A stretch of DNA of 64,000 nt, taken from positions 1 through 64,000 of the forward strand of contig NZ_VWOX01000015.1 in the NCBI RefSeq assembly GCF_008629675.1, in the 5' to 3' direction. The position numbers were made by a program, and so were the translations under genes. Below are positions 1 to 64,000 of the stretch, piece after piece. Source of the stretch: Roseiconus nitratireducens. Lineage in GTDB: Bacteria > Planctomycetota > Planctomycetia > Pirellulales > Pirellulaceae. Position 1 is the first letter of the stretch; the number at the start of each line of letters is the position of its first letter. The notes below the pieces were generated by a model. That model saw only the letters and a program-made list of their open reading frames with translations, searched no databases and was not told where the DNA came from.

Positions 1-850
1 AGTTTTTCCATTGTGCATCCATCCGGGTAGCCTTGCTTCAACAAGCCGCCGACCACTTTGTCGAATAGAGTGATTGCGCATCCATTCCAGAGTTCCGACG
101 AGTGAGCGTCTATCGCTGGGTTCGATATCCACATTGTCCTCTGTTAACTTGATTAATTGATCAACATGATTACGAGCCGATTCGGACCGGGGAAGCGTTT
201 CAATTAATACTTCGAGCGTTGCAAAGAGTAACGCGAATCGAGCTTCTTGGACGGTGCCCACAGAGTGCGCACATGTGTAGAGTTCAAAGGCAGTGCGTTC
301 GGTAGCGCTCATCGGTTTCTCACAATCAAACGCAGCCGCAAAAGTCGTTTTAAATCGCTCTTCGGTCACCGTCCTGTATGCGCCTATATCTCCTATTCGC
401 ACGATCTTCGGTCGACTGGACGTTGGAAAGATCATCCAACCCGGGATGTCGTTTGCAATCGATTCTCCGGTGGCATTGGAGCAATCGCTAAGAAACACTT
501 GTGAGAACCCAGATTTTGGACCACGATCACCCAAATCGGCACCCATGTGATGATACGCCAAGCTACGTCTTAACGCGTCGATGATTCGCCCAGATGCCTT
601 TTCGGCTTCAGTGGCAGTCTCCCAGCCATGGCTCTCAAGTAAGAGCCACCCCGAATTTTTAATTGGCGTCGAGCCCGTATTATTGTCGGATTCTGCAGAT
701 TTCAGAACGATTGCCGGGCCGCTCTCTTGAGACAGATCCAACTCCGTGCGTTCGCTTCCTACTCCATCTCGCGTTGGGATTCGGAATCTGATTCGTACTG
801 TGTATCCCGAAATCGATTGATCATTCACTGAAGATCCTCTGGCTACCATT
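1..850 (-). CDS. Hypothetical protein, C-terminus beyond left edge; possibly HEPN-like
   Basis: I translated the minus strand from an ATG at 850 and found 283 open codons running off the left edge, with no stop inside the window. The product is mostly polar with no signal peptide or membrane segment. The second half has a helical stretch (ARFALLFATLEVLIE) followed by SLVGTLEWMRNHSIRQ and then a GWMHNGKT segment at the window edge. From memory, this order resembles proteins whose C-terminal HEPN-like helical domain ends in a basic 'R..LVHG' motif, but that motif would lie outside the window. The function is therefore not established. It lies on the outer flank of the mobilisation genes and is transcribed away from radC. 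Reading frame confidence is fair; family assignment is weak. Confidence 0.55.
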
Positions 851-1450
851 TTCGGTGTAGCGGCCGTCTTGGACACGCTGTGACAATTCCAACAACCAAT
901 GAGTGCGATCTCTAACAGGTTCCTAAGATAATAGACCCGGTGTCAGGCCAAGAGGATCGCGAGAATCATTTCTGAAACGTCCGATAAACGTTTGGCTCCG
1001 CACGGCGATTGGGGCACAATCCGTCTGTATTCACGCCGCCGTGGAGCCTCACTAATCGCTTCTGCACAATGCGGCATGCCAGGAGCATGATCTTCAACGA
1101 GTTGCAATCGCTTGGGTGCTTTTTCCCCCGATTGATTGTCTCTGCAAGGGCAACCTTTCCGCCAGTCGTGACAAGGGCCGGCCTGAAGCTACAGGCTTTG
1201 CCCCGCTTCGGTGGGTCGCTAAAGCGAAAACTTTTGCAGGCCTGACGGATCGCCCGTGCGTTGAATTTGCACCACTCCTGATCTTCAGCGCAAGATCGTT
1301 TCGAAGCGCCAACAGATTTGCTGACGCTCTAAATATTTGCTTTGGCTGATCTCTTCAATCAAGCAGACGAAAACATGCCCATGTGGATTCATTCACAATC
1401 CGGCTCGCGGGCGCTTGATCTGCCATCGCGACTCGTGGCAATTTTGATCT
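851..1450. other. Intergenic region, 600 bp, no convincing gene
   Basis: It lies between the divergent gene ending at 850 and the radC-like gene, so it should carry both promoters, but I could not pick reliable -35/-10 elements. Short open frames on both strands are low-complexity in composition and have no recognisable motif. It holds one copy (around 1172-1240) of a sequence that recurs around 2198-2270. Confidence 0.5.
1172..1185 (+). repeat. Core of an imperfect ~70-bp repeat, copy 1
   Basis: CAAGGGCCGGCCTG occurs here and identically at 2198-2211. In both copies it is followed, after a variable stretch, by a CTTCGG, GGTCGCT and GCGAAAAC series of matches. The core contains the palindrome GGCCGGCC. 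Both copies lie in non-coding DNA of the mobilisation region. Confidence 0.55.
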
Positions 1451-2026
1451 GTGAAGGAGAAAAGTGACACGGAATTACTAGCTCTCGTGCTTCGATCGCA
1501 GTTTGCGCGAGTCGCCGGCAAAGACATCAAAGAGATCGTGCAGGCAGCGAAAAGGGAACTACGGCTGACTGACATCGCCTATGACCGCCTGATGGCAGGC
1601 ATCGAGCTCGGCAAACGCGTCGCGGAGGTCAAAGCCAACTACGCCGAGCGTCTCACCTCGACGGCTGCGTCGGTCGCGTTCTGCAAATCGCACTTTGCGC
1701 GATTGATCGCTGAAGGCCTTCCGGAGGAATTTCATATCGTCACACTCGACACCAAACATCGGATGATTAACTCGCATCGGATCACCGTCGGAACGCTCGA
1801 CGCATCATTAGTACACCCTCGCGAGGTCTTCCGCCCGGCGATCAAGGACGCGTCAAGCTGCATTCTGCTGGCCCACAATCATCCCTCGGGTGACCCAACT
1901 CCCAGCCGGGAAGATCATCAGGTCACCAAGAAGTTGACCGAAGCAGGCAACATCGTGGGCATCAACGTCCTGGATCACATCATCCTGGCGCGGGAGGACT
2001 GCGTCAGCATTCGGGAAATCACGTGA
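1451..2026 (+). CDS. radC: RadC-family JAB/MPN domain protein
   Basis: This 191-residue protein has the complete JAMM metal-binding signature: a glutamate in PEEFHIVTLD (about residue 92-93) and HNHPSGDPTPSRED at 142-155, giving HxH, seven residues, Ser, two residues, Asp. The N-terminus SDTELLALVLRS matches the usual RadC helix-hairpin region, although the protein is slightly shorter than chromosomal RadC (about 220 residues). The start is GTG at 1451 without a clear ribosome-binding site. RadC-like proteins are common on plasmids and integrative elements. Their biochemical role is unsettled, and the metal-site motif suggests a metalloprotease or isopeptidase-type activity. It is followed by a ~300-bp gap and the methyltransferase genes on the same strand. 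Confidence 0.85.
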   Translation: MKEKSDTELLALVLRSQFARVAGKDIKEIVQAAKRELRLTDIAYDRLMAGIELGKRVAEVKANYAERLTSTAASVAFCKSHFARLIAEGLPEEFHIVTLDTKHRMINSHRITVGTLDASLVHPREVFRPAIKDASSCILLAHNHPSGDPTPSREDHQVTKKLTEAGNIVGINVLDHIILAREDCVSIREIT

Positions 2027-2197
2027 CCGGCGTCTCATGGTTCCCCGGTCGAGCCGGTCGTGGTGCTGCTGGGGACAATGCTTCATCGAAGGCGCGCAAG
2101 AAGTGTTGTCTGATGTTGTTTGGCGAAACGTTTCTCGCCCTTTCTTTGACATCTGATTGACTCTTCCTGCAGCTTGCCGCCTTACCGCCCAGGTTGG

Positions 2198-2211
2198 CAA
2201 GGGCCGGCCTG
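2198..2211 (+). repeat. Core of an imperfect ~70-bp repeat, copy 2
   Basis: Identical 14-bp core to that at 1172-1185, with similar flanking matches downstream. It lies in the 2027-2329 gap between the radC-like gene and the first methyltransferase gene, upstream of the conserved leader at 2300. Confidence 0.55.
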
Positions 2212-2299
2212 CAGCGCGTCGCGTTCGCTAGCCTTCGGCCGGTCGCTTTGCGAAAACCCTTGCAACCCCGCCGGTGATCCAGTCGGCCTGTTCGCTTGC

Positions 2300-2332
2300 A
2301 TGGTCAATCAGCAAAGAAAGGACAGAACCATG
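2300..2332 (+). promoter_or_regulatory. Conserved leader/ribosome-binding segment, copy 1
   Basis: An ATGGTCAAYCARCAAMGAAA block, then GGA, ends in the start codon of the 2330 methyltransferase gene. A near-identical block at 4157-4190 precedes the 4188 gene. The AGAAAGGA core gives a good Shine-Dalgarno sequence 7-8 bases before the start. The upstream ATG is in frame with the gene here but out of frame in the second copy because of a one-base insertion. Conservation therefore looks like a 5' leader rather than coding sequence. Confidence 0.6.
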
Positions 2333-3004
2333 CCACAGCAAACACTTGTTCCACTTCCCATCGCCCCTGCGACAACCAGTCCAGTCCCGCATCTGACGAG
2401 CATCCACGCCAACCCCAAGCGTGGTCCGTACGGATCGAACCGCTATCGCGGAAACTGCGGCGGCTACCTAATCCGCGATCTCATTCAGTACTACAAGCCG
2501 AAGCATGTCCTCGACCCGATGCGGGGCAGTGGGACCTGCCAGGACGTCTGCCGCGAATTGCACATCACCTGCACCAGCATGGACATCAAAGAGGGCGATG
2601 ACGCTGCTGATCCGCATTGCTACACCGGATTCGGCAAAGTTGACTTCGTCTGGATGCACCCGCCGTACTGGTCGATGATCCGCTACAACGAAGACCCCGA
2701 CTGTCTATCCAACGCACCCACGCTGGAAGACTTCTTGGGACGCATGGACGCGGTTTTTCATAACTGCCGGTCTGTGCTTACTCCGAACGGCAAAATCGCC
2801 GTACTGATCGGCGGCTTCAGTATTCGCGGGCGATACCAGCCGCTAGCGCAGCTAGTCATGACCCGGGCAATCGAGCAGGGGCTGTGGCCAGCAACCACCG
2901 AAATCATTCGATTCCAGCACGGCAACACCTCATCCCGGCGGTCGTACAACCGCAGCTTTATTCCGGGTGTGCACGATACGTGCATGATCTTCGAAGAAGG
3001 TTAG
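2330..3004 (+). CDS. DNA methyltransferase, N6-adenine/N4-cytosine type
   Basis: This 224-residue SAM-dependent methyltransferase has the SAM-binding motif I as DPMRGSGT (about 62-69) and the catalytic motif IV as HPPYW (about 110-114). That is the arrangement of small DNA N6-adenine or N4-cytosine methylases found on mobile elements. No target-recognition domain of useful size is visible, and no restriction endonuclease lies beside it, so it is probably a solitary methylase. The open frame extends upstream to 2174. I chose the ATG at 2330 because it follows the strong AAAGGA site in the conserved leader, while the upstream extension has no motif. A stem-loop at 3037-3065 follows the stop. 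Confidence 0.82.
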   Translation: MPQQTLVPLPIAPATTSPVPHLTSIHANPKRGPYGSNRYRGNCGGYLIRDLIQYYKPKHVLDPMRGSGTCQDVCRELHITCTSMDIKEGDDAADPHCYTGFGKVDFVWMHPPYWSMIRYNEDPDCLSNAPTLEDFLGRMDAVFHNCRSVLTPNGKIAVLIGGFSIRGRYQPLAQLVMTRAIEQGLWPATTEIIRFQHGNTSSRRSYNRSFIPGVHDTCMIFEEG

Positions 3005-3036
3005 AGCCGAATATGTTCCTGTTTGACATCTAGGGT

Positions 3037-3065
3037 GGGGCGTCGACGAATTTTGTTGACGCCCC
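3037..3065 (+). terminator. Stem-loop after the methyltransferase gene
   Basis: GGGGCGTC (3037-3044) pairs with GACGCCCC (3058-3065), and the adjacent GAC/GTT can extend the stem. The loop is T-rich but no T-tract follows, so it could be a transcript-end structure or an attenuator rather than a classical Rho-independent terminator. Confidence 0.45.
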
Positions 3066-3167
3066 GACGTCTACCGTGCTTTCATCCACGTTATGCGGAG
3101 AAAAAATGGTCATTGGCATGTACAGCTTCGAAGTGAAGCGATATCCGCCGCCGGAAATTGAGGCGGC

Positions 3168-3977
3168 ATGGCGAAAGAACAATTCGTCATTGCCGCGAGC
3201 AGGGGTATTGTCGAACTGTTCGACAAAGCCAGCAATCAAACCGGTCTCAGCCGCGGTCAGGTCTTTGAGGACTTTCTGACTTTGACGCGGTGTTCATTGT
3301 CCGGTCAAACCGCTGAAGAGGAATACTTGACCGTGATCGCCAAGGGCTACAATAAGGGCAAGATGCCGAACCGCGGTGCCGATACGCTCAAGACTGCCTT
3401 CCATGCACTGGTCGATGGGATGACCGGCACCGGCCAGGACATCCTGGGCGATATTTTCACCGGTGCGATCACCTACGGCGAGCGTGGCCAGTTCTTCACG
3501 CCGGGCAGCGTTTGCGATGTCATGGCTTCGATGAGCGTTCCCAGGGAACGAACCCCTGATCGCAAGACTGTGTGTGATCCGGCGTGCGGATCGGGACGCA
3601 TGCTGCTGGGCGTGGCGAAGCATCAACCCCATTGGGAGTTCACGGGGCAGGATGTCGATCACCGGGCGGCTCAGATGACGGCCATCAATCTTGGGCTTCA
3701 CGGGCTTCGGGGCTGGGCCGTTTGGCAAAATACGCTCACACTGGAGTGTCATCGCGTCTATCGAATCGGCATGAATTGGTCGACCGGCGGTGTGATCACC
3801 GAAGTGCCCGTCGACCTATCTCCATTTGACTATCACTCGGCGGGAGAATCCGTCCGTGGTGCTGCCAAGCATTCGCCTTCCGCTGCGAAGCAATCAGAGA
3901 CCGAATCCGATACGGCTCACGACGCTGCAATCGTTTCGGATGACACTTTGCCGCCATCGCAACTTGATTTGTTTTGA
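3168..3977 (+). CDS. N6-DNA-methylase-like protein with C-terminal clamp-binding peptide
   Basis: This 269-residue protein resembles the methylase core of type I HsdM. It has GQFFTP at about 107-112 and motif I as DPACGSGRMLL at about 137-147. The expected catalytic motif IV (NPPF/Y) is not visible downstream, where the sequence reads AVWQNTLTLECHRVYRIG. Catalysis is therefore doubtful or uses a divergent site. The last five residues, QLDLF, match the consensus beta-sliding-clamp-binding motif (QL[SD]LF) and hang on a low-complexity, Ser/Ala-rich tail, as true clamp peptides do. Together this suggests a protein recruited to replication forks or repair sites on the element. The start ATG at 3168 follows GAGGCGGC. 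No HsdS or HsdR gene is nearby. Confidence 0.75.
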   Translation: MAKEQFVIAASRGIVELFDKASNQTGLSRGQVFEDFLTLTRCSLSGQTAEEEYLTVIAKGYNKGKMPNRGADTLKTAFHALVDGMTGTGQDILGDIFTGAITYGERGQFFTPGSVCDVMASMSVPRERTPDRKTVCDPACGSGRMLLGVAKHQPHWEFTGQDVDHRAAQMTAINLGLHGLRGWAVWQNTLTLECHRVYRIGMNWSTGGVITEVPVDLSPFDYHSAGESVRGAAKHSPSAAKQSETESDTAHDAAIVSDDTLPPSQLDLF

Positions 3978-4156
3978 CGGCTATGGCATGGATGCACGTG
4001 AGGCAGGGCGCCGACCCATTTCGTCATTGGATGACCGAATGGACACGCTGCCACGACTGTCCTGCCCGCTTGCCAAGCAGAAAATCGGTTCCCCCTAAAG
4101 GTCTCCCCCAATTTTCAGCTTTGGCGTGCAGTCCAGTGGCGGCGTGATCGCGGACC

Positions 4157-4190
4157 ATGGTCAACCAACAACGAAAGGAACAGAGCCATG
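4157..4190 (+). promoter_or_regulatory. Conserved leader/ribosome-binding segment, copy 2
   Basis: Second copy of the block at 2300-2332, differing at a few positions and by one inserted base (CGAAAGGAACAGAGCCATG). It ends at the start codon of the 4188 gene. The shared leader implies that the two genes have the same translation signal, or a common regulator acting on the leader. Confidence 0.6.
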
Positions 4191-4487
4191 ACACAAACAC
4201 AATCCAACAAATCTGCCGATACAATTCGCTACCTGGGCGTGAAAGGCGTTATCTGGAGAAACGACGGAAAGGACGGCAAGCCGGATCGCTACTCGGTTCA
4301 GTATGGTCGCACCTACCGCGACGAAGATGGCAACTACCACGACACGTCTTCACTTTCGGAGATTGACAATCTGAAGTTGGAGATCGTCCGGGTGAAAGTG
4401 GCCACCCGCATCGCCGAACTCAAAGCTGCCGATCGCCAGGCCGCCCGCGATGACGAGGATGACGAAGCGGAGGGGTGGGGCCAGTAG
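4188..4487 (+). CDS. Small hypothetical protein of mobile elements
   Basis: A 99-residue acidic protein. Residues 14-50 have an alternating beta-strand pattern (IRYLGVKGVIWRNDG, then YSVQYGRTYRDEDGNYHDTS). A helical region LKLEIVRVKVATRIAELKAA follows, and the tail is very acidic (DDEDDEAEGWGQ). I recall similar short proteins encoded near MobF relaxases, but the function is not known. The strand pattern plus acidic tail is compatible with a small DNA-mimic or single-strand-binding-like protein, which is only inference. It has a strong Shine-Dalgarno sequence in the conserved leader. Its stop codon lies in the loop of a perfect 11-bp hairpin. Confidence 0.65.
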   Translation: MTQTQSNKSADTIRYLGVKGVIWRNDGKDGKPDRYSVQYGRTYRDEDGNYHDTSSLSEIDNLKLEIVRVKVATRIAELKAADRQAARDDEDDEAEGWGQ

Positions 4488-4497
4488 GCCCCACCCC
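4472..4497 (+). terminator. Strong hairpin overlapping the stop codon
   Basis: GGGGTGGGGCC (4472-4482) and GGCCCCACCCC (4487-4497) form a perfect 11-bp stem with a four-base loop. The TAG stop at 4485-4487 is in the loop and last stem pair. A second stem-loop (4502-4533, arms CCCGAAGC/GCTTCGGG) follows immediately. The pair probably separates the 4188 gene from the toxin-antitoxin operon. Confidence 0.55.
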
Positions 4498-4570
4498 AAC
4501 GGCCCGAAGCAGATTTGTTTTGAAGCTTCGGGCTGTTCCATGCTAAGATCCAGAGACGAAGGAGAACGCC

Positions 4571-4834
4571 ATGCACATTGAACTCTCAAACGAAGCAACA
4601 AAACGGATCGAAGCCGCCATCGGCACGGCCGATCCGGAGACGATCAATCGCATTTTCGAACGCGTCTCCAGGGACCGGGGGCTTCTAATTGCGCTCACCG
4701 GCGATGGTATTCCCGCGGAAGACATCGCGGCCGTCCGGCGGGGTATCGAGGAGGCGGATGCCGGAAAGGTGCAGCCGTTCGAAGAAGTCGACCTAGAAAT
4801 CCGAAGCCACTTCGGATTTGGCCCGAAGTCTTGA
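4571..4834 (+). CDS. Antitoxin of a RelE/ParE-type pair
   Basis: This 87-residue protein lies directly upstream of, and overlaps by one base, a RelE/ParE-type toxin gene. It opens with a short beta-strand-like stretch (MHIELSNEA) followed by predicted helices. The C-terminal part, EEADAGKVQPFEEVD, is typical of the toxin-binding tail of ParD-like antitoxins. A Shine-Dalgarno sequence (GAAGGAG) lies about 8 bases before the ATG. By analogy with such pairs it should bind its own promoter (4534-4570) and neutralise the toxin. The DNA-binding fold cannot be assigned with certainty. Confidence 0.7.
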   Translation: MHIELSNEATKRIEAAIGTADPETINRIFERVSRDRGLLIALTGDGIPAEDIAAVRRGIEEADAGKVQPFEEVDLEIRSHFGFGPKS

Positions 4835-5166
4835 TGGACAGGTTTGACGTTGTCATCACCCCATCCGCCAGGACCGACCTGTTTGCCATCGTCGATTGGT
4901 GGACGACGCATCGCTCGCCCAAGCAAGCCGAGAAATGGTTCGACGAGATTTCCCAAGCGATCGATAGTCTGGCGGTGTTCCCGTACCGTTGCCCACTCGT
5001 CGAGGGAGCCGACTTCGGCCGCGAGGTGCGGACGCTGCTGTTCGGCGTCGGTGGCCGAAAGGTGACCCATTGCATCTACTTCGGCGTCGCCCCCAAGAAC
5101 GTTCAGATCCTTCGTATCCGGCACACGTCACAAATACCCATTACGGACGCCGAGGGCCTCAGCTGA
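4834..5166 (+). CDS. RelE/ParE-family toxin
   Basis: This 110-residue basic protein has the typical order of the ParE/RelE fold. The strand FDVVITPSARTDLFAIVDWW is followed by helices with PKQAEKWFDEISQAIDSLAVFP, then the REVRTLLFGVGGRKVTHCIYF strands and the final VQILRIRHTSQ strand. These toxins either cleave mRNA at the ribosome (RelE) or poison gyrase (ParE). The RIRHTSQ ending with preceding VAPKNVQIL is the ParE-like form. The start ATG at 4834 overlaps the antitoxin TGA (TGATG). A TTG at 4831 is also in frame but less likely. The pair probably stabilises the element. Confidence 0.85.
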   Translation: MDRFDVVITPSARTDLFAIVDWWTTHRSPKQAEKWFDEISQAIDSLAVFPYRCPLVEGADFGREVRTLLFGVGGRKVTHCIYFGVAPKNVQILRIRHTSQIPITDAEGLS

Positions 5167-5296
5167 TATCCGAGCGTGCCGGTCCATCGCAACTGATCGA
5201 TTGAATCCGGCAGCGGCGCATCGTCGTCGCTACGATGGATCGTAATGAAGCTGCGGTGCACCGATCGCGGGGCATTGGGAAACAAGCGTCGCCGTT

Positions 5297-5314
5297 TTTC
5301 CCAAATCTGGGAAA
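5297..5314. repeat. 18-bp palindrome, copy 1 of 3
   Basis: TTTCCCAAATCTGGGAAA is a near-perfect inverted repeat. Its centre lies 71 bp from that of copy 2, and copy 3 follows at 65 bp. The three copies fill the convergent gap between the toxin gene and the relaxase operon. Confidence 0.8.
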
Positions 5315-5365
5315 CTCTGATGCGGTCATGATTGGAGCCATTTGGCATCGAGCCGACGAGAATCA

Positions 5366-5387
5366 GTTTTCCCAAATTTGGGAAAAC
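5366..5387. repeat. 22-bp perfect palindrome, copy 2 of 3
   Basis: The core TTTCCCAAATTTGGGAAA is flanked by GT and AC, so all 22 bases are a perfect palindrome. It is the best copy of the set and probably closest to the binding-site consensus. Confidence 0.85.
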
Positions 5388-5432
5388 GCAAATCGCGAGA
5401 TGCCGGCGGCTTTAAGATGGGGCGGCAACCGC

Positions 5433-5450
5433 TTTCCCAAGTTTGGGAAA
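5433..5450. repeat. 18-bp palindrome, copy 3 of 3
   Basis: TTTCCCAAGTTTGGGAAA, with one central asymmetry. It lies 14 bp beyond the stop codon of the minus-strand gene ending at 5464. The copies fall in different reading frames relative to each other, so they are a DNA-level repeat and not a protein repeat. Confidence 0.8.
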
Positions 5451-5463
5451 AAGGCAACGCCCC

Positions 5464-5877
5464 TTAGTCCTTCGGCAGCAATTCAACGCGGATCCGTGTC
5501 ACGGTCGGCATCTGTTCCGGCCGATCGACCGTGCGAGGGTCCGTTTCCTCGATCCACAGGATCAGGGCATTACCGAGATGAGCGGCCAATTCTTGGAGGT
5601 GACGACCTTCGATCGTTACCACGGTTCTCGGGCTGGAAAAAGTCTCCAGCTGGATCGATCCCGCATCGCGACAGCGGATGCGGCGAATATCGCCATAGGG
5701 AAAACTCTCCTGGGTTCCGTCATGCAGTCGCAGCTGAAACATCATCGGGGGCAGCTGCCCCTCACCGACAATTCGCCAGGGAAGCTGCGTGCGGTCAATC
5801 TCAATCGAGTCGCCATCGATGCTCCGAAACAGCGGGCCGCCATGGTTTTCACGAAATGCTCGGGATGCATCTGCCAT
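5464..5877 (-). CDS. Hypothetical protein downstream of the relaxase
   Basis: A 137-residue protein I do not recognise. It starts 22 bp after the relaxase stop, on the same strand and with a good AGGAG site, so it is almost certainly co-transcribed. The sequence alternates short strands (MMFQLRLHDGTQESFPYGD, then IQLETFSSPRTVVTIEG) with one helix (HLQELAAHLGNALILWIEE) and a final strand VTRIRVELLP. That suggests a small beta-rich domain with no membrane segment. Its fixed place after the MobF gene suggests an accessory role in DNA transfer or in relaxase control, which is inference from position only. The palindrome cluster lies immediately downstream. Confidence 0.7.
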   Translation of the reverse strand: MADASRAFRENHGGPLFRSIDGDSIEIDRTQLPWRIVGEGQLPPMMFQLRLHDGTQESFPYGDIRRIRCRDAGSIQLETFSSPRTVVTIEGRHLQELAAHLGNALILWIEETDPRTVDRPEQMPTVTRIRVELLPKD

Positions 5878-5899
5878 TTGAGAATTCTCCTTTCTTGCG

Positions 5900-8779
5900 T
5901 CAGGCCAATCCTATGGACCGACCAAAATCATCGCCCATCGATCGCCCCGTATCAGCCTGTCGATGACGTCCGACCGGCTCGGACGCATCTCTTGTAGCCG
6001 CCTCGCGATTCCACCAATGCAATACGCGATCACGAAACGATCGCACCAGATGCTGACCGTGCCGCAGATAGCCTTGATCCTCGTGAGATTTGTTTTGTTC
6101 AGACCGTTCGGCTCCGGATCGCACCAACTCCGTCGCTGACAACTGCTCCCCGGACTTCTGGATCGCCCGCCGCATACGAGCCTTGTCATCGACAAACAGC
6201 GTCACGTCTTCGCTGCCTCGCGAGACCGTGACGTAGAATTGCTTTGCATTGACCGCCGGCAACGATTCGGAGCTCATCGCCGCCAATGCGACTTGACGAT
6301 CCTTTCCTTGGCTCGCATGGCTCGTCACGACGTAGCCGAGATCCAGATGGCCATAGTCCTTGTCGATCACCGTGCCACGCTCCAACACGATGTTGCCTAA
6401 TCGGTCAAATCCCTTCACCGCATCGAGCCGGCCGTTGCTAATGCGTTTCTTGCCGTCGATCGCCTTTCCACCGAGGCTAAACCGGACTTTGTCCCCGGCC
6501 GACAACTGCAATGCCTGTTCCGTGTAGACTTCGAAACGATCCGCAGCATCTAGTGGAAGCGACTTTTTCTGACCTCCGACGATCGAGATGACTTCGACTT
6601 CGTTTCCTACTGCCCCCGCGACGCGGTAGCGTTCGCTTTTTTTGAAACCACCTTTTGCGTTTTGGTGAAACTGGATGACCGCCCCTTCCTGGTCGGAGTA
6701 ATTCGCCGCTTCACGCTTTTGTGCTTCGGACAGGTTGAGCGACTTGAGCTGCACGATCGGATGCTCTTCAGCGGACAGCGATCCCATTTCCCTGAGCGAT
6801 GATCGGATTCGATCCGTCACGGATTTTGCTTCCGCGTGGGTCGGTGCCACCACAAGCGTGGAATTCCCGTTCTTTGCGTGAGAGAGATAGGTATCGGCCA
6901 GGATGGCTTCACGATCGCCGTCGCCGATCTCCCTAACTTTGCCCATCGCATCGAGCCGATCGAAACCTTCCAGCAAACCCGTCTTCCCCGATTCCTGGAC
7001 TTCATGGCCCTTGCTGATCATTTCGACGGCATCCCTGTACAATCCTCGCTGTCGCTGAATAGCGTCGACGCGGGCAATGTTCAATCCCGCTTCCTGCTCA
7101 AGCAATCGCATCGCTTCCCCGCGACGCGGCGAAGCATGCTGGCGTGTGTCACCAGAAAGGACCACGCGTGCATTCTGCGACTTGGCGATGCCAAAGACCG
7201 CATTCATCGAGCGGACGTCGAGCAGCCCTGCCTCATCGATCCAGATCACCTGACCGTCAAGTTGTGGGTGCAAGCGATCGTTTCGTATCAAGTGCTCCAC
7301 GGTTTCCGTCTGGCCAAATCCCTTCTCCCTCAGCACTTCGACCGCGCCGGTGCTCGGAGCAAACGTAAACAGCTCCTTGCCGGACTTTTTGATCGCCTCG
7401 GCAGCTTCCTGCATGAGTGACGATTTTCCGGTACCCGCCCCGCCGGTGACTGCCATGACCGTGTCTCGGCATTCTAGAACGAAGTTCACGGCGGCCTTCT
7501 GCTCGGCGTTGAGCCAATCACGGGAACACTCATAGTGATCCTCACCGATCGATTTTCGAGTACCACGACCTTCGCGTGCGAAGTCGATCATCCGTTTTTC
7601 GGCTGCCAGGACTTCGCGTGTCGTGATCAGATGCCTCTGCGTTCCATCAGCATTTATCGATCGCTCAATCACCTCGGTCGCGCTAAGGGCTTTCTCGATG
7701 CGTTCCGGTGTCATCGTCAGCCCATGCTCCAGGGCGGTCGCAACGACCTGGTGACGCTCCACCGTCGATTCACGATACAGGTGATGATCCAGGGCATATT
7801 TGACGGAGGCGGCGGCATCCTCGCGACCCGCATCTTCGGACCGCTCTCGACTTTCCAGCTTCTTAAACGCTTCACTCTCCTCGGGCGACAGGCGTGACCT
7901 CCATTCCTCACGCAGCGTTTCAACTGAAGTGCCTTTGTCCTTCTTCTCACGGGTCTTCTGACCGAGCTTCGCCTTTTCGGAAGCCGCCGAGACTCCGTTC
8001 TTGAGTGCGTACTCTTCGACCTGTTCGGTGCGTCGGCTGAATTTCTCGATCGTTTTGCGATCGACGCCATCGATCTCCCAACCGGCTTTGATCCTGCCGG
8101 ACTGCAAGTAGCGGGTATGCTTCACGTCATAACCGAGTTCATTTTTCAGCTTGTTGGCCAGCCTAGCCTCGAACTTCGCCTGCAGACTCGGACGCTGTCG
8201 CACGATTTCTTCAAATTCGCCAGCGTAGTGCTTTCCGTTGTGTTCGGTCCAATTGATGACAAACGCATGAACGTGCAAATGGGGATCCGGCTTGCCATCG
8301 ACCGGCCGCGACGTCTTGTGGAGAAAGTCGGCGTAGACCAGTTTTCCCGTTGCCGTTTTCTGTTTCGAGTTCGCGTTTTCTCCGTTTCTGACCCGTCGCT
8401 GCATGAGCGGTTCGACATCTCGGCTCATTGTTTCGTGGACGGCATCGCAAAGTGCCTGCGAAATCCTATCGTCATGGTTGATGGCCCAGGCGAGCGAGAC
8501 GCTTTTCGGCACCGAAAAGGTCAAGTCCATCCCGGGCCGGCGGTCCTTCCGGTCCCGCTGCGTCAGTCTTTCGCCGGTAAGTGGATGATTGCCTTGAAGA
8601 AGATCATTGAACTGCTGTTTCGTAACATCGCTTCCATGCCCCAGGCCAAGCAGTTCGGCACCCTGACCTCGCCATTGACCGCTGACTTCCTGACCGAGGT
8701 AGTAGTCGCCCTGGGTCAGAACCTGTTCAAAGTATTGCTGCGTCCCTGAGACGCTTTTTCCCTGTGTCGCGATGAGCAT
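5900..8779 (-). CDS. MobF-family conjugative relaxase-helicase (TrwC/TraI-like)
   Basis: The 959 residues comprise an N-terminal relaxase domain and a C-terminal RecD-like helicase. The relaxase has candidate nucleophilic tyrosines at 16, 26 and 27 and the metal-binding triad HLHVH at 167-171 in PDPHLHVHAFVINWT. The helicase has Walker A GGAGTGKS (446-453), Walker B VIWIDEAG (511-518), and near the C-terminus the VTSHASQGKDRQ and FYVTVSRG helicase motifs. This is the complete MobF layout. The protein should nick oriT, stay covalently linked to the strand and unwind it during transfer. The start ATG at 8779 has no obvious Shine-Dalgarno sequence. No coupling protein or type IV secretion gene is in the window. 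The expected oriT was not located; the 8845 palindrome and the 5297-5450 cluster are candidates for nearby control or transfer sites. Confidence 0.93.
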   Translation of the reverse strand: MLIATQGKSVSGTQQYFEQVLTQGDYYLGQEVSGQWRGQGAELLGLGHGSDVTKQQFNDLLQGNHPLTGERLTQRDRKDRRPGMDLTFSVPKSVSLAWAINHDDRISQALCDAVHETMSRDVEPLMQRRVRNGENANSKQKTATGKLVYADFLHKTSRPVDGKPDPHLHVHAFVINWTEHNGKHYAGEFEEIVRQRPSLQAKFEARLANKLKNELGYDVKHTRYLQSGRIKAGWEIDGVDRKTIEKFSRRTEQVEEYALKNGVSAASEKAKLGQKTREKKDKGTSVETLREEWRSRLSPEESEAFKKLESRERSEDAGREDAAASVKYALDHHLYRESTVERHQVVATALEHGLTMTPERIEKALSATEVIERSINADGTQRHLITTREVLAAEKRMIDFAREGRGTRKSIGEDHYECSRDWLNAEQKAAVNFVLECRDTVMAVTGGAGTGKSSLMQEAAEAIKKSGKELFTFAPSTGAVEVLREKGFGQTETVEHLIRNDRLHPQLDGQVIWIDEAGLLDVRSMNAVFGIAKSQNARVVLSGDTRQHASPRRGEAMRLLEQEAGLNIARVDAIQRQRGLYRDAVEMISKGHEVQESGKTGLLEGFDRLDAMGKVREIGDGDREAILADTYLSHAKNGNSTLVVAPTHAEAKSVTDRIRSSLREMGSLSAEEHPIVQLKSLNLSEAQKREAANYSDQEGAVIQFHQNAKGGFKKSERYRVAGAVGNEVEVISIVGGQKKSLPLDAADRFEVYTEQALQLSAGDKVRFSLGGKAIDGKKRISNGRLDAVKGFDRLGNIVLERGTVIDKDYGHLDLGYVVTSHASQGKDRQVALAAMSSESLPAVNAKQFYVTVSRGSEDVTLFVDDKARMRRAIQKSGEQLSATELVRSGAERSEQNKSHEDQGYLRHGQHLVRSFRDRVLHWWNREAATRDASEPVGRHRQADTGRSMGDDFGRSIGLA

Positions 8780-8844
8780 ACTGAACCATATAAACGACCC
8801 AGAGAAGAAGCAAACGGAGGGTCAGATTTTAGATAGGCTTGTCT

Positions 8845-8861
8845 CCTATGCACTGCATAGG
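8845..8861. promoter_or_regulatory. 17-bp palindrome upstream of the relaxase gene
   Basis: CCTATGCACTGCATAGG has perfect 8-base arms around one base and lies 66-82 bp upstream of the relaxase start. A TAGGCTTG to the left and CAAG to the right give partial further symmetry. Position and symmetry suit an operator controlling relaxase expression or part of oriT. This is inferred only from sequence. Confidence 0.5.
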
Positions 8862-8951
8862 CAAGTTCAGTGAGCCAGATTCGCGCCGGTCAATCAACGA
8901 GCCAAACGCGACATTCGAAATCCATCCACAACCGATGGTTCAACCGCAGCA

Positions 8952-11417
8952 TCACGTAGACGGATTGGTAATCGCTATCGCCTGCTCAATTGGCGTATAA
9001 AGATCGACATCTGTTCGTTCGGTTTCAATCGAGACTACCATCGAGTACTTTGCGATTCGATTTGTTTGGCCGAGATGCTTTCTTTCGCGCCACCAGCCAG
9101 TGACAGGGTAGACAGCAATCACTCCGGAGGCTGCGAGATCAGCAGCGATTCCAGACCAGACATCACAATGAATTGATCCCTTGCAGCGAAGTTGCCGGCC
9201 CCACCGCCAGTCTCGATCGTCCGATTCGGAAGGATACTCTTCATCGTTGTCACTTGCTGCTGTGATCCGCCTGAGGAACTCAGCGTCGTTGTCGGTTGGT
9301 CTTTTGACGTCAAATCGAAGTCCATGCGACTGATATCGATGTTTGCGTTTCCATCCAACGCGTCCGGGGCTTGGTTCAACGAAATACGATAGGGTAATCC
9401 TCATCGCCACCTGAGTATCTCCAAGCGAAAGCAGAACATCTTTCGGCCAAGGAAGATGATGGAGATGCATATCCTTGGTCGCATCCGTCTTATCCTCCCT
9501 AATCTGGAATGGTTGCAGTTGAGACTCAATCACCATGGTGGCCGCATTGAGAGTGCTAGCCGATGCTTTGGCAAAATTCGGTGCCCCCCACCCGAAACAA
9601 CGAAGTATTGCTTCACGGTTTCCTTCACATGTCATTCGGAGCATTTCGGGACTATGACGTGCCGAATGGACGGTGAGTGCCCGAATTGTCTCGGGTCTCA
9701 AATTTGGATACCTGGACCACAGACGTGCCATGAAACGGGCTGCCATTGCGGTAGCCCCGCTTGTATCACCTGTTGTGGTGAACAACGCACCGTCTGGGCT
9801 GATCCTGGTGGTAAGAAGTGACAAATCGTCCACGAAGTCGACATCGCCCGATTCTGGGTGCCTAGCCATATTGCCAGCTTCGAAGACAACATCCGGCTTC
9901 ACCGGCCATGATTTGTCATCCCAACTGACGGAGGTTCGACTTGCAGGCGATAAGCCGCCTGGCCTAGCAAGCGGTTGCCAGCCTGCAATGTCATCGGTGA
10001 TGATCGAGTGAAGATCGGTCATGCCGCCAATAGTCAGTGCGTTCCAGCTCTGTCCAGGATCTTCTATTCCGGACACTAGATTTCGATCGGGATATTGCGA
10101 ACGACCCGCAAGCGGAAGATTGCCAGCTGAAGCTACAATCAAGCGTCTTGAGTCATCACCGTGGAAGCTACCATCGTCATCGTAGAAAACGCCAGCCGCT
10201 AGTTGGTCAATTGACGCGGACCACGATGATGGAAATCCTTCGTCTCGCGCCGACGCGGCGAGAGTTAAGCAATAGACCCTTTGAATTTGATCTGGATTTG
10301 CAATCTCAATTCGCGAGACGGCTTGGGCTGTCAATGCTCCCCAAAGTTCTTCTTCCGTTGAGTAGGAGTGTCGGAACATTTTGACCGATTCCAAATTGTG
10401 CTCCAGAGTGAGAATTCCAGAATGTTTGAGAATGCTCGTTAGACAACCGTACAAAGCAATGCCTGCCATCTCGGTGCCATGGCCGTGACGGTCTGCAGAA
10501 TTCCATGATGGGTCGACTGAAATCGTGTTCGATTCAGCGAGTGCGTCGCGTAGCAATGGATGGGATCGATTCACACCAGTGTCGAGGTGGCATACCGTTG
10601 GTGCTGACGGGGTCGCGAACTCGATTTGTGATAGAGCGTCATCGACGATGTCGGCTTGATCGCTTGGGGGCAAAGCAAGCACCTCCCCAGCAAGCAGTTT
10701 TCCTAAGCGCAGCTCAGCCAAAACATCGAAGAGATTCTTGATGCTAGAAAGCTGACGAAAGGAAGCACGCACAAGTACGACACATCGCTCCGGAAATCGG
10801 ATTTCAGCATCGGCTACGACGACTCCAGATTGACTTGCGCGTTGGCGAAAATCCGATACGACATCTTCTGGCCCAGTCTGCGAAAGCCAAATCTCCCACC
10901 AAAGCTCGCTTTCCAAATCCGTTGGGAGAACACCGGCGTCATTCCAGAAAGTTTCAAGCGTTGCAATCCGGATACGACTAATGCTTTCGATGAGGGCTTG
11001 GTTCTTAGGGCTTCCCGATTTGGTATTCTGCGTCGCGTATTTTTCTAGTCGGCCAATGAAGTGTGTAAGTTTGCCATCGGGAACAAACACAGCCGCTCTC
11101 ATTCTTTTGTCATTGTCGACTTTCACCGCCCGAATTTCTATTCCACTTGGCCGGTAGTCCAGGCTTTCCAGTTTCAGCGGGAAATCTGGTTCACTCAGGA
11201 ATTCAATTACGCGTCCTTTCGGCTTCTGGTCGTCGGGGAGCGCGAGCACCGCCTCCTCGGCTTTTACTACCTCTCCGATATCATCAGCCAGTTGTGTCGC
11301 ATGTGGTCTGCGATCACGAGGTGGGGTAGGGAAAGTTCCAAACCGAGGCTTGTACGGGAATTTATAGTCTTCCCTTTGAGCCGTCCCCCGAGGGAACAGG
11401 TGCGGTAGGTCTGCCAT
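8952..11417 (-). CDS. ietS: IetS-like subtilisin-family (S8) serine protease
   Basis: An 821-residue protein with the complete S8 catalytic triad: Asp279 in CHLDTGVNRSHP, His313 in GHGTEMAG and Ser553 in TGDTSGATAMAA. The oxyanion Asn433 lies in VASAGN. A long N-terminal region (1-270) and a C-terminal beta-rich region flank the protease. There is no signal peptide, so it is cytoplasmic. It lies 30 bp downstream of an AAA ATPase gene on the same strand. That pair and architecture match IetA/IetS, described from an Agrobacterium Ti plasmid as an incompatibility and toxin-antitoxin-like module and later scored as an anti-phage system. The protease is expected to be the harmful effector, held in check or activated by the ATPase. 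Base composition is more AT-rich than the chromosomal part of the window. Confidence 0.85.
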   Translation of the reverse strand: MADLPHLFPRGTAQREDYKFPYKPRFGTFPTPPRDRRPHATQLADDIGEVVKAEEAVLALPDDQKPKGRVIEFLSEPDFPLKLESLDYRPSGIEIRAVKVDNDKRMRAAVFVPDGKLTHFIGRLEKYATQNTKSGSPKNQALIESISRIRIATLETFWNDAGVLPTDLESELWWEIWLSQTGPEDVVSDFRQRASQSGVVVADAEIRFPERCVVLVRASFRQLSSIKNLFDVLAELRLGKLLAGEVLALPPSDQADIVDDALSQIEFATPSAPTVCHLDTGVNRSHPLLRDALAESNTISVDPSWNSADRHGHGTEMAGIALYGCLTSILKHSGILTLEHNLESVKMFRHSYSTEEELWGALTAQAVSRIEIANPDQIQRVYCLTLAASARDEGFPSSWSASIDQLAAGVFYDDDGSFHGDDSRRLIVASAGNLPLAGRSQYPDRNLVSGIEDPGQSWNALTIGGMTDLHSIITDDIAGWQPLARPGGLSPASRTSVSWDDKSWPVKPDVVFEAGNMARHPESGDVDFVDDLSLLTTRISPDGALFTTTGDTSGATAMAARFMARLWSRYPNLRPETIRALTVHSARHSPEMLRMTCEGNREAILRCFGWGAPNFAKASASTLNAATMVIESQLQPFQIREDKTDATKDMHLHHLPWPKDVLLSLGDTQVAMRITLSYFVEPSPGRVGWKRKHRYQSHGLRFDVKRPTDNDAEFLRRITAASDNDEEYPSESDDRDWRWGRQLRCKGSIHCDVWSGIAADLAASGVIAVYPVTGWWRERKHLGQTNRIAKYSMVVSIETERTDVDLYTPIEQAIAITNPST

Positions 11418-11447
11418 TTTGATGCTGTCGATTGATCACGGTGAATG

Positions 11448-12434
11448 TCAGTCTTCGTGTGATCTGGCAGCTTGGCGTTCGCTCAAAAAATCAGCGAGCT
11501 GTGCCGACGAAACCTTTTCGCAGTCCTCAATCACACATTGCTTCGCGGCGTCGTCACATGCCCGAGCAATCTCGGCATGACTCAGCCCCTTTGCCGCTGA
11601 TTGTACCTTTTTCCACCCTACACGAGAGGGGAGAAACGCATGAAGGCGATTGCGAATGAGCATCTCAGCTTCCTGTGCTGAGGGAAGCGTGTAGCGGACG
11701 ACATCGTCAAAGCGTCGAAACAGAGCATTGTCCAGCATTCCAACAAAATTGGTGGCAGCCAAGATCAGGCTATCTGAGTTGTCTTGCTCCAAAAACTGCA
11801 AAAACGAATTGAGAACCCGCCGAACTTCCCCGACATCATTCCCAACGCCACGGTCGGCCCCGATGGCATCAAACTCATCGAAAAAATAGACGCCACGCGT
11901 AACGTTCATCGACTCAAAAAGCGTGTGTAGTTTGGCAGACGTTTCCCCCATGAACTTTGAAATCAGGCCGTGCAACTGCACGGAGAAAAGCGGCAAATGC
12001 AGCTCACCCGCCAATGCCGAAGCGGTCATGGTTTTCCCACAGCCTGGTGGACCAACCAGCAGCAGTTTTCGACGGGCGGATAATCCGTGGCTTCGAAGTT
12101 TATCCTGGTGTCGATACTCGTGGATCACTCGGGTCAGTGGCGATTGTGCCTCTTGCGACAACACCATTTCAGAGAAACGAGTTTTGGGATAGCTGGTCGC
12201 AACAAGTCCCGCCAACTCGCCGGTCGTGCGAGCGATCGGGACTGTGCCCCGATGAGCATCCTGATTTCGCCGACGTTTGGTTTCATCAACGAGGTCTCGT
12301 AGTTCCTGAGCGAGCTTCCCGTTTCCTTTTTTTGCCGAGTGCGCAGCAATTTGCAGGGCCACCGTGATGAAATGCTCATCATCACCGGCAGTGAAACTTC
12401 GTACCAACGATTTGATTTGCTGTGCAGTAGCCAC
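11448..12434 (-). CDS. ietA: IetA-like AAA+ ATPase
   Basis: This 328-residue protein has one AAA+ domain: Walker A GPPGCGKT (128-135), Walker B VYFFDEFDAIG (182-192), sensor-1 AATN and arginine-finger-like FRRFDD. The N-terminal 100 residues are helical and probably bind a partner or substrate. It is the first gene of the two-gene operon with the S8 protease, which follows after 30 bp. In IetAS systems the ATPase is the regulatory and immunity partner of the protease. Its promoter should lie in the 12435-12520 gap. Confidence in the AAA+ fold is very high; the name rests on the pairing. Confidence 0.85.
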   Translation of the reverse strand: MATAQQIKSLVRSFTAGDDEHFITVALQIAAHSAKKGNGKLAQELRDLVDETKRRRNQDAHRGTVPIARTTGELAGLVATSYPKTRFSEMVLSQEAQSPLTRVIHEYRHQDKLRSHGLSARRKLLLVGPPGCGKTMTASALAGELHLPLFSVQLHGLISKFMGETSAKLHTLFESMNVTRGVYFFDEFDAIGADRGVGNDVGEVRRVLNSFLQFLEQDNSDSLILAATNFVGMLDNALFRRFDDVVRYTLPSAQEAEMLIRNRLHAFLPSRVGWKKVQSAAKGLSHAEIARACDDAAKQCVIEDCEKVSSAQLADFLSERQAARSHED

Positions 12435-13086
12435 GACAACACGGAAACACGACGAAAAGAACCAACCCCCTACAGTTTATCCTGACTGACCAACCGGCTG
12501 GTGAGGCAGTCACCCAGTTGAAACGGACTGCCATCATCGGGGATCGACATTCTGACGCTGAAGGGCCATCTCTGTCCCAAAGATCCGGATTCTACGGACA
12601 CAAAAGGTCAATTCGCCGCAGAAAAGCTGATCGTGGCTTCCTGGCAGGGAAAACGATCGACGTCAGTACACGGGATTGCGGAACGCGAGATAAAGAAACA
12701 CGAACTAAATCTTGAGCAAAGAGCCTTTCGAGCGTCGTGGAGTCGAACCGGCCAAAAGGATCGAAGGCTCGATCGGCAGCAGCTTACCTAATCAAGAGGA
12801 CCAGAGTATGGACCGAAGGTTCGATCACAATTTGGCGATCGAAGACACATCGCGCATCGCCCGAACGCCTGTTGTCGCCCGTGTTCTCCAGAATTCACAA
12901 AGATTCGGCCTCCTCCCTCTCAGTACGATCAAACATCCCGACGGTCTCACTTCGATCACAAGTGCAACATCAAGAAGGTCGGTGACACCTTTGCCATGGA
13001 CTGTGCTTGGAAATGATATTTTGGCCTCGATCTTCAACAGTATTTGACTCTTCCTCGCGCATGGCGGCGATCACTCAGTGTGGAAC
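12435..13086. other. Intergenic region with no convincing gene
   Basis: About 650 bp between the start of ietA and the end of the PEP-CTERM gene remnant, both on the minus strand. Plus-strand open frames at 12518-12715 and 12712-13047 have no recognisable motif or convincing ribosome-binding site. I consider them chance. The ietA promoter should be at the left end. Confidence 0.5.
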
Positions 13087-14310
13087 TCAGCGGCCGTTCC
13101 TCTGCCGTCGGGTGACAAAAACAACTCCGCTGAGTATGAACAGGACGCCAACAGTACTGGGTTCAGGAATGGCGGTTACGGTTCATCGCAGCGTGCTGCT
13201 GGTTCCGCTGCTGAAAATCGATGAAGTGAAGAATCGACCGCTGTCCAAGGTGGGAAACAGGAAATTGGTCCCATTGTCTTGGATGGAATCGGCAATGATG
13301 ATGTCGAAAACCGACCCGGCTGACGGGTCGTATCCGTCGAGTAAGACGACATCTAAAGTTCCATCGAGCACGACGTCTCCGTTGACCAGTATCCGGTCAT
13401 ACTCCAGTCCCGGTTCGAGACCGGCGAGTTCGAACTCCAGCATGGACGAGGGCGCGAAGAAAAGGTCGGTATCCCATTCGACCAACGCCGGGCTGTTCCC
13501 GGGACTGAATCCACCCTCGAAAAAGATGTCACCGCCACCGGTCGCGCCGCCACTTCCGCTGAAGTCTCCGGCGAAGACGGCGACACTAGACGTGCTATCC
13601 GTCGCGCTGACTCGCAGTGTCCCGTTTTGGATGATGTCGTCGTAGAACGTTGCTTGAGCGCCGCCCGTGACGATCATTCGTCCCGTGTTATCGATGTCAC
13701 CAAGGAAGTCGGAAGTTCCGAAGCTGGTCAGCAGATCGCCTTCATTGGTCAATCCCCCGTCGAATCGCATCACTGCGTTGCGTGAAATGATCTGCCCGTT
13801 GCTGGAGACCTGAGAACCGAACGTCAGTTCGGAATGGGACGAAGTTGTGCCAATGGATTCGATTCGTCCCAGGTTGGTTACGATTCCGCCAGTGAACGAG
13901 AGGTTCTCTCCTGATGATGACGCAATCTCCCCGGATGACGAAACCTTTAAACCCGGCCCAGCAGTTATGGTCGCAATGGTGCCGTCTCCGGCGAGACGTC
14001 GATTGACCCGAATGTTGCGTGCATTCACGTTACCTCCATTACTCACGCGAATCTCGCCGTCTCCATTGATTCCCAAGACGTTGTCTTCTCCAACGGTGAC
14101 TCCGCCGTCGACGCTCAACCGACTGACCTTTCCATCGACGGAAACGAACCCGGACGATGTGGATTCGTAACCGATCACCATGTCACTGGATTGGAATAAT
14201 GCACCGTTCCCGGTCGATGAAGACGGAGCATCCAAATAGGGACGTCTTTCTCCGACGAGGTCTGAATGACCGACCCGACTACCGGCAGACTTGAATCCGC
14301 CTCGGAACAT
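13087..14310 (-). pseudogene. PEP-CTERM surface protein with in-frame stop before the sorting signal
   Basis: The open frame 13183-14310 encodes 375 residues of Gly/Ser/Asn-rich, beta-helix-like repeats. SGRFFTSSIFSSGTSSTLR ends at a TGA (13183-13185). The same frame continues after this single stop with TVTAIPEPSTVGVLFILSG and then VVFVTRRQRNGR, ending at TGA 13087-13089. That is a complete PEP-CTERM signal: a PEP motif, a hydrophobic segment and a basic tail. Normally it directs export and exosortase cleavage. A single nonsense change (for example CGA to TGA) therefore separates the passenger from its anchor. No signal peptide is seen at the 14310 start, so the 5' end is probably damaged as well, or the true start is upstream. 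Confidence 0.75.
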
Positions 14311-14336
14311 GAAACCTCAGCAAGGCGAAATCGCTC

Positions 14337-14465
14337 TCACGACGTCAACGCCATAAAGAGAAAGAAGAGGAGCGCAGCGATGGCGAACATGATCATTAGT
14401 CCTCCACAGCCAATAGAATTGTTGGGACCACTTACATCGCCAAAGAAATCAGAGTCGTCTAGCAA
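14337..14465 (-). CDS. Possible small membrane peptide
   Basis: Forty-two codons in minus frame, starting at a TTG (14465) and ending at TGA 14337-14339. The acidic head DDSDFFGDVSG is followed by GCGGLMIMFAIAALLFFLFM, a clear single membrane segment. There is no ATG or GTG in this frame upstream of the membrane part apart from the internal ATG codons at the segment itself. The frame stays open further upstream without a good start. It could be the 3' end of a degraded gene. Weak. Confidence 0.3.
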   Translation of the reverse strand: MLDDSDFFGDVSGPNNSIGCGGLMIMFAIAALLFFLFMALTS

Positions 14466-15115
14466 GGTACTGACACATTGTTGGGTGGAGCGAATGGCCG
14501 ATGGCAGTTGGGACCGTTTTTATCGTAACCGAAACAGCTGACGCGATCGCTGCTGACGAGGAGATGCTCTTTGGCGAGCTGTCTTTTCTCGCTGCTTCGA
14601 TCCCTCAGCCACTTCCTATCAGACCGATCCGAATGATCTTCCCACGCCGAAGTTGGATAAGCTGAGATCTCGTGGAAGACGGGCAAATTGCCTTCGGTCC
14701 CGAACACCGACGACGCTCCGGTGGCCGACTCCGGGTTGCTCTTCGTTAGATCATCCGGTCGATGAAACCGGAGCAGGCTGGGGATGATCGCTACGGCGCG
14801 TCGGTGTCCGGATCCTCGCGACACCGATGCTAGTTCAGCCGTGAGCTTCGAGCGTTCGGTCGATGCAACCTCGGCGCTGAAATCCGCACTTGCGTTAACG
14901 CATCAAGGACCGGCACCACGCCATAGGCTTGTCAAAGGTCTGTCCAGTTGCTGAGCCCACTTTGCCCGGAACGATCCAAGTTCAGCGACCTGACCCACGG
15001 GTCGCACGGATTGCATCAGCGACGCTTATGCCGGGTTCGCTGCAGGCCATGATTAGGCGACATTGGAACAGGAGTCATGGAGTGTCGTGGGAAGTTCTGA
15101 GAGCAACACTCACCG
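14466..15115. other. Non-coding or degraded stretch
   Basis: About 650 bp with no supported gene. A minus-strand frame (14459-14824) has unconvincing composition and no motif. This stretch and the neighbouring interrupted PEP-CTERM gene suggest gene decay at this point of the element. Confidence 0.4.
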
Positions 15116-16078
15116 TCAAGAGAATGTGTTCACATCGAGAACGACTTTGCCTCGCACGCCGCCCTGCTCAACTCGCGCGTGTGCTTTGGCCACTTGGCCA
15201 ATCGGGATTATCGAATCAACGAGTGGTCTAATCTGTCCTCTTTCGATTAACGCTCGGAGAGCATCTAACTTTGCCCGGTTCTGTTGCGTGAATACAAAGT
15301 GAATTGTTGTGTTCTTCCCCCAGTGTTCGAGCAGAGATTGCGGCTTCGGGATGTCCACTATCGTTGCCAACCGACCAGACTCGCTCATTGCTAGAGGGCT
15401 TCGCTCAATTGTGTCGCCCCCAATGGTGTCGAAAATAAAATCAACTCCTTTGCGGCTCGTTTCTCGTCGAACCACTTCAACGTAATCTTCCGACTGGTAA
15501 TCAATAACGTAGTCCGCTCCCAAGCTCCTGACGAAATCGGCGTTCTGCCCGCTGCAAGTGGCAAACACGTTGGCTCCGATCGCTTTCGCAAGCTGGATGG
15601 CGATTGAGCCGACACCGCCGGCTCCAGCATGGATAAGTATGGATTCGCCAACTTGCAGTCTGCCGCGTGTCACTAACGCCTCCCAAGCCGTGCCTCCGGT
15701 CAGGCTGAGACTTGCCGCTTCCGAATGCGAGATATTTCGAGGTTTGCGCGCAATGATCGATTCGTCTGCGACATGATATTCGGCATAGCTCCCATCACCG
15801 CCAAAAATCTGTGGCGTGTAATAGACCTCATCTCCGACCTTGAAATCTGTGACGGCTCCGCCAACATCCTCGACAACCCCTGATACGTCAGAGCCGAGGA
15901 TCGCTGGCAATCGAACAGATGCCGCGTAATCACCTCGGCGAGTTTGATAGTCGAGAGGATTAACGGAGGTTGCGAAGACTCTGATTAAGACCTGTTTCGG
16001 TTCAGGAACCGGTTTGGGAACGTCTCTTTGCTCGAAGACTTCCGTGCCTCCAAAGGTCTTTATTACCATTGCTCTCAT
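15116..16078 (-). CDS. Zinc-independent quinone oxidoreductase-like medium-chain dehydrogenase
   Basis: This 320-residue medium-chain dehydrogenase/reductase has the quinone-reductase signature. The N-terminal GroES-like domain includes [12 protein letters not shown] and [13 protein letters not shown]. The NADPH-binding Rossmann motif is [20 protein letters not shown], about residues 149-168. The catalytic-zinc cysteine and histidine ligands of alcohol dehydrogenases are absent, so an NADPH-dependent quinone or enone reductase is more likely. The start ATG is at 16078, with an in-frame alternative ATG three codons later. It is on the same strand as the amidohydrolase/monooxygenase/isochorismatase cluster, after a 178-bp gap. 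Confidence 0.85.
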
Positions 16079-16256
16079 GAATTGCCTTCTTGTGTAGGTT
16101 TGTCGTGCAATGAAGACACACGGCTTCTGTTGGCCAACCTCGTGTCGCTCGTTTGGTCATGCAGGAACTCGATCGCTCATTTCCACCTCGATCTGCAAGT
16201 CGGAATTGAATAGAGCTTGGACACCCAAATACTTAGATTACCGATTACTCTGACCG

Positions 16257-18041
16257 TTAGATTCCACAGCCACAACCGGCTTCCCAGACGCGGCCATCAG
16301 CAGCCATTACGTGCGAGTGACCTTGAGTAGCTGGCGGCTTCGGCTCCGTGTTGTCGTAGCCACCGACGGTGGCAACGGGAGACCACCTGGGGCTGACTGG
16401 CGGCAGTTCAGGGGCGAGATTTGAATACTCGTCTTTTCCGTGCACCACGCGTCCGCCAACGATGGTTAGGACGCTTTCGATTCCGCGAATAGCGTCGGCT
16501 TCAACGGCAAAGTAGTCATCACTCAGTACGGCCAAATCCGCGAAACAGCCGACATTGAGCGTTCCTTTTCTGTCGTCTTCATGGCTGAACCAGGCGCTGC
16601 CGTACGTATAAAGCCGAAGTGCTTCTTCGCGCGAGAGCCTGTCTGCTTCATCGTGCAACACAGTTCCCCCGACCGTCTTTGACGTAACCATCCACCACAA
16701 ACAAGTCCATGGGTGATAACTGGCCACGCGAGTACCATCGGTACCGGCTCCTACCGGCAAGCCCATCTTCAACATCTTCCGCAGTGGAGGGCGACGCTTG
16801 GCGGCGTCTACTCCGTATCGACGAATGTAGTATTCGCCCTGATAGGCCATGCGGTGTTGCGTGGCAATGCCACCCCCCATCGCCCGAATACGTTCCAGGT
16901 TCCTCTCCGAAACGGTTTCAGCGTGGTCAATGAACCAGCCGAGCTGGTCGATCGGGTTTTCGCGATGGACTCGTTCGAAGATATCGAGGAAACGACCAAT
17001 CGACTCATCATAGGTCGCATGGATGCGCCATGGCCAACGGGCCTCAGCGAGCTTGCTAATGACTGCCTCAAGTTCTTGCTCCATCACGGGCCGCAAATCC
17101 GGACGGGGCTGCAGGAAGTTCTCGAAGTCGGCAGCACTCCAGACCAAGTTTTCGCCGGCGCCATTGACGCGGAGCAAATCATTTCCGTCTCCGGGGTGGG
17201 TCATGCCCAGCCAGCGCGTGTAATCGGCCAACTCTTCACCAGGCTTCTGCGCGAACAAGCTGTATGCCATTCGGACTGTAAGATGCCCGTCTTCATCGAG
17301 CTTCTTCACGACCGAGTAGTCTTCGGGATAATTTTGCCCGCCGCCCCCGGCATCCGAAACGCTTGTCACGCCAAAGCGATTCAACTCTCGCATGTAGTGC
17401 CGCGTGGAGTTGAGCTGATCTTCGGTCGAGAGTTTTGGGGCATTTGCGATTGTCGAGTAGAGAATCAGAGCGCTCGGTTCGGCGATCAACATACCCGTGG
17501 GATTGCCTTTGGAATCGCGGGCAATCAGTCCACCGGGAGGGTTTGGCGTATTGCGATCAAAACCGAGCACATGAAGCGCCGTTCGATTCAGCAGCGCAGA
17601 GTCGTATAAGTGCAATAGGAATACAGGAGTATTTGGGGCGGCCTTGTTAATCTCATCAAGCGATGGCATCCGACCCTCTTTAAACTGAAACTCGTTCCAG
17701 CCTCCTATGACACGCACCCACTGCGGCGGCGGCGTCCTGTCGGCCTGCTGCTTCAGCTGTTCCAGTGCAAGTGAGAGACTCGGCACGCCGTCCCAACGAA
17801 GTTCCAGGTTAAAAAAGAGCCCTGCTCGAATCACGTGTAGGTGAGAATCGTTCAGACCGGGAATGACTCGACGATGTTTGAGATCGATCGTCCGTGTCGA
17901 CTTGCCGGCGAGAGCGAGAATCTGTTCGTTTGTGCCAATCGCCGACACATTTCCGTTTTCAATCGCAATCGCTTCCACCTCGGGGTTTTCGGCGACCTGA
18001 GTTGTGATTTTCCCGTGATGTAAAATGAGTTCTGTAGCCAT
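16257..18041 (-). CDS. Amidohydrolase family protein (YtcJ-like)
   Basis: A protein of about 594 residues with the amidohydrolase-3 architecture. N-terminal beta-strands (ILHHGKITTQV) are followed by the metal-binding HxH in VIPGLNDSHLHV and a long TIM-barrel insert. Downstream there is IHATYDESIGRFLDIFE, FIDHAETV and GTDGTRVASYHP, and the C-terminal strand domain returns with FADLAVLSDDYFAVEADAI. These enzymes hydrolyse amide or similar bonds; the substrate is unknown. I chose the ATG at 18041 because it follows AGAGGA by eight bases. The longer frame from 18092 would overlap the upstream gene. It is probably co-transcribed with the monooxygenase-like and isochorismatase-like genes. Confidence 0.85.
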   Translation of the reverse strand: MATELILHHGKITTQVAENPEVEAIAIENGNVSAIGTNEQILALAGKSTRTIDLKHRRVIPGLNDSHLHVIRAGLFFNLELRWDGVPSLSLALEQLKQQADRTPPPQWVRVIGGWNEFQFKEGRMPSLDEINKAAPNTPVFLLHLYDSALLNRTALHVLGFDRNTPNPPGGLIARDSKGNPTGMLIAEPSALILYSTIANAPKLSTEDQLNSTRHYMRELNRFGVTSVSDAGGGGQNYPEDYSVVKKLDEDGHLTVRMAYSLFAQKPGEELADYTRWLGMTHPGDGNDLLRVNGAGENLVWSAADFENFLQPRPDLRPVMEQELEAVISKLAEARWPWRIHATYDESIGRFLDIFERVHRENPIDQLGWFIDHAETVSERNLERIRAMGGGIATQHRMAYQGEYYIRRYGVDAAKRRPPLRKMLKMGLPVGAGTDGTRVASYHPWTCLWWMVTSKTVGGTVLHDEADRLSREEALRLYTYGSAWFSHEDDRKGTLNVGCFADLAVLSDDYFAVEADAIRGIESVLTIVGGRVVHGKDEYSNLAPELPPVSPRWSPVATVGGYDNTEPKPPATQGHSHVMAADGRVWEAGCGCGI

Positions 18042-18064
18042 GGTTCTATCCTCTTTGGGCTTTT

Positions 18065-18604
18065 CTATTTCTTGTTCGACGCTTGAAGCCATCCGGCGAA
18101 GAGCGTGGTAAGCAGGGGCATTACAGCCCAGGCGAGTGTGACGACGACAAAAACGTTGACGAAGGCCACGACAAACAGCTGGGGAGCGCCATCAAGGTAC
18201 TGCGGCAGCGTTGACGACCAGAGCAATACCGATGGATAGACGCCTAGCCAGGTGACGACCGCCATCTTCCAGCGGGGAGGTTCGTGTTTCGAGTCGCGGA
18301 AGAAGGCTTCTAATCCATGCAGTCGGCGAACGACGGAATCCCCGGTCACGAGATGCGAGGACTGCCGCTGCCACTGATGAAAGACCTCCGAATCATAGAA
18401 TCGGCGACTTGCTTCCTCGCTTTCGAACGACCGCAGGATGCCGTATTCGCACCCATTGGTCCCCGCAACCGGCGCGATCAGATGCACGCCTGTGGTTCCT
18501 GGTTCGCGCAGCGGCTCACGAGCAAACTCGCGTAAAGCCTGTTCGAATTTCGCTTCACGCCCCGGTTGAACTTTTCGGGTGACAGCAACGTGGACCACGC
18601 TCAT
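18065..18604 (-). CDS. Antibiotic-biosynthesis monooxygenase-like protein with two membrane segments
   Basis: A 179-residue protein. Residues 1-95 form the ABM ferredoxin-like fold (HVAVTRKVQPGREAKFEQAL, then the central GVHLIAPV and YGILRSFESEEASRRFYDS). The C-terminal part has two hydrophobic helices (VTWLGVYPSVLLWSSTL and LFVVAFVNVFVVVTLAWAVM) that anchor it in the membrane. ABM proteins carry out cofactor-free oxygenation or act as heme-degrading or scavenging proteins; the membrane-anchored form is less studied. It lies between the hydrolase genes of the cluster, 23 bp upstream of the amidohydrolase start. Confidence 0.8.
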   Translation of the reverse strand: MSVVHVAVTRKVQPGREAKFEQALREFAREPLREPGTTGVHLIAPVAGTNGCEYGILRSFESEEASRRFYDSEVFHQWQRQSSHLVTGDSVVRRLHGLEAFFRDSKHEPPRWKMAVVTWLGVYPSVLLWSSTLPQYLDGAPQLFVVAFVNVFVVVTLAWAVMPLLTTLFAGWLQASNKK

Positions 18605-18636
18605 TCTTTTCTCCGAGAACTGACTGAACGCAGCAG

Positions 18637-19308
18637 TTACGTTAGAACCCTGCGGGCCGGAGGAGCTTTGTGGACCATCGTGTAGGCGTACTCGATTCCG
18701 ACGCCGTACCCACCGCCATGCTCGCGGAAGATGTCCATCAGCGCGCTGTAATGTGTTTTGTCGACCCAGTCGCGCTGGAACTCAAGTACGGTCGCGACCG
18801 TAGTCATCCGCACTGCTCCCGCCTGGACCATTCGCGATAATGCAGCCTCATGTGAGGCCGTGGACGTACCGGCACAAGCATCGTCCACGACATAGATGTT
18901 GTACCCTTCTGCCAGCATATTGAGGGTTGGCCAAGTGATGCAGACCTCCGTCCAGAGCCCGGAAAGGATGATATTCTTCTTTCCGGTGGCCTTGACCGCA
19001 TCGCGAAACGCTTGCGTGTCCCAAGAGTTCATGCCGGTTCGCTCAATCGGCGCATGGTCCGGAAAGACGTCCAATAGTTGCGGCCAAGTTGGACCGCTAA
19101 ACGACTCCGTTTCGACGGTGGTAATGATCGTCGGAACACCAAACTCCTTTGCTCCCTTAGCCAGCATCAGAACGTTGTTGACTAACAACTGACGGTCGAT
19201 ACCGCTGGCGACACCAAATGACATTTGAGGCTGCAAATCGATGAATGCGAGCGCGCAGTTGTCTTTCGTAAGCAGGCCACCGTCGGTGTGAGAAAGGATA
19301 TTTGCCAT
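18637..19308 (-). CDS. Isochorismatase-family hydrolase (YcaC-like)
   Basis: A 223-residue cysteine hydrolase. The expected Asp is in ALAFIDLQPQM, the following region has TIITTVETESFSGPTWPQL, and the catalytic Cys is in SGLWTEVCITWPTLNML. This is the YcaC-type isochorismatase fold. The open frame continues upstream to 19527, but the ATG at 19308 (MANILSHTDGGLL) begins the conserved domain and is the likely start. It is the first gene of a minus-strand cluster with the monooxygenase-like and amidohydrolase genes. Such proteins hydrolyse small amides such as nicotinamide-like or biuret-like compounds. The true substrate is unknown. Confidence 0.85.
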   Translation of the reverse strand: MANILSHTDGGLLTKDNCALAFIDLQPQMSFGVASGIDRQLLVNNVLMLAKGAKEFGVPTIITTVETESFSGPTWPQLLDVFPDHAPIERTGMNSWDTQAFRDAVKATGKKNIILSGLWTEVCITWPTLNMLAEGYNIYVVDDACAGTSTASHEAALSRMVQAGAVRMTTVATVLEFQRDWVDKTHYSALMDIFREHGGGYGVGIEYAYTMVHKAPPARRVLT

Positions 19309-19510
19309 AATTTTGTACTCTGTGTTCGGTGTTGAAGTTGATTCGATGAGCTGAGTGACGGCCAATTTGACCCACGAGTGGTCCAATTGCCCGTTGATCA
19401 CGGAGTTTTGTGCTGTCGCGAAACCCCGCCTACCTGTACTGAGCGTGGGGTATGGACAGGGCTCGATTAATGACTTCAGTTCCGGACATTGCGGGGCATA
19501 TAATTGAGGG

Positions 19511-20128
19511 ATGGGCATCGAACACACTACGATCGAGGTTGAGAGGTATCTTCAGGAACTTGGTGGAGATTCTCCATCCGAACCCGTTGTGCGGGCCCTG
19601 CTCGAGCGGTCGGCAGCTCGACTGCACGTGTTGTGCTCATCGATGCTGGTTCGTCAGTATCCTCGCCTCATGCGTCCCCCCATGAATCTTCAGTCCGAGG
19701 AGATTCTCGGCGCGATCGTGGAGAGGTTGCTGAAGGCGATGCGGAGTGTGCATCCGGAAACCCCTAGGCAGTTCTTCGCCCTGGCGAATCGCCACATACG
19801 CTGGGAACTCAATGACCTGGCCCGACGCTTAGATCAACAGAATCACGAGCCGCAGCTATGCGAGGATGTCATTCCGTCCGCCGAAACCTCCGGATCTGTG
19901 CTTGGCCCCGACGCGATCCGGATACTCGAAGCGATCGAGAATCTCCCGGAAGAGGAACGCGAGGTATTTGAGTTGATTCGTATCCAGGGCATCACGCAGC
20001 GAGAGGCGTCCGAGCTTCTTGATGTGTCGCAGAAGACTGTGCAGCGACGGCTGAACCGTGGTCTGCTGATCCTGAGCGAGCAGCTCAGCGATCTTTGTCC
20101 TCCCGACGATGAGCAGAAGCCTCAATGA
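19511..20128 (+). CDS. ECF-type RNA polymerase sigma factor
   Basis: The 205 residues have the two ECF regions. Region 2 is around residues 45-105 (EEILGAIVERLLKAMRSVHP, FALANRHIRWELNDLARR). The region 4 helix-turn-helix is around 140-190 (LPEEEREVFELIRIQGITQ, REASELLDVSQKTVQRRLNR). It matches the ECF form that planctomycetes pair with Ser/Thr kinases. The stop overlaps the kinase start by four bases (ATGA), implying translational coupling. No anti-sigma factor gene is adjacent, so control by kinase phosphorylation is likely. Confidence 0.88.
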   Translation: MGIEHTTIEVERYLQELGGDSPSEPVVRALLERSAARLHVLCSSMLVRQYPRLMRPPMNLQSEEILGAIVERLLKAMRSVHPETPRQFFALANRHIRWELNDLARRLDQQNHEPQLCEDVIPSAETSGSVLGPDAIRILEAIENLPEEEREVFELIRIQGITQREASELLDVSQKTVQRRLNRGLLILSEQLSDLCPPDDEQKPQ

Positions 20129-23001
20129 ATGAGAAGGCGCAGCATCCGAACGAAATCCCCGACATTTCATCCTCTGACGACGAGGCGCGGATCCTCGCCT
20201 TACTTGAAGAAATGCTCGAGACCGGCAAGTCGCCCGAACAAGTCAGCGGAGGAGATCAGAATCTCGAACGAGTGCTCCGAAAGCGACTCCGCCGAGCCCG
20301 AGACGTCGAAGCGCAGATGGAAGCGATGTTTCCCACCCCGGACGCGGGCGCAGACTCGACACGTCGCGCGCTGCTCGAACGTCGGCGAACGGACGAGCGG
20401 CTTCCCCAAATTCCTGGGTATGAGGTCCAAAGTGTCATCGGAACGGGCGGCATGGGCGTCGTCTATCGAGCGAGGCACATCAAGCTCGATCGTTGGGTTG
20501 CGATCAAGATGGTGCTGCTCGGAGCGTACGCGTCACGTGAGGAACTGGAAAGTTTGCTACGCGAGGCTCAGGATGTTGCGACCCTTCGTCATCCGAACAT
20601 CGTGCAGGTGTATGATGTCGCCGAGCACGAAGGTTTCCCTTACTACGCGATGGAATTTCTCGAAGGCGGCGATCTCGCGCAGAAACTTGAGGGGAAACCA
20701 CGCGCAGCACGTGAGGCGGCGGAACTGATCCGAGTTTTGGCATTCGCGGTTCATGCCGCACATCTTGGTGGGATTGTTCATCGCGACCTGAAGCCGGGGA
20801 ATGTCCTGCTCAGCTCTGACGCAACTCCGAAGATCGGAGACTTCAGCCTTGCGAGTAGGCTCGAGAGCGACACCACGATCAGGACGAATGCGCGACAGTG
20901 TGGCACCCCGAGCTACATGGCGCCCGAACAGGCAGCGGGTAAGGTCAATGCAATCCAACCAGCGGTCGACATCTATTCACTGGGTGCCGTCCTATATGAA
21001 TTACTCACGGGACGTCCTCCATTCACGGCTGAGTCATCAGCCGAAACTCGACGGCAGGTCATCGATGAGGAGCCCGTTCCGCCCTCACGGCTGAACTCCC
21101 GCGTGCCGCATGATCTGCAAACCATCTGTCTCAAATGCCTTCAAAAGGACCCGACGCGACGCTACGGAAGTGCGGCTGATCTCGGGGACGACCTCGAACG
21201 ATTCATTCACGGCGAACCGATTCACGCGCGACCTGTCGGTGTTGGAGAACGAACATTCAAGTGGTGCCGGCGCCATCCCGCTTTGACCTTGGCCATCGTT
21301 GTTTCCGTGGTGGCGAGTATAGGAGCCGTTAGCGGTGTCATGCGGCTGAATCGGGTGGAACACTCGCGGCATCTCGAAGAGGTTGTTCGGCGTGAACGTG
21401 CGCGTACATCAATCGAAACCGCGTTACCGTTGCTTTCAGAGTTCGTGCAACGCAAACAATGGTCGGATGCAGATGGCGTGCTACGCACCGCTCAAGTGCG
21501 GTTGGACGATGCTCGGTCGTCCGAACTCAAGGTTCGACTGGCGAGAGCGAGAGAGCAACTTGAAGTTGCCGAGGAACTCGATCGCATCCGTCAGAGCTTC
21601 CCCGAGCCCGACGAGGCGGGCTACACCTATGAACCCGCCAGCGACGCTTATGCAAGAGTCTTCCAACGCATTGGAATTGGAAATGATACTGGGGTAGAGA
21701 CAGCTGCAAAACGCGTCAGAGAGTCGCCGCTTCGCGAAGAGCTCCTGATGGCTTTGGACTATGCTGCCTTCACCGATAAACATAATGTTGATGCCTCGAA
21801 ACTTAGGAGGCATTTGGCCGTGGCTCGCACGGCAGCGCCGAGCTCCTGGCAGGATCGCTTTCGGGATCCCGCCACCTGGGGAGATGTCGCCGGGCTTAAG
21901 CGACTTGCGAGTGATGCTTCAAACGCCGAACCGCCTCCGCCGAGCCACCAGATGGTCATGGTTGGATCTCTGATCAGTTCGCTGGATCACAACCAAACAG
22001 CGATCGAGATTTTGCGTGAGGCCCATCTGCGTGAGCCCGCAGACTTCTGGGTGAATCTTGAGCTTGGTCTTGTTCTCGCACGTCAGAATCGAAGCGCCGA
22101 AGCGATCCAGTATATTCGGGCGGCTGTTGCCCTTAAGCCAACGCATTATGTCGTCTGGACCGCGATGGGACGCGCGCAGCTCGCAAACGGGAACGCGGAG
22201 GCTGCGATTGTGTCACTACGCAAGGCGATATCGCTCCGACCCGAGTATCCGACAAGTTGGCAAATTCTCATTGTCACACTCGCTGCATCGGAGCGCTGGG
22301 ACGAGGCCCTTGCCACAGAGCGTGATGCCGTGACAGCAATCCCCACAATCACGATGCCCAAGGGAACGGTTGCCGTGCTTCACCTGTGCCGCGCCAGGTC
22401 TTCGGCTTCCAAGCGTGAGTGGCGAATTGCAGCGGAGTCCTATGCCAAGGCCATCGATGGAGACTACTCGGACAATGGCCACGTGTGGTTTGAGTACGCT
22501 GCGGTTCGTATTCTGGCAGGTGACGCCCCGGGCTATCGTGAGGTCTGCACGTCGATACTTGAGCGGTTCGAGAAAGACAACTTGCGCAGATTCCTGGTCG
22601 CGCGGGCAAGCACGCTCGTCAGAGGGTCAGATCAGGAACTGGCACGCGCTGCCGAATTGGCAATGCCGGAATTGGATCTGCACGCCCATACCTACTGGTC
22701 GTTGACACAGCGGGGCGCATTGCTCTGTCGACAGAAAAAGCACCGGGAGGCAATTACTGTTCTTGAGCAGAGCCTCCGCTCCAACTCGCGTCCAAAAGAC
22801 TGCATCATCACCTGGGGTTGGCTGTCTCGGGCGCACCTGAGCCTTGGAGAAGAAGATGCCTCGCGTGAGTGGCTCGGAAAAGTCACTAAATGGCTGGATC
22901 AGAGCAAAACTAAGCCAGAGGAGATTCATTTGCACAATTGGCTCGAAGCGCTGACTCTGCGCCGTGAACTCGACGCCACACTCGCTCGATATCATGAGTA
23001 G
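20125..23001 (+). CDS. Membrane Ser/Thr protein kinase with TPR repeats
   Basis: A 958-residue protein. Residues 95-365 are a Hanks-type kinase: GTGGMGVVYRA P-loop (106-116), VAIKMV lysine and HRDLKPGNV (219-227). The metal-binding motif reads GDFSLA (238-243), so the usual DFG glycine is serine. GTPSYMAPEQ marks the activation segment. A membrane segment lies at about 386-406 (TLAIVVSVVASIGAVSGVM). The external part carries tetratricopeptide-like repeats (for example LGLVLARQNRSAEAIQYIRA and GRAQLANGNAEAAIVSLRKA). It is coupled to the sigma factor gene by an ATGA overlap. Inference: the kinase senses through its TPR domain and modulates the sigma factor. Confidence 0.9.
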   Translation: MNEKAQHPNEIPDISSSDDEARILALLEEMLETGKSPEQVSGGDQNLERVLRKRLRRARDVEAQMEAMFPTPDAGADSTRRALLERRRTDERLPQIPGYEVQSVIGTGGMGVVYRARHIKLDRWVAIKMVLLGAYASREELESLLREAQDVATLRHPNIVQVYDVAEHEGFPYYAMEFLEGGDLAQKLEGKPRAAREAAELIRVLAFAVHAAHLGGIVHRDLKPGNVLLSSDATPKIGDFSLASRLESDTTIRTNARQCGTPSYMAPEQAAGKVNAIQPAVDIYSLGAVLYELLTGRPPFTAESSAETRRQVIDEEPVPPSRLNSRVPHDLQTICLKCLQKDPTRRYGSAADLGDDLERFIHGEPIHARPVGVGERTFKWCRRHPALTLAIVVSVVASIGAVSGVMRLNRVEHSRHLEEVVRRERARTSIETALPLLSEFVQRKQWSDADGVLRTAQVRLDDARSSELKVRLARAREQLEVAEELDRIRQSFPEPDEAGYTYEPASDAYARVFQRIGIGNDTGVETAAKRVRESPLREELLMALDYAAFTDKHNVDASKLRRHLAVARTAAPSSWQDRFRDPATWGDVAGLKRLASDASNAEPPPPSHQMVMVGSLISSLDHNQTAIEILREAHLREPADFWVNLELGLVLARQNRSAEAIQYIRAAVALKPTHYVVWTAMGRAQLANGNAEAAIVSLRKAISLRPEYPTSWQILIVTLAASERWDEALATERDAVTAIPTITMPKGTVAVLHLCRARSSASKREWRIAAESYAKAIDGDYSDNGHVWFEYAAVRILAGDAPGYREVCTSILERFEKDNLRRFLVARASTLVRGSDQELARAAELAMPELDLHAHTYWSLTQRGALLCRQKKHREAITVLEQSLRSNSRPKDCIITWGWLSRAHLSLGEEDASREWLGKVTKWLDQSKTKPEEIHLHNWLEALTLRRELDATLARYHE

Positions 23002-23045
23002 GTAGGTTCGCCAGGTACACGTCCCGCGAACGCAAGCAACTCCGT

Positions 23046-23867
23046 TCAACCTTGGACGAATTCCAGAATATCCTGGTTGAAACGGTCCTGATCGGTTTGG
23101 GTGAGGCCGTGCCCGCTGCCGGGATAGACTTTCAGAGTTGAATTTCGAAGCAGTTCGTCGGCTCGGTGTGCGGATGCCCCGATGGGGACGATCTGGTCGT
23201 CGTCACCGTGCACGATCAATACCGGAATATCGATCTGTTTCAGATCCTGTGTGAAGTCGGTTTCGGAGAACTGGGCAATACAGTCGTACTGCCCTTTGAT
23301 ACCTCCCTGCATTCCCTGGAGCCAGAAGGCCTCGCACACTCCTTCGGATGGAGAACTTCCTTCACGGTTGTAACCGTAGAATGGGGCTGTGATCTCCCGG
23401 AAGAACTGGGAGCGATTCTTCCGAGTGCCCTGACGAATCTCGTCGAAGACGCTCAGCGGCAAGCCGCCCGGGTTGTCCCTCGTTTTCAACATCAGCGGCG
23501 GCACAGCGCCAACGAGCACCGCCTTGGCCACGCGTGACGTGCCATGCCGTCCGAGATAGCGCGTGATCTCTCCGCCGCCGGTCGAGTGCCCGATCAGAAT
23601 TAAGTCTTGAAGATCCAGCGAATCAATGAGCCCGGCGAGATCATCGGCGTACGTATTCATGTCATTGCCGTGCCATGTCTGGCTAGAGCGCCCGTGGCTT
23701 CTTCGGTCGTGGGCTATCACTCGAAAGTCGTGTTCACCGAAGAAAAGCATCTGAGGGTCCCATGCGTCTCCATTCAAGGGCCATCCGTGAGAAAACAGGA
23801 TGGGCTGACCGACGCCCCAATCCTTGAAAAAAATACGAGTTCCATCGTTGGTGGTGAAGTCAGGCAT
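23046..23867 (-). CDS. Alpha/beta hydrolase, non-heme chloroperoxidase-like
   Basis: A 273-residue alpha/beta hydrolase. It has the nucleophile elbow GHSTGGGE, the oxyanion [13 protein letters not shown] loop near residue 29, the acid Asp in [10 protein letters not shown] and the final His in [10 protein letters not shown]. This set is typical of the non-heme haloperoxidase/arylesterase group, which usually hydrolyses esters or forms peracids. There is no signal peptide. It converges with the kinase gene and probably is a single-gene transcript. The start ATG at 23867 is preceded by AGGAGAAATGAAAAT. Confidence 0.88.
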
Positions 23868-24568
23868 TGTATTTTCATTTCTCCTGTAGGTGAATTGTTG
23901 GCCGCACCCAATGTCCCGGACCAGACTTGCAACTAAGAATATGCCGGTCTCGGGACATAGGTGCTTATTATCGTCCCGTCCCAGAGTTTGTTGTTGGCCC
24001 CGCGCCCCATCTTCTGAGCGGGAGTTGTGGACAAGGCAGTCGGCGTGCAGTTGCTTAGCGATACTTCATTGCGTTTCACTTAGGCCGATATCGCTATTAA
24101 GGCGGCTACTACAATCGGACATCCGTGCAAATGTCGCCTCCCTCAGTGTGGCAATCGTATGATGTTATTCACCCTTGGGCTACGCAGGAATGGTTCCTGT
24201 CAGCACGCCGATGAACTAGACAGCGAGGGGGAAACGGGCAGCAAATTTTTTTGTCGTGTATCGCGTTAGAGCATGAGCAGAAGATCTCGCAAGTCGTTAA
24301 ATCGCCGTTCAATCGTGACGCCTTCAAACGCCAACGGTCGTGTCCAAAACGCCCATGGTGCTCCCGAGAATGTAGCGGCGTGCTGCAGCTCATTCTTTCG
24401 GCCAACGGCAATTGCCACGCCACTGGCCAAATCTCTTTCGACGCCGCTAAGTCCACTCGGTTGGACCCACCGCCGGCTCGGAGCTGTCGCCGTTCGACGC
24501 GTCAGTCGCGGAGACCGACGCGAGTTTTGGTATGCCGCAAGCGCGCTCCGGTGGCCGACGCCGGAGCG
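23868..24568. other. Intergenic region, no convincing gene
   Basis: About 700 bp between the start of the hydrolase gene and the integrase stop. Open frames on both strands (plus 24251-24721, minus 24169-24456) lack motifs. A short minus-strand stretch reads ILGSTMGVLDTTVGV, which recalls the first helix of an MFS drug transporter, but it is stopped on both sides and could be chance. Confidence 0.4.
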
Positions 24569-25567
24569 TCAAGTGACGCCGCCGATTGCTCCGGAGGCTC
24601 GATTCGCTTGTTTCCGCAGGAACTCAACGTTCTGTGCAAGGTGGGCGTAGTTGTTGATCATTCTGGTGTCTCTGTGGCCCATCAGATGGGAGAGCGAAAC
24701 TGCATCCACCGATCGAATTAGAGCGTTCGTCGCGTAGCTATGACGAGCGCCGTATGCAATGACTCTGAACCCAACTTTCTGGCTGATCCGATTGAGCCGA
24801 CACTTGATAGCGTCCTTTGTCCACGGACGCCCCTTTGAGTTTCGAAACAGCGGGCCCGATTTGCCGTTTTCCAGTAGCGGTAACAAGATACGGCGCACAG
24901 TATCCGTGATGAAAATGACCCTGGAGTCAGTTTCACCTTTTGATTCGTCTGGCGGGAAGATGATTAGGTGGTCATGGACGTGCCGACGTTCAAGGGCCCT
25001 TGCTTCAAGTGGCCGGCAACCAGTAAGCCAAAGAAAGTCCAGGAGCGGAACCAATGGGCCGGTCGCGTGTTTTCGGATTTCCTGCCACTGCCCCGGTGTG
25101 TAAACAATTTCGCGCCGTCGTCTTCTCGGCTTCTTGATGTTGGCAATCGGGTTGTAGTCGAAATACTCTTTCTCGATCGCCCAGTTGAACATTCGGTTGA
25201 CGATGGAGATTGCGTCGTTTTGCGTCGTCGTCGCAGCGTATTTCTCTGACCAGTCGGTGACATGTCGTCGCTTCAACCTGGAAACTTTGACCGTTCGGCC
25301 AACGGCGTTGATGAAACTCTCCAGGTATCGCTTGTGGTTCTCGTACGTCCCTGGCTTCCTGTGGACTTCGACCCAAGATAAGTAGCACTGGGAGAGCTCG
25401 TAAACCGTCGTGACGGCAGCAGCAACTTGATTGCGGTTAAGCATCAGGCGATGGAATTCATCCATCGCCTGCTCGCGGTTTTCACCGAGAGTGATGCGTT
25501 TTCCGTCGATCGTGCAGACCCATCGTTTTTGGGCCTTTCGGAAATACGGCTTTGGCTGACGTGCCAT
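24569..25567 (-). CDS. int: Tyrosine recombinase/integrase
   Basis: A protein of 332 residues from the ATG at 25567 (MARQPKPYFRKAQKRW), which has AGGAA upstream. The 25594 ATG is a longer alternative. It has an SAM-like core-binding domain (TVYELSQCYLSWVEVH, YENHKRYLESFI) and a catalytic domain with Arg in LTGCRPLEARAL, YGARHSYATNAL, GHRDTRMINNY, and a final nucleophilic Tyr in NNYAHL. The first His of the usual HxxRH box is Tyr. It is adjacent to tRNA-Val, so it most likely integrates the element at that gene. The gene is transcribed away from the tRNA, into the element. Confidence 0.92.
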   Translation of the reverse strand: MARQPKPYFRKAQKRWVCTIDGKRITLGENREQAMDEFHRLMLNRNQVAAAVTTVYELSQCYLSWVEVHRKPGTYENHKRYLESFINAVGRTVKVSRLKRRHVTDWSEKYAATTTQNDAISIVNRMFNWAIEKEYFDYNPIANIKKPRRRRREIVYTPGQWQEIRKHATGPLVPLLDFLWLTGCRPLEARALERRHVHDHLIIFPPDESKGETDSRVIFITDTVRRILLPLLENGKSGPLFRNSKGRPWTKDAIKCRLNRISQKVGFRVIAYGARHSYATNALIRSVDAVSLSHLMGHRDTRMINNYAHLAQNVEFLRKQANRASGAIGGVT

Positions 25568-25641
25568 CGAACAGTTCCTGTTTAGGGTACACAAAAGGGT
25601 ACGAACAGGAAATCATTCGAATAGAAAAGAGAAAAACCAAG

Positions 25642-25715
<74 letters not shown>

Positions 25716-26102
25716 TTGGGTGGGTCGGTGGGCGTGAGTGCCGCTCGAACGACCGCTGGGTATGCATTGCAATCGGCTGGCGGAGCCTGCGACTTCATGG
25801 CCCCGACTTCAATCTGATTGGCTTGCCCCCAGCACCGCGTAGTCTGTAGTGGTCAGGGCGAATCGTCAAGCGGGTTTGAGTTTGCCGGCAAAGCTTTTCT
25901 GGGCGTGCCCGAGATCTCGTGCGGTGCCCCCCCGAAGCCAGAGCATGACGTCCCCGCCGACGGATCTCTCTTGCCCGGCTGACGGCGGATGCCTAAAAAT
26001 ATTCCCGGGCCGCGTTTGAATCTGCTCAGCGCCACGGGAACCTCGTCCAGTTCACAGGCGGCCGGCACGCTTTTCTTTTCCCCTCTCGACCGCATCCTCC
26101 CC
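25716..26102. other. Intergenic region, tRNA promoter side
   Basis: Region upstream of tRNA-Val on its minus strand and ahead of the 26103 gene. The frame of the 26103 gene extends into it to 25989, but its content there is low-complexity (Ser/Ala/Pro-rich) without a signal. I see no structured element beyond the expected promoters. Confidence 0.4.
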
Positions 26103-26399
26103 ATGAGCCGTTTCATTGCCGGAATGTTTTGCGGAGCGCTGCTGTTGTTTCTGGCGATGCACTACCACGTCGTCCGGGGAAACAACGGGGTCGTCCTGGT
26201 GCCGAAGATCTCGAACAACCTGGGCGACGTCTACACCGACATTCGCGCGTTCGAACTGGACGACTGGAAGCGGCACAAAACGCTGGCCGCCGCGATCATG
26301 CGGAGCAGCCAGTCGGATTTGATCCAGGGTTCGGCGCAACGCAGTTTTGGTCAGTCCGTCCGGGAAGCTGTCGACGGATTTCTGGGCGAAGGTTCCTAA
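26103..26399 (+). CDS. Small membrane-anchored hypothetical protein
   Basis: 98 residues from ATG 26103. The N-terminal membrane segment SRFIAGMFCGALLLFLAMHY is followed by a polar, helical external region (VVLVPKISNNLGDVYTDIRA, then DWKRHKTLAAAIMRS). No family is recognised. The frame extends upstream to 25989, but MSRFIAGMF gives a sensible membrane-protein start. It is the first of three small plus-strand genes. Confidence 0.6.
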   Translation: MSRFIAGMFCGALLLFLAMHYHVVRGNNGVVLVPKISNNLGDVYTDIRAFELDDWKRHKTLAAAIMRSSQSDLIQGSAQRSFGQSVREAVDGFLGEGS

Positions 26400-26664
26400 A
26401 CAAGGTTCCTAAGCAGCGTGTCACCCGGCTTTGCCTTCGATGCCACCGGCATGATCGGCGTCACCCGGCCAGTTCTCCTGAGCGGTTTTTCTTCTCGCGA
26501 TTTCAAGCAACCCGCTCCGGATGGTCGATCCCCATCTGTGCGATCACATCACTTCCGGGTCCGTGACGTCAGCCGGACCGACCGATGTGATCCAGGTGTC
26601 TCTCGCGCCGATAACGGATTCGGCGTTGCCTTCCTCCCAGGGCGTTTCCGAGGGGTTGAGTCCC

Positions 26665-26961
26665 ATGTCGTTCTACCGAAACCGATATTTCCTGAGCGGG
26701 ATCCTGCTGATCTTGCTTGGGTTCCAGTTCCGCCGCGTCGAATCGTTCGTGCTCAACGAGCCGACGACGCGACTGATGGCGAAAGTAACCAAAACGCCGA
26801 TCGTCGATAACTCGACGGCGGTCGGATCGTTCTTCGAGCCGGTGACTCCGAAGCCGCGCAAGAAAGTGACGCCACCCCGATGGCTCGGTCTTTCCATGAT
26901 TGCCGTCGGATGTGTGATCTCTTTTCACGCGTTCTCGATTCCCAAGCACCGTGGCGATTGA
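26665..26961 (+). CDS. Small hypothetical membrane protein
   Basis: 98 residues from ATG 26665, which follows AGGGG by nine bases. There are two hydrophobic segments, RYFLSGILLILLGFQF near the N-terminus and WLGLSMIAVGCVISFHAF near the C-terminus. Between them is a polar stretch with Lys/Pro-rich VTPKPRKKVTPP. No family is recognised. The open frame continues upstream to 26521, but that part has no signal. Confidence 0.6.
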   Translation: MSFYRNRYFLSGILLILLGFQFRRVESFVLNEPTTRLMAKVTKTPIVDNSTAVGSFFEPVTPKPRKKVTPPRWLGLSMIAVGCVISFHAFSIPKHRGD

Positions 26962-26979
26962 ACGAGTTGAACCTGCGTT

Positions 26980-27231
26980 ATGCTTTTGATTCCCTTGCTG
27001 CTGTTCTGGGCAAAGAGTCCCACGAACTTCTCGCCGCTGATGCGCCGCTCGGCCGTTTCGGCGTTGTGGACGATCGCGCTTGCCGGACCGGTGTGCGCGA
27101 GCGTCGCGACGCCCAACGCCTTCGTCAGCGAAACCATCGAACGTCAGAATGTTGCGGCCGGGTTGCCACGATGTTATGCTTTGATTGAGAAAACGTTCGA
27201 AGAGGCGGAGTTTTCACCACTCAAATCTTGA
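26980..27231 (+). CDS. Small hypothetical protein, possibly secreted
   Basis: 83 residues. The N-terminus MLLIPLLLFWAKSP is hydrophobic and a second hydrophobic stretch runs SALWTIALAGPVCASV. It lies 18 bp past the preceding small gene and its frame does not overlap others. Nothing is recognised in it; composition does not rule out a spurious frame. Confidence 0.4.
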   Translation: MLLIPLLLFWAKSPTNFSPLMRRSAVSALWTIALAGPVCASVATPNAFVSETIERQNVAAGLPRCYALIEKTFEEAEFSPLKS

Positions 27232-27328
27232 TGTCCGCGCGGCGCGACGGGTGAACTGCCCCCTCTCCACCCCTGCCGGCCCGGATGGCGAGTGTATCCG
27301 CCCTTACGTGCGAGGCTTCGGCAATTCC

Positions 27329-27697
27329 ATGACGAAGGCTGAACAGATCGATATTCGACACGACGGTCGCAAACTGATCATTCTTCCCACCTCTGGGACC
27401 ATCAATCGAAGCAAGGAAGCGCGAAAATTGACTGCGCGAATCGACAAGGCGATCGAGGGGCGACACTCTAGCCCTCTGACGGATCTGGTGGTCGATTTGA
27501 CCAATGTCTCCTGGATCAGTAGCGCCGGGCTGAACGCGCTGATTCGGATCCGACGCTGTTCGACCGCGTCGGGGGTCTCGATGCATCTGAGTTCCATCAA
27601 CGAGACCGTTCGCGACGTGTTCCGAATCACGCGTCTGGAACGCATCTTTCTGTTGGACGAAGGCAGTGCTGACGTCGTCGAGTCGCGTTCGCGCTGA
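27329..27697 (+). CDS. STAS-domain anti-sigma factor antagonist
   Basis: This 122-residue protein has the STAS fold of SpoIIAA/RsbV: IDIRHDGRKLIILPTSGTI, then the phosphorylation loop VSWISSAGLNALI near residue 60-72. Ser65 aligns with the phosphoserine of the family. The strand SMHLSSINETVRDVFRIT completes it. The start is ATG 27329; the frame extends upstream but without signal. It is followed after about 240 bp by a serine-kinase/HATPase gene, so the two likely make a partner switch in which the kinase phosphorylates the STAS protein and the free form sequesters an anti-sigma factor. Confidence 0.88.
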   Translation: MTKAEQIDIRHDGRKLIILPTSGTINRSKEARKLTARIDKAIEGRHSSPLTDLVVDLTNVSWISSAGLNALIRIRRCSTASGVSMHLSSINETVRDVFRITRLERIFLLDEGSADVVESRSR

Positions 27698-27760
27698 GCC
27701 GGGCCTTGCCTGGATGGCGATGGTTCGAACGTCGCAGATCTCTCGGAGCACCAAGCCGCC

Positions 27761-27782
27761 GTCAGGCACAGCCTGACCTACG
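27761..27782 (+). repeat. Dispersed intergenic palindromic repeat, copy A
   Basis: GTCAGGCACAGCCTGACCTA and CG, containing the inverted repeat GTCAGGC/GCCTGAC. The same sequence with one change is at 34227-34249, also between genes. From memory, such units are common between genes in Rhodopirellula-like genomes. Confidence 0.65.
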
Positions 27783-27937
27783 TGATGGGGCCACAAACCG
27801 GGCGGTTGAAGCACTGGTTCGCCCGGCACCTTTTTCCGATAGACTACTGGCGACGATGAGTACCGAAAGATCGGGTCGGTACGACCTTGGGCGGATCGTC
27901 ACGGCTCTCTCCTGTTCTCGCGGTCATGGTCGTTTGC

Positions 27938-28378
27938 ATGTCTTCCACTGGTACACCCTGGACATTTCGCCGTGAAATCCCCAGCGATACTTCGATCGGA
28001 AGCGAATTGGTGGCCGGATTGCTCGACGCGATGACCGATCGCGATTGGCCGCCGGCGGACCTGTTTCGTACCCAATTGGCTTACGAGGAAGCGATCGTCA
28101 ACGCCATTCGTCACGGCAATCAGTGCGATCCGGACAAGACGGTCCTGGTGGAGATGACCTGCGAAGCGGAACGTCTGCTCATTCGCATCACCGACCAGGG
28201 CGACGGCTTCGACCCTGCGTCGGTGCCGGACCCGCGGGACGAAGACCGGTTGGAAACCCCTGGCGGACGCGGGGTGTTGCTGATCCACGAGATCATGAGC
28301 GAAGTCGCCTACAACGACGTCGGCAATCAGATCACGATGGTCAAAATCAAAGGGGATGACCCCGAGATCGAAGATTGA
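27938..28378 (+). CDS. Anti-sigma regulatory HATPase (RsbW-like serine kinase)
   Basis: The 146-residue HATPase_c domain protein has the N box YEEAIVNAIRHGNQ, G1 box DQGDGFDP and G2 box GGRGVLLIHEIM. This is the GHKL fold of RsbW/SpoIIAB. The start ATG at 27938 is one of several in-frame candidates (27887, 27926, 27938); the domain needs only the last. It probably works with the STAS gene upstream as a phosphorylation-based partner switch, but no sigma factor gene is adjacent. Confidence 0.85.
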   Translation: MSSTGTPWTFRREIPSDTSIGSELVAGLLDAMTDRDWPPADLFRTQLAYEEAIVNAIRHGNQCDPDKTVLVEMTCEAERLLIRITDQGDGFDPASVPDPRDEDRLETPGGRGVLLIHEIMSEVAYNDVGNQITMVKIKGDDPEIED

Positions 28379-28444
28379 CGGGAACGGCTGACCGTTGCGT
28401 GGCAGCACCCTCGAGTTGATCTGCCGGTGGCCCCACGCTGATGT

Positions 28445-28993
28445 TCAGTCGCCGACTCCGATGTCGTCATCGAAGGACTGCAGAATTAGCCGAAGTTCTT
28501 CTTCTTCATGGCGTTCGAAACCACGCCGGAATCGATCGAAACGGGCGAGAAACTTTTCCAGCTTTTCCATCCGTTCGGAATCCACATCGACGATCGCGTC
28601 GGCCAGGTCACGCACCTGCGAAAACAGATCCGCGTGTTCTCCCCGCAACGCTTCCGCTTTGAGACTTAAATGTGGCGCGGCATCGATCGCTTCCTCGAAA
28701 TAACCGTAGGCCTCTTCCAAGGAAAAATGCAGGGCCAACTGGTCACGCAAACATGCCAAGCCGTCGATCAATTCCGACCAGTGGTTCTTCGCCGTCTCAC
28801 CATGGGAGAGCATCGGAATCAATCGATCCCAAAGCTCTTTGAGGTGGCGATTGTCGTCCTTGATCTCTTTGAGAAAGGCCGCGTTGACTGTCAGCCGGCC
28901 GGTCACCGATTTGACGGGAGTGCTGTTGCCAGAGGCGGTGTTACCAGACATGGCAGGGGACCGGGAGTGAGCCGCGAGAAGCGAGTTTGGCAT
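28445..28993 (-). CDS. Hemerythrin-like HHE domain protein
   Basis: 182 residues from ATG 28993 (MPNSLLAAHSRSP), which has GGAG upstream. A shorter start is at 28951. Four helices carry histidines and acidic residues typical of the cation-binding HHE fold: DDNRHLKELW, DQLALHFSLEEAYGYFEEAI, EHADLFSQVRDL and FERHEEEELRLIL. Such proteins bind a di-iron site and sense or store oxygen or nitric oxide. It is convergent with the HATPase gene and 67 bp from its stop. Confidence 0.8.
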   Translation of the reverse strand: MPNSLLAAHSRSPAMSGNTASGNSTPVKSVTGRLTVNAAFLKEIKDDNRHLKELWDRLIPMLSHGETAKNHWSELIDGLACLRDQLALHFSLEEAYGYFEEAIDAAPHLSLKAEALRGEHADLFSQVRDLADAIVDVDSERMEKLEKFLARFDRFRRGFERHEEEELRLILQSFDDDIGVGD

Positions 28994-29102
28994 CGGCGTG
29001 GTTCTCCGTTGCGAGCGAGCCCCTATTTTACCCTCGCTGGCGACTCCGCGACGCATTGGAAGCGATATTTTTTCGTCGGCTTTGCTAGGAAAGAAATGCC
29101 GA

Positions 29103-30077
29103 TCAGGCGACGGTGATCGGCAGCGGAATGACCTGGTCAATTCGCTCCGCACCGGTGGCGACCATCAGCAATCGATCCAACCCCAATGCCACCCCGCTGC
29201 ATTCGGGTAAACCGCGACGCATCGCCCGCACGAGCGTGGTGTCCACCTCCAAAGCCGCGAGGCCTCGGGCTTCGCGTTTGCGATTGTTCTCCGCGGCGCG
29301 GCCGGTCAACACATCGGGATCAGTCAACTCGTCATAACCGTTGGCGATTTCGATGCCACGGGCGAACAGTTCAAATCGTGCGGCGCAGGCGGGATCGTTG
29401 GCCGAAGGTTTCGCCAACGCGGCTTGTGAAAGGGGATAGTCGGTCAGGATCACTGGACAGTCCCGTCCCAATTCCGGTGAGACACGCGCCGACATCATTA
29501 CATCCAGCAAGCCGTCGCGATCATCCTTCAACGATTTCGCCAACGATGAATCGACGTCTTTTACCCGCTCTCGCAAGATCGAAAGCGGCGCGTCGATGGG
29601 GTCGACCTGAACGACTTGCAAAAAGGCGTCACGGTAGGTCATGCGATCGTAACCCGGTGCCTTCAACACGTCGGCAACATAGTTTCCCAACAGCCGGATC
29701 GCGGACTCCGCGTCGCCGCCAACTTCATACCACTCCAACATTGTGAACTCAACGTTGTGCAGCGTCCCTGCTTCACCGGCTCGAAAGACGGGACCGATGC
29801 TGTAGATCGACGGTGCACCTTGGGCCAGCATCCGCTTCATGGCCGATTCGGGCGAGGTTTGCAGATAGAATCGCTTCGGCAGATCCGGGACCGACAGGCC
29901 CAATCGTTCGGCATCCACCGTCACCGGATCCAAATAGGCATCCACCACGCAATCCCGTGCCAGGCAAGGTGGCTGGACTTCCAAGAAGCCTTGCTGATCA
30001 AAGTACCGCCGCGTCATTCGCAGCAACTCGGCACGTTGGGAAAGATGGTCTAAATTGATCATGGTTCGCTTTTCCAT
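29103..30077 (-). CDS. epmA: EpmA, elongation factor P lysine-lysylating enzyme
   Basis: A 324-residue class II lysyl-tRNA-synthetase-like catalytic domain without the N-terminal anticodon-binding domain. It has class II motif 2 as FRAGEAGTLHNVEFTMLEWY and motif 3 as GVALGLDRLLM, with the substrate loop LQTSPESAMKRMLAQG. This size and form define EpmA/PoxA/GenX, which attaches (R)-beta-lysine to a conserved lysine of EF-P. The start at 30077 or at 30062 (MINLDHL, preceded by GGAAAAGCGAACC) is possible. EF-P and EpmB genes are not in the window. It is divergent from the ThiF-like gene. Confidence 0.9.
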   Translation of the reverse strand: MEKRTMINLDHLSQRAELLRMTRRYFDQQGFLEVQPPCLARDCVVDAYLDPVTVDAERLGLSVPDLPKRFYLQTSPESAMKRMLAQGAPSIYSIGPVFRAGEAGTLHNVEFTMLEWYEVGGDAESAIRLLGNYVADVLKAPGYDRMTYRDAFLQVVQVDPIDAPLSILRERVKDVDSSLAKSLKDDRDGLLDVMMSARVSPELGRDCPVILTDYPLSQAALAKPSANDPACAARFELFARGIEIANGYDELTDPDVLTGRAAENNRKREARGLAALEVDTTLVRAMRRGLPECSGVALGLDRLLMVATGAERIDQVIPLPITVA

Positions 30078-30141
30078 CGGGTTCTCCGTTGGGGCCCCGG
30101 TCGATGCCGACCCCCGAGTTCCCTCAACCAGCCGTGAATCT

Positions 30142-31179
30142 GTGACCGCACCCGCCCCGGACCGATACGCCCGTCAACGCCAATTCACCCCGATCGGACC
30201 GGACGGCCAGGCGAGCATCGAACGGTCGGATGTGAGCGTGCTGGGATGCGGCGCACTCGGCACGGTTGCGGCTGAATTGCTGTGCCGCGCGGGGGTCGGA
30301 CGCATTCGAGTCATCGACCGGGACATTGTCGAGTGGACCAATCTGCAACGGCAATCACTGTTCGACGGCGACGACGCAGCGCGGGGCAACAGCAAGGCCG
30401 AAGCAGCCGTCAAACGGCTGGCGGAGATCAACGATGGTGTCGAACTGATTCCCCACGTGGTGGACGTGTCCCCCGGCAACATCCGGAGCCTGCTGGAGGG
30501 AACTGATCTCGTCATTGACGCCACCGACAACTTTCCCATTCGTTTCCTTCTGAACGATTGGGCACTGGCGACCCGATCCGTCTGGGTTCACGGCGGGTGC
30601 GTCGGCGCCGGTGGGCAGGTCCGCTTGTTCGATGGCGCGTCGTCACCGTGCTTTCGTTGCCTGGTTCCCGAGCCGCCGCCGTCCGGGCTGGTGGAGACCT
30701 GTGACACCGCCGGCGTTTTGGGATCGGCCACATCGGCGATCGCCAGCTGGCAAGTGACCGAAGCGATCAAGTGGATTTCGGGGAACCGGGAAAGCGTCAA
30801 CCCCGCGGTGCTTTCGATCGACTTTTGGAACAATCGGGTTCGACAAATCCGGTTGACACCGCGCTTCGATTGCGGAGCTTGCGGGCGACGCGATTTCCGC
30901 TACCTGAATGGCGAAGCGATGCAATCGGCGGATGCCGCATTGTGTGGTCGCGATGCCGTCCAGGTGAATCCGCCCGATGGACGGGCCGACGTAGATCTCC
31001 GCGAGATGGAGCGTCGTTGGGAACCGGTTGGCCCGACGCAACGCACCCGTTTTTTCATTCGGCTGAATTTGGACGATGGGATCCAGCTGACGCTGTTCCG
31101 TGATGGGCGGGTGATCGTTCACGGAACCGACGAAGTGTCGCGTGCCCGGGGCCTAGTTGACCGATTCATCGGCAGGTGA
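30142..31179 (+). CDS. ThiF/MoeB-family E1-like adenylyltransferase
   Basis: About 345 residues. The start of the family domain is DRYARQRQFTPIG, then the Rossmann motif LGCGALGTVAAELLCRAGVG and the acidic VIDRDIVEWTNLQRQSLF region. Zinc-ligand cysteines appear in SPCFRCL and CGACG. These enzymes adenylate the C-terminal glycine of ubiquitin-like sulfur carriers (ThiS, MoaD). The open frame reaches 30055, but that would overlap the divergent epmA start, so I prefer the GTG at 30142 (VTAPAPDRYARQ). The C-terminal part beyond about residue 280 is not typical of ThiF and may be an extra domain. Confidence 0.85.
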   Translation: MTAPAPDRYARQRQFTPIGPDGQASIERSDVSVLGCGALGTVAAELLCRAGVGRIRVIDRDIVEWTNLQRQSLFDGDDAARGNSKAEAAVKRLAEINDGVELIPHVVDVSPGNIRSLLEGTDLVIDATDNFPIRFLLNDWALATRSVWVHGGCVGAGGQVRLFDGASSPCFRCLVPEPPPSGLVETCDTAGVLGSATSAIASWQVTEAIKWISGNRESVNPAVLSIDFWNNRVRQIRLTPRFDCGACGRRDFRYLNGEAMQSADAALCGRDAVQVNPPDGRADVDLREMERRWEPVGPTQRTRFFIRLNLDDGIQLTLFRDGRVIVHGTDEVSRARGLVDRFIGR

Positions 31180-32445
31180 TTCCGCTGCGGCAATCCGGCC
31201 CGCCAGCGTGGCAAGCTCCGGATCGTTGACCACCCGAAATGCCTCTTCGGCTGTCGTGTAGCCGCGAAGCACGTAACTAAGTGCGACTTCGGGCAGCCGG
31301 AGCATGCCGTTTTGGACGGCCAATGCTTCCAGCTGCGAGGTCTCGGCGCGGTTGGTGATTGCGTCCTGGATTGCCTGGTCGACCACCATGATTTCGGGGA
31401 TGCATTTCAACGAATCGAACCCGTCGCCGTGACAGACTTCACAACCGCCAGGACGATAGAGCTTTGGCTCGGCACCGTGCAATCGCGGGGCGACTCGATC
31501 GGGCACGGCGACCGGCTGTCCGAGCGAGACCTCCTGGCGGCATTCCGGACAGAGCCGCTTGACGAGCCGCTGGCTGATCACTCCGATCAGGGCGGTAGAA
31601 AGGAATTTGTGCTTGTCCTCGTACTGCAGCATCATTTCGACGCCTTCGGCCGCGGTCTTGGAATGCACGGTAGCCAGCACCAACTGGCCGCTGGCGCCCG
31701 CGCGAATGGCGGTCCGCGCCGTCTCCTGGTCGCGAACCTCGCCGATCATGACCACATCGGGACTGTGTCGCAAAACAGCGGATAGCAGATCGGGAAAGTC
31801 GATACTCAATCTGCTATTGATCTGAGACTGCATGACGCCCGAGAGGGAGTATTCGATCGGATCCTCGATCGTGTGAATCTTTCGCGTCCCGTCATTGAGC
31901 GCCGCCAGCATGGCGTACAGCGTGCAGCTTTTTCCGCTGACCACCGGCCCGGTGACCAGGATCAGCCCGCTCGGTCGCTCCAGCAGCATCTGCAGCGTTT
32001 GCACGTCTTCTTCATCGATGCCCAGTTCGTCCAACCGCATGGCCCCGCGGGCGGGATCAAAAAGCCGTAGCGCGACGTCCTGTCCGAACAGCGTGGGCAC
32101 ACTGCTGAGCCGGAGCTGTGCTTGCGATCCGCTGGGCGTCGTGATCACGCCGCGGCCCTCGATCGGCCGCACCGTTTCTCCCGCGTCGGCTCCGGCCAGC
32201 ACTCGGAGGTGACCTTGCAGGCGGTGGCCGTAGGCCCGGGCCAGCTTTCGAACCGGTTCGATTTTTCCCAGACGGCGGAGGGAGACCATCACCGCGTTGT
32301 CGACATCGGACACAAACAGGTCACTGGCGTGGCGTTCGAGCGCCCACTCAATCAGGTGGGCCGCGAACATTTCAGGGGGAGACAATTCGGTCTCGCCGGA
32401 CTCGGTTTCGAGCTGTTTGAAATCGATGGTCGACTCGTTATTCAC
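31153..32445 (-). CDS. Type II secretion/type IV pilus ATPase (PilB/GspE-like)
   Basis: A protein of about 430 residues. It has Walker A GPVVSGKS, the Asp box TIEDPIEYSLSGVMQSQIN, Walker B VVMIGEVRDQETA and the His box LATVHSKTA. The tetracysteine zinc motif is CPEC ... GGCEVCHGDG. This is the secretion/pilus-extension ATPase family. The GTG at 32445 (VNNESTIDFKQ) is preferred; the open frame reaches 32676 but would overlap the divergent recQ start. The gene overlaps the 3' end of the thiF-like gene by 27 bp. No pilin or secretin gene is adjacent; the Tad-like genes lie 2 kb away. Confidence 0.88.
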   Translation of the reverse strand: MNNESTIDFKQLETESGETELSPPEMFAAHLIEWALERHASDLFVSDVDNAVMVSLRRLGKIEPVRKLARAYGHRLQGHLRVLAGADAGETVRPIEGRGVITTPSGSQAQLRLSSVPTLFGQDVALRLFDPARGAMRLDELGIDEEDVQTLQMLLERPSGLILVTGPVVSGKSCTLYAMLAALNDGTRKIHTIEDPIEYSLSGVMQSQINSRLSIDFPDLLSAVLRHSPDVVMIGEVRDQETARTAIRAGASGQLVLATVHSKTAAEGVEMMLQYEDKHKFLSTALIGVISQRLVKRLCPECRQEVSLGQPVAVPDRVAPRLHGAEPKLYRPGGCEVCHGDGFDSLKCIPEIMVVDQAIQDAITNRAETSQLEALAVQNGMLRLPEVALSYVLRGYTTAEEAFRVVNDPELATLAGRIAAAESPADESVN

Positions 32446-32571
32446 GTGGGAACCAGTGGGAGTGAAGCTTGGTGGGATGGATCTTGGCGAGCCCCAATAT
32501 GGCCGATCGGAGGGAACAACGCAAAAATCAGCGGGTTCCCATGGGCCGGGGGCCGTGCAAACATTGTGCCC

Positions 32572-34005
32572 ATGAGACTCGATCGCGCCCGCAATTTGCT
32601 TCGCCAGTACTTCGGATTCGCCGATTTTCGTCCCGGACAGGCGGAGATCATTTCCCGGGTGATGGACGGGGGGCACTGCATGGTCGTGATGCCCACCGGG
32701 ATGGGAAAATCACTCTGTTACCAACTTCCGGCCCTGCTGCAACCGCCGGATACCGGGGCGCTGGTGCTGGTGCTTTCGCCACTGATTGCGCTGATGAAAG
32801 ATCAAGTTGACGCCCTGCAAAGCCGGGGCATTGATGCGACCTACATCAATTCTTCGCTAGACCGATCCAGCCGCAACGAACGCTATCAACAAATCGCCGA
32901 CGGCAAGTTCCAGTTGCTGTTTGTCACGCCGGAACGATTTCGAAAGCAGGAATTCTGCCAGGTCATCGCCCGTCGAAAGGTCCAACTGCTGGCCATCGAC
33001 GAGGCCCACTGCGTCAGCCAATGGGGACACGACTTCCGCCCCGACTACACCCGCATCGCAGAGATCCGAGAACAACTGGACCGTCCCACCACGATCGCTT
33101 TGACGGCGACGGCCACGGCAGAGTGTCGACGAGACATCTACCAACAGATTGGCATCGATGAAGCAGACATCCGGCTCTTTCACTGGGGAATCCAGCGTCC
33201 CAATCTGACGCTGGACGTACTTCAGGTCTACGACGAAGAAGAAAAGCTGGAAGGGCTCCGCGAGGTGTTGAGCGATCCCGCCTGGGAGCACGGCAGTGCG
33301 ATCGTCTACTTCGCGCTGATCAAAACGCTGGAACGCTTCAGTGAGCAGCTGACGGGTTGGGGGATCGATCACGTCTGCTACCACGGAGACCTTGGACGGA
33401 CGAGGCGGCGGGAATTGCAGGACGCCTTCATGTCCGGCCGGGCAGATCTGGTGTTGGCGACCGGCGCGTTCGGCATGGGGATCGACAAAGAAGACATCCG
33501 GCTTGTCGTGCACGCCGAAACCCCCGGTTCGATCGAATCGTACTACCAGGAGATCGGCCGGGCCGGACGCGACGGATTGCCCAGCCGCTGTCTGTGGCTG
33601 TACGCCCAGGAAGATTTGATGACGCAAATGCAGTTCATCGAATGGTCCAACCCCGACGCGGCGTTTTATACGCGGCTGTACCGGCTGCTGGTCGAACGTC
33701 GGGAGCAATGCGAAGCGTATGGGCTGGAGTGGGTCAACGGGCAACTCCAACGACGCAGCAAGCACGACCATCGTCTGGCAACGGCACTGGGAATGCTGGA
33801 TCGCTATGGCGTGGTTGCCGGACCGCGTCCTCCGGATTGTTTCCACGTCATCGATGACTTGCCGGTGGCACTCCAGGACGAGGCAATCCTGTCGACAAAA
33901 AAGCTGCGGGACCAACAGCGGCTGTACGCGATGGTCCAGCTAGCTGCCGAAACGGGTGACCGCAAGGAATTCCTGAACCAGTACTTCATGGATGCGGCTG
34001 GTTAA
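32572..34005 (+). CDS. recQ: RecQ-family ATP-dependent DNA helicase, short form
   Basis: A 477-residue protein. It has Walker A PTGMGKSLCYQLP, DEAH box AIDEAHCVSQWGHDFRPDY, motif III ALTATAT, and helicase C-terminal motifs ATGAFGMGIDKEDIR and YYQEIGRAGRDG. There is only a short C-terminal part after residue 350 and no HRDC domain; the zinc-binding cysteines of classic RecQ are not evident. The start ATG 32572 begins the conserved RARNLLRQYFGFADFRPGQ. It unwinds recombination and fork structures. It is divergent from the PilB-like gene with a 126-bp promoter region. Confidence 0.9.
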   Translation: MRLDRARNLLRQYFGFADFRPGQAEIISRVMDGGHCMVVMPTGMGKSLCYQLPALLQPPDTGALVLVLSPLIALMKDQVDALQSRGIDATYINSSLDRSSRNERYQQIADGKFQLLFVTPERFRKQEFCQVIARRKVQLLAIDEAHCVSQWGHDFRPDYTRIAEIREQLDRPTTIALTATATAECRRDIYQQIGIDEADIRLFHWGIQRPNLTLDVLQVYDEEEKLEGLREVLSDPAWEHGSAIVYFALIKTLERFSEQLTGWGIDHVCYHGDLGRTRRRELQDAFMSGRADLVLATGAFGMGIDKEDIRLVVHAETPGSIESYYQEIGRAGRDGLPSRCLWLYAQEDLMTQMQFIEWSNPDAAFYTRLYRLLVERREQCEAYGLEWVNGQLQRRSKHDHRLATALGMLDRYGVVAGPRPPDCFHVIDDLPVALQDEAILSTKKLRDQQRLYAMVQLAAETGDRKEFLNQYFMDAAG

Positions 34006-34180
34006 CGCCACTTTGGGTGAGCCGCATGGCGTTAGCCGCGGGTCTTCTCGCCTCAACCGGCGGCTAGCGTCTTGCCGCTCATTGCATTGCAGATCACCGT
34101 ATTCTTGATTGAAAGTGACGCTGTCCAGCGACGCCCTATCTCAAAACTCGCAAGCCCCCGTCGCTGCCACCGCAAGCGTG

Positions 34181-34212
34181 GCGGACAGCGATGCTCTGGC
34201 GAGCGTGGCTAC
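34181..34212 (+). repeat. Dispersed GCTCTGGCGAGC repeat, copy 1
   Basis: GCGGACAGCGATGCTCTGGC then GAGCGTGGCTAC. Related units occur at 37310-37341 and 50472-50495, all in non-coding DNA and sharing ATGCTCTGGCGAGC or ACGCTCTGGCGAGC. Confidence 0.6.
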
Positions 34213-34226
34213 CTGAACGGTCGGTC

Positions 34227-34249
34227 GTCAGGCACGGCCTGACCTACGG
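34227..34249 (+). repeat. Dispersed intergenic palindromic repeat, copy B
   Basis: GTCAGGCACGGCCTGACCTA and CGG, almost the same as the unit at 27761-27782, with the palindrome GTCAGGC/GCCTGAC. Confidence 0.65.
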
Positions 34250-34280
34250 AAGTGCGTTGAAAGACGCGCGTCTCAAACAA

Positions 34281-34314
34281 AAAACGGGCCGCTCCCGGAA
34301 GAGCAGCCCGTTTT
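34281..34314 (-). terminator. Bidirectional intrinsic terminator
   Basis: AAAACGGGC (34281-34289) pairs with GCCCGTTTT (34306-34314), and GCTC (34291-34294) pairs with GAGC (34301-34304), with one mismatch and a six-base loop. Read on the minus strand it ends in a TTTTTTG run after the stem. It terminates the Tad-like operon and could also end the recQ transcript. Confidence 0.8.
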
Positions 34315-34350
34315 CATCGTCAGCTTTATCGCATCGATTGCCTCGTGCAA

Positions 34351-34767
34351 TCACCCAGTACTTTCGCGTCGCATGACGGTTTCCGCTTCGATGTCCAAGA
34401 CTTCAAAGCTGAACACGTCAGGAATCCAACTGGTCTCGCTGATCGGAATGGTCAGCTTGACATGGATGTAGTCGCCTGGTTCCGCTTGTTCGAGCACTTG
34501 CGGCGTGATGGTCAACGTCGCGCCGCTCAATCCCATGATGTCCAGTTCCTCGTTGACACGGGCAACCACATCGGCGGAATCGGCGGTGGGACGAACCCCG
34601 ACCCGGGCTCCTTCCCGTGTCGCCTGAGTCAAGGATTCCTTGACCATGCTCATGCGACTGAGTTCGATCATGCCAAAGGTAAACGTCAGCATGACGGGAA
34701 CGATCAAGGCAAACTCGACGACCGCCGCTCCGCGACGCTGCCGTTGCCTTTTTCGATGCTTTCTCAT
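34351..34767 (-). CDS. TadE-family pilus assembly protein
   Basis: The 138-residue protein has the TadE N-terminus. The basic segment RKHRKRQRQRRGAAVVEFAL is followed by a hydrophobic stretch (IVPVMLTFTFGMIELSRMSM) and a conserved Glu in the GAAVVEFAL motif. It lies last in a three-gene minus-strand operon with the TadG-like and secreted proteins. TadE is a pseudopilin of the tight-adherence system or, in many planctomycetes, part of a small secretion unit. The PilB-like ATPase is nearby but not adjacent. Confidence 0.88.
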   Translation of the reverse strand: MRKHRKRQRQRRGAAVVEFALIVPVMLTFTFGMIELSRMSMVKESLTQATREGARVGVRPTADSADVVARVNEELDIMGLSGATLTITPQVLEQAEPGDYIHVKLTIPISETSWIPDVFSFEVLDIEAETVMRRESTG

Positions 34768-34803
34768 GTTCTTGATACTATTGGTAATGCGTTAAATGGT
34801 CGC

Positions 34804-36024
34804 TCAGTCAACCAGCATGACCGGCGTATACAAAAAGTCGGTCTCGGCGAACTCGTCTTCGCTATAGATCGCATGCTTGGCAACCATCCTGGCGGGCTGA
34901 ATCGTCAAGTGCTTTTTATGCATCGGACCGGTCAGCTTGACACCCAGGATGCGCACCCCTTCCCACGCGACGATGGTGAATTGGGCGTTATCCCCGTTGC
35001 CACCGACCTCTTTAAAGATGGGAATGATTCGCGTCTGGCCGACGATACTATGTAGCTCATCCTTAATGGCCGCGCTGATCCCTGTATCGCCATTGAGAAC
35101 ACATTCTCCATTGCTATCGAACTCCAGCGTGCCACCTTCGGCTTGAAACGCTGCCATGTCGGCGGCGGAAATCCCAGTCATGATCTGTCTCGAAATATCG
35201 GTGGTGGAGTTTGCCCCACCGCCGATGTCGACGGTCCCGCGGTTGCCCGCGGCATCGTCGGTCGGTTCGGGATACAATGAGCATTCACAGAAGCCATCGC
35301 CCTTATTGACGACACCGCCTCGACCTTCGTTCGCCTGGGGATCCCAGGACAACTTATCTTCGGTTTGCTTGGCACAAACCTTTTCCCAGGTCGCTAGATC
35401 CAGGGTGATGGGAAGGATGTCCAGGCATTCCCCTTCTTCATCGGGAACATGGAACCCGGCAACGGCCTTGAACATGGCGGCGGTCGAGTGCGTTTCCAGC
35501 GATTGTTGGTGCCGTCCGGTCACTGCACCGAAGAACAGTGGGATCGCGGAGTTCACGGCATCGGTTTGACGCAGGTGCACGCGAACCGCGTTGGGTTCCA
35601 AGCTTCCGGCGGGGCTCAACACACCGGGTTCCCGGGTCGTGTAGTAACCGATTTCGATGTCGTCGTCCTTGTTGAGTGACGGCGACCGAGACGAAACCAG
35701 GTTCAAACCGGCGATGTCATCAGCGGCGGTGGCGATCAACGGTCGTTGCTCCAACGCTGGCGTCCCGGCGACCACTCCGTCAAAAAGTTCCCAGCAGGCA
35801 GCCATCGCGGCGGCGTCCGCCGTTCGCTTGACTTCCGATCGGGAAACATTGATGTGACCGAAGTCAATTGCCACGGCGGCAACCATCAACAAAGTCGCGA
35901 TTAGGAACACGCTCAGCACGAGAGCCGATCCCCGACGCTTCTGATTCAAGGTGGTCGCACGACGGCGACCCGATTTGCCGACGGAGCGGCGGAAAGTTTC
36001 ATTGGTAATCATATTCACACCCAT
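34804..36024 (-). CDS. TadG-like pilus-assembly protein
   Basis: 406 residues with a TadG-like N-terminus: RRGSALVLSVFLIATLLMVAA, a membrane segment followed by the typical VAIDFGHINVSRSEVKRTADAAAMAACWELF. The remainder (residues 90-400) is a large external beta-rich domain, unlike the von Willebrand form, with a cysteine cluster (EGECLDILPI, CAKQ, GFCECS). The start may be 36024 or MITNETF at 36012. It is 36 bp upstream of the TadE gene in transcription order and 35 bp after the secreted-protein gene. Confidence 0.82.
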   Translation of the reverse strand: MGVNMITNETFRRSVGKSGRRRATTLNQKRRGSALVLSVFLIATLLMVAAVAIDFGHINVSRSEVKRTADAAAMAACWELFDGVVAGTPALEQRPLIATAADDIAGLNLVSSRSPSLNKDDDIEIGYYTTREPGVLSPAGSLEPNAVRVHLRQTDAVNSAIPLFFGAVTGRHQQSLETHSTAAMFKAVAGFHVPDEEGECLDILPITLDLATWEKVCAKQTEDKLSWDPQANEGRGGVVNKGDGFCECSLYPEPTDDAAGNRGTVDIGGGANSTTDISRQIMTGISAADMAAFQAEGGTLEFDSNGECVLNGDTGISAAIKDELHSIVGQTRIIPIFKEVGGNGDNAQFTIVAWEGVRILGVKLTGPMHKKHLTIQPARMVAKHAIYSEDEFAETDFLYTPVMLVD

Positions 36025-36059
36025 AAATGTTCATTGTCTGTTCTCAACGGTCCGTCGGA

Positions 36060-36707
36060 TCAGTGCACTTGCTGATCAACGTTGATCGTTCGCACGGTTC
36101 CGTCAGCCAGCGTGATCCGCACCGACTTCAGATGAATCGATGCGACACGATTCTTTCCGAATCCGATGTCCACCGATGCGGCGCTCGTCTCGGGTGTGTA
36201 GTGGTTCAGGTCGTGAATGTCTTGTCCAGACATTTCGACCAGGTATTCCGGGCCTCCGAATGCGCCCCACTGCCATCCGAATCCGTCCTTCACAGCCATC
36301 ATGACCTTGCCGTCAAAGACGGCCACAGCACTGGTCCAGCGGATCGTGTCGCCATCCCACGCCAGGCACTGTTGAATTTGGCTGCGTTCGTCGTCAACGG
36401 GTTGTTCATCGACGAAAGCACCGACGCGGAATCCGCCGCTGGAGTAGCCGGCTTCGGCCGCATAGTTCATCTGCAATTGGAAATAGCAGGTCGAACAGTC
36501 CGCGTCCGGGTAAAGGAAGAAGGCGACTTGGGGCGAGTTGATCGCCACGTCAGGCTCATTGATGACCATTTCCCAGTTCTCTTCCACCATGAAGACGGGT
36601 GATGTTTCTTGAGCCGTTGCGGACGAACAAAGCATTGCGGCGAAGCAGATTCCGCCGAAGAGAATCTTGGAGCGGGTGAAAACGCTCGGCAGTTGGGTTT
36701 TTAACAT
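36060..36707 (-). CDS. Secreted hypothetical protein in the Tad-like operon
   Basis: 215 residues with a signal peptide: basic start, hydrophobic ILFGGICFAAMLCSSATAQE and a signal-peptidase-type ATA/Q cleavage site near residue 33. The mature part is beta-rich and contains a cysteine pair (ADCSTCYFQL) and few charged runs. No family is recognised. It is the first gene of the operon, 35 bp upstream of the TadG-like gene, so it is probably an exported or surface partner of the pilus-like proteins. Confidence 0.75.
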   Translation of the reverse strand: MLKTQLPSVFTRSKILFGGICFAAMLCSSATAQETSPVFMVEENWEMVINEPDVAINSPQVAFFLYPDADCSTCYFQLQMNYAAEAGYSSGGFRVGAFVDEQPVDDERSQIQQCLAWDGDTIRWTSAVAVFDGKVMMAVKDGFGWQWGAFGGPEYLVEMSGQDIHDLNHYTPETSAASVDIGFGKNRVASIHLKSVRITLADGTVRTINVDQQVH

Positions 36708-37382
36708 TTCGGTTCCCTAGCTGTGATGCAAAAGTTGATGCGACGCCAATCGGTACGATTAGGCCCCTTCGGCAGTCTGGCGATCCGGCGTCGCCACTCT
36801 CCCCCAAGAGTGACCGGACCCATGACTTTGCGTCCCACGCTCACACGCGGTTTGCCTTTGTCGAGGGTTCGAGGGGAACCCTTCGCACTGGGATTGGACT
36901 TTGCAAACCTATGTCCGATTCCGACCGGGAACGGTCAAAAACCATCCAATTGGTTCAACAACCTGGCCACCGAGTCGACGCCCTGTAGCGATTGTGCTGC
37001 CTGTAGCGATGGCCCCCGGAATTGATGCGACCGAAAATCCGGCACAGGCGGATCGAACCGGCCCGGACCGACCAATTTCCGAGCTAGGGAAGGGATTCGA
37101 TTCACGAAACGAGTCTTATGCGGCCTACCGAACACGCCGCACGGGAGGTTCCCGGGCCGCGTCAGTTCAGTGCGTCGTGGGCGTGGCAAGTTCGGAGGAT
37201 GAAAAGAAAGCCACCGAGGTCATGGAGATCACGGAGAGCACCAGAATCCACTCCGTCGCCACTCGGGAAGGCATTGACTGACAGGCTTTGTCTGGAAACG
37301 AGTATCGCGACGGAAAGCCACGCTCTGGCGAGCTTAGCCACGTGACGGCAGCCACGGAGTTTTGCGAGTATCCAGTCAGGGC
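36708..37382. other. Intergenic region, no gene
   Basis: About 675 bp. It should contain the promoter of the Tad-like operon. Frames in it have no motif. The dispersed repeat copy 2 is at 37310-37341. Confidence 0.5.
37310..37341 (+). repeat. Dispersed GCTCTGGCGAGC repeat, copy 2
   Basis: ACGGAAAGCCACGCTCTGGC then GAGCTTAGCCAC. It shares the core with the copies at 34181 and 50472. Confidence 0.55.
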
Positions 37383-38759
37383 TTAGCGAATCAGACGCGT
37401 CTGGATTTTGCCTGCCGATTGCGCGTGCAGAATCGGCGGGATCTCATATCGTCCAAACTCCGCCCAAACCGGAAAGCGATCGCTGACCGCGGTCGCCTGT
37501 TCGGGCGTCAGACCCAAGTCACGTTGCGGATCCATTTGACCGGTCCGTTCGGTGTACTCGGCGGTCACCCCGCGGTCGATCAGGATGTGGTCCGGTGAAT
37601 CTTCGCCTCCAGACGCGTCCAAGTCCGTCACCCCAACCAGTGAAACCACTCCGGGGATCTGCAGCAGGTCCGCGATGGCGGCCGCGCCGGAGTTCAAGTT
37701 GCCGACGAGCAGAAAGTCATCCTCACCGTGTTGCTCGGATTCGTATTGCCGGACGCGTTGAAAGACGTCCGCCAAGACGCGAATCTCATTATCCGCCGAG
37801 TCCGGATCAACACGTTGTGGATCGGTGCGCACGTTGATGATCGTGAATCGAAACGGGCGTCCGGGATGACCATTGGGTAGTCGTGCCCGAAACGAAGCAA
37901 CCATCGGCTCGCGGTACATCCGATCGGCGTCGTCACGGACAACATAGGAGCTGCCCGGCAGCAGTTCCACGCGGGACTGGTCCCACAGCAGGGCGTAAGA
38001 CTCCGGACGGTCTTGTTCGCCGATGGGATCGCTGAGTGTCGCGGCGTACTGGCCGCCTGCCTGGTTGATGCGCTGGATCAATTGCTTCACGGCGGCGCCG
38101 GAAGGCCCGCGGACGTCTTGAATCGCAATCACGTCAAACCGGGTGACCGCCGCCGCGATGGCGTCCATCACGTCGACACCGGACTGGCGGGACCGCGCCG
38201 CCACGCCCTCTTCAGAAAACTCGCGAATTCGAAACGAAGCGATGCGGAGGCTCTCGGCGGGCCGAGTCGGATCGGCCGCCAAAGACACCGGCCGTCCCCC
38301 GGACGGGTCGTCCGACGTGCGGAGCGTATCCAGTGCGGCAAAATCCAGGCCTCCGGTCAGCATCAAAAAAACGATGTAGAGCAAGCCCAACAGGGTCGCC
38401 GCAGGTCCCAGCCAGCGCAGCACCGAACGGTTCGGGGCGAGCGCACTTTTTCGACGACGTTTGGAGAAGATGCCCAACTCGATCTCCGTGGCTGCTGACC
38501 GACCGTCGGCATCGCCTCGGGCCGCGGGAGAGTTGTCCGGGACCAACTCCCGAAATCCGCGTTGGCTATAGAAGATTTCTGACACGGCCGACAAGCCTGA
38601 TCCGACACGGCCAAACAAAACGGCCTCAGGGAGCCCGATTTGTGGCAATCCGCGGCGTCGCCGTTCGCTGGTGTCGGCGTATTCATCACCAACCGACCTG
38701 GACGGGACGAAATGCAGCCCCAATGCGGAATCGCTTGACGAACGCCTCGGTTCGGACAA
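37383..38759 (-). CDS. Membrane-anchored endonuclease/exonuclease/phosphatase-fold protein, catalytic residues degenerate
   Basis: A 458-residue protein. A membrane segment lies near residue 120 (WLGPAATLLGLLYIVFLMLT), and residues 180-440 follow the EEP (DNase I-like) fold. The catalytic motifs are altered. The QE motif appears as IAIQDVRG, the NH motif as IINVRTDP, the GDFN motif as LLVGNLNSG, and the SDH motif as AVSDRFPVW. At each catalytic position the Glu, His, Asp and His of the family have become Asp, Arg, Asn and Arg. It is therefore likely a non-catalytic binding protein. The first 100 residues are low-complexity and cytoplasmic. It is divergent from the tyrosine kinase gene. Confidence 0.78.
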   Translation of the reverse strand: MSEPRRSSSDSALGLHFVPSRSVGDEYADTSERRRRGLPQIGLPEAVLFGRVGSGLSAVSEIFYSQRGFRELVPDNSPAARGDADGRSAATEIELGIFSKRRRKSALAPNRSVLRWLGPAATLLGLLYIVFLMLTGGLDFAALDTLRTSDDPSGGRPVSLAADPTRPAESLRIASFRIREFSEEGVAARSRQSGVDVMDAIAAAVTRFDVIAIQDVRGPSGAAVKQLIQRINQAGGQYAATLSDPIGEQDRPESYALLWDQSRVELLPGSSYVVRDDADRMYREPMVASFRARLPNGHPGRPFRFTIINVRTDPQRVDPDSADNEIRVLADVFQRVRQYESEQHGEDDFLLVGNLNSGAAAIADLLQIPGVVSLVGVTDLDASGGEDSPDHILIDRGVTAEYTERTGQMDPQRDLGLTPEQATAVSDRFPVWAEFGRYEIPPILHAQSAGKIQTRLIR

Positions 38760-38970
38760 CTAATATGGTAGCCCTGACCCTCCGATTGGGCCGCCCGCGT
38801 CCCAGCCCGAGCGTCAACCGTCAGCGTCAACTGTCCTGGAATCGAATTGTTTTTCCGCGTTGCAGTGTTGGCGGGCTAACCTTTTTCGCAGGACTTTCGA
38901 CGGCCATCCCCGGCGCTTTCCCTACCTGCAGCGTTCCCACCGACCATCGTACGCCAGACCGACCTCAGTG

Positions 38971-41334
38971 ATGAGACAACTTCCCATGCCAGCGGCCAAG
39001 TCCAGTTCGACGCGCCCCCGTCGCCCCGTGGCTCCCGAACCTGATTCGTTGGACCTGCTGGATATCTTCCGGCGGCAACGTTGGATGATCATCTTCCTGG
39101 CGGTCCTGGGACTGGCCGCGGGAATCCTGTATGCCCTGAACGCGACCGTCTGGTTTGAATCGCGTGCGAAGCTGCTGATTTCCGAACGAACAGCCGGCTT
39201 GGGAGGCACCGGCACCGGGACGGGGATGGTGGAGGAAGACACGCTCGCCAACCACATCGAACTGATTTCCAGCCGGATGATCGTCGACGAGGCGTTGAAG
39301 ACCAACGGCTTGACCGAAATCGAATCCTTGCAGTCGCAAGTGTCGCCGGAAACAGACGCTGCCGAATACGTCATCGAACACTTGGAAATCGTCAAAGGCG
39401 GCAGCGGCGGTGCCAAGACCGCCCGCACGCTGAACATTTCCTTTTCCCACCCGGATCCGGAGGACGCACGTCTGATTCTGACCGCGGTGATGAAGCAATA
39501 CGAAAAGTTCATCGTGGCCCAGGTCGAACAAGTCATGGGTCGCGCCAACGAACTGGTCCAAAAGGCCAAGAGCGACGTCGAAGAGTCACTGGCCACCGCC
39601 GAGCAGGAACAGTTGAAAGCGAGACAGGAAGCACCGCTGTTCTTTCAAGGCGAGGGCAGCAGCAACGTCTATCAAGACCGCTTTCGTCGCCTGCAGGACG
39701 AGATGCTGGACCTGGACATCCAGGAATCCACCCTGCGCACCCGATTGGACCGCGTTCAGGCCGTCTTGGCGGAACTGGAAGAGTCCAACGACCCGGTCGA
39801 CAACCTGGACAAGCTGTCGTTGATCGACAGCGAGTCGCTGGAACGACTGGGACTGTTCACGGGGCTGCAGATGAACTCGTCGAACACGGCGGAATTCAAG
39901 GCAGCGATGCCGGCCAAAATCGAAGAAGCCCGCACGCAATTCACGCACCTGTTGCAGCTGAACAGTGAAAAACAACGCCTCAATGCCGTCTTTGGCCCCG
40001 GGCACCCCAAGGTCCAGGAGATCGAGGGCGAGATCGAACTGGTCAAGCAATTCCTGCAAGACAATGAAGAGTTGACCAACCCCGATGGCCTGATGGCCGA
40101 CACGATGCTGACCCCCGAGGGCCTGCTGAATGCGTACACCGGGTTCCTGCAAAACGATCTGGCGGCGTTGGCCGAACGCCGCAAAGAGCTGGGCTTCTTG
40201 ACCGCCGATGCCGAAAAGAAGGCCAAAGAATTGATCGAGTATGAATTGCGCGACTTGGTCCTGCAAAAGAACATCGAACGTCAGGAGGCCCTGTTTGACG
40301 GCATCGTGACGCAGTTGCGTGAACTGGACACCGCCAGCAGTCTCAGCGGCTACCTGTACGAATTTCTGGAAGTGCCACGCGTCGGCGAACCGGTGTGGCC
40401 GAAGTTGCCGTTGTGCGCCGTCGGCGGATTGGCGTTGGGCCTGTGTGGCGGCCTGGCCCTCGCGTTTGGGACCGATGTCCGCGACCGCCGATTCCGCTCC
40501 GCCGCGGAACTGGACGAGATGATCGGGCTGCCGAACCTCGGCCGCGTTGGCAAAATGATGTCGATCAATCAAGGGGTCAACGGTCTGATCTCGGCCGAGC
40601 TTTCGCCGGACGCTGAAGCGTTCCGCCTGGGCCGAACCATGATGCTGATGGACATCAAAGCCGGCAAGCTGAAGACGATCGGCTTCACCAGTCCGCTGCA
40701 GGGCGATGGCAAATCGACCATCATGTCCAACTTCGCCGTCTCGTTCGCGCAGGTAAATCTGAAAGTGCTTGTGATCGACGCCGATCTTCGTCGACCGACC
40801 GTGCACCGATACTTCAGTGTCGAAAACGAACTCGGTCTGTCGGACCTGCTGGAGAATGAGACCAGCATCGAAGAGACGATTCGCAGCACCGCGATCGACA
40901 ACGTTTCCGTGATGACGGCGGGGTCCAGCACCAAGACGCCGGCGGAACTGCTTCAGACCTCGCGACTGGACGAGATCCTGGATGAGCTGAAACAAGAGTT
41001 CGACGTCATCCTGCTGGACCTGCCGCCGGTGCTGGCCGTTTCCGATCCCGTCGTCGTTCTGCCGCGAATTGATGGAAGCGTGCTGGTGATCCGCGTCTCG
41101 CGGGCCCGACGCGACGAAGTGCTCAACACGATGCGTCGCATCCGCGAATCCGGAGGCAACTTCGTCGGCTGGATGCTGAACTCGTTGGGCGCCGGAACCA
41201 AATTCGACAGCGCCGGCGGATACAGCGGCTACTACGAAAGCGACTACACCCGCAAGTCGTCGCGAAACGGCAAGGCGGTCAACGGCCGCGCTAAAGCGGG
41301 ACGTCAGCTTTCTGCTCGCAAGACGGACTCCTGA
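38971..41334 (+). CDS. Wzc-type polysaccharide tyrosine autokinase
   Basis: A protein of 787 residues from ATG 38971. It has an N-terminal Wzz membrane domain (first membrane segment QRWMIIFLAVLGLAAGILYA; second near LCAVGGLALGLCGGLALAFG), a long coiled-coil external region, and a C-terminal BY-kinase. The kinase has Walker A SPLQGDGKSTIMSNFA, Walker A' VLVIDADLRRPT, Walker B VILLDLPPV and a C-terminal tyrosine cluster (GGYSGYYESDYTRK). These proteins set exopolysaccharide chain length. A signal hairpin follows at 41336-41350. No polysaccharide genes are adjacent. Confidence 0.9.
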   Translation: MRQLPMPAAKSSSTRPRRPVAPEPDSLDLLDIFRRQRWMIIFLAVLGLAAGILYALNATVWFESRAKLLISERTAGLGGTGTGTGMVEEDTLANHIELISSRMIVDEALKTNGLTEIESLQSQVSPETDAAEYVIEHLEIVKGGSGGAKTARTLNISFSHPDPEDARLILTAVMKQYEKFIVAQVEQVMGRANELVQKAKSDVEESLATAEQEQLKARQEAPLFFQGEGSSNVYQDRFRRLQDEMLDLDIQESTLRTRLDRVQAVLAELEESNDPVDNLDKLSLIDSESLERLGLFTGLQMNSSNTAEFKAAMPAKIEEARTQFTHLLQLNSEKQRLNAVFGPGHPKVQEIEGEIELVKQFLQDNEELTNPDGLMADTMLTPEGLLNAYTGFLQNDLAALAERRKELGFLTADAEKKAKELIEYELRDLVLQKNIERQEALFDGIVTQLRELDTASSLSGYLYEFLEVPRVGEPVWPKLPLCAVGGLALGLCGGLALAFGTDVRDRRFRSAAELDEMIGLPNLGRVGKMMSINQGVNGLISAELSPDAEAFRLGRTMMLMDIKAGKLKTIGFTSPLQGDGKSTIMSNFAVSFAQVNLKVLVIDADLRRPTVHRYFSVENELGLSDLLENETSIEETIRSTAIDNVSVMTAGSSTKTPAELLQTSRLDEILDELKQEFDVILLDLPPVLAVSDPVVVLPRIDGSVLVIRVSRARRDEVLNTMRRIRESGGNFVGWMLNSLGAGTKFDSAGGYSGYYESDYTRKSSRNGKAVNGRAKAGRQLSARKTDS

Positions 41335-41425
41335 CGCCGATTTTATCGGCTTGCGCCGACGGCAGGCGGCGGCCGTCGCTTCGCGATTGAAGTCAAGGAA
41401 GGTCGGACGTCACAGGTGCGGGTAC

Positions 41426-44374
41426 CTATTCCGCCAATCCGACTTTGAGCTTGGGCGGTGCCCCATCACTGTCTTCCTTAGCGGAGAAAATGATGGGCTC
41501 GTTACCGTTCACACCGACAAGCACAAAAGTGACCGACTTTTGATCGACGCCGGCGAGGAATTTGGCCAGCTGCGGGGTGGAGATCGTCACGGTCTGTCCT
41601 CCACTTCCCAACCGAGTCTCCGCCAGCAGTGGCAAGTCGTCCAAGCCGTTCTCTGAAAGGGATCTGCTCCAGTAAAGCCGATCTTCCGACCAAACATCGC
41701 TGATTGGATCGTTGAAACCATACAGACGCAGGGCCCCGGCCGCCGGTCGCTCTGGCATGGCCAGTTCCAGTTGCAAGGCGGCTTCTTCAATCGGCAGCGG
41801 AGGCGATTTCGGGGCGTTGCCGCCGGATGGACGCGGCTGGCTGGACCTGGCTCCCGCGGGCCGCAGGGGATCCAGCATGAATCGCAAGTACACGTGTTGG
41901 ATTTGCTTTCCGCCACGCGTTTGTACCGCCAGGATCGGTTTTTCGCCAAGCGGATCATTGCTCCCCAACCCACGTTTGACGGTCGCATCGGCGCCCCCTT
42001 CGTCGGCCGTGCTCAAGACGACCTGTCGCAAGGAAACCGGGGGAGTCTTTGGATCGGGTTGATCGGTGCCGGATTCCGGGTCCGGTTGCGGAGACCGGTC
42101 GGGCGTATTGGCGGACACCATGGACTCATCTGGCTTGGGCGGCGTGTCCGTGTTGTCTTGGGCCACGCGAGGTGCCTCGGGCGCCTGCACGGTCATCACG
42201 ACCTGATCCAACATCCCCCGCTTCCGTTTTCGGTTGACGTTGGAAACCAGCAACTCCACGAAGGGTCGTTTTCCGGCGACGCTCTCGTCGGCCGTGTACT
42301 GATACACGTGCCGGCTTCGGTTTCGCCCCTTCCAGGCGGACCCGTCGGCGAACTGGTCCAACTGGTATCGAACCGGCAGTCCCGAATCGGAGCGAAAACC
42401 GAGAACGACGCGATAGTCGGTTTGACCGGGACCTTCACCGCCCACGACCATCCCGACGCGAAAGACATCGCCTTTCCGCGTGACGTGATCGAGCGGATCA
42501 CCGGTCAGAACCAATTCGCTGTTGGGGCCGGCGAACGCAAACGTGGACGTCTTTCCCGTGCTCGCATTCTTGGCCTGCTGCCATCCGGCCTGGTTGCCCG
42601 AACGGCGAACGGTCCATCCCGGAATGCGGTCCTCGGACTTGGCCGGTTCGGTGGCATCAAACGACCCATTGCCCTGATTGGCGTTCAGAAGCCATGTCGC
42701 TCCATTCACGTTGGGGTTTTCCACCGCCTTGGCGTTGACCGCGGTCACCAACGGACCGCTGACCAGTTCTGATTCAACCGGTGTGTCGTCCGTCTGCGAC
42801 GGGGGAGTCTGGTTCGCTTGATTCGAAGTCTCTCGATCGGGCCTGCGTGAATTCACTTCCGGGGCAGCGGGCGAAACGGCGGGACGGCCCTGGTTGGCCA
42901 TCACCGCCGAACCGTCATCACGACTGGCAGGGCCGCCAGCCTCAGAGCCACTGCCGGGGTTCATGTCGGAACCTTCGATGGAAATCGACTCTTGCCGCCC
43001 CAACTCGCTGGAAGTGCTCCAAAACACGTACAGTGGCACCCACAGCAGAATGATGAGCGCGACGGCGCCGATGGCTCCCCAAATCCAGATCCGGCTGGAC
43101 GAGCCAGCCTCCGGTTTCTTCGGACCGGGTTGGGCGGCGGGTGTTCCGATGCCCGGTTTACCGACGCCCGGTTTACTGACGCCCAGAGCGGAGTTCTGCA
43201 GGACGGCGTTTCCGCCGGCGTTGGGCACTTGGATCGCTGGCAGGGAAGCATTCGAACTGGACAACGGATCGTAGACCGGCATTGCGTCGGGCAACGTATC
43301 AAAAACGCTGGGTCCAGAATCGCCCATCGGTGCTTCATCGAAGTCCGCGCCGGTTTCCTTCTTGGCGACGACTTCCTGCAAACCTGCTTGCAATTGGTTG
43401 ATCGCTTGAGCAACCTCCGACGTCGACTCACATTCGACCGCGACGTCATCCAGAATTCGATCCAATTCCGCGGCGCTGGCAACTCGGTCACGCGGCTCTT
43501 TGGCCAACAAGCGGTGAATCAGATTTGCCAGCGGCTTGGGAATCTGGTCGTTAAGCTGGACGATCGGCTTGGGATCATGGGCCAGAATCGCGATCAGTTG
43601 CTCGGCGACCGTCTTGGCTTTCAAAGGCAATCTTCCGGTCGCCAGTTCGTACAACACGACACCGGTCGAATACAGATCGCTGCGATCATCCAGGGGTTCG
43701 CTACGAGCTTGCTCGGGCGACAGGTAGCCGGGCGTACCGATCACGGCGCCGCGACCGGAAAGCTGGTCCACCGGAGTTTGCGCCAGGGCCAGCCCGAAGT
43801 CCAAGATCTTGATCCGCCCGGTCTTGGCGTCCAGCCAGATGTTGGCCGGTTTGATGTCGCGGTGCACGATGCCCTGGGCGTGGGCAGCGGCCAAACCGCG
43901 AGCCATCTGTTGGGCGAATCGAATCAGCGTTTGGTAGTCCGGCCGCTGGGCTTGGTCCTTGAAAGATTCCAGCGTCTCGCCCTGCAGCAGCTCCATGGCC
44001 ATGTAGGGCGTCCCTTTCTGTTCGCCCACTTCAAAAATGGTGGCCACGTTGTCGTGGTGGACCGCGGCCATCGCACGAGCTTCGCTGATGAAACGTTTTC
44101 GGCTGCCGGGGGTGGACGCGATCTTCTGGTTCATGACCTTCAGCGCGACTTCCCGTTTGAGCCGCGAATCGATCGCCAAAAAGACGTAGCCCATGCCGCC
44201 CTTGCCGAGTTCCCGGATGACCCGGTAATGGCCCAGGGTGCCCAGAGCCTGTCCGCCCTCGGATGCCGATTTCGGCGGATCCAGGAATTCGTATTCGGGA
44301 TTCGACGGCGCCATCAAAGAAAAACTGTGGCCGGGAGTGAACGAGAAGCGCGAAACGGGTGTCGCGGACACCAT
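41426..44374 (-). CDS. Ser/Thr protein kinase with external beta-sandwich sensor domains
   Basis: A 982-residue protein. Residues 48-330 are a Hanks-type kinase with [11 protein letters not shown], Lys79 in [15 protein letters not shown] (171-179) and LDFGLAL (191-197). A single membrane segment is near residues 435-460 ([20 protein letters not shown]). Outside, a domain beginning [17 protein letters not shown] and containing [18 protein letters not shown] then [14 protein letters not shown] resembles carbohydrate-binding beta-sandwiches (DNRLRE or CBM96-like). Such an architecture suggests a sensor that detects a surface or extracellular polymer. The start ATG 44374 or MAPSNPEYE 60 bases later is possible. 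Confidence 0.85.
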
Positions 44375-44504
44375 CGGCAGTATATCACGGATCGATGATT
44401 CAAACGGGATTGACGGTTCGACGCCGGCCCCATCATCCTTTGCAGTAGGCCACCCTCATTCGTTTCGAGGCAGCCCCCCCTACCTGGAATCCAATCGCAC
44501 CAAA

Positions 44505-46736
44505 ATGAGCCAATCCGCCTCCGGCCCGTCTTCGGCCGCCCCGTCCGATGCCGCCGCGTCCGACGCCGCTCCGCTCAGCCCCGTCCTGGTCCGCCTGCCC
44601 GACGGCAGCGAACACCGTCATCCCGGACACACCACCGCGATGGACATTGCCGCGGGGATCAGCGAGGGCTTGGCCCGCAGCGTGGTGGCCGCGGAAGTGG
44701 ACGGACGAATCGTTGATTCCAGTCGCCCGTTGGGCGAGTTGGTTGCCGACAAAGCCGAAGGCGAGCCGCTGGACTTACGCCTGTTGACCAGCCGCGACAC
44801 CGAAGCCCTGGACGTCCTCCGGCACAGCGCCGCGCACGTGATGGCCCGCGCCGTGATGCGACTCTACGACGGCGTGTCCCTGGCATTCGGCCCCACCACC
44901 GAGGGCGGCTTCTACTACGACTTTGATTTGGACGTCCCGATCAGCGAAGACGATTTCCCCAAGATCGAAGCCGAGATCAAGGAGATCATCAAGAAGAAGG
45001 AACCGTTCGAGCGGTTCATCCTGGACCGACAGGAAGCCCGAAAACTGTGCGACGACCTGGACCAGGACCTGAAGGTCGAACACATCGACACCGGGTTGGC
45101 TGATCAGTCGACCGTCAGCTTCTATCGCCAAGGTGAATTCGTCGACTTGTGTCGTGGCCCCCACATCCCCGATGCAGGCAAGATCAAAGCGATCAAGCTG
45201 ATGAGCGTTGCCGGATCGCACTGGAAAGGCGACGTCTCCAACCGACCGCTGCAACGCTTGTACGGGACCGCGTTCTTCGACAAAAAAGAACTCAAGGCAT
45301 TCCTGGCGCAGATCGAAGAGGCGAAGCGCAGGGACCATCGCGTGCTGGGGAAACAACACGGACTGTTCGCGATCAATCCCGAAGTCGGCCAGGGGCTTTG
45401 CCTGTGGCTTCCGAAGGGCGCCCGCGTCCGAGTGACCCTGGAAGACTTCCTTCGCAGGGAACTCCTCAGCCGAGGCTACGATCCGGTTTTCAGCCCCCAC
45501 ATCGGACGCGTGGAACTGTACGAGACCAGCGGACACTTCCCGTACTACCGCGACAGCCAGTTTCCCCCGCTGTTCGGCAGCGAAGTGGGCGGGCTGCTCG
45601 ATTCCTGGAGCCGCCGACTGGAAGAAGGCACCATCGACAAAGATGGCGAAGACAAGCTGATGGCCGCCGTCGAGGTGCTCGGTGTCGAACTGCCCGACTA
45701 CAAGCCGTCGATGTCTGCCGAACGCAAACGCGACGTCCTCCATCAATGGCAATTGGCCCACGAGCGTTATCTGCTCAAGCCGATGAACTGCCCCCACCAT
45801 TGCCACATTTTCAAAGCCCAATCGCGATCTTATCGCCAGCTGCCGTTGCGGCTGTTCGAATTCGGAACCGTGTATCGGCACGAACAAACCGGCGAGCTGA
45901 ACGGCATGTTGCGGGTCCGCGGGCTGACCCAGGATGACGCCCACATCTTCTGCACCGAAGATCAGGTCGAAGCGGAATTCCGCGCGACCATCGAGCTGAC
46001 CAAATTTGTGCTCAAGTCCGTCGGGCTGGATGACTACCGCATTCAGCTGTCACTGAGGGATCCCGACAGCAGCAAGTATGTCGGCAGCGAAAGCCAATGG
46101 GATGCGGCCGAATCGGCGTTGCGTGGCGTGCTGGAACAGAGCGGTCTGGATTTCAACGAGGAACCCGGCGAAGCGGCGTTCTACGGTCCAAAGGCAGACT
46201 TCATGGTCCGCGATTGCATCGGTCGATCCTGGCAACTGGGAACCGTCCAGTTGGACTACAACCTGCCGGAGCGTTTTCAGTTGGAATACAACGGTCGCGA
46301 CAATGCGGCCCACCGCCCGGTGATGATTCACCGCGCACCGTTCGGCTCGCTGGAGCGGTTCACCGGGATGCTGATCGAACACTTCGCGGGCGCGTTTCCG
46401 ATGTGGCTGTCGCCGGAACAAATCCGCGTGCTACCGCTCAGCGACAAATCACTGGAATATGCCGTCGCGGTTGCCAAGCAATTGGACGAGGCTGGCTTGA
46501 AAGTCACTGTCGATTCCAGCGGTGGCAAAGTCCAAGCCAAGATTCGCAACGCGCAATTGGACCTGGTCAACTACATGGCCGTGGTCGGTCCCAAGGAAGC
46601 CGAGACCGGACAGATCGCGCTCCGTGATCGCATCGACGGGGACCTGGGATCGATGCCGGTCGCCGAAGCGATCGCCCGGTTGCGGAACGAGGTTGACGAA
46701 AGAATTGTTCGACAAGTCGCTTCGCCGGTCACCTGA
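44505..46736 (+). CDS. thrS: Threonyl-tRNA synthetase
   Basis: 743 residues from ATG 44505. The order is TGS domain ([20 protein letters not shown]), editing domain with [15 protein letters not shown] and the CRGPHIP metal site, and catalytic class II domain with [13 protein letters not shown] (motif 2 region), [21 protein letters not shown] and the [18 protein letters not shown] end. The anticodon-binding domain follows ([18 protein letters not shown]). The protein is about 100 residues longer than the usual form. A stretch of about 50 residues with [20 protein letters not shown] precedes LKPMNCPHH. The divergent start region is shared with the kinase gene; no T-box leader was detected. Confidence 0.95.
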
Positions 46737-46758
46737 TGGCAATCGAAGGCGGACGGTC

Positions 46759-47424
46759 GTGAGCCTGCAACGTGCATTCGAATCGGTTCTGGAAACGCCG
46801 CACGCGATTTCCCGGCTGGATGCGGTGCTCTGGCAGCAGTTGACGCTGGCCGTGACCGATCCCGAACACCCGTGGAGCGTCGGAACGCTGATCACGACCG
46901 ACGCGGGATCACCGACGGGGCAGCCGGTTCCTGATGGACGCATGGTCGTGCTGCGCAACGTCGTGACCGCCCGCCGCACCCTGGAGTGCCACACGGACGT
47001 TCGTAGCGGCAAGGTCCACCAGATCCAGGATTGCCGCCACTCGCCAACTCCGTCGGATCTCCCCTCCAGAATTGCCTGGCTGTTCTACGACCCGGCGGCA
47101 AAGATTCAGCTGCGACTGCAGGGAAGGGCGCAGGTGATCAACGACGCCTCCGCCGACGTCGCCTGGAAGGACACGCCGTTGGCCAGCCGGTCTTCCTACC
47201 TGTCGATCGCCACCCCGGGCACGGAGGTTCCATCGGTCCTTCCTCCCAGCACCGACGATCGGATCGTGTCCGACGAAGCGTCGGAACGCGGACGAGCGTC
47301 CTTTCGAATCGTCCGGACGGTGATCGACCGCAGTGACTGGTTGTACCTGCGGCCGCAGGGGCATCTGCGGATGGCGACCGTGTACGCCGGAAAGTCCCCG
47401 CTGTCGCGTTGGCTGGTCCCCTGA
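46759..47424 (+). CDS. Pyridoxamine-5'-phosphate-oxidase-like flavin-binding protein
   Basis: 221 residues from a GTG at 46759. The flavin-reductase-like barrel contains GRMVVLRNVVTARRTLECHT, the AWLFYDPAAKIQLRLQGRA strand and WKDTPLASRSSYLSI. The C-terminal WLYLRPQGHLRMATV matches the PNPOx-like family. These usually bind FMN or a related flavin. The start lies 22 bp after thrS, so the two may be co-transcribed. The enzyme role is not determined. Confidence 0.78.
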   Translation: MSLQRAFESVLETPHAISRLDAVLWQQLTLAVTDPEHPWSVGTLITTDAGSPTGQPVPDGRMVVLRNVVTARRTLECHTDVRSGKVHQIQDCRHSPTPSDLPSRIAWLFYDPAAKIQLRLQGRAQVINDASADVAWKDTPLASRSSYLSIATPGTEVPSVLPPSTDDRIVSDEASERGRASFRIVRTVIDRSDWLYLRPQGHLRMATVYAGKSPLSRWLVP

Positions 47425-47576
47425 TCGCTGGATCGCCTTGCGCGTCTGGACAGGCAACGGTTGTCCGCGAGGGAAAGAGACGTCCGCGCGGGCGACGACG
47501 CGAGCGAGTAGACTGGGAAACGATTGAATGACGCACCGTCTCCATCTTTTCCCTCCCCGCTTTCCCCTTGCTCGCC

Positions 47577-49439
47577 ATGAAGTTTTCCCCATTGGCCGTG
47601 ACCCTCCGACCGGGCCTTGTGATCGCGTTGCTGAGTCTGTTTTGCGTGACGTCGATCGCTGCTGAATCGACGCGACCGAACATCTTGTGGATCACCAGTG
47701 AAGACAACGGGCAGCAACTGGGATGCTACGGAGACTCCTACGCGGACACGCCGAACCTGGACAAACTGGCCGAAACCTCGCTGCGTTACCGCACCTGTTG
47801 GTCCAATGCGCCGGTGTGCGCTCCGGCGCGGACCACGATCATCGCCGGGATGTACGCCACCAGCACCGGTGGCCAACACATGCGAAGCGGTGTGGCATTG
47901 CCGGATGACGTGCAGCTGTATCCCAAGATCCTGAGGGATGCCGGCTACTACTGCACCAATCACACCAAGACCGACTACAACTTCACGCGGAACGATGTCG
48001 GCTGGCACGACTCCAGCCGGAAAGCCAGCTACAAGAACCGCCCAACGGAGGACACGCCGTTCTTTGCGGTGTTCAACATCACCGTCAGTCACGAGAGCAA
48101 AATCCGAACGCGTCCACACACGTTGGTTCACGATCCCAGTGAGGCTCCATTGCCGGCGTACCACCCGGACACGCCGGAAGTGCGGCACGACTGGGCACAG
48201 TACTACGACAAGGTGACGGAGATGGACCGCGAGGTCGGGAAGGTTCTCAAGGAACTTGACGACGCCGGACTGCGTGATTCCACCATCGTTTTCTACTACG
48301 GTGATCACGGCAGCGGAATGCCGCGGAGCAAACGGCAACCGTTCGATTCGGGGCTGCGAGTGCCGCTGCTGGTTTCCATCCCCGAAAAGTTCCAGAGCTT
48401 GGCTCCGGAAGATTATCAGGACGGCGGAGTGACCGACCGTCTGGTTTCGTTCGTGGATCTGGCGCCGACGGCGCTCAGCCTGGCCGGGATCGAACCCCCG
48501 GCTGAAATGCAGGGAGTTGCCTTTGCGGGCCGCTACGAGGGTCCGAAGAAAGACTACCTGTTCGGTTTCCGTGGCCGCATGGATGAACGCATCGACATGG
48601 TCCGCAGTTGCACCGACGGCCGCTTCATTTACATGCGGCACTTCTATCCGGATCGCCCCTACCTGAAACATGTCGACTACATGTTCATCACGCCGACGAC
48701 GCGCGTCTGGAAACAACTGTTCGACGACGGGAAGCTGAACGAAGCTCAGGCAAAGTTTTGGAACAACAAGCCGGCCGAAGAATTGTTTGACCTGAGTCAG
48801 GACCCCGACGAAGTCAACAACTTGGCGAACGATCCGGCCCAGGCCGATCGAGTGGCAAAAATGCGTTCCGTGCTGGCCCAGTGGATGATCGATACCGCCG
48901 ACACCGGACTGATGACCGAAGCGGAGATGCATGCCCGCACACAAGACATTGCACCGCGAGCCTATGCGACCAGCGAAGACTATCCGGCCCCGAAGCTCGT
49001 CCGGTTGGCTTTTGCGGCGACTGATGTCAACGGGAAGATGACCACCGACTCGCTGGCAAAGCTTTCCGGTGACGATGACAGTCGCGTCCGATTTTGGGCC
49101 GCACGGGGGCTGGCATTGAGAGGTGAAACCCAGCCGCTGGTGGATCTGATGGAGGATGAAAACCCCAGTGTCGCGATTGCCGCCTGCGACGGAATCCTGA
49201 TGGCGGATCAAAACGATCAGCAGCCGCACGCGATCGACCGCCTGATCCAATTGGCCAATGTGGAAACGGCCGGCCACTTCGTTGCCGTCGCCGCGCTGAA
49301 CGTGTTGGACATGCGGGCACCGATGGACGATGCGTTGCGTCAACGTCTGAGCGAATTGCCGCGTCAGCTGCCCAAGCCGCCCGCACGAGTCGGCAAATAC
49401 GTCGGTCGCTTGTTGGACAAAATGACCAAGGACAAATAG
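47577..49439 (+). CDS. Secreted sulfatase with C-terminal HEAT-like repeats
   Basis: 620 residues with a signal peptide (VIALLSLFCVTSIAAES) and the sulfatase motif CAPARTTIIAG at residue 81, where Cys81 should become formylglycine. The family start RPNILWITSEDNGQQLGCYG and the YYGDHGSGMPRSKRQPFDSG segment are clear. From about residue 470 the sequence has alpha-helical repeats (LAKLSGDDDSRVRFWAARGL, PLVDLMEDENPSVAIAACDG), consistent with HEAT-like repeats that bind a partner or substrate. It is likely a polysaccharide sulfatase of the planctomycete type. Start could also be ATG 47568. Confidence 0.9.
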   Translation: MKFSPLAVTLRPGLVIALLSLFCVTSIAAESTRPNILWITSEDNGQQLGCYGDSYADTPNLDKLAETSLRYRTCWSNAPVCAPARTTIIAGMYATSTGGQHMRSGVALPDDVQLYPKILRDAGYYCTNHTKTDYNFTRNDVGWHDSSRKASYKNRPTEDTPFFAVFNITVSHESKIRTRPHTLVHDPSEAPLPAYHPDTPEVRHDWAQYYDKVTEMDREVGKVLKELDDAGLRDSTIVFYYGDHGSGMPRSKRQPFDSGLRVPLLVSIPEKFQSLAPEDYQDGGVTDRLVSFVDLAPTALSLAGIEPPAEMQGVAFAGRYEGPKKDYLFGFRGRMDERIDMVRSCTDGRFIYMRHFYPDRPYLKHVDYMFITPTTRVWKQLFDDGKLNEAQAKFWNNKPAEELFDLSQDPDEVNNLANDPAQADRVAKMRSVLAQWMIDTADTGLMTEAEMHARTQDIAPRAYATSEDYPAPKLVRLAFAATDVNGKMTTDSLAKLSGDDDSRVRFWAARGLALRGETQPLVDLMEDENPSVAIAACDGILMADQNDQQPHAIDRLIQLANVETAGHFVAVAALNVLDMRAPMDDALRQRLSELPRQLPKPPARVGKYVGRLLDKMTKDK

Positions 49440-49516
49440 CGGATCAACTGCTCTGCATTTGTGGGTCAATTCCGCAGAGATCCATCTAGCGATCAATGTC
49501 AGGCGTCGTCTGGTTC

Positions 49517-49658
49517 ACCCTCCCGCGAGCGGGAGGGTCGCGAAGGAGCCCCGCGACGACGCGGGGAGGGTTGTCCGGCCCGATTGATTTCAGTGGGTTC
49601 ACGAACACACCCTCCCCAAAGGTTCGTGCCTCGCCTTTGACCCTCCCGGAGGGAGGGT
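49517..49658. repeat. Cluster of GC-rich inverted repeats
   Basis: Three hairpins in a row: ACCCTCCCGC/GCGGGAGGGT (49517-49538), CCCCGCG/CGCGGGG (49549-49566) and CCCTCCC/GGGAGGG (49641-49657). The region is non-coding despite minus-strand frames. From memory, such GGGAGGGT units are dispersed between genes in Rhodopirellula-like genomes. Confidence 0.65.
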
Positions 49659-49785
49659 GAGTTTCAGAAAAGCACGCTTTTTCCTGGCTCGGAAAGCTGC
49701 ACGACCTCCAAGCGGGAGCTGGATGAGCCACTAGCCGATCCAGCCAACGCGCGCTAGCCGGGTTGGTGCGAGAACTGAACCGGTT

Positions 49786-50262
49786 TTAGCGTTCGCGGAT
49801 TCGATACAGGATCTGGACGTCTTGCCGCAGCTGATAGCCCATGTCATGGGCGTACATCACGGCGGCGCTTCGCACCGGAAACCAGGTTGCGTACTCGGGC
49901 GGGCACCACTGACCGGTGGCGATCTGCAAACATTCAATTCGAGGGCCTGACGGAGAAACGCCCACAGCGACGCGGACATCGCGAGGACGGATCGGCCGAG
50001 CGATCAACCAGCCGAATTTCAATCCGGGCGTGGTCTCTGGCGGGGAGGCCGCAGCACCCTGCGACCGGGCCAACGGAACTCGGCGACTTCGTCGGTTTCC
50101 GCTCGCATCGTGACGAACCGGTGGATGTTGGCCGAGAGCATTCTGGCTGAGGGAATTCAGGCCGAGGGGATTCAGGCCGAGGGAATCCAGGGTGGTGCCG
50201 TGTGCGCGGGCCGCGGTCCACGTCAAACGCTCAGCCACGTCGGTGCGGGATAGCTCGTTCAT
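49786..50262 (-). CDS. Hypothetical protein, uncertain
   Basis: 158 residues from ATG 50262. The segment TTLDSLGLNPLGLNSLSQNA repeats a short LG[LN]N pattern because the DNA has three 15-bp repeats at 50153-50190. The rest (LKFGWLIARPIRPRDVRVAV, then the end YQLRQDVQILYRIRER) has alternating strands. No family is recognised. It may be a small cytoplasmic protein. Confidence 0.5.
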   Translation of the reverse strand: MNELSRTDVAERLTWTAARAHGTTLDSLGLNPLGLNSLSQNALGQHPPVRHDASGNRRSRRVPLARSQGAAASPPETTPGLKFGWLIARPIRPRDVRVAVGVSPSGPRIECLQIATGQWCPPEYATWFPVRSAAVMYAHDMGYQLRQDVQILYRIRER

Positions 50263-50807
50263 TTTACGCGTTGGTAGAAAAGGCCATTGAAAGTTCGATT
50301 GACGAAGCATTCAGCGTGCTGGATCCCGTGGACACGTTTGGTCAAACCATCCGGCTGGGCGATCGGTTGACCGGGCGATCGATCCTGAGGCCGGTGTTGG
50401 TTGAGAGACGCCTGACACGCGAGTCCCTGTCTGAACGTTGGCAAAACCCGGCAGCTGCGGTGGCGTTGGCGGCGGAAAGCCATGCTCTGGCGAGCGCCGC
50501 GACTGTTCCGACCGGTTCCCGTCGCGAGCGATGGATCCGCCGGAATTTGCAGGCCCGTCGTGAAACCGCCAGACAACGCAGCCCGATTGGAACGATTTTT
50601 CCGCCATGAGGGTGGTTTTAACCGCTTCAAGTGATCAATCTGCTCGGCGAAGGGCGGCGGAAACGACGCCCGTGACGGAATCCGCCTGCGAATTCACAAA
50701 CACGGGATTCGGTCAGGTACCATCGAGAATTGATTCCGTTTCTGATACAGACGGCGCGGGAAACCGCTCGTCGTCACTCCCTCTTCTTCTGCAAGTGTTC
50801 CGTGCAA
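50263..50807. other. Intergenic region with dispersed repeat
   Basis: A plus-strand frame at 50202-50609 has no motif and includes the dispersed repeat in translation, so I do not call it. The promoter of the DUF1549-DUF1501-sigma operon should lie here, upstream of 50808. Confidence 0.5.
50472..50495 (+). repeat. Dispersed GCTCTGGCGAGC repeat, copy 3
   Basis: GCGGAAAGCCATGCTCTGGC then GAGC. Same core as the copies at 34181 and 37310. Confidence 0.55.
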
Positions 50808-52496
50808 ATGGTTCGCCAAATGCTAACGATTCAACTCCTCGCCACGCGCCGGATCGCCCCCCTGGCGGCACTGTTGTGGCTCGCCCTCGGCATTGGCGAC
50901 GTTGCCAGATCCGAGCCGGTCATGCCGCCTCAGATCCGGATGATCGATGACGCGATTGAGCAGGGTTGGCATGACTACGAAATCAGCCCGGCCCCGGAAG
51001 CCGACGATGCCATTTGGTGTCGCCGTGTCTTCCTGGACGTGATCGGCCGCATCCCCACCCTGGATGAGTTGGAAACGTTTCTGGCGGATCGCGATAACGA
51101 CCGTCGGGCGAAGCTGGTCGACCGTTTGCTGCACGACGACCGATACACCGAAGAATACGCCAACCACTGGGCAACCGTTTGGGCAAACCTGTTGATCGGG
51201 CGTAGCGGCGGGATGGACCGACGCGACCTGACCGATCGCGACGGCATGATGAAATACCTGCGCGACGCGTTCGCGGAGAATCGCCCCTACGACCGGATGG
51301 TGTATGAGTTGGTCACCGCCGAAGGATCGACCAAGCCGGGCACCCCGGGCTTCAACGGCGCAGTCAACTTTTTGGTCGGCAAAGTCAACGACGACAAAGC
51401 GGTCCTGGCGGCAAGCAGCGTGTCGCGAATCTTTCTGGGCCAGCAAGTCCAATGCACGCAGTGCCACAACCACCCGTTCAACGACTGGAAACAACAGAAG
51501 TTTTGGGAATTCAATTCCTTCTTCCGTCAAACGCGCTCCCTGCGACGTTTCGTTGACGGAACTCGCGACATCAGCCACGCCGAATTGGTGAACGAAGATT
51601 ACGCGGGCGAAGCGGGTGACCCCAACGACGCGTTGGTGTTCTACGAAATGAGAAACGGGCTGACGCGAGTGGCGTATCCCGTCTTCACCGACGGAACGGA
51701 AATCTCGCGAAGCGGGTACGTCGACGAAGTCAATCGCCGAAACGAGTTGGGGCGTTTGATGCTGGACAGTCCGCAACTGGATCGCATGGCGGTCAACCGA
51801 TATTGGTCGATGTTCCTGGGTTACGGATTTACCAAACCGCTCGACGACATGGGGCCTCACAACCTGCCCACGCACCCGCAACTGCTGGACAGCCTGGCGT
51901 CCTCGTTCCGCGGTTCCAGCTATGACCTGAAGGAACTGATTTTCTGGATCACCCTCAGTCGGCCTTACTCGTTGGCTTCGGTGATGACCAGCCAGAACGA
52001 GATCGACGACCCGTCGATCGGGGAGACTCCCAAGTTCTCGCGGTTTTACTTGCGTCAAATGAGTGCCGAACAGTTGTATCAATCATTGGTTTCGGCGTCC
52101 GGTGCGTCGGCCCAGGGCACGTACGAGCAACAAGAACAAAAGCGTCGGGAATGGTTGCGGCAGTTCGTGGTCACGTTCGGAACCGACGAGGGCGACGAAG
52201 CAACCACCTTTGACGGATCGATTCCGCAGGCGTTGATGCTGTTCAACGGCGAATTGACTCAGCGGGCGATCAGTTTGAAGCCGGGCAGCTTCCTGGATCG
52301 GCTTTCGCAATCAGGAAAGTCGACGCGGGAACGATTGACGCGACTGTACCTGGCCGGCTTGGCCCGGCAGCCCAGCAAACGCGAAGTTGGTCTGGCGGGA
52401 GAACTGTATCGTGCCCGAAAAGGAAACGAAAAAGAGATGTTGCAGGACATGTGGTGGGCCATCCTCAACAGCAACGAATTCATCATGCAGCACTGA
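50808..52496 (+). CDS. Secreted DUF1549/DUF1553 protein with CXXCH heme motif
   Basis: 562 residues from ATG 50808; an upstream in-frame ATG at 50730 and a downstream one at 50820 are alternatives. The signal peptide is IAPLAALLWLALGIGDVARS. The DUF1549 part has RRVFLDVIGRIPTLDELETF, and the CXXCH motif is at residues 216-220 in QVQCTQCHNHPFNDWKQQKF. The DUF1553 part follows (VNRYWSMFLGYGFTKPLDDM, LYLAGLARQPSKREVGLAGE). These proteins are a planctomycete hallmark and are assumed to be cytochrome-like partners of DUF1501 proteins. It is first in a run of four tightly packed plus-strand genes. Confidence 0.9.
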   Translation: MVRQMLTIQLLATRRIAPLAALLWLALGIGDVARSEPVMPPQIRMIDDAIEQGWHDYEISPAPEADDAIWCRRVFLDVIGRIPTLDELETFLADRDNDRRAKLVDRLLHDDRYTEEYANHWATVWANLLIGRSGGMDRRDLTDRDGMMKYLRDAFAENRPYDRMVYELVTAEGSTKPGTPGFNGAVNFLVGKVNDDKAVLAASSVSRIFLGQQVQCTQCHNHPFNDWKQQKFWEFNSFFRQTRSLRRFVDGTRDISHAELVNEDYAGEAGDPNDALVFYEMRNGLTRVAYPVFTDGTEISRSGYVDEVNRRNELGRLMLDSPQLDRMAVNRYWSMFLGYGFTKPLDDMGPHNLPTHPQLLDSLASSFRGSSYDLKELIFWITLSRPYSLASVMTSQNEIDDPSIGETPKFSRFYLRQMSAEQLYQSLVSASGASAQGTYEQQEQKRREWLRQFVVTFGTDEGDEATTFDGSIPQALMLFNGELTQRAISLKPGSFLDRLSQSGKSTRERLTRLYLAGLARQPSKREVGLAGELYRARKGNEKEMLQDMWWAILNSNEFIMQH

Positions 52497-52602
52497 CCCC
52501 CCCCGGCGGGCCATGGGTTCATTCGGTCTGCATCTGCGTTCTAACCCTGGATCGCGTCCTACACTTTGACCGGTCCTGACTTATCTTCGGAAGGCAAACA
52601 CA

Positions 52603-53877
52603 ATGATTTCAACTTGGAAAACGCCTCGCGGGATGACGCGGCGGCACTTCATGAATCACCTGGTCGGTTCATCCGCTGCCGTCTCGGCCGCGATGACGCT
52701 CGGTGGCGCGATCCAAGCCAATGCCGAAGAAATGCGCCGCAACCGAAAGTCGGCGATCATGCTGTGGATGGGTGGTGGACCGCCGACCATTGACCTTTGG
52801 GATTTGAAACCGGGAGCGCCGACGGGCGGCCCCTTCCGACCGATTTCCACCACGGGCGACATGCAAATCTGCGAGCACCTGCCGAAGGTCGCGGAGCAGA
52901 TGCAGCACCTGTCGGTCGTGCGGAGCATGTCCACGCGGGAAGCCGATCACGACCGCGGACGCTATTACATGCACACGGGATTTGTCCCGAACCCGAATAT
53001 CGAACACCCGAGCTACGGCGCGGTGATCGCCCACGAATTGATCGGACAACGGCCCGAACTGGAGATTCCTCCGTTCGTCACCATCGGCGGTGCCAGTGAA
53101 GGACCCGGTTTCCTGGGCATGGCTTGGTCACCGTTCGCGGTCACCAGCAGCGGGCGAATCCGCAACTTGAACATGCAGCTGGACGATGCACGACTGATGC
53201 AGCGGATGGCCGCCCTGCGGGAGATCGAGTCCGGGTTCGCCAAGCGCACGCGAGGGCTGCCGGCGGAGGAACACGGCAAGGTCCTGAAGAAAACCTTTGA
53301 CCTGATGACCAGCTCGCAAATGGAAGCGTTTCGGGTCGAGACCGAAGACGAAAAGACCAAGGAACGTTACGGCACCAACGGATTCGGGCAGGGTTGCCTG
53401 CTCGCGCGACGCCTGGTCGAAGCCGGCGTTCCGTTCATCGAAGTCGATTTGGGTGGTTGGGATTTGCACCAGAACGTCCACCAAACGCTTGCCGACACCA
53501 AGCTGCCGCAACTGGACCAGGCGATGAGCGCCCTGGTCGAAGACCTGCAGCAGCGGGGATTGTTGCAGGACACCGCCGTGATCTGGATGGGCGAGTTTGG
53601 TCGGACACCGCGGATCAACCAAAACGCCGGCCGCGACCACTGGGCTCGCGCCTGGTCCTGCGTGGTCGGCGGGGCCGGTATCAAAGGCGGCTTGGCCGTC
53701 GGAGAAACCAGCAGCGACGGCACCGCAGTCGAATCGGAGCCCTTCAGCAGCGAGGACCTGATGGCGACGGTCTGCAAAGGCCTGGGGATCTCCACGGAGA
53801 CCACGTTCATGAGCAAGAACCGACGACCGATGAAGATTGCAAACGGTGGAAAACTGATAGAAGAACTTTTGGCTTGA
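52603..53877 (+). CDS. Tat-exported DUF1501 protein
   Basis: 424 residues. The Tat signal is at residues 12-17 (TRRHFM), followed by AAVSAAMTLGGAIQANA. The family core contains MLWMGGGPPTIDLWDLKPGA, the VRSMSTREADHDRGRYYMHT segment and the sulfatase-fold-like end DTAVIWMGEFGRTPRINQNA and GRDHWARAWSCVVGGAG. DUF1501 proteins belong to the alkaline-phosphatase-like superfamily and pair with DUF1549 proteins. It starts 106 bp after the DUF1549 gene; the sigma factor gene starts at or just before its stop. Confidence 0.92.
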   Translation: MISTWKTPRGMTRRHFMNHLVGSSAAVSAAMTLGGAIQANAEEMRRNRKSAIMLWMGGGPPTIDLWDLKPGAPTGGPFRPISTTGDMQICEHLPKVAEQMQHLSVVRSMSTREADHDRGRYYMHTGFVPNPNIEHPSYGAVIAHELIGQRPELEIPPFVTIGGASEGPGFLGMAWSPFAVTSSGRIRNLNMQLDDARLMQRMAALREIESGFAKRTRGLPAEEHGKVLKKTFDLMTSSQMEAFRVETEDEKTKERYGTNGFGQGCLLARRLVEAGVPFIEVDLGGWDLHQNVHQTLADTKLPQLDQAMSALVEDLQQRGLLQDTAVIWMGEFGRTPRINQNAGRDHWARAWSCVVGGAGIKGGLAVGETSSDGTAVESEPFSSEDLMATVCKGLGISTETTFMSKNRRPMKIANGGKLIEELLA

Positions 53878-53879
53878 GT

Positions 53880-54578
53880 TTGGTAGACAAAATCGGCGAT
53901 CGATCGCCAAGCTCGGCCGGGCCGGACGACGGTCCGCAGCCCCGGTCACCTCATCGCAACGACGCTTCGTCACCAGCCGGTGACGAGCCCGCTGGCGATC
54001 GGCCTGAGAAGAATCAAACGGACCGGCAGCGGTGCGAGACGCAGGCCAAGGACTGCCAAGCGGAAGCGCGCGACGCGGAAGGACTGGTGCTTCGCCATCA
54101 ACGTGGCGTTTGGCGTTACTTGCGGATGCTCGGCTGTGACGATGCCACCGCCGACGACCTGACGCAGGAGACGTTCTTGCGCGTGTTGCGGCGAGACGAT
54201 TTCGTTCAACACAACGACAGCGCGACGGCCGGGTACCTCCGCCGCACCGCGTACAACTTGCTGGTTTCCCGCCACCGAAAACTGGGCCGAATCCAGACCA
54301 TCGCCGAACCAACCCTGCTGGATGAAACTTGGGACCGCTGGGCCGGCAAAGACCTGACCGGCGACGCCGCGGTCGAAGCCCTCCGGCAATGCTTTAGCAA
54401 ACTGACCGAGCGGGCGCAACTGGCGCTTCGAATGCGATTTGATTCGAATGCCAGCCGCGTCGAAATCGGTGAAGCCTTGGGGATCACCGACCACGGAGCT
54501 CGCAACCTGATGCAACGCGCCAAGCAACAGCTTCGCAGTTGCGTCGACGAAAAGATGCAGATCGCAAACGAATCATGA
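53880..54578 (+). CDS. ECF-type RNA polymerase sigma factor
   Basis: About 232 residues. Region 2 lies near GLVLRHQRGVWRYLRMLGCD and ADDLTQETFLRVLRRDDF. Region 4 has FSKLTERAQLALRMRF and IGEALGITDHGARNLMQRAK. The N-terminal 65 residues are low-complexity. Start is uncertain: TTG at 53880 or 53874 (overlapping the DUF1501 stop), or GTG at 54087 with AAGGA nearby. The stop overlaps the next gene's start by four bases (ATGA). It is regulated, most likely, by the membrane protein encoded next. Confidence 0.83.
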   Translation: MVDKIGDRSPSSAGPDDGPQPRSPHRNDASSPAGDEPAGDRPEKNQTDRQRCETQAKDCQAEARDAEGLVLRHQRGVWRYLRMLGCDDATADDLTQETFLRVLRRDDFVQHNDSATAGYLRRTAYNLLVSRHRKLGRIQTIAEPTLLDETWDRWAGKDLTGDAAVEALRQCFSKLTERAQLALRMRFDSNASRVEIGEALGITDHGARNLMQRAKQQLRSCVDEKMQIANES

Positions 54579-56617
54579 CTAGCTTCCCGAAACGCGAAAC
54601 GTCCAACCAACCCGGCGATGCCGATCCGATGATCGATGCTTTGTTGGCCGAATTCCTGCCGAGTGATCCCAACCAGCGGAGACCACCGCCCGATCTCTCC
54701 CGGCAAATCATGACGCAGTTGGAGGCGATTTCAGAATCCCATCGCACCGCCTCCACGCGGTCGGCTTCGGCGGGCAAGTCGACCCGCACGTCGGCCCCGC
54801 GTCCCGCTCCGGCAGAGAAGCCCGCGCCCGCATCGATTTCGGCCGGTTCGCGTCCGGCGGTCGCGCGCATTGCGACGCTGATTGTGTCGATTGCCGCCTG
54901 CCTTGCGGTGGCGGTTTGGCTGGCGGGCAATGATTCCGCAACACCTTCGGACGATTCCGAGCCGCTTTTGGCCGGTGGTCCCTCCGATCCAGCTGTCGCA
55001 CCGCAGCCAGAGCCCGAGATCCCGACCAACGATTTGATCGCCGATTCCGGAGAAGTCGGAGCCGACGAAGAACCGGCCCCGGAACAGCCCCGCAAGCGGA
55101 TCAAGGGAATTCCCCTGAATGATCCGAACGTGGCCGTGTCGCCCCAGCGTAGCGGGCTGGATCTGATCGCAGTCGATCCGAACGATCATCCGAACATGCT
55201 TGAACTGGTGCCGTTGGACGCATCGGTCGCCCGGCTGCAAGCGGCGACGAATCGCTACTGGACGACGTTGGGCATTGAACCGACCGCGGAAGCTCCGCCC
55301 AGCCAGGTGGCTGAGCGAATCTCCGACCGGCTCGGTGTGTCCCTCAGCGAAGACCGGCTGAACGACCCCACACACATCCAATCGCAACTGGCGAAGTCGG
55401 ATCAAGCGGCCGAAATCGCCAAACGCTGGCTTGCCACCGTCACCGAGACTCCGCTGACCGTCTTTGAAGGGGAGCAGTACGGTGGTCTGGTCGGCGAGGT
55501 TGCCGAAGGGTTTTCCGGAAGCGAAACCCTGCAGACCAAACTTGTTTCGCTGATCGACGGTTCGAATCCCCATTCGAACGATTGGTATCGAGCGGTGGGT
55601 CGGGGCGGTCCAGAACGGATTGCCCGGCGATTGGCCCGCGTCTCGATGAACGCCGACATGCGATGCGTGCGGTGCCACGATTCGATGATCGGGCGAGCCG
55701 GAACGCAGGACGATTATTGGTCGTTTGTCGCGTTGGTCCGAAATTCGATCGAGCGCGGTGAGAACGGATGGACGGTCAAAGACGAACCGAGCCAAGCGTC
55801 GACCTTTTTTGAGTTGCCGGACGGCCGTCAAAGAATGGCACACGCCGGCGTCAGCGAACGTTTTCTGCCGGGACCTTCGGCCGGCCAAACCGACCTGAAG
55901 TCCTGGGCAGCCGCTTTGGGCAACAGCGACCAATTGGCCGACAGCATCGTCGATTCGCTTTGGGAACTGGTGCATGGGCGACCTTTGAGCCCGAATCCGG
56001 TGGACGCGTTTGCTCCACCAATGAATGCAAGCTTGCAGGAACTGCACGACCAATTGTCCGACGACCTGCGGGCAAGTCGTTTCGACGTGACTCGCACGCT
56101 GGCTTTGATTCTTTCATCGCCGACCGTGCGTCGCACGGTTCCCGAGGCGCTGCTCGCGGAGAACTTGCTGACCACGACGGACCAACAAAGGGCCGAGGCA
56201 TTGGAGCGTGTCAACGCGTTCGCCGCCGCCGTCGACACACCGGACTCGTCGCGCCGTCAGCGAATCGAATTGGCGCTGCGTCGCACCGGTGGCAAGCTCC
56301 AGGACGACGGGACGGGATCGCTTTTGGCGCAGCCCATGTTGAAGGATTCCGCCAGCGGAACTCCGGGATCACTGTCCTCGGATGCGGCCCCCAGTTTTCA
56401 ACAACTGTTGAGCACCGATTTCCCGGGCAACGACGCCGAGTTGCCTGTTTCGTGGCTGCGATCGATCAACGATTACGATGATCAGGTGCAGCACCTGGTG
56501 TATCTCAGCGGTGGCGAGAAAGTGACCGATGACATCGCATCGATCGCCAAGCAACTCAGAGAATCCGGATCACGAGAATCGGCACTCAGCCGGCTGTGGT
56601 GGATCTTGCGAAAGTAG
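54575..56617 (+). CDS. Membrane anti-sigma-like protein with DUF1549-like CXXCH domain
   Basis: 680 residues. The cytoplasmic head (1-95) has the MIDALLAEFLPSDPNQRRPP pattern and a Ser/Ala/Pro linker. A single membrane segment lies at 97-117 (VARIATLIVSIAACLAVAVW). The external part shows DUF1549/DUF1553-like features, including VSMNADMRCVRCHDSMIG with CXXCH at residues 364-368 and downstream LALILSSPTVRRTVPEALLA. Its start overlaps the sigma factor stop, so it is the probable anti-sigma factor. Inference: the external domain binds heme or responds to redox and controls the sigma factor. No classical zinc-binding anti-sigma motif (HxxxCxxC) is seen. Confidence 0.8.
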   Translation: MTSFPKRETSNQPGDADPMIDALLAEFLPSDPNQRRPPPDLSRQIMTQLEAISESHRTASTRSASAGKSTRTSAPRPAPAEKPAPASISAGSRPAVARIATLIVSIAACLAVAVWLAGNDSATPSDDSEPLLAGGPSDPAVAPQPEPEIPTNDLIADSGEVGADEEPAPEQPRKRIKGIPLNDPNVAVSPQRSGLDLIAVDPNDHPNMLELVPLDASVARLQAATNRYWTTLGIEPTAEAPPSQVAERISDRLGVSLSEDRLNDPTHIQSQLAKSDQAAEIAKRWLATVTETPLTVFEGEQYGGLVGEVAEGFSGSETLQTKLVSLIDGSNPHSNDWYRAVGRGGPERIARRLARVSMNADMRCVRCHDSMIGRAGTQDDYWSFVALVRNSIERGENGWTVKDEPSQASTFFELPDGRQRMAHAGVSERFLPGPSAGQTDLKSWAAALGNSDQLADSIVDSLWELVHGRPLSPNPVDAFAPPMNASLQELHDQLSDDLRASRFDVTRTLALILSSPTVRRTVPEALLAENLLTTTDQQRAEALERVNAFAAAVDTPDSSRRQRIELALRRTGGKLQDDGTGSLLAQPMLKDSASGTPGSLSSDAAPSFQQLLSTDFPGNDAELPVSWLRSINDYDDQVQHLVYLSGGEKVTDDIASIAKQLRESGSRESALSRLWWILRK

Positions 56618-56695
56618 CGGCGGTCGGGCCGCGTGGCGACTTTCGCCACTCGGCACGGACCAATCAGGATCCAGCCGAGACGCGGGAAAACTTTT

Positions 56696-57274
56696 TCACG
56701 CCCCCCGCGCTCCCGCCACTTCGGAAGCCTTGTAAACGACGGTCGAACGTTTGAAGCCCAAACGTTCATACAACCGGATTGCCCCCGTGTTCTCGGTGGT
56801 CACTTCCAAATGCATCTGCCGCAGGCCGGCCTGGCGGAAGCCGGCAGCGGCGTGGGCCAGTAAAATCGACCCCAAGCCGCGGCCCCGATGTTCGGGGGCG
56901 ATGCCCAAGTTCTGGATCGCTCCCCATCCCTCCTGGGCCAGCCCCTGAATGGTGCCCACGGCCAACGAAAAACGTTCTCCGGTTTGCGGGTGCACGGCGA
57001 GATAGCGGATCAGCCACGTGGCCTCCGGCACGAAGTCTTTCCGCGAGGTGATCTCTCGCATCAGACGCAAGCAGCCTTCGCGACGCGACAGGCAGGGAAA
57101 CACGTCGGCGTCCAATTCCTCGCGAAAACTGTGGTACTTGGCGGTCGCGTGCTCGTGAAGCAAACCGGGCTGATAGGGCACCAATTCGTATCCTGCCGGA
57201 GGTGCGTTTGCGCCACCGGACCAGGTGCGGAGATCGAACTCCATCCGGTACCGTTTGAAGTAGGTCATGCCCAT
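56696..57274 (-). CDS. GNAT-family N-acetyltransferase
   Basis: 192 residues. The acetyl-CoA-binding motif A is around IQNLGIAPEHRGRGLGSILL (about residues 128-147), with the following LRQMHLEVTTENTGAIRLYE and RLGFKRSTVVYKASE strand-helix ending. This is a typical GNAT fold; the N-terminal half is more variable. Substrate unknown. Starts at 57274 or 57268. It converges with the anti-sigma-like gene. Confidence 0.88.
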   Translation of the reverse strand: MGMTYFKRYRMEFDLRTWSGGANAPPAGYELVPYQPGLLHEHATAKYHSFREELDADVFPCLSRREGCLRLMREITSRKDFVPEATWLIRYLAVHPQTGERFSLAVGTIQGLAQEGWGAIQNLGIAPEHRGRGLGSILLAHAAAGFRQAGLRQMHLEVTTENTGAIRLYERLGFKRSTVVYKASEVAGARGA

Positions 57275-57384
57275 ACCGGAATTCTACCACGGCCCCGGGT
57301 TTTGCACCCGCTCGCCGACGACTTTCCAAGTTTCTATCCTGATGGCGAGCCCGCAAAACCAACCGACCCGCTGCATTTCGCCGC

Positions 57385-58365
57385 ATGACCGATTCTTCGT
57401 TTCCCACGTTTGCCAGCCTGGTCGATCAGGCTGTGGTCGTGACCGGCCCGACGGCGTCGGGAAAAAGTGCCCTGGCGATCGAACTGGCAGAGCGGATCGA
57501 CGGGGAAATCCTGTCACTGGATTCGATCGCGGTCTACCGCGGCATGGACATCGGCACCGCAAAACCGACCCCGGAGCAGCGTGGACGCGTGCCGCACCAC
57601 CTGCTGGATCTGGCGTCCCCCGACCAGGATTTCAGCGTCGCGTGCTACCTGCAGGCGGCGCACCGTTGCGTCCAGGAGGTGCTGCGGCGTGGGCGCCGAC
57701 CGATCTTTGCTGGTGGGACGCCGATGTACCTGAAGGCAATCCTGCGTGGATTTGATCCCGGGCCTCCGCCCGACTGGGAATTCCGGAAGTCGGTCGAACG
57801 CGACCTGGAAGTCCACGGGGTCGACGCACTGCGCGAAAGACTTTCACGGGTCGATCCGTTATCCGCCCATCGGATCGCTCCCGGAGACACCCGTCGGATG
57901 ATCCGCGCTTTGGAGGTCGCCAAGCACACGGGGGTACCGCTGAGCCACCGCCAAATCCAATTCGATCAATCGCGTCCGGCGGACTCCTGCAGTGTGTTTG
58001 CGCTTCGTTGGCCTCGTCCCACCCTGCACCAAAGAATCAACCAGCGGGTCGACCACATGTTTGAAGCTGGCTTGATCGACGAAGTCAAAGGGTTGCTGGA
58101 AGACTATGGCCAGCTTTCCAGGACGGCATGCCAGGCGGTCGGCTACCGCGAAGTTTTGCAATGGTTGTCATCGGAGTCGTCAGACCAGGACGAGCTGAAA
58201 GAATTGGTGGCGGCTCACACACGCCAACTGGCACGGCGGCAGGAAACCTGGTTTCGGTCATTCAGTGAAGTGACACCGATCGACATGAACTCTGACAACG
58301 GCGTGATCGGCCGGCCGACGCTTCAGTCACTGGTCGACCGAGTGATCGGACACCTGCAAGCCTAA
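57385..58365 (+). CDS. miaA: tRNA dimethylallyltransferase MiaA
   Basis: 326 residues. P-loop GPTASGKSALAIELAER (21-37), LSLDSIAVYRGMDIGTAKPT, the FAGGTPMYLKAILRG segment, and the end GYREVLQW and RRQETWFRSF. It transfers a dimethylallyl group to A37 of tRNAs reading UNN codons. The TCGA-type reading is standard. Its 3' end overlaps the YpdA-like gene by four bases, convergently. Confidence 0.95.
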   Translation: MTDSSFPTFASLVDQAVVVTGPTASGKSALAIELAERIDGEILSLDSIAVYRGMDIGTAKPTPEQRGRVPHHLLDLASPDQDFSVACYLQAAHRCVQEVLRRGRRPIFAGGTPMYLKAILRGFDPGPPPDWEFRKSVERDLEVHGVDALRERLSRVDPLSAHRIAPGDTRRMIRALEVAKHTGVPLSHRQIQFDQSRPADSCSVFALRWPRPTLHQRINQRVDHMFEAGLIDEVKGLLEDYGQLSRTACQAVGYREVLQWLSSESSDQDELKELVAAHTRQLARRQETWFRSFSEVTPIDMNSDNGVIGRPTLQSLVDRVIGHLQA

Positions 58366-59477
58366 CTCTCCGGCTGGGCCGCCACCTGTTTCATGTACTC
58401 CGGATCAACCGACTCAGGCGCTGTTCCGGAAAGATGGGCGACGATCCGGTCGACGTGATCATGACAGTTTTCCAGAAACGTCTTGTACTTGCTATTTTGC
58501 GTCCCCGCGACAGCCGTCCCGGCGACATAAATCCCGGGAATGTTTGTTTGCATGGTCACCGGATCGTGCGTCGGTCGCTGCGACGTGTCGACCAGTTCCA
58601 CACCGGCGGCACGAAAAAGTGATTTCTCCTGTTCGTACCCGATCAGGCTGAGCACGTCATCTGCCGGAACGTCTCGCAGGGGTGCGGAGTCATCGTTGAT
58701 CGAACGCAGCTTGACCGACTGGGGAGTGATCTCGACGGGAACGGTGCCCAAGTGGTTGCCGATGCGACCGGCTTTTAGCAACCCCAACATCTCGGGTAGC
58801 AACCAGTACTTGATTCCATCAACGGGCAGTTCTTCGCCACGATAGCTGATGGAGACCTGCGCACCGGCATGATGCAACCTCAGGGCCGCTTCGATGGCGC
58901 TGTTGCGACCGCCAATGATCAGCACCCGTCGGCCGAAGTACCGGTGGGTTTCGCGGAGGTACCCGTCCACGTGAGGAAGGTCCTCGCCGGGAATCTCCAA
59001 TTTCCGGGGAAAATCGGTTCCGCCGATTGCCAGCACCACTTCGCGGCACCGCCACCGTTGTCGGACCTGCTGGCCCCCGGTGATGACCGTCATCGTGTCT
59101 TCGCCGCGTTGAATATCCAGGACGGGCGTGTGTGTGTGGATGCGGAGTCCAAATTGGGTGACGACGCTCCGCAGGTAGTTCAAATACTGCTCCCGCGTGG
59201 CCTTGGTTTGGTCAACGGTTTGCAACGGCACGCCGGCAATCGCAATCCTTTCATTGCTGCTGAACCATCGCGTCTGGGGCGCCCACCAAGAAATCGTCTG
59301 ACCGATCGACCCCGCATCAAACATTTCGAACGCGATCCCGGCACGCTGCAAGGCGACGGCAAGCTCGATCCCGATCGGTCCGGCACCGACGATCACCACG
59401 CGGGTGGATCGATCGGTGGCAGGCGAAGGAGTGGATCGGTTGGCGGCGGAAGACATCGGCATTCCAGGGGCGGGCAT
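58362..59477 (-). CDS. FAD/NAD(P)-binding oxidoreductase, YpdA/BdrA-like
   Basis: 371 residues. The FAD-binding motif is VVIVGAGPIGIELAVALQRA at about 27-46, and the NADPH-binding motif is RRVLIIGGRNSAIEAALRLH. The end of the domain is IPGIYVAGTAVAGTQNSKYK. This matches YpdA (bacillithiol disulfide reductase-like) and related pyridine nucleotide-disulfide oxidoreductases that lack the redox-active cysteine pair. The start may be 59477 or 59456. Probable role: reduction of a low-molecular-weight disulfide; not proven here. Confidence 0.85.
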   Translation of the reverse strand: MPAPGMPMSSAANRSTPSPATDRSTRVVIVGAGPIGIELAVALQRAGIAFEMFDAGSIGQTISWWAPQTRWFSSNERIAIAGVPLQTVDQTKATREQYLNYLRSVVTQFGLRIHTHTPVLDIQRGEDTMTVITGGQQVRQRWRCREVVLAIGGTDFPRKLEIPGEDLPHVDGYLRETHRYFGRRVLIIGGRNSAIEAALRLHHAGAQVSISYRGEELPVDGIKYWLLPEMLGLLKAGRIGNHLGTVPVEITPQSVKLRSINDDSAPLRDVPADDVLSLIGYEQEKSLFRAAGVELVDTSQRPTHDPVTMQTNIPGIYVAGTAVAGTQNSKYKTFLENCHDHVDRIVAHLSGTAPESVDPEYMKQVAAQPES

Positions 59478-59553
59478 CGAGGGGTCAGCGTTCTATTGTA
59501 CCGAACGGAAAATCTTGGCAACCGCTGACCGCCCCCGCCCCGTGGCCGGGGCA

Positions 59554-60309
59554 TCACGCCAACCGACGTGCGGCAGCCGCGTCCAGGACGGCAGTCACGT
59601 TCCGGTGCCGCCGCAGCAACGATGCAGGATGCTGCTCGGTGATCGGACCGTGAACCATTTTTTTGACCGCTTCGGCCTTGCCCTCACCGAGTGCCAACAA
59701 CACGATTTCCCTCGCTTCCAAGATGGTTCCGATCCCCATGGTGATCGCGTGACGCGGGACCTGATCGATGGATTCGAAGAAACGAGCATTGTTTTCAATC
59801 GTTTCGTCAGTCAATGCGACTTGACGTGTTCGGCTGTCCGCCGCCGATCCGGGTTCATTGAACGCGATGTGTCCGTTGTGGCCGATGCCCAACAGTTGCA
59901 GATCGATGCCGCCTGCGTCCCGGATCATCGCTTCATACTGGGAACAGGCTTGCGCGACATCCGATGCCAGCCCGTCCGGTACGAAAGTGCGTTCGGGATC
60001 GACGTTGATCGATTGAAAAAGCTGTTGATCCATGAAATGCCGAAAACTCTGCGGATGGTCGGCCGGCAATCCAATGTATTCATCCAGGTTGAACGTTCGG
60101 ATCTTGGAGAAGTCCACCTTCCCGTCCCGGTACATCCCGATCAGCGCCTGATAGGCCTTCACCGGCGTCCCACCGGTTGCCAGCCCCAACACCCCGTCGG
60201 GCCGGCGGTTGACGGCGCCGGCGATGCGACGCGCTACTTCCCTGGATGCTTCTTCCGCGGTCGAAAAAATCGCCACGTTGATCGAATTCGATTCTGTTTC
60301 TACCGTCAC
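59554..60309 (-). CDS. nagB: Glucosamine-6-phosphate deaminase
   Basis: 251 residues. LATGGTPVKAYQALI, the FNLDEYIGLPADHPQSF active-site loop and LLGIGHNGHIAFNEPGS are the NagB family motifs. It converts glucosamine-6-phosphate to fructose-6-phosphate and ammonia. The start overlaps the upstream HD-domain gene stop by four bases (ATGA), so it is translationally coupled. It is the second gene of that pair. Confidence 0.93.
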   Translation of the reverse strand: MTVETESNSINVAIFSTAEEASREVARRIAGAVNRRPDGVLGLATGGTPVKAYQALIGMYRDGKVDFSKIRTFNLDEYIGLPADHPQSFRHFMDQQLFQSINVDPERTFVPDGLASDVAQACSQYEAMIRDAGGIDLQLLGIGHNGHIAFNEPGSAADSRTRQVALTDETIENNARFFESIDQVPRHAITMGIGTILEAREIVLLALGEGKAEAVKKMVHGPITEQHPASLLRRHRNVTAVLDAAAARRLA

Positions 60310-61709
60310 GCAACTTCCTCGTCTGCTGCTTCAATCGCGTCGACCAGCAGCGCGGACCAATCACACGCCGCTGGAAACTCTTTCCGAAGGCACGCCCGCA
60401 AATCGGGCCTGACAAAAACACGGACCCGTTTCACGTGATTGTCGAATTGTTGTTGTGCCAGCACCGCGGCAACCGGCGAAACGTCTCCCAAAGTCACCGA
60501 ACGTCCGTCCGCAAAGCGGACCGCCGTGTTGATGTCGACCTCAAGCTTCACCGGTGGCGCATCGATCAAGAGATCGGCCGGCGCCACGGCGATCCCCGTC
60601 TGGCGGCTGATACGCGTCGCCAGCGTTTCACAAAGCGCGACCAACCACCAGTAGGGACGGCGAGCCAATCGGCTGTGAATCGCCGGCCCATTGAGCACGC
60701 TGAATTCCGCGACCCGTTTGAACAATTGGCGACGTGGCCCGAACAATCCCTCGACCAGCGGCTCGGCAAGGCTGCCTTCGGCGGTCCGACGAATCAATGC
60801 GATCCATTCGGCGTCCGCGAGTTTCAGGGCGGCGTTCAAATCGATCCGATGCCGCAGCAGAAACACACTGCGTTGCAACATGGCCGTCGCGGCCCGAACC
60901 GCATGGTGCCAGTAGACCTCGCTGAACATCACGTACCGCGCGAACACCATCATCTCGCCGGCGGTTCGCCCCTTTTCGCCGATGGCCAATCGATTCGACT
61001 CCGGATCGGCCACCAAAGACGACACCAACCGTTCGGCATCGAAGTTGCGACCGTACGGCACGCCACAGTGCAAACTGTCGCGTTGCAGGTAGTCCAGTTT
61101 GTCGATGTCGATGGGGCCGCTTAAGCAACTTCGCAGGAACCGGGTCGCCGCATTCGGTTCACCGGCGGCGTCGCTTTGATCAGGCAACTTGTCCGCAGCG
61201 TCCGGATCCAACAAACATTGAATGTCGTCCGATGTGCAGCGCCAATCTTCCCGGATGCAATCGGCCAGTTCTCCCGAATGAAGAAGATCGGCGACTCGCG
61301 ACTCATGTCGCGGCAAGTCTTCCAATTGCATGTCCTCGATCGGATGGCAAAACGGCCAATGACCGACATCATGCAGCAGTGCCGCCAACACAAACGCGTC
61401 GCAGGAAGTGTTGTCCAACCACTTCGACGTGACCGGGTCGTCTTTGAAGCGTGCCAGGAATTGCAGTGCGTTGCGATACACACCCAACGTGTGTTCCAGC
61501 CGAGTGTGCATGGCCCCCGGATACACCAGGGACACCATCCCCAATTGACTCAGACCGGCCAGACGTCGCAGCGGCGCCGTATCCAACACCCGCCGCACTC
61601 GCTGGGAAAGCGGGACGGAATCGGCGGGAGGAATCCGGACCAGCGACCCCGAGACGGATCCGGCGCGATGCAGCAAATCGATTTCGGGGATGTCTAGCAC
61701 GGGAAGCAT
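60306..61709 (-). CDS. HD-domain phosphohydrolase (dGTPase/SAMHD1-like)
   Basis: 467 residues. HD metal-binding motif: MHTRLEHTLGVYRNALQF, LAALLHDVGHWPFCHPIEDM and, downstream, DIDKLDYLQRDSLHCGVPYG. This is the arrangement of the SAMHD1/dGTPase-like HD hydrolases, which act on deoxynucleotides or related phosphates. It overlaps nagB by four bases. No nucleotide pathway genes are adjacent. Confidence 0.88.
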   Translation of the reverse strand: MLPVLDIPEIDLLHRAGSVSGSLVRIPPADSVPLSQRVRRVLDTAPLRRLAGLSQLGMVSLVYPGAMHTRLEHTLGVYRNALQFLARFKDDPVTSKWLDNTSCDAFVLAALLHDVGHWPFCHPIEDMQLEDLPRHESRVADLLHSGELADCIREDWRCTSDDIQCLLDPDAADKLPDQSDAAGEPNAATRFLRSCLSGPIDIDKLDYLQRDSLHCGVPYGRNFDAERLVSSLVADPESNRLAIGEKGRTAGEMMVFARYVMFSEVYWHHAVRAATAMLQRSVFLLRHRIDLNAALKLADAEWIALIRRTAEGSLAEPLVEGLFGPRRQLFKRVAEFSVLNGPAIHSRLARRPYWWLVALCETLATRISRQTGIAVAPADLLIDAPPVKLEVDINTAVRFADGRSVTLGDVSPVAAVLAQQQFDNHVKRVRVFVRPDLRACLRKEFPAACDWSALLVDAIEAADEEVA

Positions 61710-61755
61710 TCAATCGGGAATCAAGTGGTGCGGGCGTCAGGGAAACGACTGCCTG

Positions 61756-62463
61756 TCAAGGCAACAATTCATGTGGCAAGCCGGCGAGCACCACCCCGCT
61801 GGTCAACGCCAGCAACACGATCGTGATGAAATACAAGCCGGCATGGATGACCCCGCTGAAATACTCCAGCTCAAACGCTCCGGCCGAAGCCAGCGCCCCC
61901 AGAGCGATCATGATGCACAGGGTGATTCCGAACACCGTGTAAGACATCTCCGCCGCTTGATTGAGCTCAAAGATGTAGGTGGGCACGCACGCGTAAACGC
62001 ACCAGAGCACCGCAAAGATTGCCGAACAGATCAGCACCCGGTTACGAAGCTCCGGGCCGACGTACGGTTCGCGTTCCTGGTCGTACAGGAACTGGTAGCC
62101 CGCCCAGACCAACGGGGGCGCCAGCAGGACGATGCCCAACAATTGAGCCCATAGCGGAGCACCGGCCGGGCCGGTGAAGCGAAACACCAACGCACAAACG
62201 AAGACGGCCAGGATGGCGCCCAACGTGATGATCAATCCCCGCCGAGTCACATCGGTTTCCTTTCGCCGGATCGGCTTCAGCACGCTTTGGCCGGTGCTGT
62301 CCTTGGGCGAGTCGTCGCGGGGCGCGTGGATGACAACTTCTTCCCCCTCCTTGGGAATTTCGATCGGCTTCTTGCAATTCGGACAGGGCCCGGTCTTGCC
62401 CGCGAATTTGTCGCTCACCTGAAATCGTTTCAAGCAGTGGCGACAGGTAACTTGGATCGGCAT
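61756..62463 (-). CDS. Zinc-ribbon membrane protein of unknown function
   Basis: 235 residues from ATG 62463. The N-terminal zinc ribbon is VTCRHCLKRFQVSDKFAGKT then GPCPNCKKPI (two CxxC pairs). The rest has five or six membrane segments (GLIITLGAILAVFVCALVF, WAQLLGIVLLAPPLVWAGYQ, LICSAIFAVLWCVYACV, FGITLCIMIALGALASAGA, LYFITIVLLALTSGVVL). No family is assigned. Similar zinc-ribbon membrane proteins are frequent in planctomycetes. Confidence 0.8.
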   Translation of the reverse strand: MPIQVTCRHCLKRFQVSDKFAGKTGPCPNCKKPIEIPKEGEEVVIHAPRDDSPKDSTGQSVLKPIRRKETDVTRRGLIITLGAILAVFVCALVFRFTGPAGAPLWAQLLGIVLLAPPLVWAGYQFLYDQEREPYVGPELRNRVLICSAIFAVLWCVYACVPTYIFELNQAAEMSYTVFGITLCIMIALGALASAGAFELEYFSGVIHAGLYFITIVLLALTSGVVLAGLPHELLP

Positions 62464-62641
62464 AGGTTGACGGTCTTTCCCAGCGACGATGGGGACGGAA
62501 GAAGACAAGAAGGGAGGCGAGCTGCAAAAAATCACCGCAATCTGTCATGATGTCGGGTCAGATTGTCACGCTACGGACCCCCATTGCAACCCTTCCGCCC
62601 CCGCGTTGCATCCGCTTTCTCAGGCCCATCACGAAACCGCC

Positions 62642-63196
62642 GTGAACGATTCCCCACACTTCCAAAACCCGCAGCCAGCCGGGGCGAGCGACGGCGGAAC
62701 CCCGGTCCCCGTTCCCGCCGTCGCCAACGTCGTGCTGTACCGGCCCGAGATCCCGCAAAACACGGGCAACATCGGCCGCTCTTGCGTCGCCGTGGGAGCC
62801 AAATTGTGGATCGTCCGCCCGGCCAGCTTTGACTTCAGCGATAAACGCGTCCGCAGGGCGGGGCTGGACTACTGGAAGCACCTGAATCTGGAAGCGGTCG
62901 ACTCCTGGGACGAGATCCCACGACGGCTATCGCCCCAGCGGACGTTTTTCTTCTCGCGTTTCGCGGAAAAGCTGATCTGGGAGCAAACGTTCTTGCCCGG
63001 CGACACCTTCGTCTTCGGTCAGGAAACGGCCGGTCTGCCGCCGGAAATCGTCCGACCCGGCAACCCGCACGCATTACGCCTGCCGACCAGCGGGCACGTC
63101 CGCAGCCTGAACCTCGCCACCACGGTCGGCATCGTGCTGTTCGAACAACAGCGTCAACTTCTCAGTTCGGCGGAGCACTCGCAACCGCGGACTTGA
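62642..63196 (+). CDS. trmL: tRNA (cytidine(34)-2'-O)-methyltransferase TrmL
   Basis: 184 residues. SPOUT fold with VLYRPEIPQNTGNIGRSCVA, the FVFGQETAGLPPEIV motif and the knot HALRLPTSGHVRSLNLATTV. It methylates the wobble ribose of tRNA-Leu. Start is a GTG at 62642; longer frames upstream have no signal. Confidence 0.92.
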   Translation: MNDSPHFQNPQPAGASDGGTPVPVPAVANVVLYRPEIPQNTGNIGRSCVAVGAKLWIVRPASFDFSDKRVRRAGLDYWKHLNLEAVDSWDEIPRRLSPQRTFFFSRFAEKLIWEQTFLPGDTFVFGQETAGLPPEIVRPGNPHALRLPTSGHVRSLNLATTVGIVLFEQQRQLLSSAEHSQPRT

Positions 63197-63331
63197 TCGA
63201 GAGAATTTGAACCGACGCACGGGTTCATCCGCCGGGAGTTCATCCGCACCGAAGCAAGCGAGGCCGCTGGCGTGCCGATCAGCTTGGCGAAGCGCTGACA
63301 AGCCGGTCTGCTCCTCGGCCAGCCGAACTGC

Positions 63332-64000
63332 TCATCGGCGGCGCAACAACCGCCGCACCAGTCGCTTCCACCGATCGCGCCAGCTGAGGGTCGAGGTTGA
63401 CGCTGCGACGCCTCCCCGTTCCAACTCGGCAAGCGTCGTGGGAACCGGCCGACGTCCCGCAATCACGGCATCGATGGTGGCAGCAATGAAGCCGTTGGTC
63501 CGATCCTCCGGGGCGATCTTCAAGGCATGCCGAATCGTCTTTTCCGCAAGGTCGGCGCGGCCGTCCAACAGGTAGGCAACCGCCAGGTTTCCCAGCAGTT
63601 CAACGTCGTCCGGTCGCACCGCAACCGAGGATTCTCCCACGCGGCACGCTTCGTCGGTTTGGCCGACCTCCAGGTACAGACCGGCCAGCTCTTTCAAGAT
63701 CGACGTTTCCGGCGGATCCGCCAACTCCTGGGCTCGGCGTAGCGACTCAATCGCCCGCTCGGGACGGTCGACCGCGTGCCACCCCTTCCCAAGCAAGAAC
63801 CAGATTCGCCAGGCGTCGGGGTTGGTCGCCGAAAGCTGCTGCAATGCCCCGATGGCCTCGCGAATTTGTTCTTGCACCTCGGGCTGGGGCGGTGGCTGTC
63901 CCGGGTGGCGCAGGTGATCCAAAATCGTTTCTGCGGCGTTCTTGAATAGCTCGTCCGGCGTTTCGTGCAACCGGGCGGTGTAAAGCAATTGCCCGGTCTC
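63332..64000 (-). CDS. TPR-repeat protein, N-terminus beyond right edge
   Basis: At least 219 residues of tetratricopeptide-like repeats (WFLLGKGWHAVDRPERAIES, ILKELAGLYLEVGQTDEACR, LLGNLAVAYLLDGRADLAEK) and a basic tail with RDRWKRLVRRLLRRR. The frame is open to the window edge (codons reading ETGQLLYTARL), so the TTG at 63988 is not the true start. Function unknown. It follows trmL convergently. Confidence 0.75.
   Translation of the reverse strand, partial: ETGQLLYTARLHETPDELFKNAAETILDHLRHPGQPPPQPEVQEQIREAIGALQQLSATNPDAWRIWFLLGKGWHAVDRPERAIESLRRAQELADPPETSILKELAGLYLEVGQTDEACRVGESSVAVRPDDVELLGNLAVAYLLDGRADLAEKTIRHALKIAPEDRTNGFIAATIDAVIAGRRPVPTTLAELERGGVAASTSTLSWRDRWKRLVRRLLRRR

Follow-up and report, generated by a model that had tools for sequence, protein, structure and literature searches.

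A putative single-span anti-σ factor in Roseiconus nitratireducens with a diverged DUF1549-DUF1553-like ectodomain that retains CXXCH

The last gene of a four-gene operon in Roseiconus nitratireducens encodes a membrane protein that, judging from its sequence, probably silences the neighboring ECF σ factor. The operon lies in a 64,000-nt stretch of DNA (GCF_008629675.1, contig NZ_VWOX01000015.1, positions 1–64,000, forward strand), hereinafter designated the window. In the reading that we favor, and to which we give somewhat better than even chances, the protein is a single-span anti-σ factor whose sensor is a diverged, heme c-carrying paralogue of the operon's effector, and which releases σ for transcription of its own operon. 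Because CXXCH is among the few features that the sensor keeps unchanged, the protein may be an unusual redox or heme sensor. The reading draws on the operon and its synteny, a promoter-like motif in the genus, the homology of the ectodomain, the retention of CXXCH and the linkage of the cytoplasmic head to σ genes, all of them features of the sequence.

The operon has the order DUF1549/1553, DUF1501, σ, anti-σ, behind an ECF-like promoter motif (Table 1). A sequence-only reading of the same DNA had described the anti-σ gene as starting in the ATGA overlap of an ECF σ factor gene; the open reading frame, start and coordinates are as described, and the ATGA (54575–54578) overlaps the σ stop. The secreted DUF1549 protein with a CTQCH motif that it had placed at 50808 is also present, and is presumed to be the effector of the operon and the paralogue of the sensor domain. 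The signal peptide of this protein was read by eye. In the alignment of the partner family, identity to this secreted protein is 60–82%. The σ factor scores 76.3 bits against TIGR02989, under the cut-off of 124.55, and is encoded in a genome with 57 σ region-2 matches in 8.2 Mb.

Table 1. Features of the operon in the window, with the evidence for each
Feature	Coordinates	Strand	Evidence or remark
Putative ECF-type operon promoter, AGGTACC-N15-CGTT	50715..50740	+	conserved in genus
Secreted DUF1549 (PSCyt2)-DUF1553 (PSD1) protein with CTQCH	50808..52496	+	Pfam 1e-49 and 3.3e-28
DUF1501 protein with Tat-like N-terminus (by-eye reading)	52603..53877	+	Pfam 6.1e-108
ECF σ factor, 232 aa, TTG start inferred	53880..54578	+	Sigma70 region 2 4e-10, region 4 7.6e-7
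Putative anti-σ factor, 680 aa: two-helix head, one span, diverged DUF1549-DUF1553 ectodomain	54575..56617	+	
Cytoplasmic head, residues 15–51, motif DPxIDALLAE...PPDLSxxI	54617..54727	+	
Transmembrane segment, residues 99–117, N-terminus inside (predicted)	54869..54925	+	hydropathy 2.55
Periplasmic DUF1549-DUF1553-like sensor domain, residues 218–680	55226..56614	+	hhalign vs partner family
CVRCH, residues 364–368, putative heme c attachment site	55664..55678	+	
His640, invariant in sensors	56492..56494	+	distal heme ligand role speculative

The arrangement is conserved. A σ gene lies directly upstream of the anti-σ gene in 33 of 34 orthologous loci, and the sole exception, L042, is truncated where its contig stops. 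DUF1549 and DUF1501 genes lie upstream of σ in 32 of the 34. One locus that is not an orthologue (L068) was dropped before these counts, and two Rhodopirellula baltica loci (L045, L073), in which the gene is split over two frames, were left out of the alignments. DUF1549 similarity, a conserved CXXCH and an adjacent σ gene, the three features on which the sequence-only reading had staked its proposal, were all found.

By profile comparison, the window ectodomain is a diverged DUF1549 homologue, and it is not a member by the Pfam cut-off criterion. Specifically, an hhalign comparison aligns the family profile with the operon's DUF1549-DUF1553 protein over residues 218–680 at 99.8% (E 5.6e-28), while the window protein alone reaches E 9.3e-4 against DUF1549 (PF07583; 19.6 bits, cut-off 29.8) and E 0.013 against DUF1553 (PF07587; 15.4 bits, cut-off 28.5). 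Thus, the resemblance to DUF1549/DUF1553 noticed earlier holds at the level of the family profile and stays below threshold in Pfam searches with the single protein. Among 27 family members scanned singly, 26 match DUF1549 at E ≤ 0.01 (best 5.9e-17) and nine match DUF1553 at the same level. A Foldseek search of the PDB gave no match below E 0.001, with residues 365–374, which overlap CXXCH, modeled at low confidence in the query; sequence searches of the PDB gave nothing credible (best E 0.0029, designed proteins). For the free partner, the AlphaFold2 model was poor (mean pLDDT 56.5) and was not used.

The CVRCH at residues 364–368 aligns with the CTQCH of the partner, at the DUF1549 family position. 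Its conservation in orthologues bears out the earlier reading: C364, C367 and H368 are invariant in all 34 aligned members (33 orthologues and the window protein), down to ~20% identity to the window protein. A retention test covered 118 columns that are conserved among the free relatives and the less diverged ones. Mean retention in the sensors is 25% (median 10%), and only seven columns are kept in all 26 sensor rows, three of them the C, C and H of CXXCH. Eight near-duplicate loci were left out of this test and of the first tree described below. W229, Q378, W463 and W676 are retained as strictly as CXXCH. Three other His columns are conserved in the family, and their retention in the sensors is 15%, 0% and 0%; a search for a second shared ligand gave no additional column of His, Cys or Met that is conserved across the free, fused and sensor forms. 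As judged from these alignments, CXXCH has survived in the ectodomain, whereas most residues conserved in the family have not.

CXXCH is general to DUF1549. The genome contains 59 DUF1549 matches, and all 34 paralogues checked carry the motif, which could therefore be a structural or metal site. Its presence alone is thus no proof of a sensory heme, and its selective retention is the better argument. These observations are also consistent with a decoy-like sensor. Here the ectodomain would mimic the secreted DUF1549 protein and so detect its substrate or partner, and the role of CXXCH, whether or not heme is attached, would be confined to keeping the fold together. In favor of this explanation, sensor and effector of the operon are paralogues, the motif is universal among the paralogues checked, and four residues outside it are retained as strictly. 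However, since the effector-conserved residues are mostly lost, the ligand site is probably lost too; mimicry fits poorly, and we regard this explanation as rather unlikely.

The favored reading, in which the motif would carry heme c, is consistent with the gene content of the genome. ResB and Cytochrom_C_asm domains both exceed their cut-offs, in two open frames of 1224 aa each that lie ~1.4 kb apart. Maturation machinery is thus encoded in the genome and, on the predicted topology, CXXCH lies on the exported side, as would be expected of a c-type cytochrome. At the column of residue 640, His occurs in 26 of 26 sensor rows, in two of 36 free partners, and in 23 of 32 other head-fused rows (the full set is 34, two of which lack a letter at this column). 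The assignment of His640 as a distal heme ligand is speculative.

The single membrane segment that the sequence-only reading had put at residues 97–117 was found by hydropathy at 99–117, and helix 94–118 of the AlphaFold2 model contains it. The 15 residues flanking the span carry a net charge of +2 on the N side and −4 on the C side, and the N side is the more positive in 55 of 57 rows, which include some genomes twice. The predicted arrangement is a cytoplasmic N-terminal domain followed by a single span, with the N-terminus inside.

Across the family, the cytoplasmic head has the consensus LLxE...PPDLSxxIL and is predicted as two helices, modeled by AlphaFold2 at residues 18–27 and 42–57 with low confidence. 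A 34-column head profile has one strong match in this genome (E 3.1e-13; next match E 0.24). The head gave no match to any Pfam model in the window protein or in the other head proteins scanned. The NCBIfam model NF052375, "anti-sigma factor", touches four of eight other head proteins scanned, far under cut-off; an NCBIfam scan of the window protein did not match it and recognized no anti-σ domain. The lack of such matches would be consistent with a membrane-tethered effector relative that merely sits inside a σ operon and whose head recruits something else. However, the head alone predicts a σ neighbor, whatever the ectodomain. In a head-only profile search, 45 of 48 further loci have a σ gene within ~1 kb upstream on the same strand, and the three that do not are the weakest matches (E 0.004–0.005). 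Elsewhere in the phylum, all ten head loci examined, the best 10 of 52 new places listed, follow a σ gene (E 1e-33 to 2e-52). The N-in topology, the ATGA coupling to the σ gene and the two to three tandem heads in 10 of 34 family members also argue against such a tethered relative, which we consider improbable.

The head is a σ-linked module that recurs in further lineages of the phylum, and this linkage strengthens the earlier description of the protein as a σ-linked membrane protein. The ectodomains behind it are DUF1549, VWA, FecR, LRR or EF-hand. Six of the 48 head loci have other ectodomains without CXXCH, so the head needs no heme. A wider proposal, which we put forward tentatively and at slightly less than even chances, is that of a transmembrane anti-σ family that senses through covalent heme c in an effector-derived domain. 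Its foundation would be an undescribed two-helix module with exchangeable sensors, present in several phylum lineages and at times repeated in tandem.

The mechanism that we infer for the window protein comprises σ binding, heme attachment, a periplasmic signal of some kind and autoregulation. Specifically, the ECF σ factor encoded just upstream would be held by the short head on the cytoplasmic side, in which PPDL joins the two helices. The periplasmic domain is paralogous to, and diverged from, the cytochrome-like DUF1549-DUF1553 product of the gene three positions upstream, and the CXXCH of this domain would carry heme c added by the System II machinery of the genome. A change at this domain, in redox state, heme occupancy or a ligand common with the effector, would release σ, and the freed σ would turn on its own operon, namely effector, DUF1501 partner, σ and anti-σ.

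In trees of DUF1549 proteins, a common grouping (SH-aLRT 98 and 99) separates the sensors, the fused proteins and the free partners from other DUF1549 paralogues encoded in the genome. The first tree left out 20 of the 34 paralogues and the second 27; VWA-type and truncated head proteins were left out of both. In the second tree, partner and sensor rows were thinned further, eight rows were left out, of which six had been marked as long in the first tree, and 19 of 20 free-copy loci were used, L178 being omitted at just under 50%. The sensor clade evolves fast and has long branches, and its exact place is therefore unsure. Fast evolution is also what a decaying effector copy would show, with a residual CXXCH and an ectodomain without a sensing role, but the motif kept in every aligned member and contributing three of only seven fully kept columns, together with a His640 invariant in sensors and not in free partners, makes such decay very improbable. 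In L118, the upstream DUF1549 gene groups with the paralogues and was rejected as a partner.

A free DUF1549 copy of at least 53% identity is present in 34 of 40 genomes searched, other families included (in three cases the copy is fragmentary, in two it lies at the end of a contig). Among the remaining six, G149 and G133 have the fused form alone at this level, G022 and G056 have only a 37–39% match, and G062 and G020 have none. A single clade of free copies and partners is not rejected (p-AU 0.858) and has the higher likelihood. With free copies so widespread, our claim is limited to the grouping of free and fused forms against the other paralogues. An ancestral fusion, in which a head-fused DUF1549 protein came first and the free effector split off later, was suggested by the first tree and was dropped.

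Within the genus, upstream DNA is present for 13 loci, counting the window, and the promoter-like motif recurs with unchanged spacing in 12 of them, L047 being the exception. When the pattern is relaxed to GGTAC-N16-CGTT, 23 matches occur in 684,516 bp, counted over both strands of 33 loci, and 18 of them lie within 300 bp upstream of the first gene. Even this relaxed pattern is absent from 14 of 20 loci of other genera in which the first gene is present. The 8.2-Mb genome contains three exact matches (four for a reversed-pattern control): one at the operon, one antisense in the σ gene and one on contig C25, amid other ORFs. These exact matches gave no regulon extending past the operon. Among the 40 head loci L101–L140, the strict motif occurs only in L127, ~500 bp upstream of the σ frame. 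A scan for the σ70 consensus found no promoter.

Several known systems resemble parts of this arrangement. CnrY is described as two helices, one per σ domain (PMC7406223). The window head is also predicted as two short helices, a likeness by description and not by alignment. The sensor partner of CnrY is CnrX, a different protein from the window ectodomain. In BlaR1/MecR1 and the clostridial RsgI-type anti-σ factors, the sensor domain is related to the regulated enzyme class, and BlaR1 senses by mimicry with a β-lactamase-like domain. These are other protein families with other ligands, and BlaR1 has another output too. Within the R. nitratireducens genome, loci L206–L208 hold σ, membrane protein, DUF1549 and DUF1501-like genes together. 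The membrane protein of L206 has FecR and Laminin_G over cut-off, and that of L207 has Laminin_G over cut-off and FecR at 22.1 bits, under 24. Unlike in the window protein, the membrane regulator and DUF1549 are separate proteins in planctomycete ECF operons with FecR/LamG and PSCyt. The literature matches listed named neither a DUF1549 anti-σ sensor nor the two-helix head.

As far as He et al. 2017 (PMC5615132) describe them, PSCyt domains combine with PSD and carbohydrate-binding domains and are of unknown function, and PSCyt2 genes usually adjoin a family of unknown genes. Compared with the PSCyt2-PSD1 proteins of Planctomycetes and Verrucomicrobia, the window protein shows homology over the full length of the ectodomain and keeps CXXCH, whereas its domain is diverged, sub-threshold for Pfam and membrane-anchored behind a σ-linked head. 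In R. baltica SH1, the ECF factor RB10049 was proposed as the regulator of RB10051 (Studholme 2004, as cited in PMC2754498). The two cases share an ECF σ tied to a DUF1549-DUF1553 gene (PSD1 and PSC2 domains), but the proposal, as cited there, concerns a σ factor and its target, not an anti-σ sensor. Identity of the operon with RB10049-RB10051 was rejected on the R. baltica BR-MGV contig. RB10049 is listed with 217 aa and an IEP of 10.1; the operon σ on that contig has a pI of 6.5–6.9 at the eight possible starts tried, none of which gives 217 aa.

Planctomycetes show a strong expansion of DUF1549/DUF1553 and DUF1501 proteins, with 41 copies each of DUF1549 and DUF1553 reported for R. baltica (PMC2754498), and the literature found, as far as it covers these proteins, assigns no function to them. 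The pairing of an effector with its dedicated sensor in a single operon would, if true, give a direct handle on what these proteins respond to. Similarly, a heme c domain wired to an anti-σ factor would, if true, be an unusual reading of periplasmic redox state. The two-helix head is a candidate anti-σ module without a Pfam match and could be used to annotate orphan σ factors.

The putative anti-σ factor encoded in the window (hereinafter the sensor) contains a short N-terminal head, a membrane span (residues 99–117), a linker, and an ectodomain (residues ~218–680). The sequence-only reading had placed the gene start in an ATGA overlap with the ECF σ gene, which is borne out by the sequence of 54575–56617. 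It had also described a single membrane segment and a heme-type motif; one span was found, and CVRCH is located at residues 364–368. In the AlphaFold2 model, the linker has low confidence and large parts of the ectodomain are modelled well, with pLDDT below 50 at residues 365–374, 550–563, and 565–606. The first of these three ectodomain stretches overlaps CXXCH; low confidence there would not be surprising if the site holds a cofactor that the model lacks. The two genes flanking the operon hold the same position in the compared loci L035–L041.

Genes of the operon and its flanks in the window
Feature	Position	Strand	Remark
Secreted DUF1549-DUF1553 protein	50808-52496	+	First of four genes; assigned by Pfam
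DUF1501 protein	52603-53877	+	Second gene, between the DUF1549-DUF1553 and σ genes
ECF σ factor	53880-54578	+	TTG start inferred; directly upstream of the sensor gene
Putative anti-σ factor, 680 residues	54575-56617	+	Last of four genes
Acetyltransferase-like gene	56696-57274	-	Flanks the operon; label by eye
miaA-like gene	57385-58365	+	Flanks the operon; label by eye

The claimed resemblance of the ectodomain to DUF1549 holds at the level of the family, but the window protein alone falls below the Pfam cut-offs (19.6 bits versus 29.8 for DUF1549; 15.4 bits versus 28.5 for DUF1553). A profile of 27 aligned sensor-family members matches a profile of 20 members of the family of the secreted protein (hereinafter the partner) over residues 218–680, with 99.8% probability and an E-value of 5.6e-28, and the CXXCH motifs of the two families are aligned with each other. 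Scanned singly, 26 of the 27 sensor-family members match DUF1549 at E ≤ 0.01 (best 5.9e-17). Together, the profile match and the single matches indicate that the ectodomain is homologous over its whole length to the product of the first operon gene, three genes upstream, though much diverged from it. The partner and its next-best relative in this genome share only 34% identity.

Matches to the sensor at E ≤ 1e-5 are present in 123 of 197 related genomes; among the matches listed, the weaker ones mostly span the middle of the protein and resemble other DUF1549 proteins. Thirty-five regions were compared, of which 34 are orthologous loci; L068 was rejected as an orthologue and excluded from the counts. 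Consistent with the proposed σ neighbourhood, a σ gene lies directly upstream of the sensor gene in 33 of the 34 loci, the contig ending there in the other (L042). DUF1549 and DUF1501 genes precede the σ gene in 32 of the 34. One locus (L054) has the σ and anti-σ genes without them, and its contig carries a free-type (headless) DUF1549-DUF1501 pair at another place. Of the 34 sequences aligned, 33 are orthologues and one is the window protein; C364, C367, and H368 are invariant in all of them, conservation of the motif being a check that the earlier reader had named. In a set of 24 loci from named organisms (Stieleria, Rhodopirellula, Rubripirellula, and others), many from the same genomes, σ adjoins the sensor in 23, and 21 have the full gene set, the DUF1549 gene of one of these being partial; loci short of the full set are cut by contig ends, L091 excepted. 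CXXCH is present in all 23 named-organism proteins examined, the split gene of Rhodopirellula baltica BR-MGV being left out. In that locus (L073, 7869–10141), the anti-σ gene is split into two overlapping reading frames of 388 and 479 residues, the second of which also carries CVRCH; the split may reflect a pseudogene or a sequencing error.

Using a 34-column profile built from 18 head peptides, the window protein is the sole head match in its own genome (E 3.1e-13; next match 0.24), and 67 of 117 relatives have a match at E ≤ 0.01. All 48 head loci beyond the known orthologues were examined. In 45 of them, a same-strand σ gene ends within ~1 kb upstream of the head gene; the other three are the weakest matches (E 0.004–0.005), one sitting in a DnaK-like protein (by eye). 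The window's genome has 57 σ region-2 matches in 8.2 Mb, and thus chance head–σ linkage would be rare. Of the 45 σ-linked loci, 36 encode a DUF1549 ectodomain with CXXCH, three (L108, L196, L197) are cut by contig ends, and six encode other ectodomains without CXXCH (VWA-type in the five scanned with Pfam; the sixth is L203). In a phylum-wide draw, 27 of 294 genomes, including the window's genome and one relative, have head matches at E ≤ 1e-4. Among the best 10 of 52 new head places, six of them from one family, a σ gene precedes the head gene in all 10, and the ectodomains are FecR (two), LRR (two), EF-hand (one), or without assignment (five). Head loci with VWA, FecR, LRR, EF-hand, or unassigned ectodomains are L210, L211, and L213–L220; L125, L130, L134, L136, L139, and L203.

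The head has two predicted helices (residues 18–27 and 42–57), which resemble, as a likeness only, a two-helix anti-σ factor (PMC7406223). Pfam scans of the window protein and of other head proteins gave no model that covers the head; an NCBIfam anti-σ model matches four of eight head proteins weakly and the window protein not at all. Because the same two-helix head is combined with varied ectodomains, each ~1 kb or less downstream of an ECF σ gene, heads preceding VWA, FecR, LRR, and EF-hand ectodomains possibly define a modular anti-σ family without a Pfam model. Two or three tandem heads are present in 10 of the 34 aligned members (L036–L044 and L046), second matches that fall within the ectodomain in L064 and L065 being disregarded; the tandem copies might bind several σ molecules or increase affinity.

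CXXCH occurs in all 34 DUF1549 paralogues checked, of 59 matches in the window's genome, and is thus a feature of the family, possibly with a structural function. Divergence of the sensors has nevertheless spared it. An alignment was made of free partners (36), DUF1549 proteins of other lineages that are fused to a head (34), and sensors (26). In it, 118 columns reach at least 95% conservation among the partners and the 12 fused proteins that diverge more slowly. Retention at these columns averages 25% in the sensors (median 10%) and 67% in the 22 faster fused proteins. Just seven columns are retained without exception in the 26 sensors: W229, C364, C367, H368, Q378, W463, and W676. If seven of the 118 columns were retained at random, C, C, and H would all be among them about once in 7,600, taking columns as independent. 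The other conserved histidines of the family are kept in 15%, 0%, and 0% of sensors; C, C, and H are kept throughout in the faster fused proteins too. His640 has the opposite pattern: every one of the 26 sensors has it, as do 23 of the 32 fused proteins without a gap at this column, but only two of 36 partners. It is a reasonable candidate second ligand of the putative heme. Heme c is the favoured sensing element of the predicted sensor, because CXXCH belongs to the little that divergence spared and because System II-type cytochrome c maturation domains are present in the genome. Covalent attachment of heme to the putative site is somewhat more probable than its absence, and a predicted signal dependent on CXXCH is given the same likelihood.

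In trees, the sensors group with the fused proteins and the free partners, apart from other DUF1549 paralogues in the window's genome (SH-aLRT 98 against 14 paralogues, 99 against seven). An ancestral fused form was dropped as a proposal: a free copy of at least 53% identity exists in 34 of 40 genomes, and a single clade of free and partner proteins was not rejected. The free copy adjoins DUF1501 in 16 of 20 loci examined, and a DUF1501 gene follows the fused gene in eight of 40 (L103, L107, L118, L124, L126–L129). The window's genome has another system arranged in this way (L204; contig C24:31500-37500, 609–5694), with genes, in this order, for σ, an 868-residue membrane protein with CAQCH (DUF1549 2.3e-43; DUF1553 1.3e-47), and a DUF1501-like protein (by eye). 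Its head is barely matched by the profile, which suggests that the architecture originated, or acquired a new head, more than once. In further ECF operons of this genome (L205–L208), the membrane protein is separate (for L206 and L207, of FecR/LamG type), and its gene precedes DUF1549 and DUF1501-like genes; L208 also has a sulfatase-like gene (by eye) in between.

Of the 13 same-genus loci for which upstream DNA is available, the window included, 12 (all but L047) have AGGTACC-N15-CGTT upstream of the first operon gene. The exact motif has three copies in the genome versus four for a reversed-pattern control; the motif alone is therefore not rarer than chance, and the conserved feature is its location. 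The looser GGTAC-N16-CGTT has 23 matches across 33 loci (684,516 bp, counting both strands). Of these, 18 lie no more than 300 bp before the first gene, in the 12 same-genus loci and L048, L051, L052, L055, L056, and L058; of the 20 loci beyond the genus, the remaining 14 lack it. The conserved promoter-like motif is compatible with autoregulation of the ECF operon.

PMC5615132 describes PSCyt proteins as functionally unknown. In PMC2754498, the ECF factor RB10049 is reported to be upregulated under each of the three stresses examined and is cited, after Studholme 2004, as regulator of a PSD1-PSC2 protein; its identity with the σ factor of this operon was ruled out by length and pI in strain BR-MGV. 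In the literature searched, an incomplete search that an earlier mention may have escaped, we found no description of the DUF1549 anti-σ architecture or the head.

The predicted head very probably binds σ and would hold it at the membrane-anchored protein. The exported domain, presumably an effector copy put to a new use, would read a periplasmic cue and then release σ, and the freed σ factor would drive expression of the effector, the DUF1501 protein, and its own gene.
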